42,926 nt of DNA, from NCBI GenBank assembly GCA_013213905.1, contig JABSSQ010000149.1:1-42926 (forward strand), in the 5' to 3' direction. Origin of the DNA: Verrucomicrobiales bacterium. Lineage in GTDB: Bacteria; Verrucomicrobiota; Verrucomicrobiia; Verrucomicrobiales; DEV007. Below, one piece after another: positions 1-42,926 of this stretch. Each line of letters starts with the position of its first letter. Positions within the stretch are counted from its first letter, which is position 1. Both the position numbers and the translations under genes were made by a program. The notes under the pieces are model-generated. The model saw only the letters and a list, made by a program, of their open reading frames with translations, made no database searches and was not told the DNA's origin.

Positions 1-1
1 G

Positions 2-1582
2 AATGCGCATGTTCCCTGGGTTCGTCACCCGGAGGTCGCCCATTGCCTCGAAGAGGACTGGCTTCACAGCGCTGTGCTCGAAACGCACCTGCCACTCCTG
101 GAAATGCTGTTCCGTCTTCGCGAGGAAGGCGTGCCTTACAAGCTGACGCTCAACCTCTCGCCGACTTTCCTGGCCATGCTTCAGGACCGCACCCTGAAGC
201 GTCGCACCCTCGCCTATCTCGACCGCACCCTGCGCCTCTGCCGGGACGAAGTGGAGCGCGGCGATATCACCGGCTTCGGCAACCTGGCGGAAACCTACGA
301 AGATCGTTTCCACAAACTCCGCTCTCTCTTCATCGACGACTGGCACGGCGATCTCGTGCGCGCTTACACCAACCTGCGCGACAGCGGTCACCTCGAACTC
401 ACCGCCAGCGCCGCAACCCACGGTCTGCTTCCGCTTCTCATGCGGGTGCCGGAATCCGTCCAGGCACAGGTCCGGGCCGGCATTCGACAGTATGTTCAGT
501 GCTTTGGCAGGATGCCACGCGGGTTCTGGCTTCCGGAATGCGCCTACGCACCGGCCATGAGCGCCCTGCTCAAGAACGAAGGCATCGACTGGACCCTGGT
601 AGAAGAACACGGCATGGCCGACGCGCCACAGACCGACGAGCTGTTTCCTTTCATCCCCGGAGAAACGCCGGACGGCCTCATTGTTTTTGGACGCGACCAG
701 AGCAGCAGCAGCGAAATCTGGAGCGCCGACGAAGGCTATCCCGGCGACGGACGCTACCGCGACTTCATGCGTGATGTCGGGCTCGATGCTCCCATCGAAT
801 ACTTGCGCGACTACCTTGATGACTCGGAGCAGCGACAGTTCACCGGCCTGAAATATTTCCGTTCCTCCCGCGACAACAACGAGAGTGAACCCTACGACGA
901 GGAGCTCGCCGACAAGGCCCTCGAAGAGCACTCGATGCACTTCGTATCCAGCCGCGGGGCCCAGCTCGCGTCACTCGAAGCCGACGGGGTCGAAAACCCC
1001 ATGATCGTCTGTGCTTTCGACGCCGATCTCTTTGGCCACTGGTGGTATGAGGGCACCAGCTTCCTCGAACGCATCTTTCGCAAGACTGCCGAGCGCGGTG
1101 ACTTCACTTTCACCAGCCCCGGTTCCTATCTCGCCGAAAACGCCGAGCGCGAGTTCCCGACGGTGACGCCGGTTTCCTCGTCCTGGGGTGAAGGTGGTTA
1201 CTTCGAAACCTGGACCAGCGAGAGCAACAACTGGGTGCACAACGAAATCCAGAAACGCGCCGAGCAGCTCGCCCGCTTTGTCCGCCTCTTTGAAGAAAAC
1301 CGCGAGGACTATACCGAGCAGGCCGTCGCCCACCGCCAGCGGTGCATGCAGTTGATGACGAAAGAGTTGCTCCTCGCACAGTCCAGCGACTGGGCGTTCC
1401 TGATGAACAATGAGCCCTCTCGCGAATACGCCGAGAAGCGCACCAATGATCACTTCAAGAACTTCGATCGCATCTGGGCACTAACCGCAAAATCGAGCGA
1501 CGAAGGCGAGTTTGACGAAATCGAACCGCTGAATCCGATCTATTCAGACTTGCCCTGGAACCTGTTCGAGCCTTACGAGTAA
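2..1582 (+). CDS. GH57 alpha-glucan branching enzyme-like protein (5' end cut off)
   Basis: Glycoside hydrolase family 57 protein, probably a 1,4-alpha-glucan branching enzyme or related glucanotransferase of glycogen metabolism. The ORF track starts at an internal GTG (74), but the frame is open to the window edge and reads AHVPWVRHPEV...EEDWL, which resembles the N-terminal AHLPFVRHPE segment of the family, so the true start lies outside the window. The GFWLPECAY motif (Glu near ORF-track residue 155) fits the GH57 nucleophile, and AFDADLFGHWWYEG holds the Asp expected as acid/base. The C-terminal third looks like the helical DUF1957-type region. The exonuclease gene starts 13 bases downstream, so the two are probably cotranscribed. 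Family assignment is firm; branching versus disproportionating activity cannot be told from motifs alone. Confidence 0.88.
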   Translation, partial: NAHVPWVRHPEVAHCLEEDWLHSAVLETHLPLLEMLFRLREEGVPYKLTLNLSPTFLAMLQDRTLKRRTLAYLDRTLRLCRDEVERGDITGFGNLAETYEDRFHKLRSLFIDDWHGDLVRAYTNLRDSGHLELTASAATHGLLPLLMRVPESVQAQVRAGIRQYVQCFGRMPRGFWLPECAYAPAMSALLKNEGIDWTLVEEHGMADAPQTDELFPFIPGETPDGLIVFGRDQSSSSEIWSADEGYPGDGRYRDFMRDVGLDAPIEYLRDYLDDSEQRQFTGLKYFRSSRDNNESEPYDEELADKALEEHSMHFVSSRGAQLASLEADGVENPMIVCAFDADLFGHWWYEGTSFLERIFRKTAERGDFTFTSPGSYLAENAEREFPTVTPVSSSWGEGGYFETWTSESNNWVHNEIQKRAEQLARFVRLFEENREDYTEQAVAHRQRCMQLMTKELLLAQSSDWAFLMNNEPSREYAEKRTNDHFKNFDRIWALTAKSSDEGEFDEIEPLNPIYSDLPWNLFEPYE

Positions 1583-1595
1583 GGGCGTTCCGAAC

Positions 1596-2150
1596 ATGCC
1601 AGAGAATTACGTCTACTTCGATCTCGAAACCCAGCGCTCCGCCAATGATGTCGGCGGCTGGGACCGCAAGGCTGACATGAAGATGTCGGTTGGCGTGACC
1701 TACAGCTCTGCCAACGGCTCCTACATGATCTACGACGAGGCCAATGTGCAGGGTCTGATCGACGAACTCGTCTCCGCAGATGTTGTCGTTGGCTTCAACC
1801 ACATCTGGTTCGATTACGAGGTGCTGATGGGTTACACCATCCTCGACCTCAAAGAGCAGACCACCAATCTCGACCTCATGCTCGATCTTGAGCAAGTCCT
1901 CGAGCACAAACCCAAACTCGACGCGGTCGCCGCCGAGACCCTCGGCGAAGGGAAAACCGCGGTCGGCACCGACGCCATCAAGTGGTGGCAGGAAGGCCGT
2001 ATCATGGATATTGCCGAATACTGCTGCTTCGACGTCAAAGTCACCAAGCTGGTGCACGAATACGGGGCTCAACACGGGATGGTGAAATACAAGAACCGGT
2101 TCAACCAGTCCCTCGAAGTCCCGGTGAACTGGAAAATGCCAGCGAGCTGA
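1596..2150 (+). CDS. DEDDy-type 3'-5' exonuclease domain protein
   Basis: A stand-alone RNase H-fold exonuclease domain of 184 residues. The three exonuclease motifs can be placed: Exo I as YFDLETQ (Asp and Glu, near residue 9), Exo II as VGFNHIWFDYE, and Exo III as EYCCFDVKVT, where Tyr-x3-Asp puts it in the DEDDy class. This resembles the exonuclease domain that accompanies some helicases and the YprB-like predicted nucleases. The substrate (DNA or RNA) is not evident. It follows the GH57 gene by 13 bases, which implies cotranscription but no functional link I can name. Its stop codon sits in the loop of a perfect 6-bp inverted repeat, and a hexamer-repeat element follows directly. Confidence 0.75.
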   Translation: MPENYVYFDLETQRSANDVGGWDRKADMKMSVGVTYSSANGSYMIYDEANVQGLIDELVSADVVVGFNHIWFDYEVLMGYTILDLKEQTTNLDLMLDLEQVLEHKPKLDAVAAETLGEGKTAVGTDAIKWWQEGRIMDIAEYCCFDVKVTKLVHEYGAQHGMVKYKNRFNQSLEVPVNWKMPAS

Positions 2151-2156
2151 GCTCGC
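2142..2156 (+). repeat. Stop-codon hairpin GCGAGC-TGA-GCTCGC
   Basis: A perfect 6-bp inverted repeat whose three-base loop is exactly the TGA stop codon of the exonuclease gene. No T-run follows, so it is not a classical intrinsic terminator. It may stabilise the 3' end or form the left edge of the repeat element that follows. Confidence 0.5.
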
Positions 2157-2159
2157 ACT

Positions 2160-2335
2160 CTTGATCTTGATCTTGATTTTAATCCTGATCTTGATCCCTT
2201 CTGGGACCCCGCGTCTTTTTCCTTTTCTTACTCCTTTTCTTTTTCTGCGGGTAATGGCACCGCTTTACCTGCGTCTCAATTCGCTCGGGAAGAGTAAGAA
2301 AAAGATAAAGATTAAGAAAAAGACTCCGGCCGGCG
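2160..2335. repeat. Hexamer-repeat inverted element between exonuclease gene and uvrA
   Basis: Non-coding low-complexity stretch built from degenerate hexamers. On the + strand 2161-2196 is six in-phase units: TTGATC, TTGATC, TTGATT, TTAATC, CTGATC, TTGATC. At 2213-2247 comes a pyrimidine tract whose complement reads in AAGAAA/AGGAAA-like units. At 2290-2325 are six in-phase AAG-starting units in the opposite sense: AAGAGT, AAGAAA, AAGATA, AAGATT, AAGAAA, AAGACT. The two flanks face each other, and between them GCGGGTAA (2247-2254) pairs with TTACCTGC (2265-2272). The whole can fold as a long imperfect hairpin. A GC-rich CCGGCCGGCGGCCGG follows. It encodes no credible protein and carries no transposase. 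Origin and function are unknown. Confidence 0.7.
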
Positions 2336-2350
2336 GCCGGTTCCCAAGGA

Positions 2351-5300
2351 ATGTCGCAATCCCCCTCCAGCTCCACTCCCAGCATCGAAGTCCGCGGTGC
2401 CCGGCAGAACAATCTCCAGGGCATCGATATCGACATTCCAATCGGCAAACTCACCGTCGTGACCGGCCCGAGTGGATCGGGCAAATCGAGCCTCGCTTTC
2501 CAGACGCTTTACGCCGAAGGCCAGCGTCGCTACGTCGAAACCTTCTCACCCTACACCCGGCAGTTCTTCGACCGGATGGACAAGCCGCAGGTCGATGCCA
2601 TTAACGGCATCCCTCCGGCGATCGCCATCGAGCAACAGAACGCCGTTAAGACGACACGCTCCACTGTCGGCACGATCACCGAGATCAACGACTACCTGAA
2701 GCTGCTCTTTCCCCGCCTCTGTCGCGGATACGATCCCGTCAGTGGCGACCTGATCGAACCGGATTCTCCCGAATCGATTCACCGCAAGACGGTCGAGCGT
2801 TTTGGCAAGGACACCACCCTGCTGATTCTCTTCGGAGTTCCCGTCCCCGCTGACACTCCCGTGGCTGAGTTCTTCGAGTTTCTCCAGCAACAGGGCTACG
2901 CCCGCGTCTGGATCTTTGGCAAGGCCTACCGCGTCGACTCCCCGGAGGCCTACGATAAGAAAAAACTGCCCGGCAAAGTCGACGTTATCCAGGACCGGGT
3001 TGCGCCGGCCCGTCGCTCCCGCTTTCTGGAGGCTCTCGAAAGAGCTCTCGATTTCGGAAAAGGAGTCGTCACGGTCGTCGATCCCGATTCCGGCGAGCAG
3101 GCCGCCTTTTCCCGGGGATGGACCTCGCCCGAAACCGGCACGGAGTTAAAGCCACCGGTTCCCGGCCTCTTTTCTTTCAACCACCCCATGGGTGCCTGCC
3201 CCGAGTGCCGCGGCTTCGGACGCGTCATTGGAATCGACGTCGATAAGGCCCTCCCTGACAAATCGCTCTCTATCGCCGAGGGGCTGGTTCGCGCTTTTCA
3301 GGGCGATGCCTACTACGAATGCGAAGAAGACCTCGAGCGCTGCGCTCGCGCCCGGGGCCTCAGCACAGTGACGCCATTTGACGAACTCTCAGCGGAAGAT
3401 CAGCAGTGGATCATCGAAGGCGAAGGCGGCGACCCGGAGGATGCCTACCAAGACGGATCGTGGTACGGCGTTCGCGGCTTCTTCGACTGGCTCGAGTCAC
3501 GGGCCTACCGCATGCATGTCAGGGTTTTCCTGAGTCGTTACCGCAGCTACACCACGTGCAAAGCATGCAAAGGCACCCGGCTCAAATCCGAGGCTCTTAA
3601 TTTCAAGATCAACGACAAAACCCTACCCGACCTCTGGCAACTCTCGATTGATGATCTGGCGACCTTCTTCGCCACCATCAAGGTGCGCCCCGAAGACCGC
3701 ACCGCCACGATGCTCTACGAGGAGGTCAGCAACCGTCTCGGCTACCTTCGGGAGGTGGGACTGGGTTACCTCAATCTCGACCGGCCCACTCGCACCTTAT
3801 CCGGCGGTGAAACCGAACGCGTCAATCTCACCACTTGCCTGGGCGCCAGCCTGACAAACACACTTTTTGTTCTCGATGAACCCACCGTCGGACTGCATCC
3901 GCGCGACGTCGGCAAACTCATCGGCGTTATGCAACGCCTCCGCGACCTCGGCAACACGATTGTTGTTGTTGAACACGAGGAAGCGGTGATTCGATCCGCA
4001 GATCACCTCATCGACATTGGGCCGGGACGCGGCGAAGGCGGAGGCCACCTCGTCTACGCCGGCCCCGGGGCTCACACCGCAGCTCAGGCCAAACCCTTCG
4101 CTAAGGAACACCCGGACGCACTCACCCTGCAATACCTCAGCGGAAGCCGCGAGATTGCGGTCCCCCAAAAGCGGCGCAAGCCGAAGCACAAGCTCACCAT
4201 CAAGCGGGCCACTCAGCACAACCTCAAGAAAATCGACGTCGACATTCCCCTCGGCGTTCTCTGCTGTGTGACCGGCGTGTCAGGGTCCGGCAAGTCCACC
4301 CTGATTCACTCCGTTCTCTACGGCAACCTGATGAAACAGCTCGGTCTTTCCGGTGCTGACACCGAGGTAGGTTCAAGCAAGGGCATCAAGGGAGTGGAAC
4401 GCGTTCGCGAGGTCGTCATGGTCGACCAGGCGCCGCTCGCCAAGACACCGCGTTCAACTCCGGCCGTTTACACCGGAATCTTTGAGCCGATTCGCAAACT
4501 CTTCACCGAAACGCCGGAGGGCAAATCGCGCGATCTCACTCCCGGCTATTTTTCCTTCAACAGCGGCGCTGGTCGCTGCTCCCGCTGCATGGGCAACGGT
4601 TACGAAAAAGTGGAGATGCAATTTCTCAGCGATCTCTACGTGACCTGCCCCGAGTGCGAGGGCAAACGCTACACCCCTGAAGCGCTTGAGATCGAACTGG
4701 AAGACAGGAACATCCACCAGGTCCTCACCATGACGGTGACCGAGGCGATCGAGTTCTTCTTCGTGATCGACAATCGCAAGGCCCAGAATGTGGTCGAGGG
4801 GCTCCAACTTCTCTCTGATGTCGGCCTGGGCTACCTGCGACTCGGCCAACCTCTCAACACTCTGAGCGGCGGGGAAAGCCAGCGCCTCAAGCTTGTTGGC
4901 CACCTGCTTGCCAAACCGAAGCAGGCCAGGATGGACGGCAAAACCAGCCTGCTCATCTTCGACGAGCCTACCACCGGCCTCCACTTCGATGACACCGGCA
5001 TGCTGCTGAAAGTTTTCGAACGCCTCGTCGATGCCGGCGACTCCGTCATTGTGATCGAGCACAACCTCGACGTCATCAAATGCGCGGATCACATCGTCGA
5101 CCTTGGCCCGGAGGCCGGAGCACACGGCGGAGAGGTGGTCATCGCCGGCACCCCTGAGGAAGTCATGGCTCATGCCGGATCACACACCGGTCGCTACCTT
5201 TCCCAACATCTCACTCCCCGCCTTTCGGTGGCCCGCGAACAGCTCAAGGTCGCCGATTCTTCGAATCCGGTTCTCTACGAAACTGATCGCGCAAACAACG

Positions 5301-7990
5301 TCATCCAGCTACACGGTGCCCGGGAAAATAACCTCAAGGAAATCGACGTCACTATTCCGCGGGAGGAGTTTGTCGTCGTCACCGGCCTGAGTGGATCCGG
5401 CAAATCCACCCTCGCTTTCGACATTCTTTTCGCCGAAGGCCAGCGACGCTTTCTCGACAGCATGTCCACTTACGCGCGGCAGTTTGTCGAGCAGATGGAG
5501 CGCCCTGACATTGATATTGTTTCAGGCCTGCCTCCCACAGTCGCGATCGAACAACGCATCTCCCGGGGAGGCGGCAAATCCACCGTCGCCACCGTCACCG
5601 AGGTCTGGCATTTCCTTCGCCTTCTCTACGCCAAGGTCGGCACCCAGTTTTCTCCCGACTCAGGAAAGAAGGTCGAGAAGCAAAGTGTCACTTCCATCGT
5701 CACCCGAATCCGTGAGACCTCGAAAAAGGGCAAGCGCCCCGTCAAGGTGATGGCTCCGCTGATCAAGGCGAGAAAAGGGTACCACACCGATGTCGCAGAA
5801 TGGGCCGGGCGACAGGGTTTTGACACCTTGCTGGTCGACGGGCAGTTCGTCGAAGTGGATTCGTTCGAGCGCCTCGAACGATTCAAGGAACACACCATCG
5901 ACGTCATTGTCGGCGAAGTGACGCCGAAGACCTCACCGGAGGACGTGCTCGAATTTGTCGAAACCGCGCTTCGTCTCGGCAAACGCACGCTGCGTTTCCT
6001 CGATCCTGACAACCGCATTCAGGTGGCGAATACCGAAATGAGCGATCCCGACACCGGTCGCTCCTTCGAAGAGCTCGATCCGCGTCTCTTTTCCTACAAT
6101 TCCCCCCACGGCTGGTGTCCCCTCTGCCGGGGTTACGGCACTGTCGAGAAACGGGTGGTCCGTTCCGACGAGCGCGACGCCGAATCACAGCTCGACGCGG
6201 AGCTGCGCGAAGAGTATCGACGCTCGCGCGCCAAGGATGAAAGCGACACCGAAGTTTGTCCTGAGTGCAACGGCGCCCGCCTCAACGAAGTCGCGCGATT
6301 CGTTCGACTCGAACAGGGCAAGAAGCAGATCGCCATTCACGAGATTGCCGCGCTCTCGGTCAGCGAAGCGAAGCAACTCATCAGCGGATTCAAATTCGAC
6401 AAGCAGGCCGCGCTCATCACTCGCGATATCATTCCCGAGATTACCCAGCGCCTGCATTTCATGGAAGAAGTCGGTCTGGGCTACCTTCAACTCGACCGTT
6501 CCGCCACCACGCTCAGTGGCGGGGAAAGCCAGCGCATTCGCCTCGCTGCTCAGTTGGGGTCCAACCTGCGCGGTGTGCTTTACGTGCTCGACGAGCCTAC
6601 CATCGGACTGCACCCGCGGGACAACGCCAACCTGCTCGACACTCTCAGCGCGCTCAAGGACAAGGGCAATTCCTTGGTCGTGGTGGAACACGACGAGGAA
6701 ACGATCCGGCGCTCCGATCACCTCATCGACCTTGGCCCGGGAGCCGGCCAGTTCGGCGGTGAAGTCGTCTGGGAAGGACCACCGAAACAACTCTTCAACG
6801 GCAAGAAGAACGGCAGCCAGTCCCCTACTCTCGAGGCTTTCACCAACCCGCTCATCCACCCCATGAAAGGGGGCCGCCGCAAGCTCCCTGCGAAGAACCG
6901 CAAAGCGGGCTGGATTCGAATCAAAGGCGCCAGCACCAACAATCTAAAGAACATCGATGTTCGCATTCCGGTAGGACGGCTCACAGTCATCGCCGGCATC
7001 TCGGGATCCGGGAAATCCAGCTTCATGCGCGGCGTGCTGAAGCCTGCGGTCGATTCGGCGCTGAAAAAGCCAACCCGCAAAACCGCCAAGAAGAAAGCCG
7101 CGCCAAAGAAAAGGGCAACCGTGAAGAAGACCTGGAAAGAGATCGAAGGTGTCGATCAGCTCGAAGCGGTCTACGAAGTCGACCAGTCCCCCATCGGAAA
7201 GACCTCGCGCTCAACGCCGGCGACCTACGTCAAAGTCTTCGACGAGATCCGGAAACTCTTCGCCCAGCTGCCTGACGCCCGCGCCCGCGGCTATACTGCC
7301 TCGCGCTTCTCCTTCAACACCGAAGGCGGCCGCTGCGAATCCTGTAAGGGCAACGGCCAGATCAAGCTGGAGATGACCTTCCTTCCCACAACCTACGTCA
7401 TTTGCGAGGAATGTCAGGGGCGGCGGTTCAACAGCCCCACCCTCGAGATCGAATACAACGGCAAATCGATCGGAGACATCATGGATCTTTCAATCGAGGA
7501 AGCGGCAGACTTTTTCCAAGGGCACCCCAAGATCTCCCGCACCCTTAATTTGATGAGAGACACCGGGCTCGGTTACCTCCGCCTCGGCCAACCCAGTCCC
7601 TCCGTTTCGGGCGGGGAAGCTCAGCGCATCAAACTCGTCACTGAGCTAACCCGCGGCATGGGTCGCTCCGCCAATGCCAGGCTGCGCCAGAACCGCCAGC
7701 CGAAGTCGAACCTTTACCTCATCGAGGAACCCAGTATCGGCCTGCATACCACCGACGTAAGGCGCCTGCTCGAGGTCATCCACCGTCTCGTCGATGACGG
7801 ACATACCGTCGTTGTCATTGAGCACAGTCTCGAGATCATGGCCGAAGCCGACCACCTCATCGAAATTGGTCCTGAAGCCGGAGCGGACGGAGGCACCGTC
7901 GTGGCTGCGGGAACTCCAGAGGAAGTGATTCAAGTCAAAGAGAGCCGAACGGCACCTTTTTTGAGACGTCAGTTAGGGTCCGGAGGATAA
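2351..7990 (+). CDS. uvrA: Tandem (double-length) excinuclease ABC subunit UvrA
   Basis: DNA damage recognition ATPase of nucleotide excision repair, about twice the usual length of about 940 residues because two UvrA copies are fused. All four ATPase modules are visible. Walker A motifs lie near residues 40 (GPSGSGKSS), 642 (GVSGSGKST), 1012 (GLSGSGKST) and 1549 (GISGSGKSS). Signature motifs are LSGGETER, LSGGESQR, LSGGESQR and VSGGEAQR. Walker B/switch motifs are FVLDEPTVGLH, LIFDEPTTGLH, YVLDEPTIGLH and YLIEEPSIGLH. Paired CxxC zinc motifs occur in each half (for example CPECRGFG and CKACKG; CESCKGNG and CEECQG). Module 4 differs, with Glu for the Walker B Asp and a Lys-rich insert (KKPTRKTAKKKAAPKK) near 1573-1590. 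The same architecture is known from Chlamydiae. An AAGGA abuts the ATG with no spacing, so the ribosome-binding site is poor, yet no other start fits. Confidence 0.96.
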   Translation: MSQSPSSSTPSIEVRGARQNNLQGIDIDIPIGKLTVVTGPSGSGKSSLAFQTLYAEGQRRYVETFSPYTRQFFDRMDKPQVDAINGIPPAIAIEQQNAVKTTRSTVGTITEINDYLKLLFPRLCRGYDPVSGDLIEPDSPESIHRKTVERFGKDTTLLILFGVPVPADTPVAEFFEFLQQQGYARVWIFGKAYRVDSPEAYDKKKLPGKVDVIQDRVAPARRSRFLEALERALDFGKGVVTVVDPDSGEQAAFSRGWTSPETGTELKPPVPGLFSFNHPMGACPECRGFGRVIGIDVDKALPDKSLSIAEGLVRAFQGDAYYECEEDLERCARARGLSTVTPFDELSAEDQQWIIEGEGGDPEDAYQDGSWYGVRGFFDWLESRAYRMHVRVFLSRYRSYTTCKACKGTRLKSEALNFKINDKTLPDLWQLSIDDLATFFATIKVRPEDRTATMLYEEVSNRLGYLREVGLGYLNLDRPTRTLSGGETERVNLTTCLGASLTNTLFVLDEPTVGLHPRDVGKLIGVMQRLRDLGNTIVVVEHEEAVIRSADHLIDIGPGRGEGGGHLVYAGPGAHTAAQAKPFAKEHPDALTLQYLSGSREIAVPQKRRKPKHKLTIKRATQHNLKKIDVDIPLGVLCCVTGVSGSGKSTLIHSVLYGNLMKQLGLSGADTEVGSSKGIKGVERVREVVMVDQAPLAKTPRSTPAVYTGIFEPIRKLFTETPEGKSRDLTPGYFSFNSGAGRCSRCMGNGYEKVEMQFLSDLYVTCPECEGKRYTPEALEIELEDRNIHQVLTMTVTEAIEFFFVIDNRKAQNVVEGLQLLSDVGLGYLRLGQPLNTLSGGESQRLKLVGHLLAKPKQARMDGKTSLLIFDEPTTGLHFDDTGMLLKVFERLVDAGDSVIVIEHNLDVIKCADHIVDLGPEAGAHGGEVVIAGTPEEVMAHAGSHTGRYLSQHLTPRLSVAREQLKVADSSNPVLYETDRANNVIQLHGARENNLKEIDVTIPREEFVVVTGLSGSGKSTLAFDILFAEGQRRFLDSMSTYARQFVEQMERPDIDIVSGLPPTVAIEQRISRGGGKSTVATVTEVWHFLRLLYAKVGTQFSPDSGKKVEKQSVTSIVTRIRETSKKGKRPVKVMAPLIKARKGYHTDVAEWAGRQGFDTLLVDGQFVEVDSFERLERFKEHTIDVIVGEVTPKTSPEDVLEFVETALRLGKRTLRFLDPDNRIQVANTEMSDPDTGRSFEELDPRLFSYNSPHGWCPLCRGYGTVEKRVVRSDERDAESQLDAELREEYRRSRAKDESDTEVCPECNGARLNEVARFVRLEQGKKQIAIHEIAALSVSEAKQLISGFKFDKQAALITRDIIPEITQRLHFMEEVGLGYLQLDRSATTLSGGESQRIRLAAQLGSNLRGVLYVLDEPTIGLHPRDNANLLDTLSALKDKGNSLVVVEHDEETIRRSDHLIDLGPGAGQFGGEVVWEGPPKQLFNGKKNGSQSPTLEAFTNPLIHPMKGGRRKLPAKNRKAGWIRIKGASTNNLKNIDVRIPVGRLTVIAGISGSGKSSFMRGVLKPAVDSALKKPTRKTAKKKAAPKKRATVKKTWKEIEGVDQLEAVYEVDQSPIGKTSRSTPATYVKVFDEIRKLFAQLPDARARGYTASRFSFNTEGGRCESCKGNGQIKLEMTFLPTTYVICEECQGRRFNSPTLEIEYNGKSIGDIMDLSIEEAADFFQGHPKISRTLNLMRDTGLGYLRLGQPSPSVSGGEAQRIKLVTELTRGMGRSANARLRQNRQPKSNLYLIEEPSIGLHTTDVRRLLEVIHRLVDDGHTVVVIEHSLEIMAEADHLIEIGPEAGADGGTVVAAGTPEEVIQVKESRTAPFLRRQLGSGG

Positions 7991-8092
7991 AGCCGAAAGT
8001 GATTGCGAGGCAGGTTCTTCAGGCCACCTCAACACACTCGCCTCGTCCTGCCAGATCCATCCTCTCAGAGCAAGTTTGAGGACAGGAGAATT
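7991..8092. other. Intergenic region after uvrA
   Basis: About 100 bases without a recognisable gene. GGCAGG (8009-8014) can pair with CCTGCC (8047-8052) across a 32-base loop, but there is no T-run, so I do not call a terminator. Confidence 0.4.
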
Positions 8093-8297
8093 TCAATTCC
8101 CTTCGATCGTCCGGAGAGAAAATCCTAAAATCTCATGCGCCAGCTTTATAAAGACATCCTCATATTCGATGACGTCTCTGAACCCTTTACAGAAACCGCA
8201 CAGCCGGGCCATCCGCCCTTGCGCGCTTCAACACCAGGTAGCCACGCAAACGCTCCACCATATAGAACCCAACAGTAACGGTCGAGATACCGGTCAT
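8093..8297 (-). pseudogene. Possible frameshifted small gene of unknown function
   Basis: Two short overlapping minus-strand frames look protein-like and may be one disrupted gene. The upstream frame (8297 down to 8187) encodes 36 residues beginning MTGISTVTVGFYMVERLRG and stops at TAA. The downstream frame (8212 down to 8093) encodes 39 residues with CGFC and an acidic/aliphatic stretch EYEDVFIKLAHEILGF, ending at TGA. A single-base change near the TTTCTG before the first stop would join them. Neither frame is in the ORF track because each is short. It lies downstream of, and in the same direction as, the repeat-rich lipoprotein gene, beyond that gene's terminator. I recognise no family. It may instead be one real small ORF or chance. 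Confidence 0.3.
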
Positions 8298-8394
8298 CCA
8301 CCGCACCTCCCACCGCTTCTGCCGCCATCATTGCCTCCTCTGCGACAGAATATTCGCACTGTTGCGTCCTTACAAAGTGGAACGCGAAACAAAA

Positions 8395-8423
8395 GAGCCC
8401 CACACCGTAACGGCGTGGAGCTC
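8395..8423 (-). terminator. Intrinsic terminator of the lipoprotein gene
   Basis: A 13-bp stem (two G-U pairs) with a TAA loop. Read on the minus strand it runs GAGCTCCACGCCG, TTA, CGGTGTGGGGCTC and then TTTTGTTT. It lies 30 bases past the lipoprotein stop codon. Confidence 0.8.
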
Positions 8424-8452
8424 TCTCAAATCGATGTTTCTTCAGGAACCGA

Positions 8453-8857
8453 TCACTCGGTCGCGTCTTCGACTTTCTTGGCAGCGTCGTTGACAACTTT
8501 CTTAACTTTGTCGGTCGCAGCATCAGTTGCTTCCTTTGCCTTTTCGGTCGCGGCATCGGTCGCTTCCTTAGCCTTTTCGGTCACGGCATCGGTTGCTTCC
8601 TTAGCCTTTTCCTTGGCCTCGCCAGCAGCTTTCTCGGCGTCCTTTTTCATGTCTTCAGCTACATCTCCTGCGGCTTTGACGGCATCATCAGCAGCCTCTT
8701 CTACCTTTTTCATGGCCTCTCCCGCCGCCTCTTCCGTTTTTTCCAAGGCGTCAGAAGCATCTTCTTTCATCCCTTCAACGGTCTTTTCACACCCGACCAG
8801 AAACAGGCCGGTGCATAACGCGAGCAAAAGCATCAGTTTTTCAGTTTTTACAGTCAT
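8453..8857 (-). CDS. Repeat-rich helical lipoprotein (LEA/apolipoprotein-like)
   Basis: A small lipoprotein of 134 residues. A signal peptide ends in the lipobox LVGC (Cys23), so the mature protein should be lipid-anchored in the envelope. The rest is almost only Ala, Lys, Glu, Asp and Thr and should form one long amphipathic helix. It contains an 11-residue motif, TEKAKEATDA(A/V), repeated three times with further degenerate copies on each side. This resembles the 11-mer pattern of late-embryogenesis-abundant and apolipoprotein-like helices, but that is similarity of composition, not proof of homology. At DNA level the core is three near-identical 33-bp tandem repeats. A clear terminator follows. 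The promoter region is shared with divergent leuC and contains a run of eight G. No obvious Shine-Dalgarno sequence precedes the ATG. Confidence 0.8.
   Translation of the reverse strand: MTVKTEKLMLLLALCTGLFLVGCEKTVEGMKEDASDALEKTEEAAGEAMKKVEEAADDAVKAAGDVAEDMKKDAEKAAGEAKEKAKEATDAVTEKAKEATDAATEKAKEATDAATDKVKKVVNDAAKKVEDATE
8513..8611 (-). repeat. Three 33-bp tandem repeats inside the lipoprotein gene
   Basis: Units 8513-8545, 8546-8578 and 8579-8611 differ at only a few positions, and each encodes one 11-residue TEKAKEATDA(A/V) motif. The unit is a multiple of three, so copy-number change would keep the frame. Confidence 0.9.
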
Positions 8858-9048
8858 TTTTGTATGGGTTCAGAGTTCTTTGAGTTCACATAAACGCGAA
8901 CACTGCATCATAACAGAAGGGGGGGGCAAAAATCAACGTATCCGAAGTGTTTTCTCTTCCTCGCAAAGCGAAAGAGACGCGACATTTCCGTTATCACTCT
9001 GAGCGACCTTGTGCTAATGTCCCGCCCAATTTTTTACACGACAGGTAT

Positions 9049-10476
9049 ATGAGCAAAAGTCTCTTCGAAAAAGTATGGGAAGCCCACTCAGTCAAGGAGT
9101 TGTCCAACGGACAAACTCAGCTTCTCATCGGTACTCACCTCATCCACGAGGTCACCAGCCCGCAGGCATTCGGAATGCTTCGCGATCTGGGTCTCCAGGT
9201 GAAGTATCCCAACCGCACTTTTGCGACGGTCGATCACATCGTCCCTACCAAAAGCCAGGTTGAGCCTTTCGAAGACAACCTCGCTCAGGACATGATCCAG
9301 GCGCTTCGCGACAACTGCGAAGAGTTCGGAGTGACATTCTTTGACATCGGCAGCGGCGGCCAGGGTATCGTCCACGTGGTGGGCCCCGAACAGGGCATCA
9401 CTCAACCCGGTTCCACCATCGCCTGTGGTGACTCCCACACCGCGACTCACGGGGCTTTCGGTGCGATCGCTTTCGGTATCGGCACGACCCAGATCCGCGA
9501 CGTCCTGGCGACCCAGACCATGGCCATGACCAAGCTCAAGGTCCGCCGCATCAACGTGGACGGCGAGCTTCCTCCCGGCGTTTACGCCAAGGACGTGGCG
9601 CTCCACATCATCAAGTTGCTCGGTGCCAAGGGCGGTATTGGCTACGCCTACGAATACGGCGGCAGCGTCTTCGACAACTTCTCCATGGAAGAGCGCATGA
9701 CGGTCTGCAACATGTCCATCGAGGGCGGCGCCCGTTGCGGTTACGTCAATCCCGACGAGAAGACCTTCGAATATCTCAAGGACCGCAACTACTCGCCGAA
9801 AGGCGGCGACTGGGACGCCGCCGTCGAGGAATGGACTGCCATCGCCTCTGATCCTGACTGCGCTTACGACGACGTCGTAAACATCAAGGCCGAGGACATC
9901 GCTCCCTCCGTCACCTGGGGCATCTCTCCCGACCACGGTATCTTCGTGAACGAGAACATCCCCTCCGCCGCTGATGTGGACGACGAGGAAGAGAAGGCCT
10001 CCATCGAGGAAGCCCTCGAGTACATGAAGTTCGAAGGCGGATCTCCGATCGCCGGCACCCCGGTTGATGTCTGCTTTATCGGCAGCTGCACCAATGGTCG
10101 TCTTTCCGATTTCCGCGAGGCCGCCAAATTCCTCAAGGGCCACAAGGTCGCCGAGAGCGTTCAGGCAATTGCCGTTCCCGGATCCGAAATCGTGGATCAC
10201 CTCTGCCGCCAGGAAGGGCTTCACACCATTTTTGAAGAAGCAGGCTTTGAATGGCGCGGCGCCGGCTGCTCCATGTGCCTTGCCATGAACCCGGACAAAC
10301 TGGTCGGCGACCAGCTTTGCGCCAGCTCCAGCAACCGAAACTTCAAGGGGCGCCAGGGAAGCCCGACCGGACGAACCATCCTCATGTCACCTGTGATGGT
10401 GGCCGCTGCCGCCGTGAAAGGCGCGGTCGCGGACGCCCGCGAGGTGTTCCAGGTTGGCGAGACCGCTGCCGCCTGA
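9049..10476 (+). CDS. leuC: 3-isopropylmalate dehydratase large subunit
   Basis: Isomerises 2-isopropylmalate to 3-isopropylmalate in leucine synthesis, together with the small subunit LeuD (not in this window). I chose the ATG at 9049 ([10 protein letters not shown]), which gives 475 residues, the normal LeuC length. The ORF-track start at 8947 adds 34 residues of non-family sequence. The aconitase-type [4Fe-4S] ligands are visible as the Cys in [11 protein letters not shown] and the CxxC of [24 protein letters not shown] and the downstream [15 protein letters not shown] segment are also typical. The separation from leuD is a departure from the common leuCD operon. A weak ACAGG lies 4-8 bases before the start. 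The SRP RNA gene converges on its 3' end. Confidence 0.96.
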
Positions 10477-10484
10477 TCACCGTG

Positions 10485-10584
10485 AAAAGTGCCAGAGAAC
10501 TGCGGCAATCATGGACAAGCTACCGTTGCTGCCTTCCGGCCCTGGCGGGGTTTACCTGCCATGACTCCACAGCCTCTGACGGCG
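10485..10584 (-). ncRNA. ffs: Signal recognition particle 4.5S RNA
   Basis: Small bacterial SRP RNA on the minus strand, between leuC and trpB. The conserved apical part reads CGCCAGGGCCGGAAGGCAGC, with the GGAA tetraloop and the Ffh-binding internal loops. The ends pair well: AGAGGCUGUGG near the 5' end matches CCGCAGUUCUCU near the 3' end, followed by GGCACUUUU, whose short U-run suits termination. The ORFs that the track shows here are shadows. The RNA scaffolds Ffh for cotranslational targeting of membrane proteins. The 5' end is set by a -10-like box just upstream and is uncertain by a few bases. Confidence 0.93.
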
Positions 10585-10586
10585 CG

Positions 10587-10617
10587 AATATACACGGCTC
10601 GACAGAAATGCGAGCAA
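10587..10617 (-). promoter_or_regulatory. Probable sigma-70 promoter of the SRP RNA gene
   Basis: On the minus strand a TATATT (-10-like, at 10592 down to 10587) ends about 3 to 6 bases before the expected RNA start. A weak TTGCTC lies 19 bases upstream. The -10 is convincing, the -35 is poor. Confidence 0.5.
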
Positions 10618-10657
10618 TGAAAACAATTCCGGCACTCGAAACGTAATCACCATCCAC

Positions 10658-11869
10658 ATGAGCACGGTAACCACGGAAGCCCAGCCCGACGCCAGCGGAC
10701 ATTTCGGAACCTTCGGAGGCAGCTTTGTCCCCGAAACCCTCGTCGCAGCCCTCGACGAATTGACCGCTGAATACCACAAAGCCAAGGCCGACCCGGAGTT
10801 CCAGGCCGAGCTGAAACAACTGCTCGCTGAATTCTGCGGCCGAGAAACGCCACTCTACCTAGCCGAGCGCTGGACGGAGAAACTTGGTGGCGCCAAGATT
10901 TACCTCAAGCGTGAGGACCTGCTTCATACCGGAGCCCACAAGATCAACAACGCGCTGGGTCAGATCCTCCTCGCCAAGCGACTTGGCAAGAAACGCATTA
11001 TCGCTGAAACCGGGGCCGGTCAGCACGGCGTCGCCACCGCGACGGTAGCGGCCCGTTTCGGGCTCGAATGTGTCGTTTACATGGGCGCCATTGACATGGA
11101 GCGTCAGCACCTCAATGTCGTCCGCATGAGACTGCTCGGATCTGATGTCTGCGGAGTTGAAGCTGGCCAGAAGACCTTGAAGGAAGCCGTTAACGAAGCG
11201 CTTCGCGACTGGGTCACCAACGTGCGCGACACTCATTACATTCTTGGCAGTGCCCTGGGCCCGCATCCCTACCCCATGATGGTGCGCGACTTTCATCGCG
11301 TCATCGGAGTCGAAGCCCGTGCCCAGATCATGGAACGCGAAGAGCGTCTTCCCGATCTGCTTATCGCCTGCGTCGGTGGCGGTTCCAACGCCATCGGGCT
11401 GTTCCATCCTTTTCTCGATGACGAAAATGTGAAGATGGTCGGTGTCGAAGCCGGTGGTCACGGCATCAAACAGGGCGAACACGCCGCTCGTTTCCAGGGA
11501 GGCAAACTCGGCGTGCTTCAAGGCACCAAAACGTGGTTACTCGCCGACGACGACGGCCAGATCGAGCTGACTCATTCCGTCTCAGCAGGACTCGACTACG
11601 CTGCTGTCGGACCGGAACACGCTTTCCTGCAGGACGCCGGGCGCGTCGAATACACCTACGCCACGGATGACGAGGCGCTGGATGCTTTTCAGGAATTGGC
11701 GGCCGTCGAGGGAATCATCCCGGCGCTCGAAACCTCTCACGCTCTGGCCTACGTGAAGAAGATTGCCCCGACGATGGACAAGGATAAGATCATCGTCGTC
11801 AACCTCTCCGGTCGCGGTGACAAGGACGTCGAGCAGGCTTCCAAGTACCTGCTTCCCGAGGAAGACTAG
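10658..11869 (+). CDS. trpB: Tryptophan synthase beta subunit
   Basis: Condenses indole with serine to form tryptophan, using pyridoxal phosphate, in complex with TrpA. The 403-residue length is normal. [13 protein letters not shown] carries the PLP-binding Lys95, [11 protein letters not shown] carries the catalytic Glu, and [10 protein letters not shown] is the phosphate-binding loop. The N-terminal [15 protein letters not shown] is typical of TrpB1, the TrpA-dependent type. It stands alone here: no trpA or other trp genes flank it, and its neighbours are the SRP RNA and an unrelated exported protein. No leader peptide or attenuator is visible in the roughly 70 bases between the SRP RNA and the start. 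Confidence 0.97.
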
Positions 11870-11981
11870 TTTACAGATTCACACTTGGGCGGGGCGTCCC
11901 GACCCTCCGGAATCCGACAAACATCCAAAGATCGTCGTGCACCCCTTGTGTCCATGGCCCTTTGCCTAAGGCCCTCTTCCC

Positions 11982-12911
11982 CTACTCCGGCACCTCACCC
12001 GAAATCACGCCGCCCGTGGCGTCGGGTTTCACCGTGGTCGGTGTCTCGCCCTTCGGCTTCGTCGCTCCACCCTGGGTGGATACGATAAGGCGCTTCGAAC
12101 CGTAGATATCGTCGACGAGGGTCTCCACCATGAGGCGTAGATCCTCGACTTCGTTTTCACTCAGCACCTCCTGCTCCGGCAGGTCGATCTTTTCCTGGAT
12201 CTCCTTGAGGTTGGTGCGGATGTCTTTGACCGTTTCGTTGCCTTGGATGCGAGGTTCCATCGTCTCAAGGTTGGCGATGAAATACTCAACGACTTCCGGC
12301 CGGGCCAGGATAGAGGCCTTCTCCGGATTGTAGGGATTGAGTGACGCGCTGCAGCCGATCTCGAAGGCGCGCAGCCATCCGGCGAGACTGATCAAGTTAG
12401 CCGCATCCACATCACGAATCAGGACCATTTCTTTCTCCACATCCTTCTGGGTGCGGGCGAGTTCGAGCTTGAGCTCCTCCCAGTCACTGCCGGCTGCTTT
12501 CTGGAGCAGACTGTTCATGTGGCTGGAGATACGAGTCCCCGACCCGAGCCCCTTGGCATGAGTCAACAAGGTGCGCCCCACCGGCTCGAGATCGTAGAGC
12601 TGCTCGGACTCAACCGCAAAGAAACCGTCAGCGAGAAGGAACCCCACACTGAGAGCCAACTCCGTGCGATCCTGGGGAACCTCCTCCGGCCACTGGCGCT
12701 TGAGCTCGTCGTAGGGCAGAGGGCGCAGCGTTTGCAGGTCCTCAAAGATCTTTCGAATCGACGGGGTCGTGAACTGGTTGACTCCGAACTCTTCGCGAAC
12801 GTGCTCGTCCTCCAGCAATTCGTCCGGAATTTCCTGGGCGATAAGGCTGCCGCAAATTCCGAAAAGCCCGACGAGGCTGCAGGTGATCCACAATTTCAAA
12901 AAGCGAGACAT
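11982..12911 (-). CDS. Exported protein of unknown function
   Basis: A 309-residue protein with a clear N-terminal signal peptide (hydrophobic WITCSLVGLFGICGSLIA, probable cleavage near AQ-E at about residue 26). The mature part is largely alpha-helical and rich in charged residues, with no cysteine pairs, transmembrane segments or catalytic motif that I recognise. The C-terminal 35 residues are Thr/Gly/Pro-rich and probably disordered. It is transcribed divergently from the L,D-transpeptidase gene. A periplasmic or surface location is inferred from the signal peptide alone. Confidence 0.75.
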   Translation of the reverse strand: MSRFLKLWITCSLVGLFGICGSLIAQEIPDELLEDEHVREEFGVNQFTTPSIRKIFEDLQTLRPLPYDELKRQWPEEVPQDRTELALSVGFLLADGFFAVESEQLYDLEPVGRTLLTHAKGLGSGTRISSHMNSLLQKAAGSDWEELKLELARTQKDVEKEMVLIRDVDAANLISLAGWLRAFEIGCSASLNPYNPEKASILARPEVVEYFIANLETMEPRIQGNETVKDIRTNLKEIQEKIDLPEQEVLSENEVEDLRLMVETLVDDIYGSKRLIVSTQGGATKPKGETPTTVKPDATGGVISGEVPE

Positions 12912-12983
12912 AGGGCGGCAGGGGCAATACTCCTCTATAGGAACGGTCCAAATTTAATTCCGGCAGTAAAGAATGCTAGAAAT

Positions 12984-13012
12984 TTGTCTTTTAGTTAAGT
13001 TTGCTTTATAAT
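12984..13012 (+). promoter_or_regulatory. Sigma-70 promoter of the L,D-transpeptidase gene
   Basis: TTGTCT (12984-12989), 17 bases, then a perfect TATAAT (13007-13012). The predicted start near 13019 gives a 5' leader of about 110 bases. Confidence 0.75.
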
Positions 13013-13080
13013 CTGTATAGGCAGATTTCCTGTCGACCACTCTCCTCAACTTTCATCCAAACTCTCGGGAATTAGCTAAG

Positions 13081-13102
13081 AGGCATTCTAATAGAATCGC
13101 CT
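13081..13102 (+). other. Hairpin in the L,D-transpeptidase leader
   Basis: AGGC-ATTCT and AGAAT-C-GCCT form a 9-bp stem with one bulged base and a short AAT loop, 28 bases before the start codon. No strong T-run follows. It may modulate expression; nothing identifies a ligand. Confidence 0.45.
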
Positions 13103-13129
13103 GCCTTTCGTTATACCTGCTAAAACCGA

Positions 13130-14089
13130 ATGAGAGTGAAAACGCAAATCCAAATTGCCGCCAGCATCATGTTTGGCGTGACTGCTTTGTTTTCAACTAG
13201 TTGCTCCACCAAGCCAACCGCACAGAGGGACACCTCCAGCGTCCTCCAGATATCGGTTCCAGCCCAGAAGCTGGTTCTCTACAAGGAAGGAAAAGTGGTC
13301 AAGACCTACCCCGTTTCGACCTCAAAGTTCGGTTTGGGCAATGAAAAGGGTAGCTACCGCACCCCTCTCGGCCGCATGGAAGTCGCCGAAAAGATCGGTG
13401 GAGGAAAACCGGCCGGCGCTGTTTTTAAGAGCCGCAAATGGACCGGGGAAGTCATTAAGCCCGATTCACCCGGCCGTGACCCCATCGTTTCCCGCATCCT
13501 CTGGCTCCGGGGAACCGAGAGAAAGAACGACAACACCTACTCCCGCTACATTTACATCCACGGCACCGCTGCCGAAAAAGACATTGGCAAACCGGTCAGC
13601 TACGGCTGTGTCCGCATGAAATCGAGGGACGTCATCGATCTCTATCGCAAGGTGGGCGAGGGCGCGACGGTCTACATCACGAAGAAAGATCTCAACAAAG
13701 AGGTTCCTGAGCCTCAAATCGGTAATTCAGGCCCTGACGGCCTCGAGATGGAGGCCCTTCCCCTGGAATCGAGCCCCCGTGAGCTTCCCGGAACCCCGGC
13801 AGTGGTCCGAACAGCCTCCAAACCAGCAGCATCAGCACCGGCTCCAGCCCCCGCTCCTGCTGTCCATGCCGCTTCCAGCGCACCGGCTCCTCCCGTGGCG
13901 CCAACGGCTCCAACTGCAGAATTGAACCAGCCAGCAGCCCATTTCCAGCCCGGAGCACCCGCCCGAATCGGCACTCACAAACCCGAATGCGAAGATCCGG
14001 ACGCCGTTCCCATCCGCATTAATCCTGCCGAAGCGATGGGAGCCCCAATGAAACGGGACTTCCGCCCGTTCCGCATGAGTTCGAACTGA
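13130..14089 (+). CDS. L,D-transpeptidase (YkuD family) lipoprotein
   Basis: Peptidoglycan cross-linking or protein-anchoring enzyme of the envelope. A signal peptide leads to FSTSC, so Cys25 is a likely lipidation site although the lipobox is weak. The YkuD domain spans about residues 38-185. YIHGT has the conserved His144, and SYGCVRM has the catalytic Cys160 and the following Arg. After the domain comes an Ala/Pro-rich linker (about 225-270) and a charged C-terminal tail. The linker suggests the enzyme is held away from the membrane. A strong promoter lies about 110 bases upstream, and the rpsT promoter begins right after the stop. Whether it makes 3-3 cross-links or attaches a lipoprotein to peptidoglycan cannot be told. 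Confidence 0.9.
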   Translation: MRVKTQIQIAASIMFGVTALFSTSCSTKPTAQRDTSSVLQISVPAQKLVLYKEGKVVKTYPVSTSKFGLGNEKGSYRTPLGRMEVAEKIGGGKPAGAVFKSRKWTGEVIKPDSPGRDPIVSRILWLRGTERKNDNTYSRYIYIHGTAAEKDIGKPVSYGCVRMKSRDVIDLYRKVGEGATVYITKKDLNKEVPEPQIGNSGPDGLEMEALPLESSPRELPGTPAVVRTASKPAASAPAPAPAPAVHAASSAPAPPVAPTAPTAELNQPAAHFQPGAPARIGTHKPECEDPDAVPIRINPAEAMGAPMKRDFRPFRMSSN

Positions 14090-14102
14090 TTCGGTTTCTC
14101 CC

Positions 14103-14130
14103 TTGACGTGGCGGTGGAATCGCGTATGTT
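14103..14130 (+). promoter_or_regulatory. Sigma-70 promoter of rpsT
   Basis: TTGACG (14103-14108), 16 bases, TATGTT (14125-14130), 43 bases before the rpsT start codon. Confidence 0.7.
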
Positions 14131-14172
14131 CCGCGCCCTCAAACACGATTTTGAGCGAAACACTCTAGAAAA

Positions 14173-14436
14173 ATGGCTAATTCCAGATCAGCACTCAAGC
14201 GCGTCCGCCAGACCAAAGTCCGGACCGCTCGCAACCGTAACCTCAAGTCCCGCCTGAAGGACGCCCGCAAGGTCGCTCTCACTGCTGTTGAGGCTGGAGA
14301 CAAGGCTGCTGCCGCGACTGCCTACAACGCTTTCGCTTCTGCTGCTGACAAGGCTGCCAAAGGCGGTGCGTTGCACAAAAACACTGCCAGCCGTCTCAAG
14401 GGACGCGTCGCTGCTAAAGTGGCCAGCATTTCCTAA
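14173..14436 (+). CDS. rpsT: 30S ribosomal protein bS20
   Basis: An 87-residue, highly basic helical protein that binds 16S rRNA early in 30S assembly. It begins MANSRSALKRVRQ, close to the family MANxxSAxKRxRQ pattern, and carries the expected basic helix (RNRNLKSRLKDARK) and C-terminal GALHKNTASRLKGR motif. Length is normal. It is a single-gene transcription unit: its own promoter lies upstream and strong hairpins follow the stop, as is common for rpsT. Confidence 0.97.
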   Translation: MANSRSALKRVRQTKVRTARNRNLKSRLKDARKVALTAVEAGDKAAAATAYNAFASAADKAAKGGALHKNTASRLKGRVAAKVASIS

Positions 14437-14471
14437 GCGTCGGCCAAGACCTTCAACCGGTCATCCAACCT

Positions 14472-14497
14472 GTCAGGTCATTGACCTGACCCTTTTT
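14472..14497 (+). terminator. First hairpin after rpsT
   Basis: Perfect dyad GTCAGGTCA-T-TGACCTGAC followed by CCTTTTT. The real stem would lose a base pair to open the loop. It lies 36 bases past the rpsT stop and probably acts in tandem with the next hairpin. Confidence 0.55.
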
Positions 14498-14507
14498 GGA
14501 AAAAGCG

Positions 14508-14533
14508 AACCCCGTCGGATGACGGGGTTTTTT
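14508..14533 (+). terminator. Main intrinsic terminator of rpsT
   Basis: AACCCCGTC, GGAT loop, GACGGGGTT and a run of six T: a textbook rho-independent terminator. Confidence 0.92.
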
Positions 14534-14591
14534 GTTGCCCGGAGCCGTTCCCACGATGCCTGATCAAGCGGATCCGGTCGAGGTGGCACTC

Positions 14592-14640
14592 GACCCTCCA
14601 CGGACCAGGACAAGATGGAGGGTCACGCTCCCGCGTGACC
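14592..14640. repeat. Two overlapping REP-like dyads
   Basis: GACCCTCCA (14592-14600) pairs with TGGAGGGTC (14616-14624). GGTCACGC (14621-14628) pairs with GCGTGACC (14633-14640) around TCCC. The two stems share GGTC, so they are mutually exclusive. Neither has a T-run. The position, between two convergent genes, fits a repetitive extragenic palindrome, but only one copy is in this window. Confidence 0.55.
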
Positions 14641-14657
14641 GCCAATGGACCGAAAGC

Positions 14658-14981
14658 CTACTTCGTAAAGGTGGTTCCCTGATCTTCGTGCTCGAGAACA
14701 CACTTCCAGGTGCGCTGAACACCATTGGAGTAGCGGTCGCGGTAAGTTGCTACCCGAACGCGATAGGCAACCTTGTTGCCGCAGGGAAGGCAGTCGTAGC
14801 GGGTTTCCCACTCAGTACTGATGCGGCGGGAGCTGATGCGGAAGGTGCCCTTGGGAGGCTCAAAGTCTCCGGTGCTCTCGCACTTGTTCCGGCCACAGCC
14901 AAAGATCAGGGCCTGTGCCGAAGTTGCGGTAAACTGAAGGGAAACAGCAGCGATCAGGATAGCAAAGAGTGGTTTCATCAC
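14658..14981 (-). CDS. Small exported Cys-containing protein of unknown function
   Basis: A 107-residue protein with a signal peptide (LFAILIAAVSLQFTATSAQA, cleavage probable near residue 24). The short mature part has five cysteines: FGCGRNKCE, DCLPCGN (a CxxC) and a single WKC. The cysteines could form disulphides or bind a metal or heme-like group, though no CxxCH is present. I recognise no family. It faces rpsT tail-to-tail with the overlapping dyads in between, and lies downstream of the FKBP gene on the same strand with a gap of about 75 bases. The start could be either of the two adjacent ATG codons. Confidence 0.65.
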   Translation of the reverse strand: MMKPLFAILIAAVSLQFTATSAQALIFGCGRNKCESTGDFEPPKGTFRISSRRISTEWETRYDCLPCGNKVAYRVRVATYRDRYSNGVQRTWKCVLEHEDQGTTFTK

Positions 14982-15057
14982 GGTTCTCTTGAGGGAATGA
15001 CTAGGAAATATCGAAATCGGGTCGGCGAATCAATCATTAATCGCGATTCGAAAGCGA

Positions 15058-15540
15058 TCAGTTGTGCACCCGGATCAGCTCGACTTCGAAAATAAGCGTC
15101 TCGTTCGGACCAATCTTGGGAGGCGACCCGGCAGATCCGTAGCCGAGGTGAGGCGGAATCGTGAAACGGAACTTCGAACCTTCCTGCATCAGGGGAATGC
15201 CCTCCTGCCAACCGGCGATCACCTGTTGCAGGGAGAACGTAGCCGGCTGACCTCGTTGCACACTGCTGTCGAAAACGGATCCGTTAGTCAGCTTGCCAGT
15301 ATAGTGCACCGTGACCGTCGAATAACGATTCGGCCTCATCCCGGTTCCGGGACGCAGCATTTCATACTGAAGACCGGAAGCGGTGCGCTGGCGCCCAACC
15401 GGCGTCGTTGAAGCTTCACCTCCGGCAGCCCCATCGGGTGCCTTCACCGTGGCGGACTCGATTTCGTTGGACTGACATCCGATAGAGAAAACAGCAATCG
15501 AAGTCAGGGTCAGCAATACGAGCGGCAATGATTTCATCAT
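15058..15540 (-). CDS. FKBP-type peptidyl-prolyl isomerase lipoprotein
   Basis: Proline isomerase that assists folding of exported proteins. The signal peptide ends in FSIGC (lipobox, Cys22), followed by a flexible Ala/Gly/Thr-rich linker. The FKBP domain covers about residues 52-158: VTVHYTGKLTNGSVFDSS, the VIAGWQEGIPLMQEGSKFRFTIPPHLGYG block, and the closing LIFEVELIRV strand. The Asp of FDSS, the Trp of GWQEG and the Tyr of LGYG that line the FKBP pocket are all present, so it should be active. The gene lies 55 bases after the rhodanese gene on the same strand and probably belongs to the ileS-lspA transcription unit or follows it closely. Confidence 0.93.
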   Translation of the reverse strand: MMKSLPLVLLTLTSIAVFSIGCQSNEIESATVKAPDGAAGGEASTTPVGRQRTASGLQYEMLRPGTGMRPNRYSTVTVHYTGKLTNGSVFDSSVQRGQPATFSLQQVIAGWQEGIPLMQEGSKFRFTIPPHLGYGSAGSPPKIGPNETLIFEVELIRVHN

Positions 15541-15595
15541 AGGTAAAGCAAGGTGCCTCAGGTTTGAAACTTTCGAAAGGCGAAAATCCCCGGAC

Positions 15596-16156
15596 CTATT
15601 CAGCGCTACCGGAATCGAATCGATGCTCTTTCTTCAGCAACCGTCCCCAGTGCTTGTTGTAGGGATGAACCCAGGGAGTGGGAGCACCGTTTTGATCGAC
15701 CACGGTTCCACCGTCATTGACCCAGCGAAAGATGCCCCCTCTCAAGCTGGCCACATCGGGGACATCACTACCTGTCAAAGCATCGGCCAGCTTCGCCGAC
15801 CGGTAACCCAGTGCTCCGTAGATCACGAGGAGATCGACAGGTTCCTGACGCTCCTCCAGGTAGGCTAACAGCTCGTCTTTATCGGTGAGGTGAACCGCCC
15901 CCTCGAGGTGACTCACTTCGAATTCCTCGAGGGTGCGGGCATCAACGAGAAGGACAGCCTGACCACCACTTCGGTGCAACCCCACTTCAGCAGGGCGAAT
16001 GGCGTCAACGGCTGGATATTCGCTGACCACATCCGCCTCAGCATTCTCAAGCGTTTGCAGTACCTTAATGCGATCATAGCCGCACTGGCCAAGTCCAAGA
16101 AGAAGGAAGGCCACCACAAACAATCCTCCCAGGATGAGTGCCCCTTTTGAACTCAT
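15596..16156 (-). CDS. Membrane-anchored rhodanese-like protein lacking the catalytic Cys
   Basis: An N-terminal transmembrane segment (about residues 6-22) is followed by one rhodanese domain (about 50-160). The fold markers VLLVDARTLEEFEVSHLEGAVHL and the active-site loop VIYGALGYRSAKLADAL are clear. The usual loop is CxxGxRS; here the Cys position is Gly114, so sulfurtransferase activity is unlikely. It starts 8 bases after lspA and is surely cotranscribed with ileS-lspA. A binding or sensing role for the domain is inference. The membrane segment should place the domain outside the cytoplasm if the N-terminus is a signal anchor. Confidence 0.85.
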   Translation of the reverse strand: MSSKGALILGGLFVVAFLLLGLGQCGYDRIKVLQTLENAEADVVSEYPAVDAIRPAEVGLHRSGGQAVLLVDARTLEEFEVSHLEGAVHLTDKDELLAYLEERQEPVDLLVIYGALGYRSAKLADALTGSDVPDVASLRGGIFRWVNDGGTVVDQNGAPTPWVHPYNKHWGRLLKKEHRFDSGSAE

Positions 16157-16164
16157 GCCACGGG

Positions 16165-16701
16165 TTACGCCTCAGAGTCTTTCGGAGTCGCCTTCTCCTC
16201 TTTCGGCGCGCGGAAGGCGGAGATGATCAAGAGACCAGCCGCAATGCAAATACAGGAGTCGGCCACGTTAAAGGAAGGAAAGTGACCGCCTGACGAAGGC
16301 ACCAGTTTGTCATAGAACGGAGGTAGAAAATCGAGAAAGTCGACCACATATCCCCTGCCCGGCAAAGCCCGGTCGGTCAGATTGCCAATAATCCCACTGA
16401 GCAACAATGCCGCAGCAACTTTGCTGACTTTGTCAGGAAACATACCGCGGCGAAACAGGATCACGATCCCGCTGATGGCAACGATACCAATCGTTCCGAA
16501 GATCCAGTTGGAGTAGGGATTGCCGTTCAGCAACCCAAAGGCCATGCCGGTGTTGTGCACGCGGACGATGTTGAAGAAACCAGGAATCACCTCAATCACC
16601 CGCGGCATTTCCGGCGGAACCGGAAACGTCATCACGATCCAGAGCTTGGACAACTGGTCGAGAATAAAGAGCGGGAGGCTCAGGTAGAAAAACAGCTTCA
16701 T
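16165..16701 (-). CDS. lspA: Lipoprotein signal peptidase II
   Basis: Aspartyl protease of the inner membrane that removes signal peptides from diacylglyceryl-modified prolipoproteins after Lgt has acted. The 178-residue protein has four hydrophobic segments. The two conserved motifs with catalytic Asp are seen as [22 protein letters not shown] and SFNVADSCI. Its ATG overlaps the ileS TGA by four bases (ATGA), so it is translationally coupled to ileS, a pairing found in many bacteria. The lgt gene lies just upstream of ileS, so the two consecutive lipoprotein-maturation steps are close together here. Confidence 0.96.
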
Positions 16702-19508
16702 CGAACTGATCTGGTCAGGCCTGACATCACGGAGTCACAACGTCCGCAAAGACCGGAACCCGCAACCAGGGGCATCGAGCGACGACAGCGAGGGCACTCC
16801 TCTTCAGTTGTCTCTACAACCGTCGCACCGGCCTCAGCGGCATCCTCTACGGTATAGGAGGAGACCATGAGAAACTCGAGAGCCTCGTCGGCGAATTTTT
16901 CGAGCACATTGCGCGCCGGATCTTCAGCCGGAAGCTGAAAAGTGACCGCAGCACGCTCGCGCTTCTTGAACTGGTCGCCCTTGATCGCTGCATCGATGGC
17001 CACCTGCGCCAAATCGCGGAGACGGCTCAGTTGCTCAATGGCATCGCCGGCTTCGTTGTGAGCGAACTTCGGATCGGGCTCGGGGAAGAGCTCAAGGTGA
17101 ACGGACGTTTCGTTACCGGCATACTCCCAGGCTTCGTCAGCGGTGTAGGCGAGAATCGGGGCAATCAGCTTCACCAGGGAATTGAAAACACGATGCATCG
17201 CCGTCTGCGTGGCGCGGCGACGCACAGAGTTCTCGTCGTCGCAATACATCCGGTCCTTGGTGATGTCGACGTAGAACGCACTGAGATCGGACGCACAGAA
17301 CTGGTTCAGCGTGTTGAAGACCTTGCGGAACTCAAAGGCTTCGTAGGCTTCTTCGCATTCGCGCTCCACATCGTGAAGGCGCTCCAGGATCCACCAGTCG
17401 ATCAGCGGCAGCTGATCGCTGCTGACAGCATCTTTGTCAGGGTCAAAACCGTTCAGGTTAGCGAGCAGGATTCGAAGGATGTTGCGGAAACGGCGATAGG
17501 GTTCAGCGGTTTGCTTGAAGATATCCTCACTGAAAGGCACCTCGTTCTGCCAGTCGACCGAGCCGGCCCAGAGCCGGACGATGTCAGCACCGAACTTGTT
17601 GTAGAAGTGAGCCGCATTCATCGGCTTGCCGCCGCTTTCGTCGGACTTAGAAACCTTGAGGTTCTTGACCGGTTCCATACCCTGCGCGCGCCGCTTCTCG
17701 TTTTCCTCCTTGGTGGCACGGCGGACCACAAAGCCGTGAGTCATGACTGACTTGTAGGGCGCGGCGTCGCGGACGGCCGTGCTCAGCATCAACGAACTCT
17801 GGAACCACCCGCGGTGCTGGTCAGTTGCCTCGAGGTAAAGGTCAGCCGGGCAGCTCAATTCAGGATGACGATCCATCACCGCAACATGACTGGAACCGGA
17901 ATCGATCCAGACATCGAGCGTGTCGGTGCAGCGGCGGGTGCCTTCGGGGAGGCCTAGCTTTTCAGCCCACCAGGCATCATCATGCTGGAACCAAAGGTTG
18001 GTGCCACCTTCCTCGGTGATATCAGCGACTTTGCGGGCCAGCTCCGCATCAATGTTAGGCCATTCTTCACCGGGGAGATAGAACACCGGAAGCGGCACAC
18101 CCCAGGTGCGCTGACGGGAGATACACCAGTCAGGACGGGATTCCACCGTGCCGTAGATGCGGTTGCGGCCCCAGTGAGGAAGCCACTCCACCTTGTCGAT
18201 CTCGTCGAGCGCCGTCTTACGAAGCTCGTCGATGCGGATGAAAAACTGGGGAACCGAGCGGAAGATGATCGGCGTCTTGGAACGCCAGCAATGCGGGTAG
18301 CTGTGCTTGTATTTTTCTTTTCCGATGAGAGCGCCCTTTTCGGCGAGCAGCTTGATGATCGGAACATTGGATTCGAGCACGTGTTCCCCAACCAGGAAAT
18401 CGACTCCGACTTCGTCAGTAAATTTACCTTCATCATCGACCGGTGAAAGCAGGCCGAGATTGTTCTGTTGTCCGGCAAGGTAGTCATCCGCACCGTGACC
18501 GGGAGCAATGTGCACGGCACCGGTTCCAGATTCTGTGGTCACGAATTCCGCCAGGATTAGGCGCGAAGTCCGCTCGAGGAACGGGTGCTGCGCTTCGGCT
18601 CCCTCGAGGGCTTCACCTTTGATTTCGGTCAGTTCCCCGGAAGGAGCAAAGCCGGTCTTTTCTTCAAACGTTTCGAGCAGCTCCTTCACGACCACGAAAG
18701 TCTCAGTCACTTCGCGCTCAGCGTGAGTGAATTCACCCACCAGGTAAGTGAAACGCGGATGCACCGCGATCCCCAGGTTGGCAGGCAGTGTCCACGGAGT
18801 GGTCGTCCAGATCACCATGGAGGCCTTTCCGGCCAGCTCGCCGGTCGTAAGCGGGAACTTCACAAAGATGGCGAGGTCCTTCACGTCCTCGTATTCCACC
18901 TCGGCTTCCGCAAGAGCGGTCTGGGCGCCATAGCTCCACTGCACCGGCTTTTTGCTTTGATAGACCAGTCCCCGGTCGATCAGTTGAGCAAAAACGCGGA
19001 TGATGTCGGCCTCGTATTCAGGGGCCAGGGTCAGGTAAGGATTGTCCCAATCGCCAAGGACACCAAGGCGGCGGAACGAAGCACGCTGCGTGTCGATCCA
19101 TTCGCGGGCAAACGCCTCGGAACGAGTCCGGATTTCGGCCGGCTCAAGTCCCTTGGATTCTTTGACGACTTTGAATTCGATCGGCAGTCCGTGGCAGTCC
19201 CATCCGGGAACATAGGGGCATTCGTAGCCGGCCATGGACTTGCTCTTGAGCACGAGATCCTTGAGAACTTTGTTCAAGGCAGTTCCCATATGCACATCGC
19301 CGTTTGCGAACGGAGGCCCATCATGCAGGATGAAACGATCCGAGTCGGCTTCCTTCCGCTTCGCAATGATCTGCTCGTAGAGCTTGCTGTTTTCCCACTT
19401 TTCGAGGCGGGCAGGCTCGCGCTTCACCAAATCTCCACGCATCGGAAATTCGGTTTCGGGCAGATTCAGCGTGGCTTTATAGCCGGTAGAACCGTCTTGA
19501 GAACTCAT
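16698..19508 (-). CDS. ileS: Isoleucyl-tRNA synthetase
   Basis: Charges tRNA-Ile. It is a class I synthetase of 936 residues. The HIGH-type motif appears as [15 protein letters not shown] near residue 68 and the KMSKS-type loop as [12 protein letters not shown] (Val for Met). The CP1 editing region contains [12 protein letters not shown]. The C-terminus carries a zinc finger, ECPRCRR...GLCGRCD, with two CxxC pairs, as in the bacterial (IleS1-like) type. The start [27 protein letters not shown] fits the family. The gene leads an operon with lspA (4-base overlap) and the rhodanese gene, and lies about 100 bases after lgt on the same strand. Confidence 0.97.
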
Positions 19509-19610
19509 AGTTATTCAGGGTCAAAAGGGCGCCGAAAGTAGCACCCACAGGGCCGGTGGTCAAAGGGGAAGGCAGATGGAGAAACGCCTCTCTCTCCCTC
19601 GCCGGAGATG

Positions 19611-20663
19611 TCACGATTCCGGCAGCACCGTGCGACGCTTCGCAATGAAGGCGTAGACGAGGAACGCGGCACCGACAACGATCATGAAGATGGAGTAGAA
19701 CTGCCCCTTCGACATGGAGCCAATCAGCGCCGAATCGGGCTCCCGGTAATTCTCCACCACGATCCGGCCGATGCCGTAGACGATGAAGAAAATGCCCGAA
19801 AGAACCCCGTGATAGAGATCCCGCCACTTCAGGCGGATAAACATCAGGAGAACAAAGATTCCCAGCCCCTCCACCAAGGCCTGATAGATCTGGGAGGGAT
19901 GACGCACCGTGAGATACTCACCGAGGATGACTCGAAAGTCCGGATTCTCACGTGAGGTGCTGATGAGCAGATCCGCCGCCATCGCATGTGGGTACCTTCC
20001 TGCCGCCTGTGCCTGGGTGATGACTGTCTCAAGCTGGCTGGAAAGATTCGGCAGCAGCTCTCCGGCTTTCGCCGCGATCTCCCGAAACTGCTCAACCGAG
20101 AACATGAGGTAACGACCGTCGGGCGATTCGACCACATGATTTAACTCCTCGGGGAATCTCATTCCGATCGAGGCATCAGTCTTCCTCCCGTAGAGCTCGC
20201 CATTGATGAAGTTGGCAAGGCGGCCAAAAAAGACCCCGGCAGGCGCTACCGTGACCAGGTTATCGCCGAGACCGAGAAATGATTTCCCGGTGAACTTCGC
20301 ATAGCCCCACACCGCGAGGATGAGCCCGACGAAGGCACCGTGACTCGACATGCCGCCGCCGAGAAAATTGAAGAAGATTGCCGGGTTTCTCGAGAAGGCG
20401 TCCCAGTTGTAGAACAACATGAAACCGAGACGCCCACCCAGCATCACCCCGACAACGGCGACCACTGTAATGAAGTCGGCCACCTGATCCTTCTTCAGTT
20501 CGCTGATCTTGAGCTTCACGAACCAGCTGATCAGAAAGTAGGCGATCAGGAAGCCGGCCACATAGGCGAGGCCATACCACCGAATGCCGAAGCTCTCCGT
20601 GAAATGGATCGCAATCGGATCAAGGTGATGTATCCAGGTCGCCAGTGGATAGGTCATAGACAA
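19611..20663 (-). CDS. lgt: Prolipoprotein diacylglyceryl transferase with an extra internal segment
   Basis: Transfers diacylglycerol from phosphatidylglycerol to the lipobox Cys of prolipoproteins, the first step of lipoprotein maturation. Hydrophobic segments run through the protein. The Lgt signature FGRLANFINGELYGR is at about 146-160, GGGMSSHGAFVG at about 102-113, and RHPSQIYQALVEG at about 254-266. The protein has 350 residues, compared with about 290 in E. coli. Most of the excess is a hydrophilic stretch of about 60-70 residues (about 177-250) between the signature and the RHPSQ motif, which should lie in a periplasmic loop. All recognised catalytic motifs are intact, so activity is expected. 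Confidence 0.95.
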   Translation of the reverse strand: MSMTYPLATWIHHLDPIAIHFTESFGIRWYGLAYVAGFLIAYFLISWFVKLKISELKKDQVADFITVVAVVGVMLGGRLGFMLFYNWDAFSRNPAIFFNFLGGGMSSHGAFVGLILAVWGYAKFTGKSFLGLGDNLVTVAPAGVFFGRLANFINGELYGRKTDASIGMRFPEELNHVVESPDGRYLMFSVEQFREIAAKAGELLPNLSSQLETVITQAQAAGRYPHAMAADLLISTSRENPDFRVILGEYLTVRHPSQIYQALVEGLGIFVLLMFIRLKWRDLYHGVLSGIFFIVYGIGRIVVENYREPDSALIGSMSKGQFYSIFMIVVGAAFLVYAFIAKRRTVLPES

Positions 20664-20725
20664 GGCAGCGACCTAACCAACGCTCCGGAGCCGCGAAATC
20701 AAGCTCCGATAGTTTCGTGTTGAAA

Positions 20726-20740
20726 CCGGATACAATCCGG
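20726..20740 (-). terminator. Weak hairpin terminator candidate after gltA
   Basis: CCGGAT-ACA-ATCCGG lies about 20 bases past the gltA stop. On the minus strand it is followed by only TTTC, so termination would be weak. Confidence 0.4.
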
Positions 20741-20759
20741 AAGCTCGACCAACCCCGGC

Positions 20760-21896
20760 CTAGCCACGCTCCGACATCGGAGGGACCGGCTGGTCCTCAG
20801 TTGGCCCAGTGTACCAGGTCAGCGGACGGTAGAGGCGGTTGTCCTCGAGCTGCTCGAGAACCTGAGCGGTCCAACCGGCAGCGCGTGAGATGGCGAAAAT
20901 CGGTGTGAAGAGATCCGTCGGAATACCGAGTGAGTAGTAAACCGTCGCTGAGTAGAAATCGACGTTGGCGTTGAGGCCCTTGCGCTCGCGCATCATTTCA
21001 GCAATGCGCTCAGACATGTCGATCCACTTGGTCTCGCCCAGCTCTTCGGTAAGCTTGATCGCCATCTTGCGAAGGTGCGGCGCACGCGGGTCGAGCACGC
21101 GATAGACGCGGTGACCGATACCCATGATCTTCTTCTTGTTAGCCAGGCAATCCTCGACGTAGGCATCAACCTTATCGAGCGATCCGATTTCCTGGAGCAT
21201 GTGGATCACACCCTCATTGGCACCACCGTGGAGAGGTCCCTTGAGGGTGCCGATCGCGGAAGTGATCGCGGAATACATGTCCGACAGCGTCGCGATGGTG
21301 ACGCGCGCACTGAAAGTGGAAGCATTCATGCCGTGGTCGGCATGAATGATGTAGGCAACATCCAGCGTGCGGGCGGCCTCGGGGCTCGGCTCTTCGCCAT
21401 TGATGAGGTAAAGAAAGTGAGCCGCCTCGGAGAGATCTTCGCGAACCGGAGGGAGGTCAAGCCCCTGGCGAGCGCGATGAAAATAGGCGACAATCAGCGG
21501 CATCTGCGCACAAATGGCAATGGCGCGCTGTTCGTTGAGCTCGTAGTCCTGATCACCCCCACGCTGATCATACATGCCAAGCATGCTGACACCGGTGCGA
21601 ACCACTTCCATGGGCTGGGCATCCTTGGGAGCCGCCATGATAAAATCGATCACGCCCTGGGGAAGGTGGCGCTCAGCGCGAAGAGTCTTGGTAAACTCGT
21701 CGAGTTCCGCCTCGGTCGGGAACTTGCGACGGTGAAGAAGAAACATGACCTCCTCGAAGGTGCAGTTGTCGACGAGGTCATCGATGTTGTAACCGAGATA
21801 GCGAAGAATCCCTTCCTGTCCCTGAACATCACTCAGGCAAGATTCATTGGCGATGACTCCCGCGAGTCCTTTGGCGTATTCCGGTTTCTCCGACAT
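20760..21896 (-). CDS. gltA: Citrate synthase
   Basis: Condenses acetyl-CoA with oxaloacetate to start the TCA cycle. The 378-residue length puts it in the short dimeric type found in many Gram-positive bacteria, thermophiles and others, rather than the hexameric type of E. coli. Catalytic and substrate residues are visible in HADHGMNAST, GPLHGGANEGV and MGIGHRVYRV, with the active-site Asp in NVDFYSATVYYSLG. It lies last in sucC-sucD-gltA, 72 bases after sucD, so three consecutive cycle enzymes are probably expressed together. A 2-methylcitrate synthase is the main alternative in this short family. The sucCD context and absence of prpB/prpD neighbours favour citrate synthase. Confidence 0.92.
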   Translation of the reverse strand: MSEKPEYAKGLAGVIANESCLSDVQGQEGILRYLGYNIDDLVDNCTFEEVMFLLHRRKFPTEAELDEFTKTLRAERHLPQGVIDFIMAAPKDAQPMEVVRTGVSMLGMYDQRGGDQDYELNEQRAIAICAQMPLIVAYFHRARQGLDLPPVREDLSEAAHFLYLINGEEPSPEAARTLDVAYIIHADHGMNASTFSARVTIATLSDMYSAITSAIGTLKGPLHGGANEGVIHMLQEIGSLDKVDAYVEDCLANKKKIMGIGHRVYRVLDPRAPHLRKMAIKLTEELGETKWIDMSERIAEMMRERKGLNANVDFYSATVYYSLGIPTDLFTPIFAISRAAGWTAQVLEQLEDNRLYRPLTWYTGPTEDQPVPPMSERG

Positions 21897-21968
21897 GACT
21901 TACTTACTTTATGAAATTACGATCGATCTGATCAATTTGAGGGGGGGATTATTGACGTAGCGGGCGGA

Positions 21969-22862
<894 letters not shown>

Positions 22863-22888
22863 GGGAAATAGCGTTTAAATGTTCCTGA

Positions 22889-24067
22889 TTAAGCGATAGC
22901 GGCGACTGCCTTTTGAGCGGCGTCGGCCAGGGTGTCAGCTGAAATGAGATCGACGTCAGATCCGGCGAGCGTTTCTTTGCCGGCTTCGACGTTATTGCCT
23001 TCGAGGCGAACCACGAGCGGAATATTGAGATCCACCTCACCGCATGCAGCAACGATGCCCTTGGCGATCACGTCGCAGTCCATGATGCCACCGAAGATGT
23101 TTACGAGGATGGCTTTCACATTCGGATCACCAAGGATAATCTTGAAGGCGTTGCGCACCTGCTCCTGAGTGGCACCACCACCCACATCGAGGAAGTTAGC
23201 CGGCTCACCACCGCTGTGCTTGATGATGTCCATCGTCGCCATAGCAAGTCCGGCTCCATTCACGAGGCAGGCGATGTTGCCGTCGAGACCGATGTAGTTG
23301 AGGTCATACTTGGCCGCTTCGACTTCGCGAGGATCTTCCTCGGTCGGATCGTGAAGCTCAGCGATCTCGGGATGGCGGTAAAGCGCGTTGTCGTCAAAGT
23401 CGAACTTGGCATCAAGTGCGAGGACATCGCCATCAGGCGTCGTCACCAGCGGATTGACCTCGACCATGGAACAGTCGCAGGACATGAAAAGCTTGAAGAG
23501 CCCCTTGAGCAATTTTCCGAACTGCTTGGCAGTGTCACCGTAAAGACCCAGCTTGGAAGCAAGATTGCGAATCTCGTAGGGCTGAATGCCGAGGAGCGGG
23601 TGAATGACTTCCTTGTGAATCTTCTCGGGAGTTTCTTCAGCGACCTCCTCGATGTTCACACCACCCTCGGTGCTGGCCACGATCACCGGGGAGCGGCTTT
23701 CGCGATCCATGAGGATGGAGAGGTAATACTCTTTCTCGATGTCGACCGCATCGGCGACCATGATCTTGCTGACAAGCTTGCCCTCTTCACCGGTCTGGTG
23801 AGTGACGAGCGTCTGGCTGATCATCTTCTCAGCGATGTCTGCAGCTTCATCAGCAGTGTTAACGAGATGAACGCCTCCCTGGAAGCCGTTCTTGAAAGTT
23901 CCTTTGCCGCGACCGCCGGCGTGAACCTGCGCTTTGACAACAATGTTAGAGCCAAGACTGGCAGCCACTTCCTTAGCTGCTTCCGGGGTGTCGGCGACCT
24001 GGCCTTTGGGGGTGGCAACCCCGAATTTTTCGAACAATTCCTTGGCCTGATACTCGTGGATATTCAT
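22889..24067 (-). CDS. sucC: Succinyl-CoA ligase beta subunit
   Basis: Beta subunit with an ATP-grasp fold that binds the nucleotide and forms the succinyl-phosphate site with SucD. It has 392 residues, starting [17 protein letters not shown] as in most SucC. Further family blocks are [17 protein letters not shown] (nucleotide binding), [19 protein letters not shown] (metal binding) and the C-terminal [29 protein letters not shown]. First gene of sucC-sucD-gltA. A sigma-70-like promoter lies in the 186-base gap upstream. Confidence 0.96.
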
Positions 24068-24100
24068 GGGAAAAAATAGCGGCTCTAAAGTGAGGGCGGC

Positions 24101-24128
24101 AACTTACGGTGAGCCCTTCGGAGGTCAA
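24101..24128 (-). promoter_or_regulatory. Probable sigma-70 promoter of sucCD-gltA
   Basis: On the minus strand TTGACC (24128 down to 24123), 16 bases, TAAGTT (24106 down to 24101), about 33 bases before the sucC start. Confidence 0.5.
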
Positions 24129-24186
24129 GATAGAACCTCGGTTTTACGCGATTTCTCACCGCACGCCATGAGGCCACATCCACCTG

Positions 24187-24207
24187 CGGATGAATGACTT
24201 TCATCCG
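24187..24207. promoter_or_regulatory. Perfect dyad upstream of sucC
   Basis: CGGATGAA, TGACT, TTCATCCG: a perfect 8-bp inverted repeat about 120 bases upstream of sucC and about 47 bases past the OmpA-family stop. Without a T-run it may be either an mRNA-end hairpin or an operator. Confidence 0.4.
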
Positions 24208-24253
24208 ACAGGGTTGTGTGTCCGATTCAACCCGGTTGTGTCGAAATGACCTC

Positions 24254-25660
24254 CTAAAAATCGAGATAAACCTCAGCGCGACGGTTCTCGGAACGACCGG
24301 TCGGATTATCAGAGCCGTCGGGGTTGAAATTGGGGCGACGCGGCTTGGTAGATCCGAAGCCTTCGGTGACCACCTGCTCCGGGGACACGCCCATCGAAAT
24401 GAGCGCTTCGCGAATCGAATTCGCCCGTTGATTACTAAGGTTTGCGTTGTAGTCATCGCTGCCCAGCGCGTCCGCATGACCGTTGATTCGGATGACACGA
24501 TCTTCACCCTGGCTGAGGATGTCGGCCACGATTGCGAGCTGCCGATTTCCCCGTGAGGTCACGTTGGCTTCATCGAATTCGAAATAGAGCACCAGTGAAT
24601 CACCGCCCGCGGGATCTTCGACGATTGGGCTGTAGGCCACGTCACCGCCACCGGCCGCCTGGGCGAGAGCGGAAAGAACCTTCGAGAAGGTCAGTCCGTT
24701 GACCTTCCAGTCGCCGTCAATCTGGCCAAGCTCAACCGCGAACTCGGACGCTCCTCCTTCAGACTGGAGGCGGCTGAGCACCCAGGTGATGTCTTCGCGC
24801 GACAGGGTCACGACGAAGGGGCGATCATCCTTGAGCTGAAACTTGCCTTCCTCGATTGCAATCATGAGGGCCGCGACGCGTTCATCAGTTACCGATTCGG
24901 AGTCAGCAAGAGCTCGCGCCGTTTCAAAATCACGCTCCACGATCGCGCGGGAAAAAGCGTGGGCCACCGTGACAGCATCGGGACGATCTGAGTGATCAGT
25001 CGATGCGGCGCCCGGTGTTCCCGCCTGCCCCTTGTTCCCCATGGCGGCGATGTCGATGGGAAGGCGGATCCTCGAGATTGCGGTCTTCTTTCCCTCAGTC
25101 TCAGCCAGATCGGCGTAAACTTCGGCACTCAATTCCGGGTCATCCGATTCAAAGTTCAATACCCAGCGCACAGAATCGGCGGACTTTGAGATTTCGGAGA
25201 ACGGTTTGTCCGTGGAGAGACTCAACTTCGGATTCTCGACAATTTCGCGGAGCTTCTGGCGGATCGATTTGGGAAGAGCTTCCTCTCCGACGAATTCAGC
25301 CAACGCATCGAAGTCTTTCTTTGCGACGACTTCACCAAGCGCCTTCATAGCCGCTTCGGGCGAATCATAACCATCATCAGCTTTCTGAGGAACCTCCGTG
25401 GTTGGCTTTCCACCCTTGCCCTTTTCAGCACCCTTCTCTTTTGCCTTGGAATCTCCCTTGGCCTTGGCCTTCGCTTTTTCTCCTGTTCCGCCCTTGGATG
25501 ATTCGCCTTTCTCACCAGACTCAGTCGCTTCCGGCTTGGGAACGTTGCTTTCGTTCTCATCAAGCTCGACCGGCTTGCTGCAGGTATTCAGAGTGACCAG
25601 GGAAATCACCAATCCGAGCAGGATGATTCCAAAGAATACGAAGGCCGTCGTTTTGTTCAT
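24254..25660 (-). CDS. OmpA-family envelope protein
   Basis: A 468-residue protein that probably tethers a membrane to peptidoglycan. One hydrophobic segment near the N-terminus (about residues 7-25) is followed by LNTC, a poor lipobox, so it is either a signal anchor or a lipoprotein. Next comes a highly charged Lys/Glu/Gly/Ser linker (about 30-95), then a middle part with two related segments, each about 100 residues and containing FDALAEF or FETARALADSE-like helices. The C-terminal OmpA domain (about 355-468) is clear: LYFEFDEANVT, INGHADALGSDDYNANLSNQRA, and GFGSTKPRRPN with SENRRAEVYL. The Asp and Arg that bind diaminopimelate are present. The middle repeat is unassigned. Confidence 0.88.
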   Translation of the reverse strand: MNKTTAFVFFGIILLGLVISLVTLNTCSKPVELDENESNVPKPEATESGEKGESSKGGTGEKAKAKAKGDSKAKEKGAEKGKGGKPTTEVPQKADDGYDSPEAAMKALGEVVAKKDFDALAEFVGEEALPKSIRQKLREIVENPKLSLSTDKPFSEISKSADSVRWVLNFESDDPELSAEVYADLAETEGKKTAISRIRLPIDIAAMGNKGQAGTPGAASTDHSDRPDAVTVAHAFSRAIVERDFETARALADSESVTDERVAALMIAIEEGKFQLKDDRPFVVTLSREDITWVLSRLQSEGGASEFAVELGQIDGDWKVNGLTFSKVLSALAQAAGGGDVAYSPIVEDPAGGDSLVLYFEFDEANVTSRGNRQLAIVADILSQGEDRVIRINGHADALGSDDYNANLSNQRANSIREALISMGVSPEQVVTEGFGSTKPRRPNFNPDGSDNPTGRSENRRAEVYLDF

Positions 25661-25773
25661 GGCAGGGGAATGACTTCCGGGTCAGAAGACACCAGCAATG
25701 TAGCAGACTGGCTCCCGATCGAAACCGGAAATCCACTTTTCGCGCCGTCCGAACGAGGACTTTTTTGAATCGC

Positions 25774-27024
25774 CTAGGCGTCGAAGTCAGCCAGGAGAGA
25801 ATCCAGACTACTGGGCGTCTCGGAACGCTCCTGGAGATTCTTGATCGAAAGCTCCGGAAACTCGGATCCAACAATAATGGCCCGGGTCGCACCGGATTGT
25901 TCCGCCGCCTGGAATTGCTTGCCCACCTTAATCGGGGAAAGCGGAAAGATGACCCGCTTTCCAGCCGCTCGAAGCAACTGAGCGACACCGGCCGCCTCTC
26001 CTGCCTTATCCGGATCAGCCACAACGACGTAAACATCGACGGCACTGGACTCAGCCACGGCGTTCTCAAGCTTCCCGGCAGGACCCTCGGTTTCGCGAAT
26101 CAGGTCGGTGATCACCATGTCGCCCATGGCAAATCCACAGGCCGGCATGTCGACGTTCCCGATGAGTTTGACCAGTTGATCATATCGACCACCCCCGGCG
26201 ACAGCTCGCATTCCTTTGCCGATATCGAATATCTCGAACACGGGACCGGTGTAGTAAGCCAGGCCCCGAACAATACCGAGATCGACTTCGATGTATTCGG
26301 AGAGGCCCCGGGCGTTGAGGTTGGCAAGAATGCTGGCGAGCGATTCGGATGCCTCCGAACCCGACTCCATGAAAGCCTTAACCGCTTCAAGCGAGAGTCC
26401 TAGCGCCTTGAGTTGCTCATCGGTCTTGTCCTCGGGAGCACGCTCCATCTTGTCGATGGTCTGGAGAAAGGTCGGAATGTCCTCTTCGGCGATTCCATTG
26501 TCGGTCCCGAAGTCGACCCAGGCATTCCGGTCACTCAGGCGAATGCGGAAGTCATCGGAAGTGAAACCCAACTCACGCATCAAGTCGACCGAAAGCGCGA
26601 CCAATTCAGCATCAGCGAGGACGGAATCCTCTCCGAGAATATCGCAGTTAAACTGGTAAAACTCACGACCCCTCCCCTTCTGGTGACGCTCATACCGGAA
26701 AAATTGCCCAATCGAGAACCAGCGGAGCGGTTTGCGGAAGTCGCGCTGACGCGCAGCGGCCATTCGTGCGAGAGTTGGCGTCAGCTCGGGGCGCATGGCC
26801 ACGTCGCGTTCACCCTTGTCCTCAAAATTAAAGAGCTGATTGACGATCTCTTCACCACTCTTGCGGCGGTAGAGATCCGTGGGCTCGAGAACAGGACCTT
26901 CGTACTCCACGAACCCGTAGCGGTTCGCGACTCGACGCCAGACGTCGAACACGTAGTTCCGGGCCGCGCACTCGGCAGGATAAAAATCGCGGAAGCCCGG
27001 GAGCGTTTTGAAGGATTGAGCCAT
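25774..27024 (-). CDS. hisS: Histidyl-tRNA synthetase
   Basis: Charges tRNA-His. Class II synthetase of 416 residues, starting MAQSFKTLPGFRDFYP. Motif 2 is seen as WFSIGQFFRYERHQKGRGREFYQFN, the histidine-specific loop as GLAYYTGPVFEIFD, and motif 3 as AVAGGGRYDQLV. The C-terminal part (about 325-400) is the anticodon-binding domain. The enzyme-specific motifs separate it from the regulatory paralogue HisZ, which lacks an intact loop. It stands between purU and the OmpA-family gene on the same strand, with gaps of 65 and 113 bases. Confidence 0.96.
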   Translation of the reverse strand: MAQSFKTLPGFRDFYPAECAARNYVFDVWRRVANRYGFVEYEGPVLEPTDLYRRKSGEEIVNQLFNFEDKGERDVAMRPELTPTLARMAAARQRDFRKPLRWFSIGQFFRYERHQKGRGREFYQFNCDILGEDSVLADAELVALSVDLMRELGFTSDDFRIRLSDRNAWVDFGTDNGIAEEDIPTFLQTIDKMERAPEDKTDEQLKALGLSLEAVKAFMESGSEASESLASILANLNARGLSEYIEVDLGIVRGLAYYTGPVFEIFDIGKGMRAVAGGGRYDQLVKLIGNVDMPACGFAMGDMVITDLIRETEGPAGKLENAVAESSAVDVYVVVADPDKAGEAAGVAQLLRAAGKRVIFPLSPIKVGKQFQAAEQSGATRAIIVGSEFPELSIKNLQERSETPSSLDSLLADFDA

Positions 27025-27089
27025 GTGTCGACCTTAGTTCGAGTTGAAAAGATTGCGAGCGGAGACCAGCGAAGGACCTGAGGGCTGGG

Positions 27090-27962
27090 CTACCCAAACA
27101 CCACGGTACGGTTACCATGCACGAGGGTGCGGCGCTTGAGGTGGAGCCAGACCGCGCGGGAAAGCACACTCTGCTCGAGAGCCCGCCCCTTGCGCACAAA
27201 ATCAGCGACGGAATCACTGTGGGAGACCGGGGTAACGCCCTGAAAAATAATGGGACCTTCGTCGAGATCTTCCGTCACGTAGTGACTGGTGGCGCCGACG
27301 AGCTTCACGCCACGCGCGTGGGCGGAGTGATAGGGTTTTGCCCCGGGGAAAGCCGGAAGAAAGGAATGATGAATGTTGATGATCCGGTTGGGAAAAGCCT
27401 CGGTCATCTTTGGACTCAGGATCTGCATGTAGCGAGCCAGCACAACGAGATCAATCTGGTGCTCCCGCAAGAGCGCGATTTCTCTCTCTTCCTGCTCTGC
27501 CTTTGTCTCCTTTGTGATCGGGAAATGATGAAACGGGATTCCAAACCGGTCAGCTGCCGGCCGAAGATCTTCGCGGTTGCTGACGATCAGCGGAATATCC
27601 ATTCGTAGCTCGCCGCTCTCGTGACGGGAAAGTAGATCGTAGAGACAGTGATTGTCCCTGGTCACAAAGAGCGCTACCCGCGGAACGATATCCGAAAAAT
27701 AGAGTGACCAGTCCATGGAGAACTTTTCGGCGAGTGGTGTGATCGCCGATCCGATCTCATCGCGGGCCACAGCGAAACCATTCGTCTCCCATTCCACGCG
27801 CATGAGAAAAACACCGTATTCACTGTCCACGTGCTGGTCGACGTCGACAATATTCCCCTGGTTCTCGTAAAGAAACGCTGACACGGCCGCGACAATACCG
27901 GGCTGATCAGGACATGAGACAAGCAAGATCGCTGTCGGGGAATCTTTAGAGGAAGCACTCAA
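27090..27962 (-). CDS. purU: Formyltetrahydrofolate deformylase
   Basis: Hydrolyses 10-formyl-tetrahydrofolate to formate and tetrahydrofolate, balancing one-carbon pools and feeding PurT-type purine synthesis. It has 290 residues: an N-terminal ACT domain (about 10-85, ILLVSCPDQPGIVAAVSAFL) and a formyltransferase-like domain. The catalytic Asn-His pair lies in RIINIHHSFLPAFPG and the Asp in ATSHYVTEDLDEGPIIFQ. The start codon is TTG (27962), backed by AGGTGG a few bases upstream. The 3' end of tRNA-Leu lies only 25 bases upstream on the same strand, so purU either shares the tRNA transcript or has a promoter inside the tRNA gene. Confidence 0.93.
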   Translation of the reverse strand: MSASSKDSPTAILLVSCPDQPGIVAAVSAFLYENQGNIVDVDQHVDSEYGVFLMRVEWETNGFAVARDEIGSAITPLAEKFSMDWSLYFSDIVPRVALFVTRDNHCLYDLLSRHESGELRMDIPLIVSNREDLRPAADRFGIPFHHFPITKETKAEQEEREIALLREHQIDLVVLARYMQILSPKMTEAFPNRIINIHHSFLPAFPGAKPYHSAHARGVKLVGATSHYVTEDLDEGPIIFQGVTPVSHSDSVADFVRKGRALEQSVLSRAVWLHLKRRTLVHGNRTVVFG

Positions 27963-27987
27963 GGTCCACCTGAAAGAAAAAAAGAAG

Positions 27988-28069
27988 TGCTCGAGGGGGG
28001 AATCGAACCCCCACGGGTTGCCCCACAGGATCCTTAATCCTGCGCGTCTACCAATTCCGCCACCCGAGC
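27988..28069 (-). tRNA. tRNA-Leu with anticodon AAG
   Basis: An 82-base class II tRNA. The acceptor GCTCGGG pairs with CTCGAGC and the discriminator is A. The D arm is GCG/CGC, the anticodon stem CAGGA/TCCTG with loop TTAAGGA, the variable arm TGGGGCAACCCGT, and the T arm GGGGG-TTCGATT-CCCCC. The CCA end is not encoded. Position 33 is T and 34-36 are AAG, so it should read CUU and, if A34 becomes inosine, also CUC and CUA. G37 matches the CUN-type Leu tRNAs, which implies a change from the usual GAG. A34 is unusual in bacteria outside tRNA-Arg(ACG). Confidence 0.93.
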
Positions 28070-28078
28070 ATTAACCCT

Positions 28079-28094
28079 GTGCCAAAGCTGGCAC
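28079..28094 (-). other. Hairpin in the tRNA-Leu 5' leader
   Basis: GTGCCA-AAGC-TGGCAC, a perfect 6-bp stem that ends about 10 bases before the tRNA 5' end. It would be removed by RNase P with the leader. Confidence 0.4.
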
Positions 28095-28110
28095 CGGCGC
28101 GAAGGGCAGA

Positions 28111-28139
28111 TTCATAGATTCGAATCGCCCCTTTCGCAA
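28111..28139 (-). promoter_or_regulatory. Sigma-70 promoter of tRNA-Leu
   Basis: On the minus strand TTGCGA (28139 down to 28134), 17 bases, TATGAA (28116 down to 28111). Predicted leader about 35 bases. Confidence 0.65.
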
Positions 28140-28206
28140 GTAATCTTTCTTCGGGAAAAGCAAAAAACCTACGGAACCTGCTTCACCTTAGCCTCTTGGA
28201 GAGGGA

Positions 28207-28548
28207 TTACCTGCCCTGAGGATAGCCTGGGTGGGAGACAGCAAAGGGTCCACAAGTGTTCTCGCGAGCCCGATTGCGCTTCGGATTGGCCGGATTCATC
28301 CACCAGGAATGAAAAAAGTCGTTCTTCTTTCCCTTGTAAACAGGCCGGCAGTGGTTGTGCCTTTGAGTGACCCAGCGGTATTCCACGCATCCATTGGTGC
28401 ACTCTACCGGCTGCCAATAGGCATAGATGGGGCGCGTGCATTGCTGGCAGCGGCCGAGAAATTTTGTGTATTCGTTCGCCTGCACCTCGGGCGTCAACAT
28501 AACCGTGAGCACCAGGAGGGCGACTCCAAGCAGGGAAAATCGTTTCAT
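28207..28548 (-). CDS. Small exported Cys-rich protein of unknown function
   Basis: A 113-residue protein. I chose the ATG at 28548 (MKRFSLLG), because it opens a clean signal peptide (LLGVALLVLTVMLTPEVQA, cleavage near residue 24). The longer ORF-track form adds 98 residues that run into the comM gene. The mature part has seven cysteines, including GRCQQC and ECTNGC, which look like a small zinc- or disulphide-stabilised knot, plus many aromatic and basic residues and a Trp pair. No family is recognised. It follows comM on the same strand. Confidence 0.65.
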   Translation of the reverse strand: MKRFSLLGVALLVLTVMLTPEVQANEYTKFLGRCQQCTRPIYAYWQPVECTNGCVEYRWVTQRHNHCRPVYKGKKNDFFHSWWMNPANPKRNRARENTCGPFAVSHPGYPQGR

Positions 28549-28666
28549 GTTCGTCTGTGTGTTTCCTGCCGGATCCCACCTGCGAGGAGATGAATTCCAA
28601 CAATTATGGAAAATATAAACCGAAATTAGAATCCCGCCAAGGATAAAATTGCCCAGATAGCAAAAA

Positions 28667-30220
28667 TCAGGCCCAAAGGTTCCGGTCCAGTGTGCGGTAT
28701 TGAATCGCTTCCAGCACGTGCCTCTCTTTGATGTCGCGCTCGCCTTCCAGATCAGCCAGGGTTCGGGACACCTTGAGAATCCGGTCATAGGCGCGCGCAC
28801 TGAAGTTGAGGCTGTCCATTGCCTGCTCCAGGGTGCGCTCACTTGCGGGGCTCAACTCACAGAACTCCGAGACCTGTCGGGTCCCCATGTCGGAATTGCA
28901 GTTCACTCCGGGATGCGAGATGAAGCGCTGCAGTTGAATCGCCCTGGCTTCCTCAACGCGCTGACGAATCACAGCAGAAGATTCTCCTCCCTTTTCGGTG
29001 CGGAGTTCCCGGTAGTCCACCGCCGGCACATCAATGTGAAGATCAATGCGATCCAGCAAAGGACCACTGATGCGTTGCCGGTACTTCTCAATCTGGTTGG
29101 GCGAACACCGGCATTCACGGGCCGGATCGGCGAGATAACCACATGGACAGGGGTTCATGGCCGCGACGAGACTGAAGCGACTCGGGAAGGTAAACTTGCC
29201 TGCCGCCCGGGAAATCGTAACCCGACCGTCCTCGAGAGGTTGGCGCAAGACCTCAAGAGTGGACCGTCGAAACTCCGGCAACTCATCGAGAAACAGCAAG
29301 CCGTTGTGAGCCAGGCTCACTTCCCCGGGGGTCGGATGGCTGCTACCGCCTAACAGACCAACATCGGAAATGGTGTGGTGAGGCGAACGAAAGGGGCGCG
29401 TCGCCAGAAAACTGTTCTTCGCATCGACCAGCCCGGCCACGCTGTGAATCTTGGTTGTCTCGATCGCTTCCTGCTCCGTCATGGTCGGCAGGATGGTGAC
29501 CAGCCGTTTGGCGAGCATGGACTTGCCGGTCCCCGGGCTGCCGAGCATGAGGATATTGTGTCCCCCGGCCATGGCCACCTCGAGGGCCCGTTTCGCATGA
29601 GCCTGCCCCTTCACTTCATTGAAATCGATCGGGTAATCCTGTTTCGATTGAAAGAACGCCTCCCGGTCAAGATCATGAGGTCGTAGGTTTTTGTCTCCGG
29701 ATAAGAGCTCGTAAGCCGATCGAATCGTATCGACACCGTAGACATAAATCCCCTCGACGATGCTGGCTTCGGCAGCATTTTCAGTAGGAACCAGGATAGC
29801 TTTTTTCCCTTCGCGCTTCGCCTGGATGGTCAGAGGCAGGATTCCCTTAATCGGTCGCACCCGCCCGTCCAACGCCAATTCTCCGGCGATGGCACATTTT
29901 TCCAAAGCGCCTTCCTTCAGCCGGCCGTTTCTTTCTTCGTCCAACGCCGCCATCCCGAGAGCGATCGGCAAGTCAAAGCTGGGACCTTCTTTTCGAATGT
30001 CCGCCGGCGCCAGATTAATGGTGATAGGTTTGTTAGGCCACCTCAGGGCGCTGTTTTTGATCGCTGTCGTCACCCGGTCGACACTTTCGCGAACTGCCGC
30101 ATCCGGTAATCCCACCAGCTTGATATCAATCTGTCCGCTGTCACCGGCGTTAACCTCTACTTCAACCGAATGAGCGTCCACGCCATGCAACGCTCCTGAA
30201 GAAACACAAGTAAGGGCCAT
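28667..30220 (-). CDS. comM: YifB/ComM-family Mg chelatase-like AAA+ ATPase
   Basis: A 517-residue AAA+ ATPase. In naturally competent bacteria ComM is a helicase that extends branch migration during integration of incoming DNA; in others the role is unsettled. The N-terminal Lon-like domain (about 1-170) includes [14 protein letters not shown] and the [20 protein letters not shown] block. Walker A is [14 protein letters not shown] near residue 222, Walker B is [10 protein letters not shown], and a zinc-like [15 protein letters not shown] motif follows. The C-terminal Mg-chelatase part contains [20 protein letters not shown]. It lies 57 bases after priA on the same strand, so both DNA-processing genes may be cotranscribed. 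No other competence gene is in the window. Confidence 0.93.
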
Positions 30221-30277
30221 GCCCTACCATCGCTCAACTCGACCAACCCTGGCAACATAAAACTGTTCAAAAAAACA

Positions 30278-32518
<2,241 letters not shown>

Positions 32519-32532
32519 TTCAGTACAAAAAG

Positions 32533-32562
32533 AAATCGCCCTCCCGCAAAGGAGGGCGATTT
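32533..32562 (-). terminator. Strong terminator after the outer-membrane protein gene
   Basis: On the minus strand AAATCGCCCTCC, a 6-base loop, GGAGGGCGATTT-type pairing (12 bp), then CTTTTTG. A weaker hairpin (AACCT/AGGTT with following T6) lies at about 32585-32610, so two terminators act in series. The main one ends 14 bases before the priA ATG. Confidence 0.9.
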
Positions 32563-32613
32563 ACACCAAGGTTTGAAATAGACCTTAAAAAATCTTTTAA
32601 CCTTTTAGGTTCC

Positions 32614-33375
32614 TTAGAAGGAGACGGAGAGGCTGACACCACCGTGGAGGATGTCAGACTGAGGACCGTAACCGTTTCCGCCGAAACCGTCAACTGCGTA
32701 GCCGTTAGGACCACCGTTGTATCCGATGTAAGGAGTCAAGGTTGCGCGGCAGTTGAGCTCGATAGGAAGCTCAGCGTTCACGTAGTAGTGGTTCCAACTG
32801 CTGAGGCCACCGTTATATCCATCGGTGTAACCAAGGCCAGCGCCAAGAACGAGAGAAACAGTGTCGGTGATTCCGAACTCACGAGAAATACCTGCTTCGT
32901 GATACCAACCGAAATCGATGCCGAAACCGGAGCGCCATGAGAGGTCAGCGAATCCGAGACTGTAAGCAAGATCAAGACCAACTTCACCATAGCTGCCACC
33001 ACCGGTTCCGGGGTAGAAGTAGTGAACGTAGTAGAGGCTCGCGTCAAAACCAGCGTAAGAACCAACTTCAACAGAAGCGTAGAGGTTCAGCTCTTCGTAG
33101 CCGAGACCGTCAGTACCGGAGAGGTACCATGCACCGATATTAATCGGGGCCCAGAGGCTGTCGAAGGTGTAGTTTGCGTCAGTCCAGACACTGTCACGAG
33201 CGTAACGAACACCGTAGAAGATGTAGTCAGTCATGTAACCGGCGCTGATTTCACCGCCGATATCGTAGCACTCTTCGATGGGTGCTTTGTCGATGACTGG
33301 AGCTTTGCCCCAATCTCCAGCGTTAACGCCAAGCGTCATCGCTCCGATAATTGCAACTAGGATTGCTTTTTTCAT
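32614..33375 (-). CDS. Outer-membrane beta-barrel protein, possibly nitrogen-regulated
   Basis: A 253-residue exported protein with a signal peptide (AILVAIIGAMTLGVNA, cleavage near residue 19). The mature part is full of alternating aromatic/Gly beta-strand sequence (for example GGEISAGYMTDYIFYGV, LYYVHYFYPGTGG) and ends in SLSVSF, the C-terminal Phe typical of BAM-inserted barrels. The layout recalls the TorF/TIGR02001 group of putative porins, which in Proteobacteria often accompany P-II and ammonium transporter genes; this match is by eye only. A sigma-54-type promoter about 75-90 bases upstream and a good AAGGGAG before the ATG suggest strong, conditional expression. Tandem terminators follow, so it is a single-gene unit. 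Confidence 0.82.
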   Translation of the reverse strand: MKKAILVAIIGAMTLGVNAGDWGKAPVIDKAPIEECYDIGGEISAGYMTDYIFYGVRYARDSVWTDANYTFDSLWAPINIGAWYLSGTDGLGYEELNLYASVEVGSYAGFDASLYYVHYFYPGTGGGSYGEVGLDLAYSLGFADLSWRSGFGIDFGWYHEAGISREFGITDTVSLVLGAGLGYTDGYNGGLSSWNHYYVNAELPIELNCRATLTPYIGYNGGPNGYAVDGFGGNGYGPQSDILHGGVSLSVSF

Positions 33376-33423
33376 ATTTAATTAACTCCCTTGGTTTGAG
33401 ATGTGGTCGTAATAACCTGTTTG

Positions 33424-33438
33424 TGGGTCTTCGACCCA
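33424..33438 (-). other. Hairpin at the 5' end of the outer-membrane protein mRNA
   Basis: TGGGTC, three bases, GACCCA: a perfect 6-bp stem at the predicted start of the sigma-54 transcript, perhaps stabilising the mRNA. Confidence 0.45.
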
Positions 33439-33448
33439 AGGATTACCT

Positions 33449-33465
33449 AAGCACTTTCCATGCCA
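33449..33465 (-). promoter_or_regulatory. Sigma-54-type promoter of the outer-membrane protein gene
   Basis: On the minus strand CTGGCATGGAAAGTGCTT. GG and GC are exactly 10 bases apart as in the -24/-12 class, and all but two positions match YTGGCACGrNNNTTGCW. Predicted start near 33440, leader about 65 bases. Half-sites GTTGCGA (33484-33490) and TCGCAAC (33529-33535) lie upstream and could bind a regulator. Confidence 0.72.
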
Positions 33466-33602
33466 GCTTTGCGCGGACGCGGGGTTGCGAGACAATCCAG
33501 TAGGAACCTTTGTTTATTTGGGGTGGGTTCGCAACAAAAAATATCCAAAGATTTTCTAAGAAACTTTCGGTTCAATCGTCATAGGTCTTTGTGGGACGAG
33601 CT

Positions 33603-34424
33603 TTAGATGAAGCTAACTGCCTCAAATTCAGCGAGTTCCGCACAGTCCTCAGGAGCACTGAATAGTCCGAGCCCGACGTAGTAATTCTCGCTTACTAGCT
33701 CGAAAGGGCCGGTTATTTTTCCGGTCTCCTCCAATGAGTTTGTCACGTTTTCTCCGATTTCGGTCGGAGTTTTTGCCATAATCGGCCTCAAAACCCGCTT
33801 CACGCGCCCCACACTTTCGATTCGGGACACAATTTCCTGCCCGAGATAGCACCCTTTGTGGAAATCCACCGCCCATCGGTCCAAACCGAGCTCGGCTGGA
33901 AATGTTTCACCGCTGATTTCATACCCGGCCCTTGGAACGCAGGCAAGAATCCCTGCTGCAGTGAATTCCGTCGGGCTTATTTGATCTGCGTCCACAAAGT
34001 CCGACGAAAGCGCATCGGCCTGAACCCAGAGGTCTTTTCCAACCTTGCCAACTCGTATCGACACAACCCCCGGCTGTCCATCTATAAAATGGTGCACCAG
34101 CTTCATGCGTTCGGTCTCATCGACGATTTCACAATCATCCGCGATGAGATAGCGATCCAGCCGGTTGAAAATGGCTTCCCGCTGTGACAACTCTCCATCG
34201 AGGATCAAGCTGTCTTCACTCGCACTGATCCAGAGCAGAGCTTCAACCTTCCCCTTTAAAGCGCACAAACAGGCAGCCACGGCCTTTTCATTGAGGTTCT
34301 TCGAAACATCGTTCGTTACCTGCCCGTTCAAGAATCGAACACGGTCCGGACCCTTGATCCGGAAAACGGCGCGATTCGTCAGCGGAATCCATTTCCCTGC
34401 GAGGGCATCGATCAATTCTCTCAT
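33603..34424 (-). CDS. ygfZ: YgfZ/GcvT-family folate-binding protein
   Basis: A tetrahydrofolate-dependent protein that aids iron-sulfur cluster assembly or repair. It has 273 residues with a GcvT-like fold, including GPDRVRFLNGQVTNDV near the N-terminus. The diagnostic KGCYLGQEIVSRI motif (conserved Cys, near residue 195) separates YgfZ from aminomethyltransferase. Its ATG overlaps the TGA of the preceding oxidoreductase gene by four bases, so the two are translationally coupled. It is the last gene of the manC-ruvX-oxidoreductase-ygfZ run. Confidence 0.92.
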   Translation of the reverse strand: MRELIDALAGKWIPLTNRAVFRIKGPDRVRFLNGQVTNDVSKNLNEKAVAACLCALKGKVEALLWISASEDSLILDGELSQREAIFNRLDRYLIADDCEIVDETERMKLVHHFIDGQPGVVSIRVGKVGKDLWVQADALSSDFVDADQISPTEFTAAGILACVPRAGYEISGETFPAELGLDRWAVDFHKGCYLGQEIVSRIESVGRVKRVLRPIMAKTPTEIGENVTNSLEETGKITGPFELVSENYYVGLGLFSAPEDCAELAEFEAVSFI

Positions 34425-35302
34425 TTCTCCTGATCTGATTCTTCGTCTTTCTGAAAACGTTCCGCGATCACTGAAAAGTCCTTTTCGCCCAGATCATTCT
34501 TAAGCGCGCGGAACATGATGTTTGCCGTTGTTGAGGCAGCCGGCAGATCGACACCAAGACTCTTTCCCAGGCTTAGCGCATACTGCGCGTCCTTAAACAT
34601 GTTCTTCAGTGAGAAGTGCGGCTCGTAGTCCCGCTCAATAATCGTCGGCAGCTTCATCCCGGTGAGAATCGATGCACAGGCATTGTGTTCAATAGCTTGG
34701 GCCAAGCTATCCGGATTAATCCCGGCGGCAGTGACCAGTCCGTATGCTTCTGACAACACTTCGACTGTCGTCGCTGTGATCATATTGGTAGCGATCTTAA
34801 GCACAGTAGCCTCGCCCACTCTTCCCAAGTAGAGGATCTCCTTGGATGAGGCTTCAAGAACAGGAGTCACCTTCTCGAGCACTGCCGGATCGCCCCCTAT
34901 ATAGTAAACGAGAGCCCCCTTACCGGCGGCGACCTTGCTTCCAGTGAACGGAGCATCCAAAAAAGACGCACCGGCTTCTTTTGCGATCTGATAGGCCTTG
35001 ACCACAGATTCAGGATCCGCCGTACAGTTGTTGACAATCGTGTGTCGCTTGCAGAGCTCATCCTTCATTGCCGTCACCATTTCGACTAGAGCCTCTCCGT
35101 CCCGAACAAAGATGTGAATCACCTCGGAGAGCTTTGCGACCTCGGCAGGTGAACTAACAAAATTAGGTTCCGGTTTGGGGGTTCGATTCCAGACATACAC
35201 ATGCCGACCGGATTCCCTAAGCTGGGCAGCCACCTGGTTGCCGATGATACCCAGTCCGATCACTCCGACTTTTTCTGCTCCGTCACTTTGCATAACAAAC
35301 AC
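34421..35302 (-). CDS. NAD(P)-dependent beta-hydroxyacid dehydrogenase family oxidoreductase
   Basis: A 293-residue enzyme of the 3-hydroxyisobutyrate dehydrogenase/GLYR1 family. The Rossmann motif GVIGLGIIGNQVAAQL is near the N-terminus. The substrate loop FLDAPFTGSKVAAGKGALVYYIGG and the catalytic Lys in LKIATNMI are present. The family includes hydroxyisobutyrate, tartronate semialdehyde and succinic semialdehyde reductases, and I cannot choose a substrate. The track start is a GTG (35302) only three bases after AAGGAGTGA. The ATG three codons later (35293) has a 12-base spacing. Either is possible. The stop overlaps ygfZ. Confidence 0.85.
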   Translation of the reverse strand: MFVMQSDGAEKVGVIGLGIIGNQVAAQLRESGRHVYVWNRTPKPEPNFVSSPAEVAKLSEVIHIFVRDGEALVEMVTAMKDELCKRHTIVNNCTADPESVVKAYQIAKEAGASFLDAPFTGSKVAAGKGALVYYIGGDPAVLEKVTPVLEASSKEILYLGRVGEATVLKIATNMITATTVEVLSEAYGLVTAAGINPDSLAQAIEHNACASILTGMKLPTIIERDYEPHFSLKNMFKDAQYALSLGKSLGVDLPAASTTANIMFRALKNDLGEKDFSVIAERFQKDEESDQEK

Positions 35303-35377
35303 TCACTCCTTCTAATTACGGATTGCAATCCGAATCCGTTTACGATTTCAGGGCCGGGCTTTCCGTTTCGAAGCTTT

Positions 35378-35824
35378 TCAGAGTTCGGGCGGGATATCCG
35401 CTCTCGAATCCAACCACTGTTGTAAAATCTCAATCGCCGCCGCCTGATCGATGATCCCCTTCGAATCTTTCGCCGTGCGCCCGGCCTGGTGGAGCTTCTC
35501 CATCGCTACCACCGTGGTATAGCGCTCATCCACTTCGTGAAAGGTAACTCCTTCGGGAACTTTTCCCTCGAGGATCTTGACGAACCGCCGAACACCTTCC
35601 ACCGCCGCTCCTTCCTCGCCACTCACTCGAAGCGGGAGCCCGATCACGAGATCTCGAATTTCCCGTTCCCGGACAATTTCTGAGATTCGATCAGCCGCAC
35701 CTTCGAGATCAGCAGCAGGCACTGTCTCCAGCGGATGAGCCAGCATGCCGATATCATCACTAACAGAAACGCCTATTCGCGCGGTTCCGTAGTCAATCCC
35801 CAAGGCTTTAATCCAATCAGACAC
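35378..35824 (-). CDS. ruvX: RuvX/YqgF-family nuclease (pre-16S rRNA processing)
   Basis: A 148-residue RNase H-fold protein. YqgF matures the 5' end of 16S rRNA in E. coli and was also proposed as a Holliday junction resolvase. ALGIDYGTARIGVSVSD holds the first Asp of the active site. VIGLPLRVSGEEG, FHEVDERYTTVVA and the C-terminal DQAAAIEILQQWLDSR block are all typical, with the second and third acidic residues (Glu and Asp) present. The gene starts 12 bases after manC. Confidence 0.94.
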   Translation of the reverse strand: MSDWIKALGIDYGTARIGVSVSDDIGMLAHPLETVPAADLEGAADRISEIVREREIRDLVIGLPLRVSGEEGAAVEGVRRFVKILEGKVPEGVTFHEVDERYTTVVAMEKLHQAGRTAKDSKGIIDQAAAIEILQQWLDSRADIPPEL

Positions 35825-35836
35825 GTGAGTTATTTG

Positions 35837-36913
35837 TTAGAGCAACTCGGGTGGCAGCACGTCCACCAACTTTTTGATTTGATCCGCATCGTTGCGGTCC
35901 GCCACGAGCACAGCATCAGCCGTCTTCACGACAATAAGGTCGCTCACTCCGAGGAGAGCAATGGTCGTGTCATCGGTCGCAGAGAAAACGATATTGTTAC
36001 TCGAGTCCACACTGACGAGCTTTCCCCGGCTGGAGTTATTGGAGTCGTCGCCATTAAGATATTTTGCCACCGAAGGCCATCCGCCAACGTCGTCCCAACC
36101 CACATCCGCTTCGATATTGAGAATCGTTTTCGCATTCTCCATGAGTGCGTAGTCGATCGAGACTTTATCGAGTCCCGGGAACTGCTCTTCCACCACGGAA
36201 GAAAAATCATCTGCGTCGCGCAGCGTTTCGACAAAGGCGGAAAGTTGAGGGCAATGCTGTGAAAGCTCGCGCAGCAGTGTCTGGATCGTCCAGATAAAGA
36301 TGCCGGCATTCCATGAGAAGTTTCCGCTCTCGAGATACTCTTCGGCCACTTCGACAGAGGGTTTCTCCCGAAAGCAATTGACCTGGTGCACGGCGTGATC
36401 TGTGGATACCGAATCCGACTGTTCACCACGCTCAATGTAACCGTAGCTTGGGCAGGCCCAGTCAGGTCGAATTCCCAGTGTTACGATCGCATCCTCTGCG
36501 CTGGCAGCATCGGCAGCCGACTGCAGCACTGAACGAAACTCGGCATCTTTGATCACGAGCTGATCCGCCGGCAGGGCAATCATGGTTGCATCAGGATTTC
36601 TCGCCGCGATCCATCCTGCGGCCAGCGCGATCGCCGGAGCCGTATCTCGACGCGCCGGTTCAGCCACCACATTTTCTGCCGGGATCATCGGGAGCGCCTC
36701 TCGAATTCCCTCGACTTGCACCTCATTCGTCAGGACGAGGATTCGCTCCGGAGGAATGAGCCCATCGAGACGTTTTACCGCTTTTTCAATCAAGGTCTCT
36801 TCGTCGAAGAGGTTGAGCAGTTGTTTCGGGCGAACATTGCGGCTGAGGGGCCAGAAGCGGGTCCCACTTCCGCCGGCAAGAATTAGAGCGTATAGATTAG
36901 AGGAGTCACTCAT
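35837..36913 (-). CDS. manC: Mannose-1-phosphate guanylyltransferase
   Basis: Makes GDP-mannose from mannose-1-phosphate and GTP for polysaccharide or glycan synthesis. I chose the ATG at 36913 (MSDSSNLYALILAGG), giving 358 residues, rather than the TTG at 36937 in the track, because it lies closest to the conserved region. The nucleotidyltransferase signature LILAGGSGTRFWPLSRNVRPKQLL is at once visible, followed by FREKPSVEVAEEYL, NFSWNAGIFIW and DVGWDDVGGWPSV. The bifunctional C-terminal phosphomannose isomerase domain is absent, so this is the short form. First gene of a run with ruvX, the oxidoreductase and ygfZ; divergent from the membrane protein gene. Confidence 0.92.
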   Translation of the reverse strand: MSDSSNLYALILAGGSGTRFWPLSRNVRPKQLLNLFDEETLIEKAVKRLDGLIPPERILVLTNEVQVEGIREALPMIPAENVVAEPARRDTAPAIALAAGWIAARNPDATMIALPADQLVIKDAEFRSVLQSAADAASAEDAIVTLGIRPDWACPSYGYIERGEQSDSVSTDHAVHQVNCFREKPSVEVAEEYLESGNFSWNAGIFIWTIQTLLRELSQHCPQLSAFVETLRDADDFSSVVEEQFPGLDKVSIDYALMENAKTILNIEADVGWDDVGGWPSVAKYLNGDDSNNSSRGKLVSVDSSNNIVFSATDDTTIALLGVSDLIVVKTADAVLVADRNDADQIKKLVDVLPPELL

Positions 36914-36959
36914 AGGGAGATTGGATACCTGAAGCAATCAGTACTGTCACCTGTCCGGA

Positions 36960-37877
36960 TTGCAAAAGCAATGTGACCTCATTCCCTTGCAGGAACCCGA
37001 CAGTGGCGTTCTATATCGGGTCGTGATCGACCGCCGAATCCAGCTGGCCTCTCTGTTGCCGTCATTCCTCTGCCTCGACGCTCCGCTCGTGGCCTTGGGC
37101 TGGTCAGTGGCGGTTACCTTTCATTCCGGAAGCTCCACGGATACCTCGATCCCGAAACTGCTGGTCCTGTTCTTCGGCGTCTGGTCCGTTTATCTGGCCG
37201 ACCGGATCTACGACTCTTATCGCCTCCGGGAAGTAAAGGATCTGACGAGCCGTCATCAGTTCGCTGTTCGTTTCCGCCCCCTCCTGTGGACCCTGCTGGC
37301 GGCCACTGCCACTATCAGTGTTTCTAGACTGCTCAACATCAAGGATCCCCCCTATCTATACAAGGGAGTCATTCTTGCCGCCGCCACTGCCGTCTATTTT
37401 GCAGTCTTCCGCCTGGTTCCAAAACCGTGGTGCCGCTGGATCCCGGGCAAGGAGATCGTAATTTCGCTCTGCTTTGCCTTTGGCGTCATGCTCACCGCCG
37501 ACACGGCCAGCCTCACTATTCTCAACGGAATCCTTGCCCTTGGACTGGCTGGCATCTGTCTCTATAATTGTCTCATCATCTCCTACAGCGAATCGGCCTT
37601 CGACGGTCAGCATGACCCGCAGGCATTCTACGCCCTTCATCCAGAGTTGCCTCCTCCCGCATGGCCGGGCTGGGTCAGCGGGATTTCAGGCTGTCTGGTT
37701 TTCCTGATCGATGAGGACCTCATCGTGGGAAGCTCACTTCTTATTTCGAGTGTGGCTCTCTACTATCTTTCGCGAAGTATCGACAGAAACAAACCCGCAC
37801 CATTTGTTCAGGCAGCAGCGGATGCCATCCTTCTTCTTCCCTGGCCCATCGTGATTTTGATCGTCCTGATTTTCTGA
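36960..37877 (+). CDS. Polytopic membrane protein, UbiA-like
   Basis: A hydrophobic protein of up to 305 residues with about seven or eight transmembrane segments. After the second segment comes YLADRIYDSYRLREV...SRHQFA, whose spaced Asp residues and following basic cluster recall the first Asp-rich motif of UbiA-type prenyltransferases. A second full Asp motif is not evident, so prenyl transfer is not assured. The track start is TTG (36960). A TTG at 36987 or a GTG further in are alternatives, and no good ribosome-binding site decides. It diverges from manC and lies 77 bases before serS. Function is not assigned. Confidence 0.6.
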   Translation: MQKQCDLIPLQEPDSGVLYRVVIDRRIQLASLLPSFLCLDAPLVALGWSVAVTFHSGSSTDTSIPKLLVLFFGVWSVYLADRIYDSYRLREVKDLTSRHQFAVRFRPLLWTLLAATATISVSRLLNIKDPPYLYKGVILAAATAVYFAVFRLVPKPWCRWIPGKEIVISLCFAFGVMLTADTASLTILNGILALGLAGICLYNCLIISYSESAFDGQHDPQAFYALHPELPPPAWPGWVSGISGCLVFLIDEDLIVGSSLLISSVALYYLSRSIDRNKPAPFVQAAADAILLLPWPIVILIVLIF

Positions 37878-37918
37878 ATCGGCGGCCATTCAGTCACTCT
37901 CCAGCTACGCTTGACCCG

Positions 37919-37946
37919 TTGACGAGGTGATAGCCTGAGTTACACT
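37919..37946 (+). promoter_or_regulatory. Sigma-70-type promoter of serS
   Basis: TTGACG (37919-37924), 16 bases, TACACT (37941-37946). Only eight bases separate the -10 box from the serS ATG, so the transcript may be leaderless. Confidence 0.5.
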
Positions 37947-37954
37947 CCCCCGTC

Positions 37955-39226
37955 ATGCTAGATATCAGACAGCTTCGTGAAGGCGCCGACGCCGTAAAAG
38001 CCCGCATCAAGAATCGCGGAGGCGACGCCTGGTCGTTGATCGACGAGATTCTCGAGTGCGACGAGAAACGTCGCGCCGGCGAAACCGAAAAGCAGCAACT
38101 CCAGGGAGACCGCAATCGCATCTCCAAGGAAATCGGAATGCTGAAGCGCGAAGGCAAGGACAGTTCTGAAATTGAAGCAAAGGTTCGCGGTATTGGTGAG
38201 CGCATCAAGGCGATCGGCGAAGAGGCCGATGCCGCTGAAGCCCGTCAGACCGAGCTGCTTCTCCAGGTTCCAAACCTGCCCCATGCTGCCTGCCCCGTCG
38301 GTGAAAACGAAGAAGCGAACCCGGAAATCCGTGTCTGGGGCAACAAACCTTCCTTCGACTTCGAGCCGAAGGACCATGTCGAAATCGGCGAAAGCCTCAA
38401 TCTCTTCAGCTTCGAACTGGCCACCAAGATCAGCAGCAGTGGCTTTATTACTTTCACCGGTGCAGGTGCCAAGCTTCAGCGCGCCCTCATCCAGTTCCTG
38501 CTCGACCTGCAGACTCAGGAACATGGCTACACCGAAGTCGCGCCGCCCTGCATTATCAATCGCGATGCGATGTACGGCACCGGCCAGCTACCGAAGTTCG
38601 AGTTCGACATGTACGGCCTCGAAGAGAACGCCTTCTTCCTCGCACCGACCGCCGAAGTTCCGGTGACCAACCTTTACCGCGAGCAACTCCTCAAGCAGGA
38701 TGAACTCCCCATCAAGGTAACAGCCCACACGCCATGCTTCCGTCGCGAGGCCGGCTCGGCCGGTCGCGAAAGCCGCGGCATGATCCGAATGCACCAGTTC
38801 GACAAAGTCGAACTCGTCAACATCGCCCACCCGGACCACTCATTCGACATGCTTGAGAAACTGACGGCCGAAGCCGAAACAGTTCTCCAGAAGCTTGGCC
38901 TGCACTACCGCACCATCGAGCTTTGCACCGGGGATCTCGGATTCAGTGCTACGAAAACTTACGACATTGAAGTCTGGGCTCCCGGCCACGGCGGCTACCT
39001 CGAGGTCTCCAGCTGCTCTAACTTTGGCGACTACCAGGCCCGCCGCATGCGTCTGCGTTTCAAAGACGAGAGCGGGAAGAACCGATTCGCTCATACCCTG
39101 AACGGATCCGGCACCGCCCTGCCCCGTCTTTACGTGGCCCTGATCGAGACCTACCAGCAGGCCGACGGCAGCATCCTCGTTCCTGAGGCACTTCAGCCCT
39201 ACCTCGGCACTAACAGGATCTCCTGA
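37955..39226 (+). CDS. serS: Seryl-tRNA synthetase
   Basis: Charges tRNA-Ser (and tRNA-Sec where present). Class II synthetase of 423 residues, starting MLDIRQLREGADAVKARI. The N-terminal tRNA-binding coiled coil covers about residues 25-105. The catalytic core has TGQLPKFEFDMY, motif 2 CFRREAGSAGRESRGMIRMHQFDKVE and motif 3 TLNGSGTALPRLYVALIE. No Shine-Dalgarno sequence precedes the ATG, and the promoter is very close. A terminator follows within 20 bases of the stop. Confidence 0.97.
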   Translation: MLDIRQLREGADAVKARIKNRGGDAWSLIDEILECDEKRRAGETEKQQLQGDRNRISKEIGMLKREGKDSSEIEAKVRGIGERIKAIGEEADAAEARQTELLLQVPNLPHAACPVGENEEANPEIRVWGNKPSFDFEPKDHVEIGESLNLFSFELATKISSSGFITFTGAGAKLQRALIQFLLDLQTQEHGYTEVAPPCIINRDAMYGTGQLPKFEFDMYGLEENAFFLAPTAEVPVTNLYREQLLKQDELPIKVTAHTPCFRREAGSAGRESRGMIRMHQFDKVELVNIAHPDHSFDMLEKLTAEAETVLQKLGLHYRTIELCTGDLGFSATKTYDIEVWAPGHGGYLEVSSCSNFGDYQARRMRLRFKDESGKNRFAHTLNGSGTALPRLYVALIETYQQADGSILVPEALQPYLGTNRIS

Positions 39227-39244
39227 TCGGCTCAGTACACAAAC

Positions 39245-39276
39245 AGCCCGGCGACGCACCGCGAAGCCGGGCTTTT
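39245..39276 (+). terminator. Terminator between serS and glnB
   Basis: AGCCCGGC and GCCGGGCT pair around a 13-base loop and are followed by TTT. It serves serS and, read in the other sense, may also stop glnB transcripts (GTTTGTGT follows). Confidence 0.78.
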
Positions 39277-39298
39277 GAATTCTAGTCTTCGACTGCGA

Positions 39299-39670
<372 letters not shown>

Positions 39671-39696
39671 TTATTCTCGGATACAGAGCGGTAGAG

Positions 39697-39712
39697 AGCA
39701 TCAAGCGTGCCA
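39697..39712 (-). promoter_or_regulatory. Sigma-54 promoter of glnB
   Basis: On the minus strand TTGGCACGCTTGATGCT. TGGCACG is perfect, GG and GC are 10 bases apart, and only two of the defined positions differ from YTGGCACGrNNNTTGCW. Predicted start near 39687, leader about 35 bases. Confidence 0.85.
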
Positions 39713-39779
39713 ACTCTTAAAATTCCTCCCGCAACCCACGTTCTATAAAGGAAGTTAAGTTTCTTCGGATTTCCCGAAC

Positions 39780-39807
39780 TTGGTAATTTCAAATTCTGTG
39801 GTAAATA
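39780..39807 (+). promoter_or_regulatory. Probable sigma-70 promoter of the NtrC-family gene
   Basis: TTGGTA (39780-39785), 16 bases, TAAATA (39802-39807). The -10 box lies inside the 17-bp dyad, which would allow autorepression. Confidence 0.45.
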
Positions 39808-39815
39808 ATTTACCA
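39799..39815. promoter_or_regulatory. 17-bp perfect dyad, likely activator binding site
   Basis: TGGTAAAT-A-ATTTACCA, a perfect palindrome in the glnB/activator intergenic region. It lies about 112-128 bases upstream of the predicted glnB start, the distance usual for NtrC-type enhancers. A partial copy of its left half, TGGTAA at 39781, is 18 bases away in direct orientation. Binding by the adjacent regulator is inference. Confidence 0.7.
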
Positions 39816-39841
39816 TCTCCTGCTAAAGAACTGACCAGTTT

Positions 39842-41272
39842 ATGACCAGTGGCCCTGCTTTACTCGTGATCGATCCGGACCCCGGCGTTGCCAGCGCGAT
39901 TGGCCGCGCCCTCAAAGAGTCTGATATCAGGATCACTTCGGTCGCCAGCGGAGACGAAGCGATCGAGGAACTGGATTCCGGTGAATTCGACATCGTCATC
40001 TGTGACCTCGCTTTTGAGGAGGGGCGTGGGTTTGCTCTCTTGAAGAAGGTTCAAAAAGCAACGCCGCAACCTCCCTTCATTGCTCTTAGCGAGCTCGCCG
40101 ACAGTCGGTCCGCGATCGAAGCGGTCAAAGCCGGAGCTTTCGATTTTATTCCCAAGCCAATTTCAGCTCCCGATCTCAACCGGGCCATCGATGAGGCGAT
40201 TGATTGTTCGCGACGCGCCAGCGAGCCGGTCGCGATCGATCCTCGCAACGAATTCAGCGACGGAGTCGATACGCTCGTAGGCAACAGCCGCGCGATGCTC
40301 GATGTCTATAAGGCACTGGGACGCCTTTCGGCGACACCGGTTACCGTGCTCATTCGCGGCGAAACCGGAACCGGTAAAGAACTTGTCGCCCGCGCGGTTT
40401 ACCAACACGGTCACCGCGCCCACAAACCGTTCATCACCATCAATTGCGCAGCGATCCCTGAGAACCTTCTCGAGTCGGAACTCTTTGGTCACGAGAAAGG
40501 TGCCTTCACCGGAGCAGTCGCCACTCGAATCGGAAAGTTTGAACAGGCCAACGGGGCAACCCTGTTCCTCGACGAGATCGGCGATCTGAATCACTCGCTC
40601 CAGGCCAAGCTGCTTCGCGTGCTGCAGGAAAAGCGATTTCAACGCGTTGGCGGCTCCGAAGAAATCCAGGTCGATGTCCGCATCATTGCGGCAACTCACC
40701 GGCCTCTCGAGAAAATGATTTCCGAAGGCGATTTCCGGGAAGATCTTTTTTACCGGCTCAACGTCGCCACGATCAAACTGCCACCGCTGCGTGACCGGAC
40801 CGGGGATATCCAGTTGCTCACCGGATTCTTTCTCAAACGATTCAGCGAGGAACTCGGCCTGCCGCCAACTGCCATGACACGAAGCGCGGTGTCACGACTA
40901 GAATCTTCCCGCCTTCCGGGCAATGTACGTCAGCTTCAGAACATCGTTCGCAAGGCACTGTTGCGATCAAGAGGTTATGCCATTGACCGGGATACCATCG
41001 ATGATCTGCTCGTTGAAACGGAACCTCCGGAACAGAAGTCAGCAGAAACCGGTTCGGTGGAACAATACTGTCGCCAACTCGTGGCGGACGCAGCTAACGG
41101 AATGCTGGAGAACGTTCACCAGATCGCTGTCGAACGCGTCGAAGCCAACCTCATCGAAAGTGCCCTCGAAAAGAGTGAGGGAAACATCAGCAAGGCCTCC
41201 AAGTGGCTCGGACTGTCGCGCCTCACCTTTCGGGAGAAAGCAAAGCGCTACGGAATTGTCGATGACCGCTAA
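39842..41272 (+). CDS. NtrC-family sigma-54-dependent response regulator
   Basis: A 476-residue activator with three domains. The receiver (about 1-120) has the acidic pair DPDP, phospho-acceptor Asp55 in VICDLAF and Lys105 in IPKPIS. The AAA+ domain has Walker A GETGTGKE (Lys179), the sigma-54-contacting loop GAFTGA (220-225), Walker [10 protein letters not shown] and [11 protein letters not shown]. The C-terminal Fis-type helix-turn-helix includes [25 protein letters not shown]. It is divergent from glnB with its sigma-54 promoter and so is probably its activator. NtrC is the natural guess, but another NtrC-like regulator is possible. It converges on the histidine kinase gene with a four-base overlap of the 3' ends. 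Confidence 0.93.
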
Positions 41273-41991
41273 GCCGTCGGCATCGCCAGCCAGGCCGTCG
41301 TGGTTCCATCGGCGTAGCGAAGGCCCAGGCGAATGTTCATCTGCCCGGCCAGAACCGCAGCCGTCGTCAACCCAAGGCCATAGTGCTCAGCACCCTTAGT
41401 CGTATGGAACGGGACAAAGGACTCTTTCAAACTGTCCTCGGTCATCTCGACGCTGGTGTTGCGGATGAAAAGATCCACCGTACCACCCGGACTGGCTTCG
41501 CCGGGAGGAAAAACATCAATCGCGACGGAACTGTTCGGTGTTCCGGCTGCAGCCTGGGCAGCGTTCTTAATGAGCTGAGTAAAAACCTCGCCAAGCTTTC
41601 CCGAATCACCGGCAATTCCCGGAAGGCCTTCCCGGAAATTTACCTGCAGGCTGACGCCCGCTTCATTACATGCCTCCTCGGCTTTTGACGTCCAGTAGGC
41701 GGAAACCGCATCGAGTGATACCGAATCCGAATCGCAGCGGCTGCACCCGGACGAGGTCAGGACGACCCGGTTCAGATCAGAAGCCGTCTTCGCGGCGTCC
41801 TGCATCTGCTGAGCACTTTCGCGGACTTCGCCGCTGATACCGTCATCATAGAGGATCAGGCTGGAGAACCCCTGGATTACCCCCATGAGGTTGTTGTGCT
41901 TGTGGACCAGGCCTTTCAAAAACTCCTCGTAGAAGTGCCGCGTGGGCCCCTCTTCGAGCCGATAGTCGTCTGCAAATATGAAGTCGGCCAT
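41269..41991 (-). CDS. Sensorless histidine kinase-like protein
   Basis: A soluble 240-residue protein made only of a DHp and an ATPase domain. VHKHNNLMGVIQGFSSLI carries the likely phospho-acceptor His30, but the residue after it is Lys in place of the usual Asp/Glu. EVFTQLIKNAAQAA is a good N box and FVPFHTTKGAEHYGLGLTTA fits the F and G2 boxes. The G1 box, normally DxGxG, reads NTSVE. A CSRC motif lies between the two domains. With no sensor or transmembrane part, input may come from a partner such as P-II, as for NtrB. Pairing with the convergent activator gene is inferred from proximity only. Confidence 0.8.
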   Translation of the reverse strand: MADFIFADDYRLEEGPTRHFYEEFLKGLVHKHNNLMGVIQGFSSLILYDDGISGEVRESAQQMQDAAKTASDLNRVVLTSSGCSRCDSDSVSLDAVSAYWTSKAEEACNEAGVSLQVNFREGLPGIAGDSGKLGEVFTQLIKNAAQAAAGTPNSSVAIDVFPPGEASPGGTVDLFIRNTSVEMTEDSLKESFVPFHTTKGAEHYGLGLTTAAVLAGQMNIRLGLRYADGTTTAWLAMPTA

Positions 41992-42076
41992 AGTCAGAAT
42001 TTCGGGTTCTCTATGATGATAGAACCTGAATTAGTTTACACAACTTAATAAATTGGAAGGTCACCGCAACAACACC

Positions 42077-42880
42077 CTAACGGAACAACACTCGCTCGGC
42101 GCTAAGTATGGATTTCAAACCAGAATCTCCCTGGTCGACTATTAATTCTCCATCGTTCCCCAATCCGTGACCAATGCCATGGACGATACCTTCGGTGGTG
42201 ACCACTTCGATCTGGCGACCGGAGAGAACGCTTCTCACTTCGAGCCAGTCGAGCACCTCACCAAAATTAGTGAGCATGTTAGGATAACTGTTAGCAAAAC
42301 CGCTGACGATTTCACCCAGTAAAAAACTGCGGCTCGATTCGCATCGCTCGAGCTCGTAAATCGTGGTGGCGATCTCACGCAACTCAACTGGAAATTCATC
42401 GGCGCGCATGTTCACATTCAGACCAATGCCAACCACCGCAAACGGCTCAGGAACGAGAACGGTCTCAACGAGAATACCGGCCAGCTTCTTTTCTTCATAG
42501 AGCAGGTCGTTCGGCCACTTCGCCTGGAGCTCACCTTCCACCGTCAGGACTGATTCCACCGAACTCCCGAGAACATAGGCTGCGAGGTGGGGTAGTCGGC
42601 ACCAGGTCTCTTTCGGTTCCTCCAACTTTAACGCGATGGAGAATAGCAGGTTTCTTCCCGAAGAAGCTTCCCAGCGATCCCCGCGCCGACCGCGCCCCTG
42701 ATGCTGAAGATCGGCTACGATCAGATCGAGGTGCTTTGCCTTTCCGCCGCGAATGCGATTCAAGAGGTCATCATTGGTCGAACCCGTTTCCTCGAGATGA
42801 AGAAAATGCTCAGTCGTGAACTGCTCCTTCACCGACTCACTCAACGCGGCCGAAACCGACTCGTAGGTGAGATCGCTCAT
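42077..42880 (-). CDS. birA: Biotin-[acetyl-CoA-carboxylase] ligase
   Basis: Attaches biotin to the carboxyl carrier protein of acetyl-CoA carboxylase through biotinyl-AMP. It has 267 residues. The biotin/adenylate site is visible as GSTNDDLL, QHQGRGRRGDRWEASSGRNLLFS (about residues 58-80), KWPNDLLYEEKKLAGILVE and VGIGLNVNM. The N-terminal DNA-binding winged helix of E. coli BirA is absent, so this is a ligase only, not a repressor. The C-terminal SH3-like cap is present. Its ATG overlaps the stop of nadC (ATGA), so the two are coupled. Confidence 0.95.
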   Translation of the reverse strand: MSDLTYESVSAALSESVKEQFTTEHFLHLEETGSTNDDLLNRIRGGKAKHLDLIVADLQHQGRGRRGDRWEASSGRNLLFSIALKLEEPKETWCRLPHLAAYVLGSSVESVLTVEGELQAKWPNDLLYEEKKLAGILVETVLVPEPFAVVGIGLNVNMRADEFPVELREIATTIYELERCESSRSFLLGEIVSGFANSYPNMLTNFGEVLDWLEVRSVLSGRQIEVVTTEGIVHGIGHGLGNDGELIVDQGDSGLKSILSAERVLFR

Positions 42881-42926
42881 GAAAGCAGATCAAGGCCAAG
42901 GTCGATGGATCGCACCGAATGGGTCA
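42877..42926 (-). CDS. nadC: Nicotinate-nucleotide pyrophosphorylase, C-terminal end only
   Basis: Only the last 15 codons are in the window. They read THSVRSIDLGLDLLS and stop at a TGA that overlaps the birA ATG. This matches the conserved C-terminus of quinolinate phosphoribosyltransferase (a THS-x3-D-S/G-L-D pattern after ISVGAL). NadC next to BirA is a known gene order. The call rests on very few residues. Confidence 0.7.
   Translation of the reverse strand, partial: THSVRSIDLGLDLLS

What the first reader, a model, noticed from the sequence alone, without database searches (positions are those of the whole stretch)
27988..28069. tRNA-Leu with anticodon AAG (A34) in a bacterium
The anticodon loop is TTAAGGA within a perfect 5-bp stem, so the anticodon is AAG. 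The rest of the tRNA is intact, and G37 fits the CUN-reading Leu group, which points to a G34 to A change from the usual GAG. In bacteria A34, edited to inosine by TadA, is normally confined to tRNA-Arg(ACG). This case would need either a TadA of wider specificity or decoding by unmodified A34.
Basis: partly seen in the sequence, partly recalled or inferred. Interest (0 to 1): 0.62.

Follow-up and report, generated by a model that had tools for sequence, protein, structure and literature searches.

The report
Order-wide tRNA-Leu(AAG) replacing tRNA-Leu(GAG)
This bacterium reads two common leucine codons with a transfer RNA whose wobble base is written A, very probably edited to inosine by the ordinary enzyme TadA; it is not an oddity of one genome but a fixed replacement across a whole order of Verrucomicrobiota, a trait so far reported almost only from lactic-acid bacteria and their kin.

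Summary
In detail: window 27988-28069, minus strand, is an intact tRNA-Leu with anticodon AAG. It is not a sequencing error. The same gene is found in 54 of 75 genomes of its family by one strict pattern, in families f2 and f3 of the same order, and in a named relative, Akkermansiaceae UBA2381, beside comM as here. The own genome has the other four Leu tRNAs (UAA, UAG, CAA, CAG) but no GAG. GAG was found in one genus of the family only, which lacks AAG. CUC is the commonest Leu codon (42%; 60% in gltA/sucCD), so the A34 tRNA must read C; unmodified A34 reads mainly U. A complete TadA is present. Best explanation: TadA edits A34 to I34 and the tRNA takes the place of tRNA-Leu(GAG). A second family (f4) of the class has AAG apart from the order (one clade rejected, AU p = 4e-6). 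tRNA-Leu(IAG) is proven in Oenococcus and Streptococcus; a 2026 paper states that almost all bacterial cases are in Bacilli. So: a known kind, in another phylum, order-wide and probably twice. Editing itself is inferred, not shown.

The parts
27988..28069 (-). tRNA-Leu(AAG), 82 nt, CCA not encoded
   Evidence: orthologues
28026..28042 (-). anticodon arm CAGGA-TTAAGGA-TCCTG; A34 of the anticodon AAG is at 28035
   Evidence: sequence directly; alignments
27972..27987 (-). T-rich tract directly 3' of the tRNA (CTTCTTTTTTTCTTTC), possibly the transcript end
   Evidence: sequence directly; role inferred, not tested

Best explanation
A34 is deaminated to inosine by the cell's ordinary TadA, the enzyme that also treats tRNA-Arg(ACG); the resulting IAG anticodon reads CUU, CUC and, redundantly with tRNA-Leu(UAG), CUA. 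The replacement happened at or near the base of the order of this bacterium (families f1, f2, f3) and, most simply, a second time in another family (f4) of the same class. Shown: the anticodon, its conservation, absence of GAG where AAG is present, heavy CUC use, a complete TadA. Inferred: the editing itself, and that TadA does it.
For: AAG gene in 54/75 family genomes (35 of 42 good ones, 13 of 18 genera) by a strict pattern; several apparent misses have it (G032, G064, G067, and all four f3 genomes examined). f2: AAG in most genomes sampled. GAG in only 3 of 75 family genomes, all of genus g6, and those lack AAG; no family genome had both. Own genome: Leu anticodons UAA, UAG, CAA, CAG, AAG and no GAG among 35 tRNA matches. 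CUC is 491 of 1156 Leu codons in 28 window genes and 51 of 85 in gltA+sucC+sucD; no other Leu tRNA of the genome has a wobble base expected to read CUC well. Unmodified A34 tRNAs in E. coli pair mainly with U-ending codons, and an AAG tRNA there is partly converted to inosine (PMC11066159). TadA of the own genome: 166 bits, over the NCBIfam cut-off of 150, with HAE and PCPMC motifs; nearest solved structures are TadA proteins, 7cph and 2b3j. The anticodon loop differs from that of the own tRNA-Arg(ACG), GA[CTACGGA]TC, only at 35 and 32 (in most relatives, GA[CTAAGGA]TC, only at 35). TadA edits tRNA-Leu(AAG) in S. pyogenes and S. pneumoniae.
Against: No RNA data: inosine is not observed. E. coli TadA does not efficiently edit S. 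pyogenes tRNA-Leu(AAG), so editing by any given TadA cannot be assumed. No TadA residue separates AAG from GAG genomes convincingly: the GAG genus g6 has the same TadA type as its AAG relatives, and f4 has another type. The likeness of the loop to tRNA-Arg(ACG) is weak evidence, since tRNA-Leu(UAG) of the same genome has the same surroundings, GA[CTTAGGA]TC, and some f4 members keep G38.
Confidence: 0.88

Rival explanations
1. A34 stays unmodified; the tRNA reads CUU well and CUC by weak A-C pairing, perhaps helped by tRNA-Leu(UAG).
For: O. [quoted passage not shown] there are no RNA data here.
Against: CUC is the most used Leu codon, most so in central-metabolism genes, which would then depend on the weakest pairing; unmodified A34 reads mainly U-ending codons (PMC11066159); AAG is kept in members with very different C/U preference at third positions.
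Confidence: 0.07
2. Sequencing error, or an unused copy beside an unseen tRNA-Leu(GAG).
For: The own assembly is 91% complete in 535 contigs, so one missing tRNA alone would prove nothing.
Against: Same base and intact fold in dozens of independent genomes, including two single-contig ones (G095, G326); no family genome has both AAG and GAG.
Confidence: 0.01
3. Another deaminase, or a dedicated second TadA-like protein, makes the inosine.
For: The own genome has two weaker deaminase-family matches (56 and 47 bits).
Against: Those lie far below the TadA cut-off and are of a length and score that fit guanine-deaminase-like and RibD-like relatives (inference); most of the 30 genomes tested have exactly one match near or over the cut-off.
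Confidence: 0.04

Closest known systems
tRNA-Leu(IAG) of Lactobacillales (Streptococcus, Oenococcus oeni)
   Same: tRNA-Leu(AAG) in place of tRNA-Leu(GAG), tRNA-Leu(UAG) kept, TadA present (PMC13249217, PMC11472039).
   Different: Another phylum; here CUC rather than UUA is the leading Leu codon of the window; S. pyogenes Leu(AAG) and Arg(ACG) loops differ at 35 and 37, here at 35 (and 32 in the window), with G37 in both; editing not yet shown here.
Bacterial tRNA-Arg(ACG) edited by TadA
   Same: A34; loop CUACGGA nearly the same as CUAAGGA/UUAAGGA; same presumed enzyme.
   Different: Different amino acid and base 35.
Eukaryotic tRNA-Leu(IAG) made by ADAT2/3
   Same: AAG takes the place of GAG.
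   Different: Bacterial TadA rather than the ADAT2/ADAT3 heterodimer; in the own genome only Arg(ACG) and Leu(AAG) were found with A34 among the tRNAs called.

Membership tests
tRNA-Leu of the CUN group | tRNA fold with the longer variable arm, A73, anticodon NAG followed by G37 | tested here: met
tRNA-Leu(IAG) replacement type (as in Lactobacillales) | AAG present and GAG absent in the same genome and across relatives | tested here: met
tRNA-Leu(IAG) replacement type (as in Lactobacillales) | TadA encoded, with catalytic and zinc-binding motifs | tested here: met
tRNA-Leu(IAG) replacement type (as in Lactobacillales) | A34 converted to inosine in the cell | not testable with these tools
   needs tRNA sequencing
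tRNA-Leu(IAG) replacement type (as in Lactobacillales) | Leu codon use shifted relative to GAG relatives | tested here: inconclusive
   IleRS genes of 27 genomes: CUC/(CUC+CUU) broadly follows general NNC/(NNC+NNU) in AAG and GAG genomes alike, with exceptions such as G095 (0.45 against 0.89); one gene per genome only

The most novel reading that the evidence does not exclude
Wobble inosine in tRNA-Leu is an ancestral, order-wide trait in a second bacterial phylum and arose at least twice there, with remodelling of the anticodon arm towards the tRNA-Arg(ACG) type and one genus that may have gone back to GAG; TadA of these bacteria should then also accept UAAG sites in mRNA and have a wider editome.
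Probability: 0.5. Interest if true: 0.55.

Novelty: new member of a known kind. Interest (0 to 1): 0.4.

Why it matters
The spread of wobble inosine beyond arginine is a hallmark of eukaryotes and is known in bacteria mainly from Bacilli; PMC13249217 says almost all bacterial tRNA-Leu(AAG) genes are there. An order of Verrucomicrobiota that replaced GAG by AAG, plus a separate case in the same class, gives natural replicates for how TadA widens its substrate range, whether loss of the G34 tRNA is reversible, and what the change does to codon use.

Tried and rejected
Origin from a duplicated Leu(UAG) or Leu(CAG) by a changed wobble base: the anticodon arm resembles Leu(UAG), but the body matches the GAG tRNA of genus g6 best (61/65 outside the arm, against 56/65 for own CAG and 47/61 for own UAG); CAG is close enough that tRNA sequence alone does not settle it. 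A diagnostic TadA residue: none convincing. A codon-use shift with AAG: not visible in one gene per genome. The first pattern suggested that f3 and several f1 genomes had neither AAG nor GAG; a covariance model showed AAG there, in f3 with a GGTATAC D-loop. Whether genus g6 reverted to GAG or kept it: the IleRS tree nests g6 within the order, but holding it outside is not rejected (p-AU 0.147). All AAG genomes as one clade is rejected (p-AU 4.5e-6). Paper searches for this trait in Verrucomicrobia or Akkermansia found none; the library is limited to open-licence papers.

Full report
What is there. ARAGORN and Rfam agree on a complete tRNA-Leu on the minus strand at 27988-28069, anticodon AAG. 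It lies between a gene that looks like formyltetrahydrofolate deformylase (27090-27962, minus) and a comM-like gene (28667-30220, minus), both named from their sequence and not searched; a T-rich tract follows the tRNA. CCA is not encoded in the window copy but is in several relatives.

Where it is. The window is contig 56 of a 4.96-Mb, 535-contig assembly, 91% complete. The nearest named genome by the comM-like protein is Akkermansiaceae bacterium UBA2381 (85% identity), which has the same tRNA-Leu(AAG) near comM (L033:7719-7800). Another genome named Akkermansiaceae, D14.bin.19, also has AAG (L036/G465). So the organism belongs to the Verrucomicrobiota, near Akkermansiaceae by NCBI naming. 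The genome collection uses codes (f1, g1 and so on) without names.

Is it an error or a spare gene? No. A strict pattern finds AAG in 54 of 75 family genomes. Of the apparent misses re-examined with a covariance model, G032, G064 and G067 have AAG; for G011 none was seen. All four f3 genomes examined have AAG, and so do most f2 genomes (two more f2 genomes missed by the pattern, G125 and G343, have it). Two single-contig genomes, G095 and G326, carry it. GAG appears in three family genomes only, all of genus g6, which have no AAG. In the own genome the other Leu tRNAs are UAA, UAG, CAA and CAG, with no GAG.

Where it came from. Outside the anticodon arm the window tRNA shares 61 of 65 bases, and the whole acceptor stem, with the GAG tRNA L131 of genus g6; within the arm only 8 of 17. 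So AAG and GAG look like one gene with a remodelled anticodon arm rather than one point change. The own CAG tRNA is next (56 of 65). In the order the arm is GA[YTAAGGA]TC in the sequences listed; GAG tRNAs of other families mostly have loops of the YTGAGGG type.

Twice. Family f4, elsewhere in the class, has AAG too, with another acceptor stem (GGTCGAG) and partly another arm. An IleRS tree of 27 genomes puts f4 among GAG families, apart from the order, on well-supported branches; forcing all AAG genomes into one clade is rejected (p-AU 4.5e-6). Two gains is the simplest reading; an early gain with several losses is not excluded by such counts. Genus g6 falls inside the order but with weak support (p-AU 0.147 for leaving it outside), so reversion and retention of GAG both remain open. 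In the other families of the class listed the gene reads GAG; the list was cut off and the pattern misses some D-loops.

How it works. In 28 window genes CUC makes up 491 of 1156 Leu codons, CUU 194 and CUA 28; in gltA, sucC and sucD CUC is 51 of 85. With no GAG tRNA, the AAG tRNA has to read CUC. Unmodified A34 pairs mainly with U (PMC11066159), inosine with U, C and A. The genome has one TadA over the curated cut-off (166 bits, cut-off 150), with TAHAE and EPCPMC motifs, closest by sequence to known TadA structures. TadA editing of tRNA-Leu(AAG) has been shown in Streptococcus, and inosine in it in O. oeni (PMC11472039, PMC13249217, PMC8072771). Hence A34-to-I34 editing by TadA is the best explanation. 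It is inferred.

What could not be shown. No residue in TadA marks AAG genomes. The likeness of the Leu(AAG) loop to the Arg(ACG) loop is suggestive, but Leu(UAG) has the same frame. Codon use of IleRS shows no clear difference between AAG and GAG genomes.

What is known. tRNA-Leu(AAG) in place of GAG is documented in Lactobacillales, and PMC13249217 states that almost all bacterial cases are in Bacilli. I found no paper on the trait in Verrucomicrobiota, but subscription papers are not held, a 2018 paper on inosine-adapted codon use in two bacterial phyla could not be read, and tRNA databases probably list such genes. I file it as a new member of a known kind: the mechanism is known; the phylum, breadth and second origin appear, within that limited search, not to have been described.

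Noticed in passing
window 2351-7990 (+): One open frame of 1879 aa that looks like two UvrA proteins fused head to tail (judged by eye from repeated ABC-ATPase motifs); about twice the usual UvrA length.
   Followed up: no
window 10487-10581 (-): Bacterial small SRP RNA (RF00169, 67.6 bits) between genes that look like leuC and trpB.
   Followed up: no
L149 (TadA of G003, same genus): This TadA looks mosaic: first half of the type seen in family f6, second half of the type of this order; recombination or chimeric assembly.
   Followed up: no
L032 (G000:C470:7500-9006): Cluster of low-scoring tRNA-like genes, one with an apparent four-base anticodon CTCG; perhaps phage tRNAs or a foreign contig.
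   Followed up: no
L131-L133 (genus g6): The only genus of the family found with tRNA-Leu(GAG); possible reversion from AAG while keeping the order's TadA type.
   Followed up: partly
L225 (G095), L218 (G453), L220 (G318), L221 (G326), IleRS genes: CUC against CUU use departs from the general NNC/NNU ratio in f2 genomes, in both directions (G095 0.45 against 0.89; G453 0.81 against 0.48).
   Followed up: no
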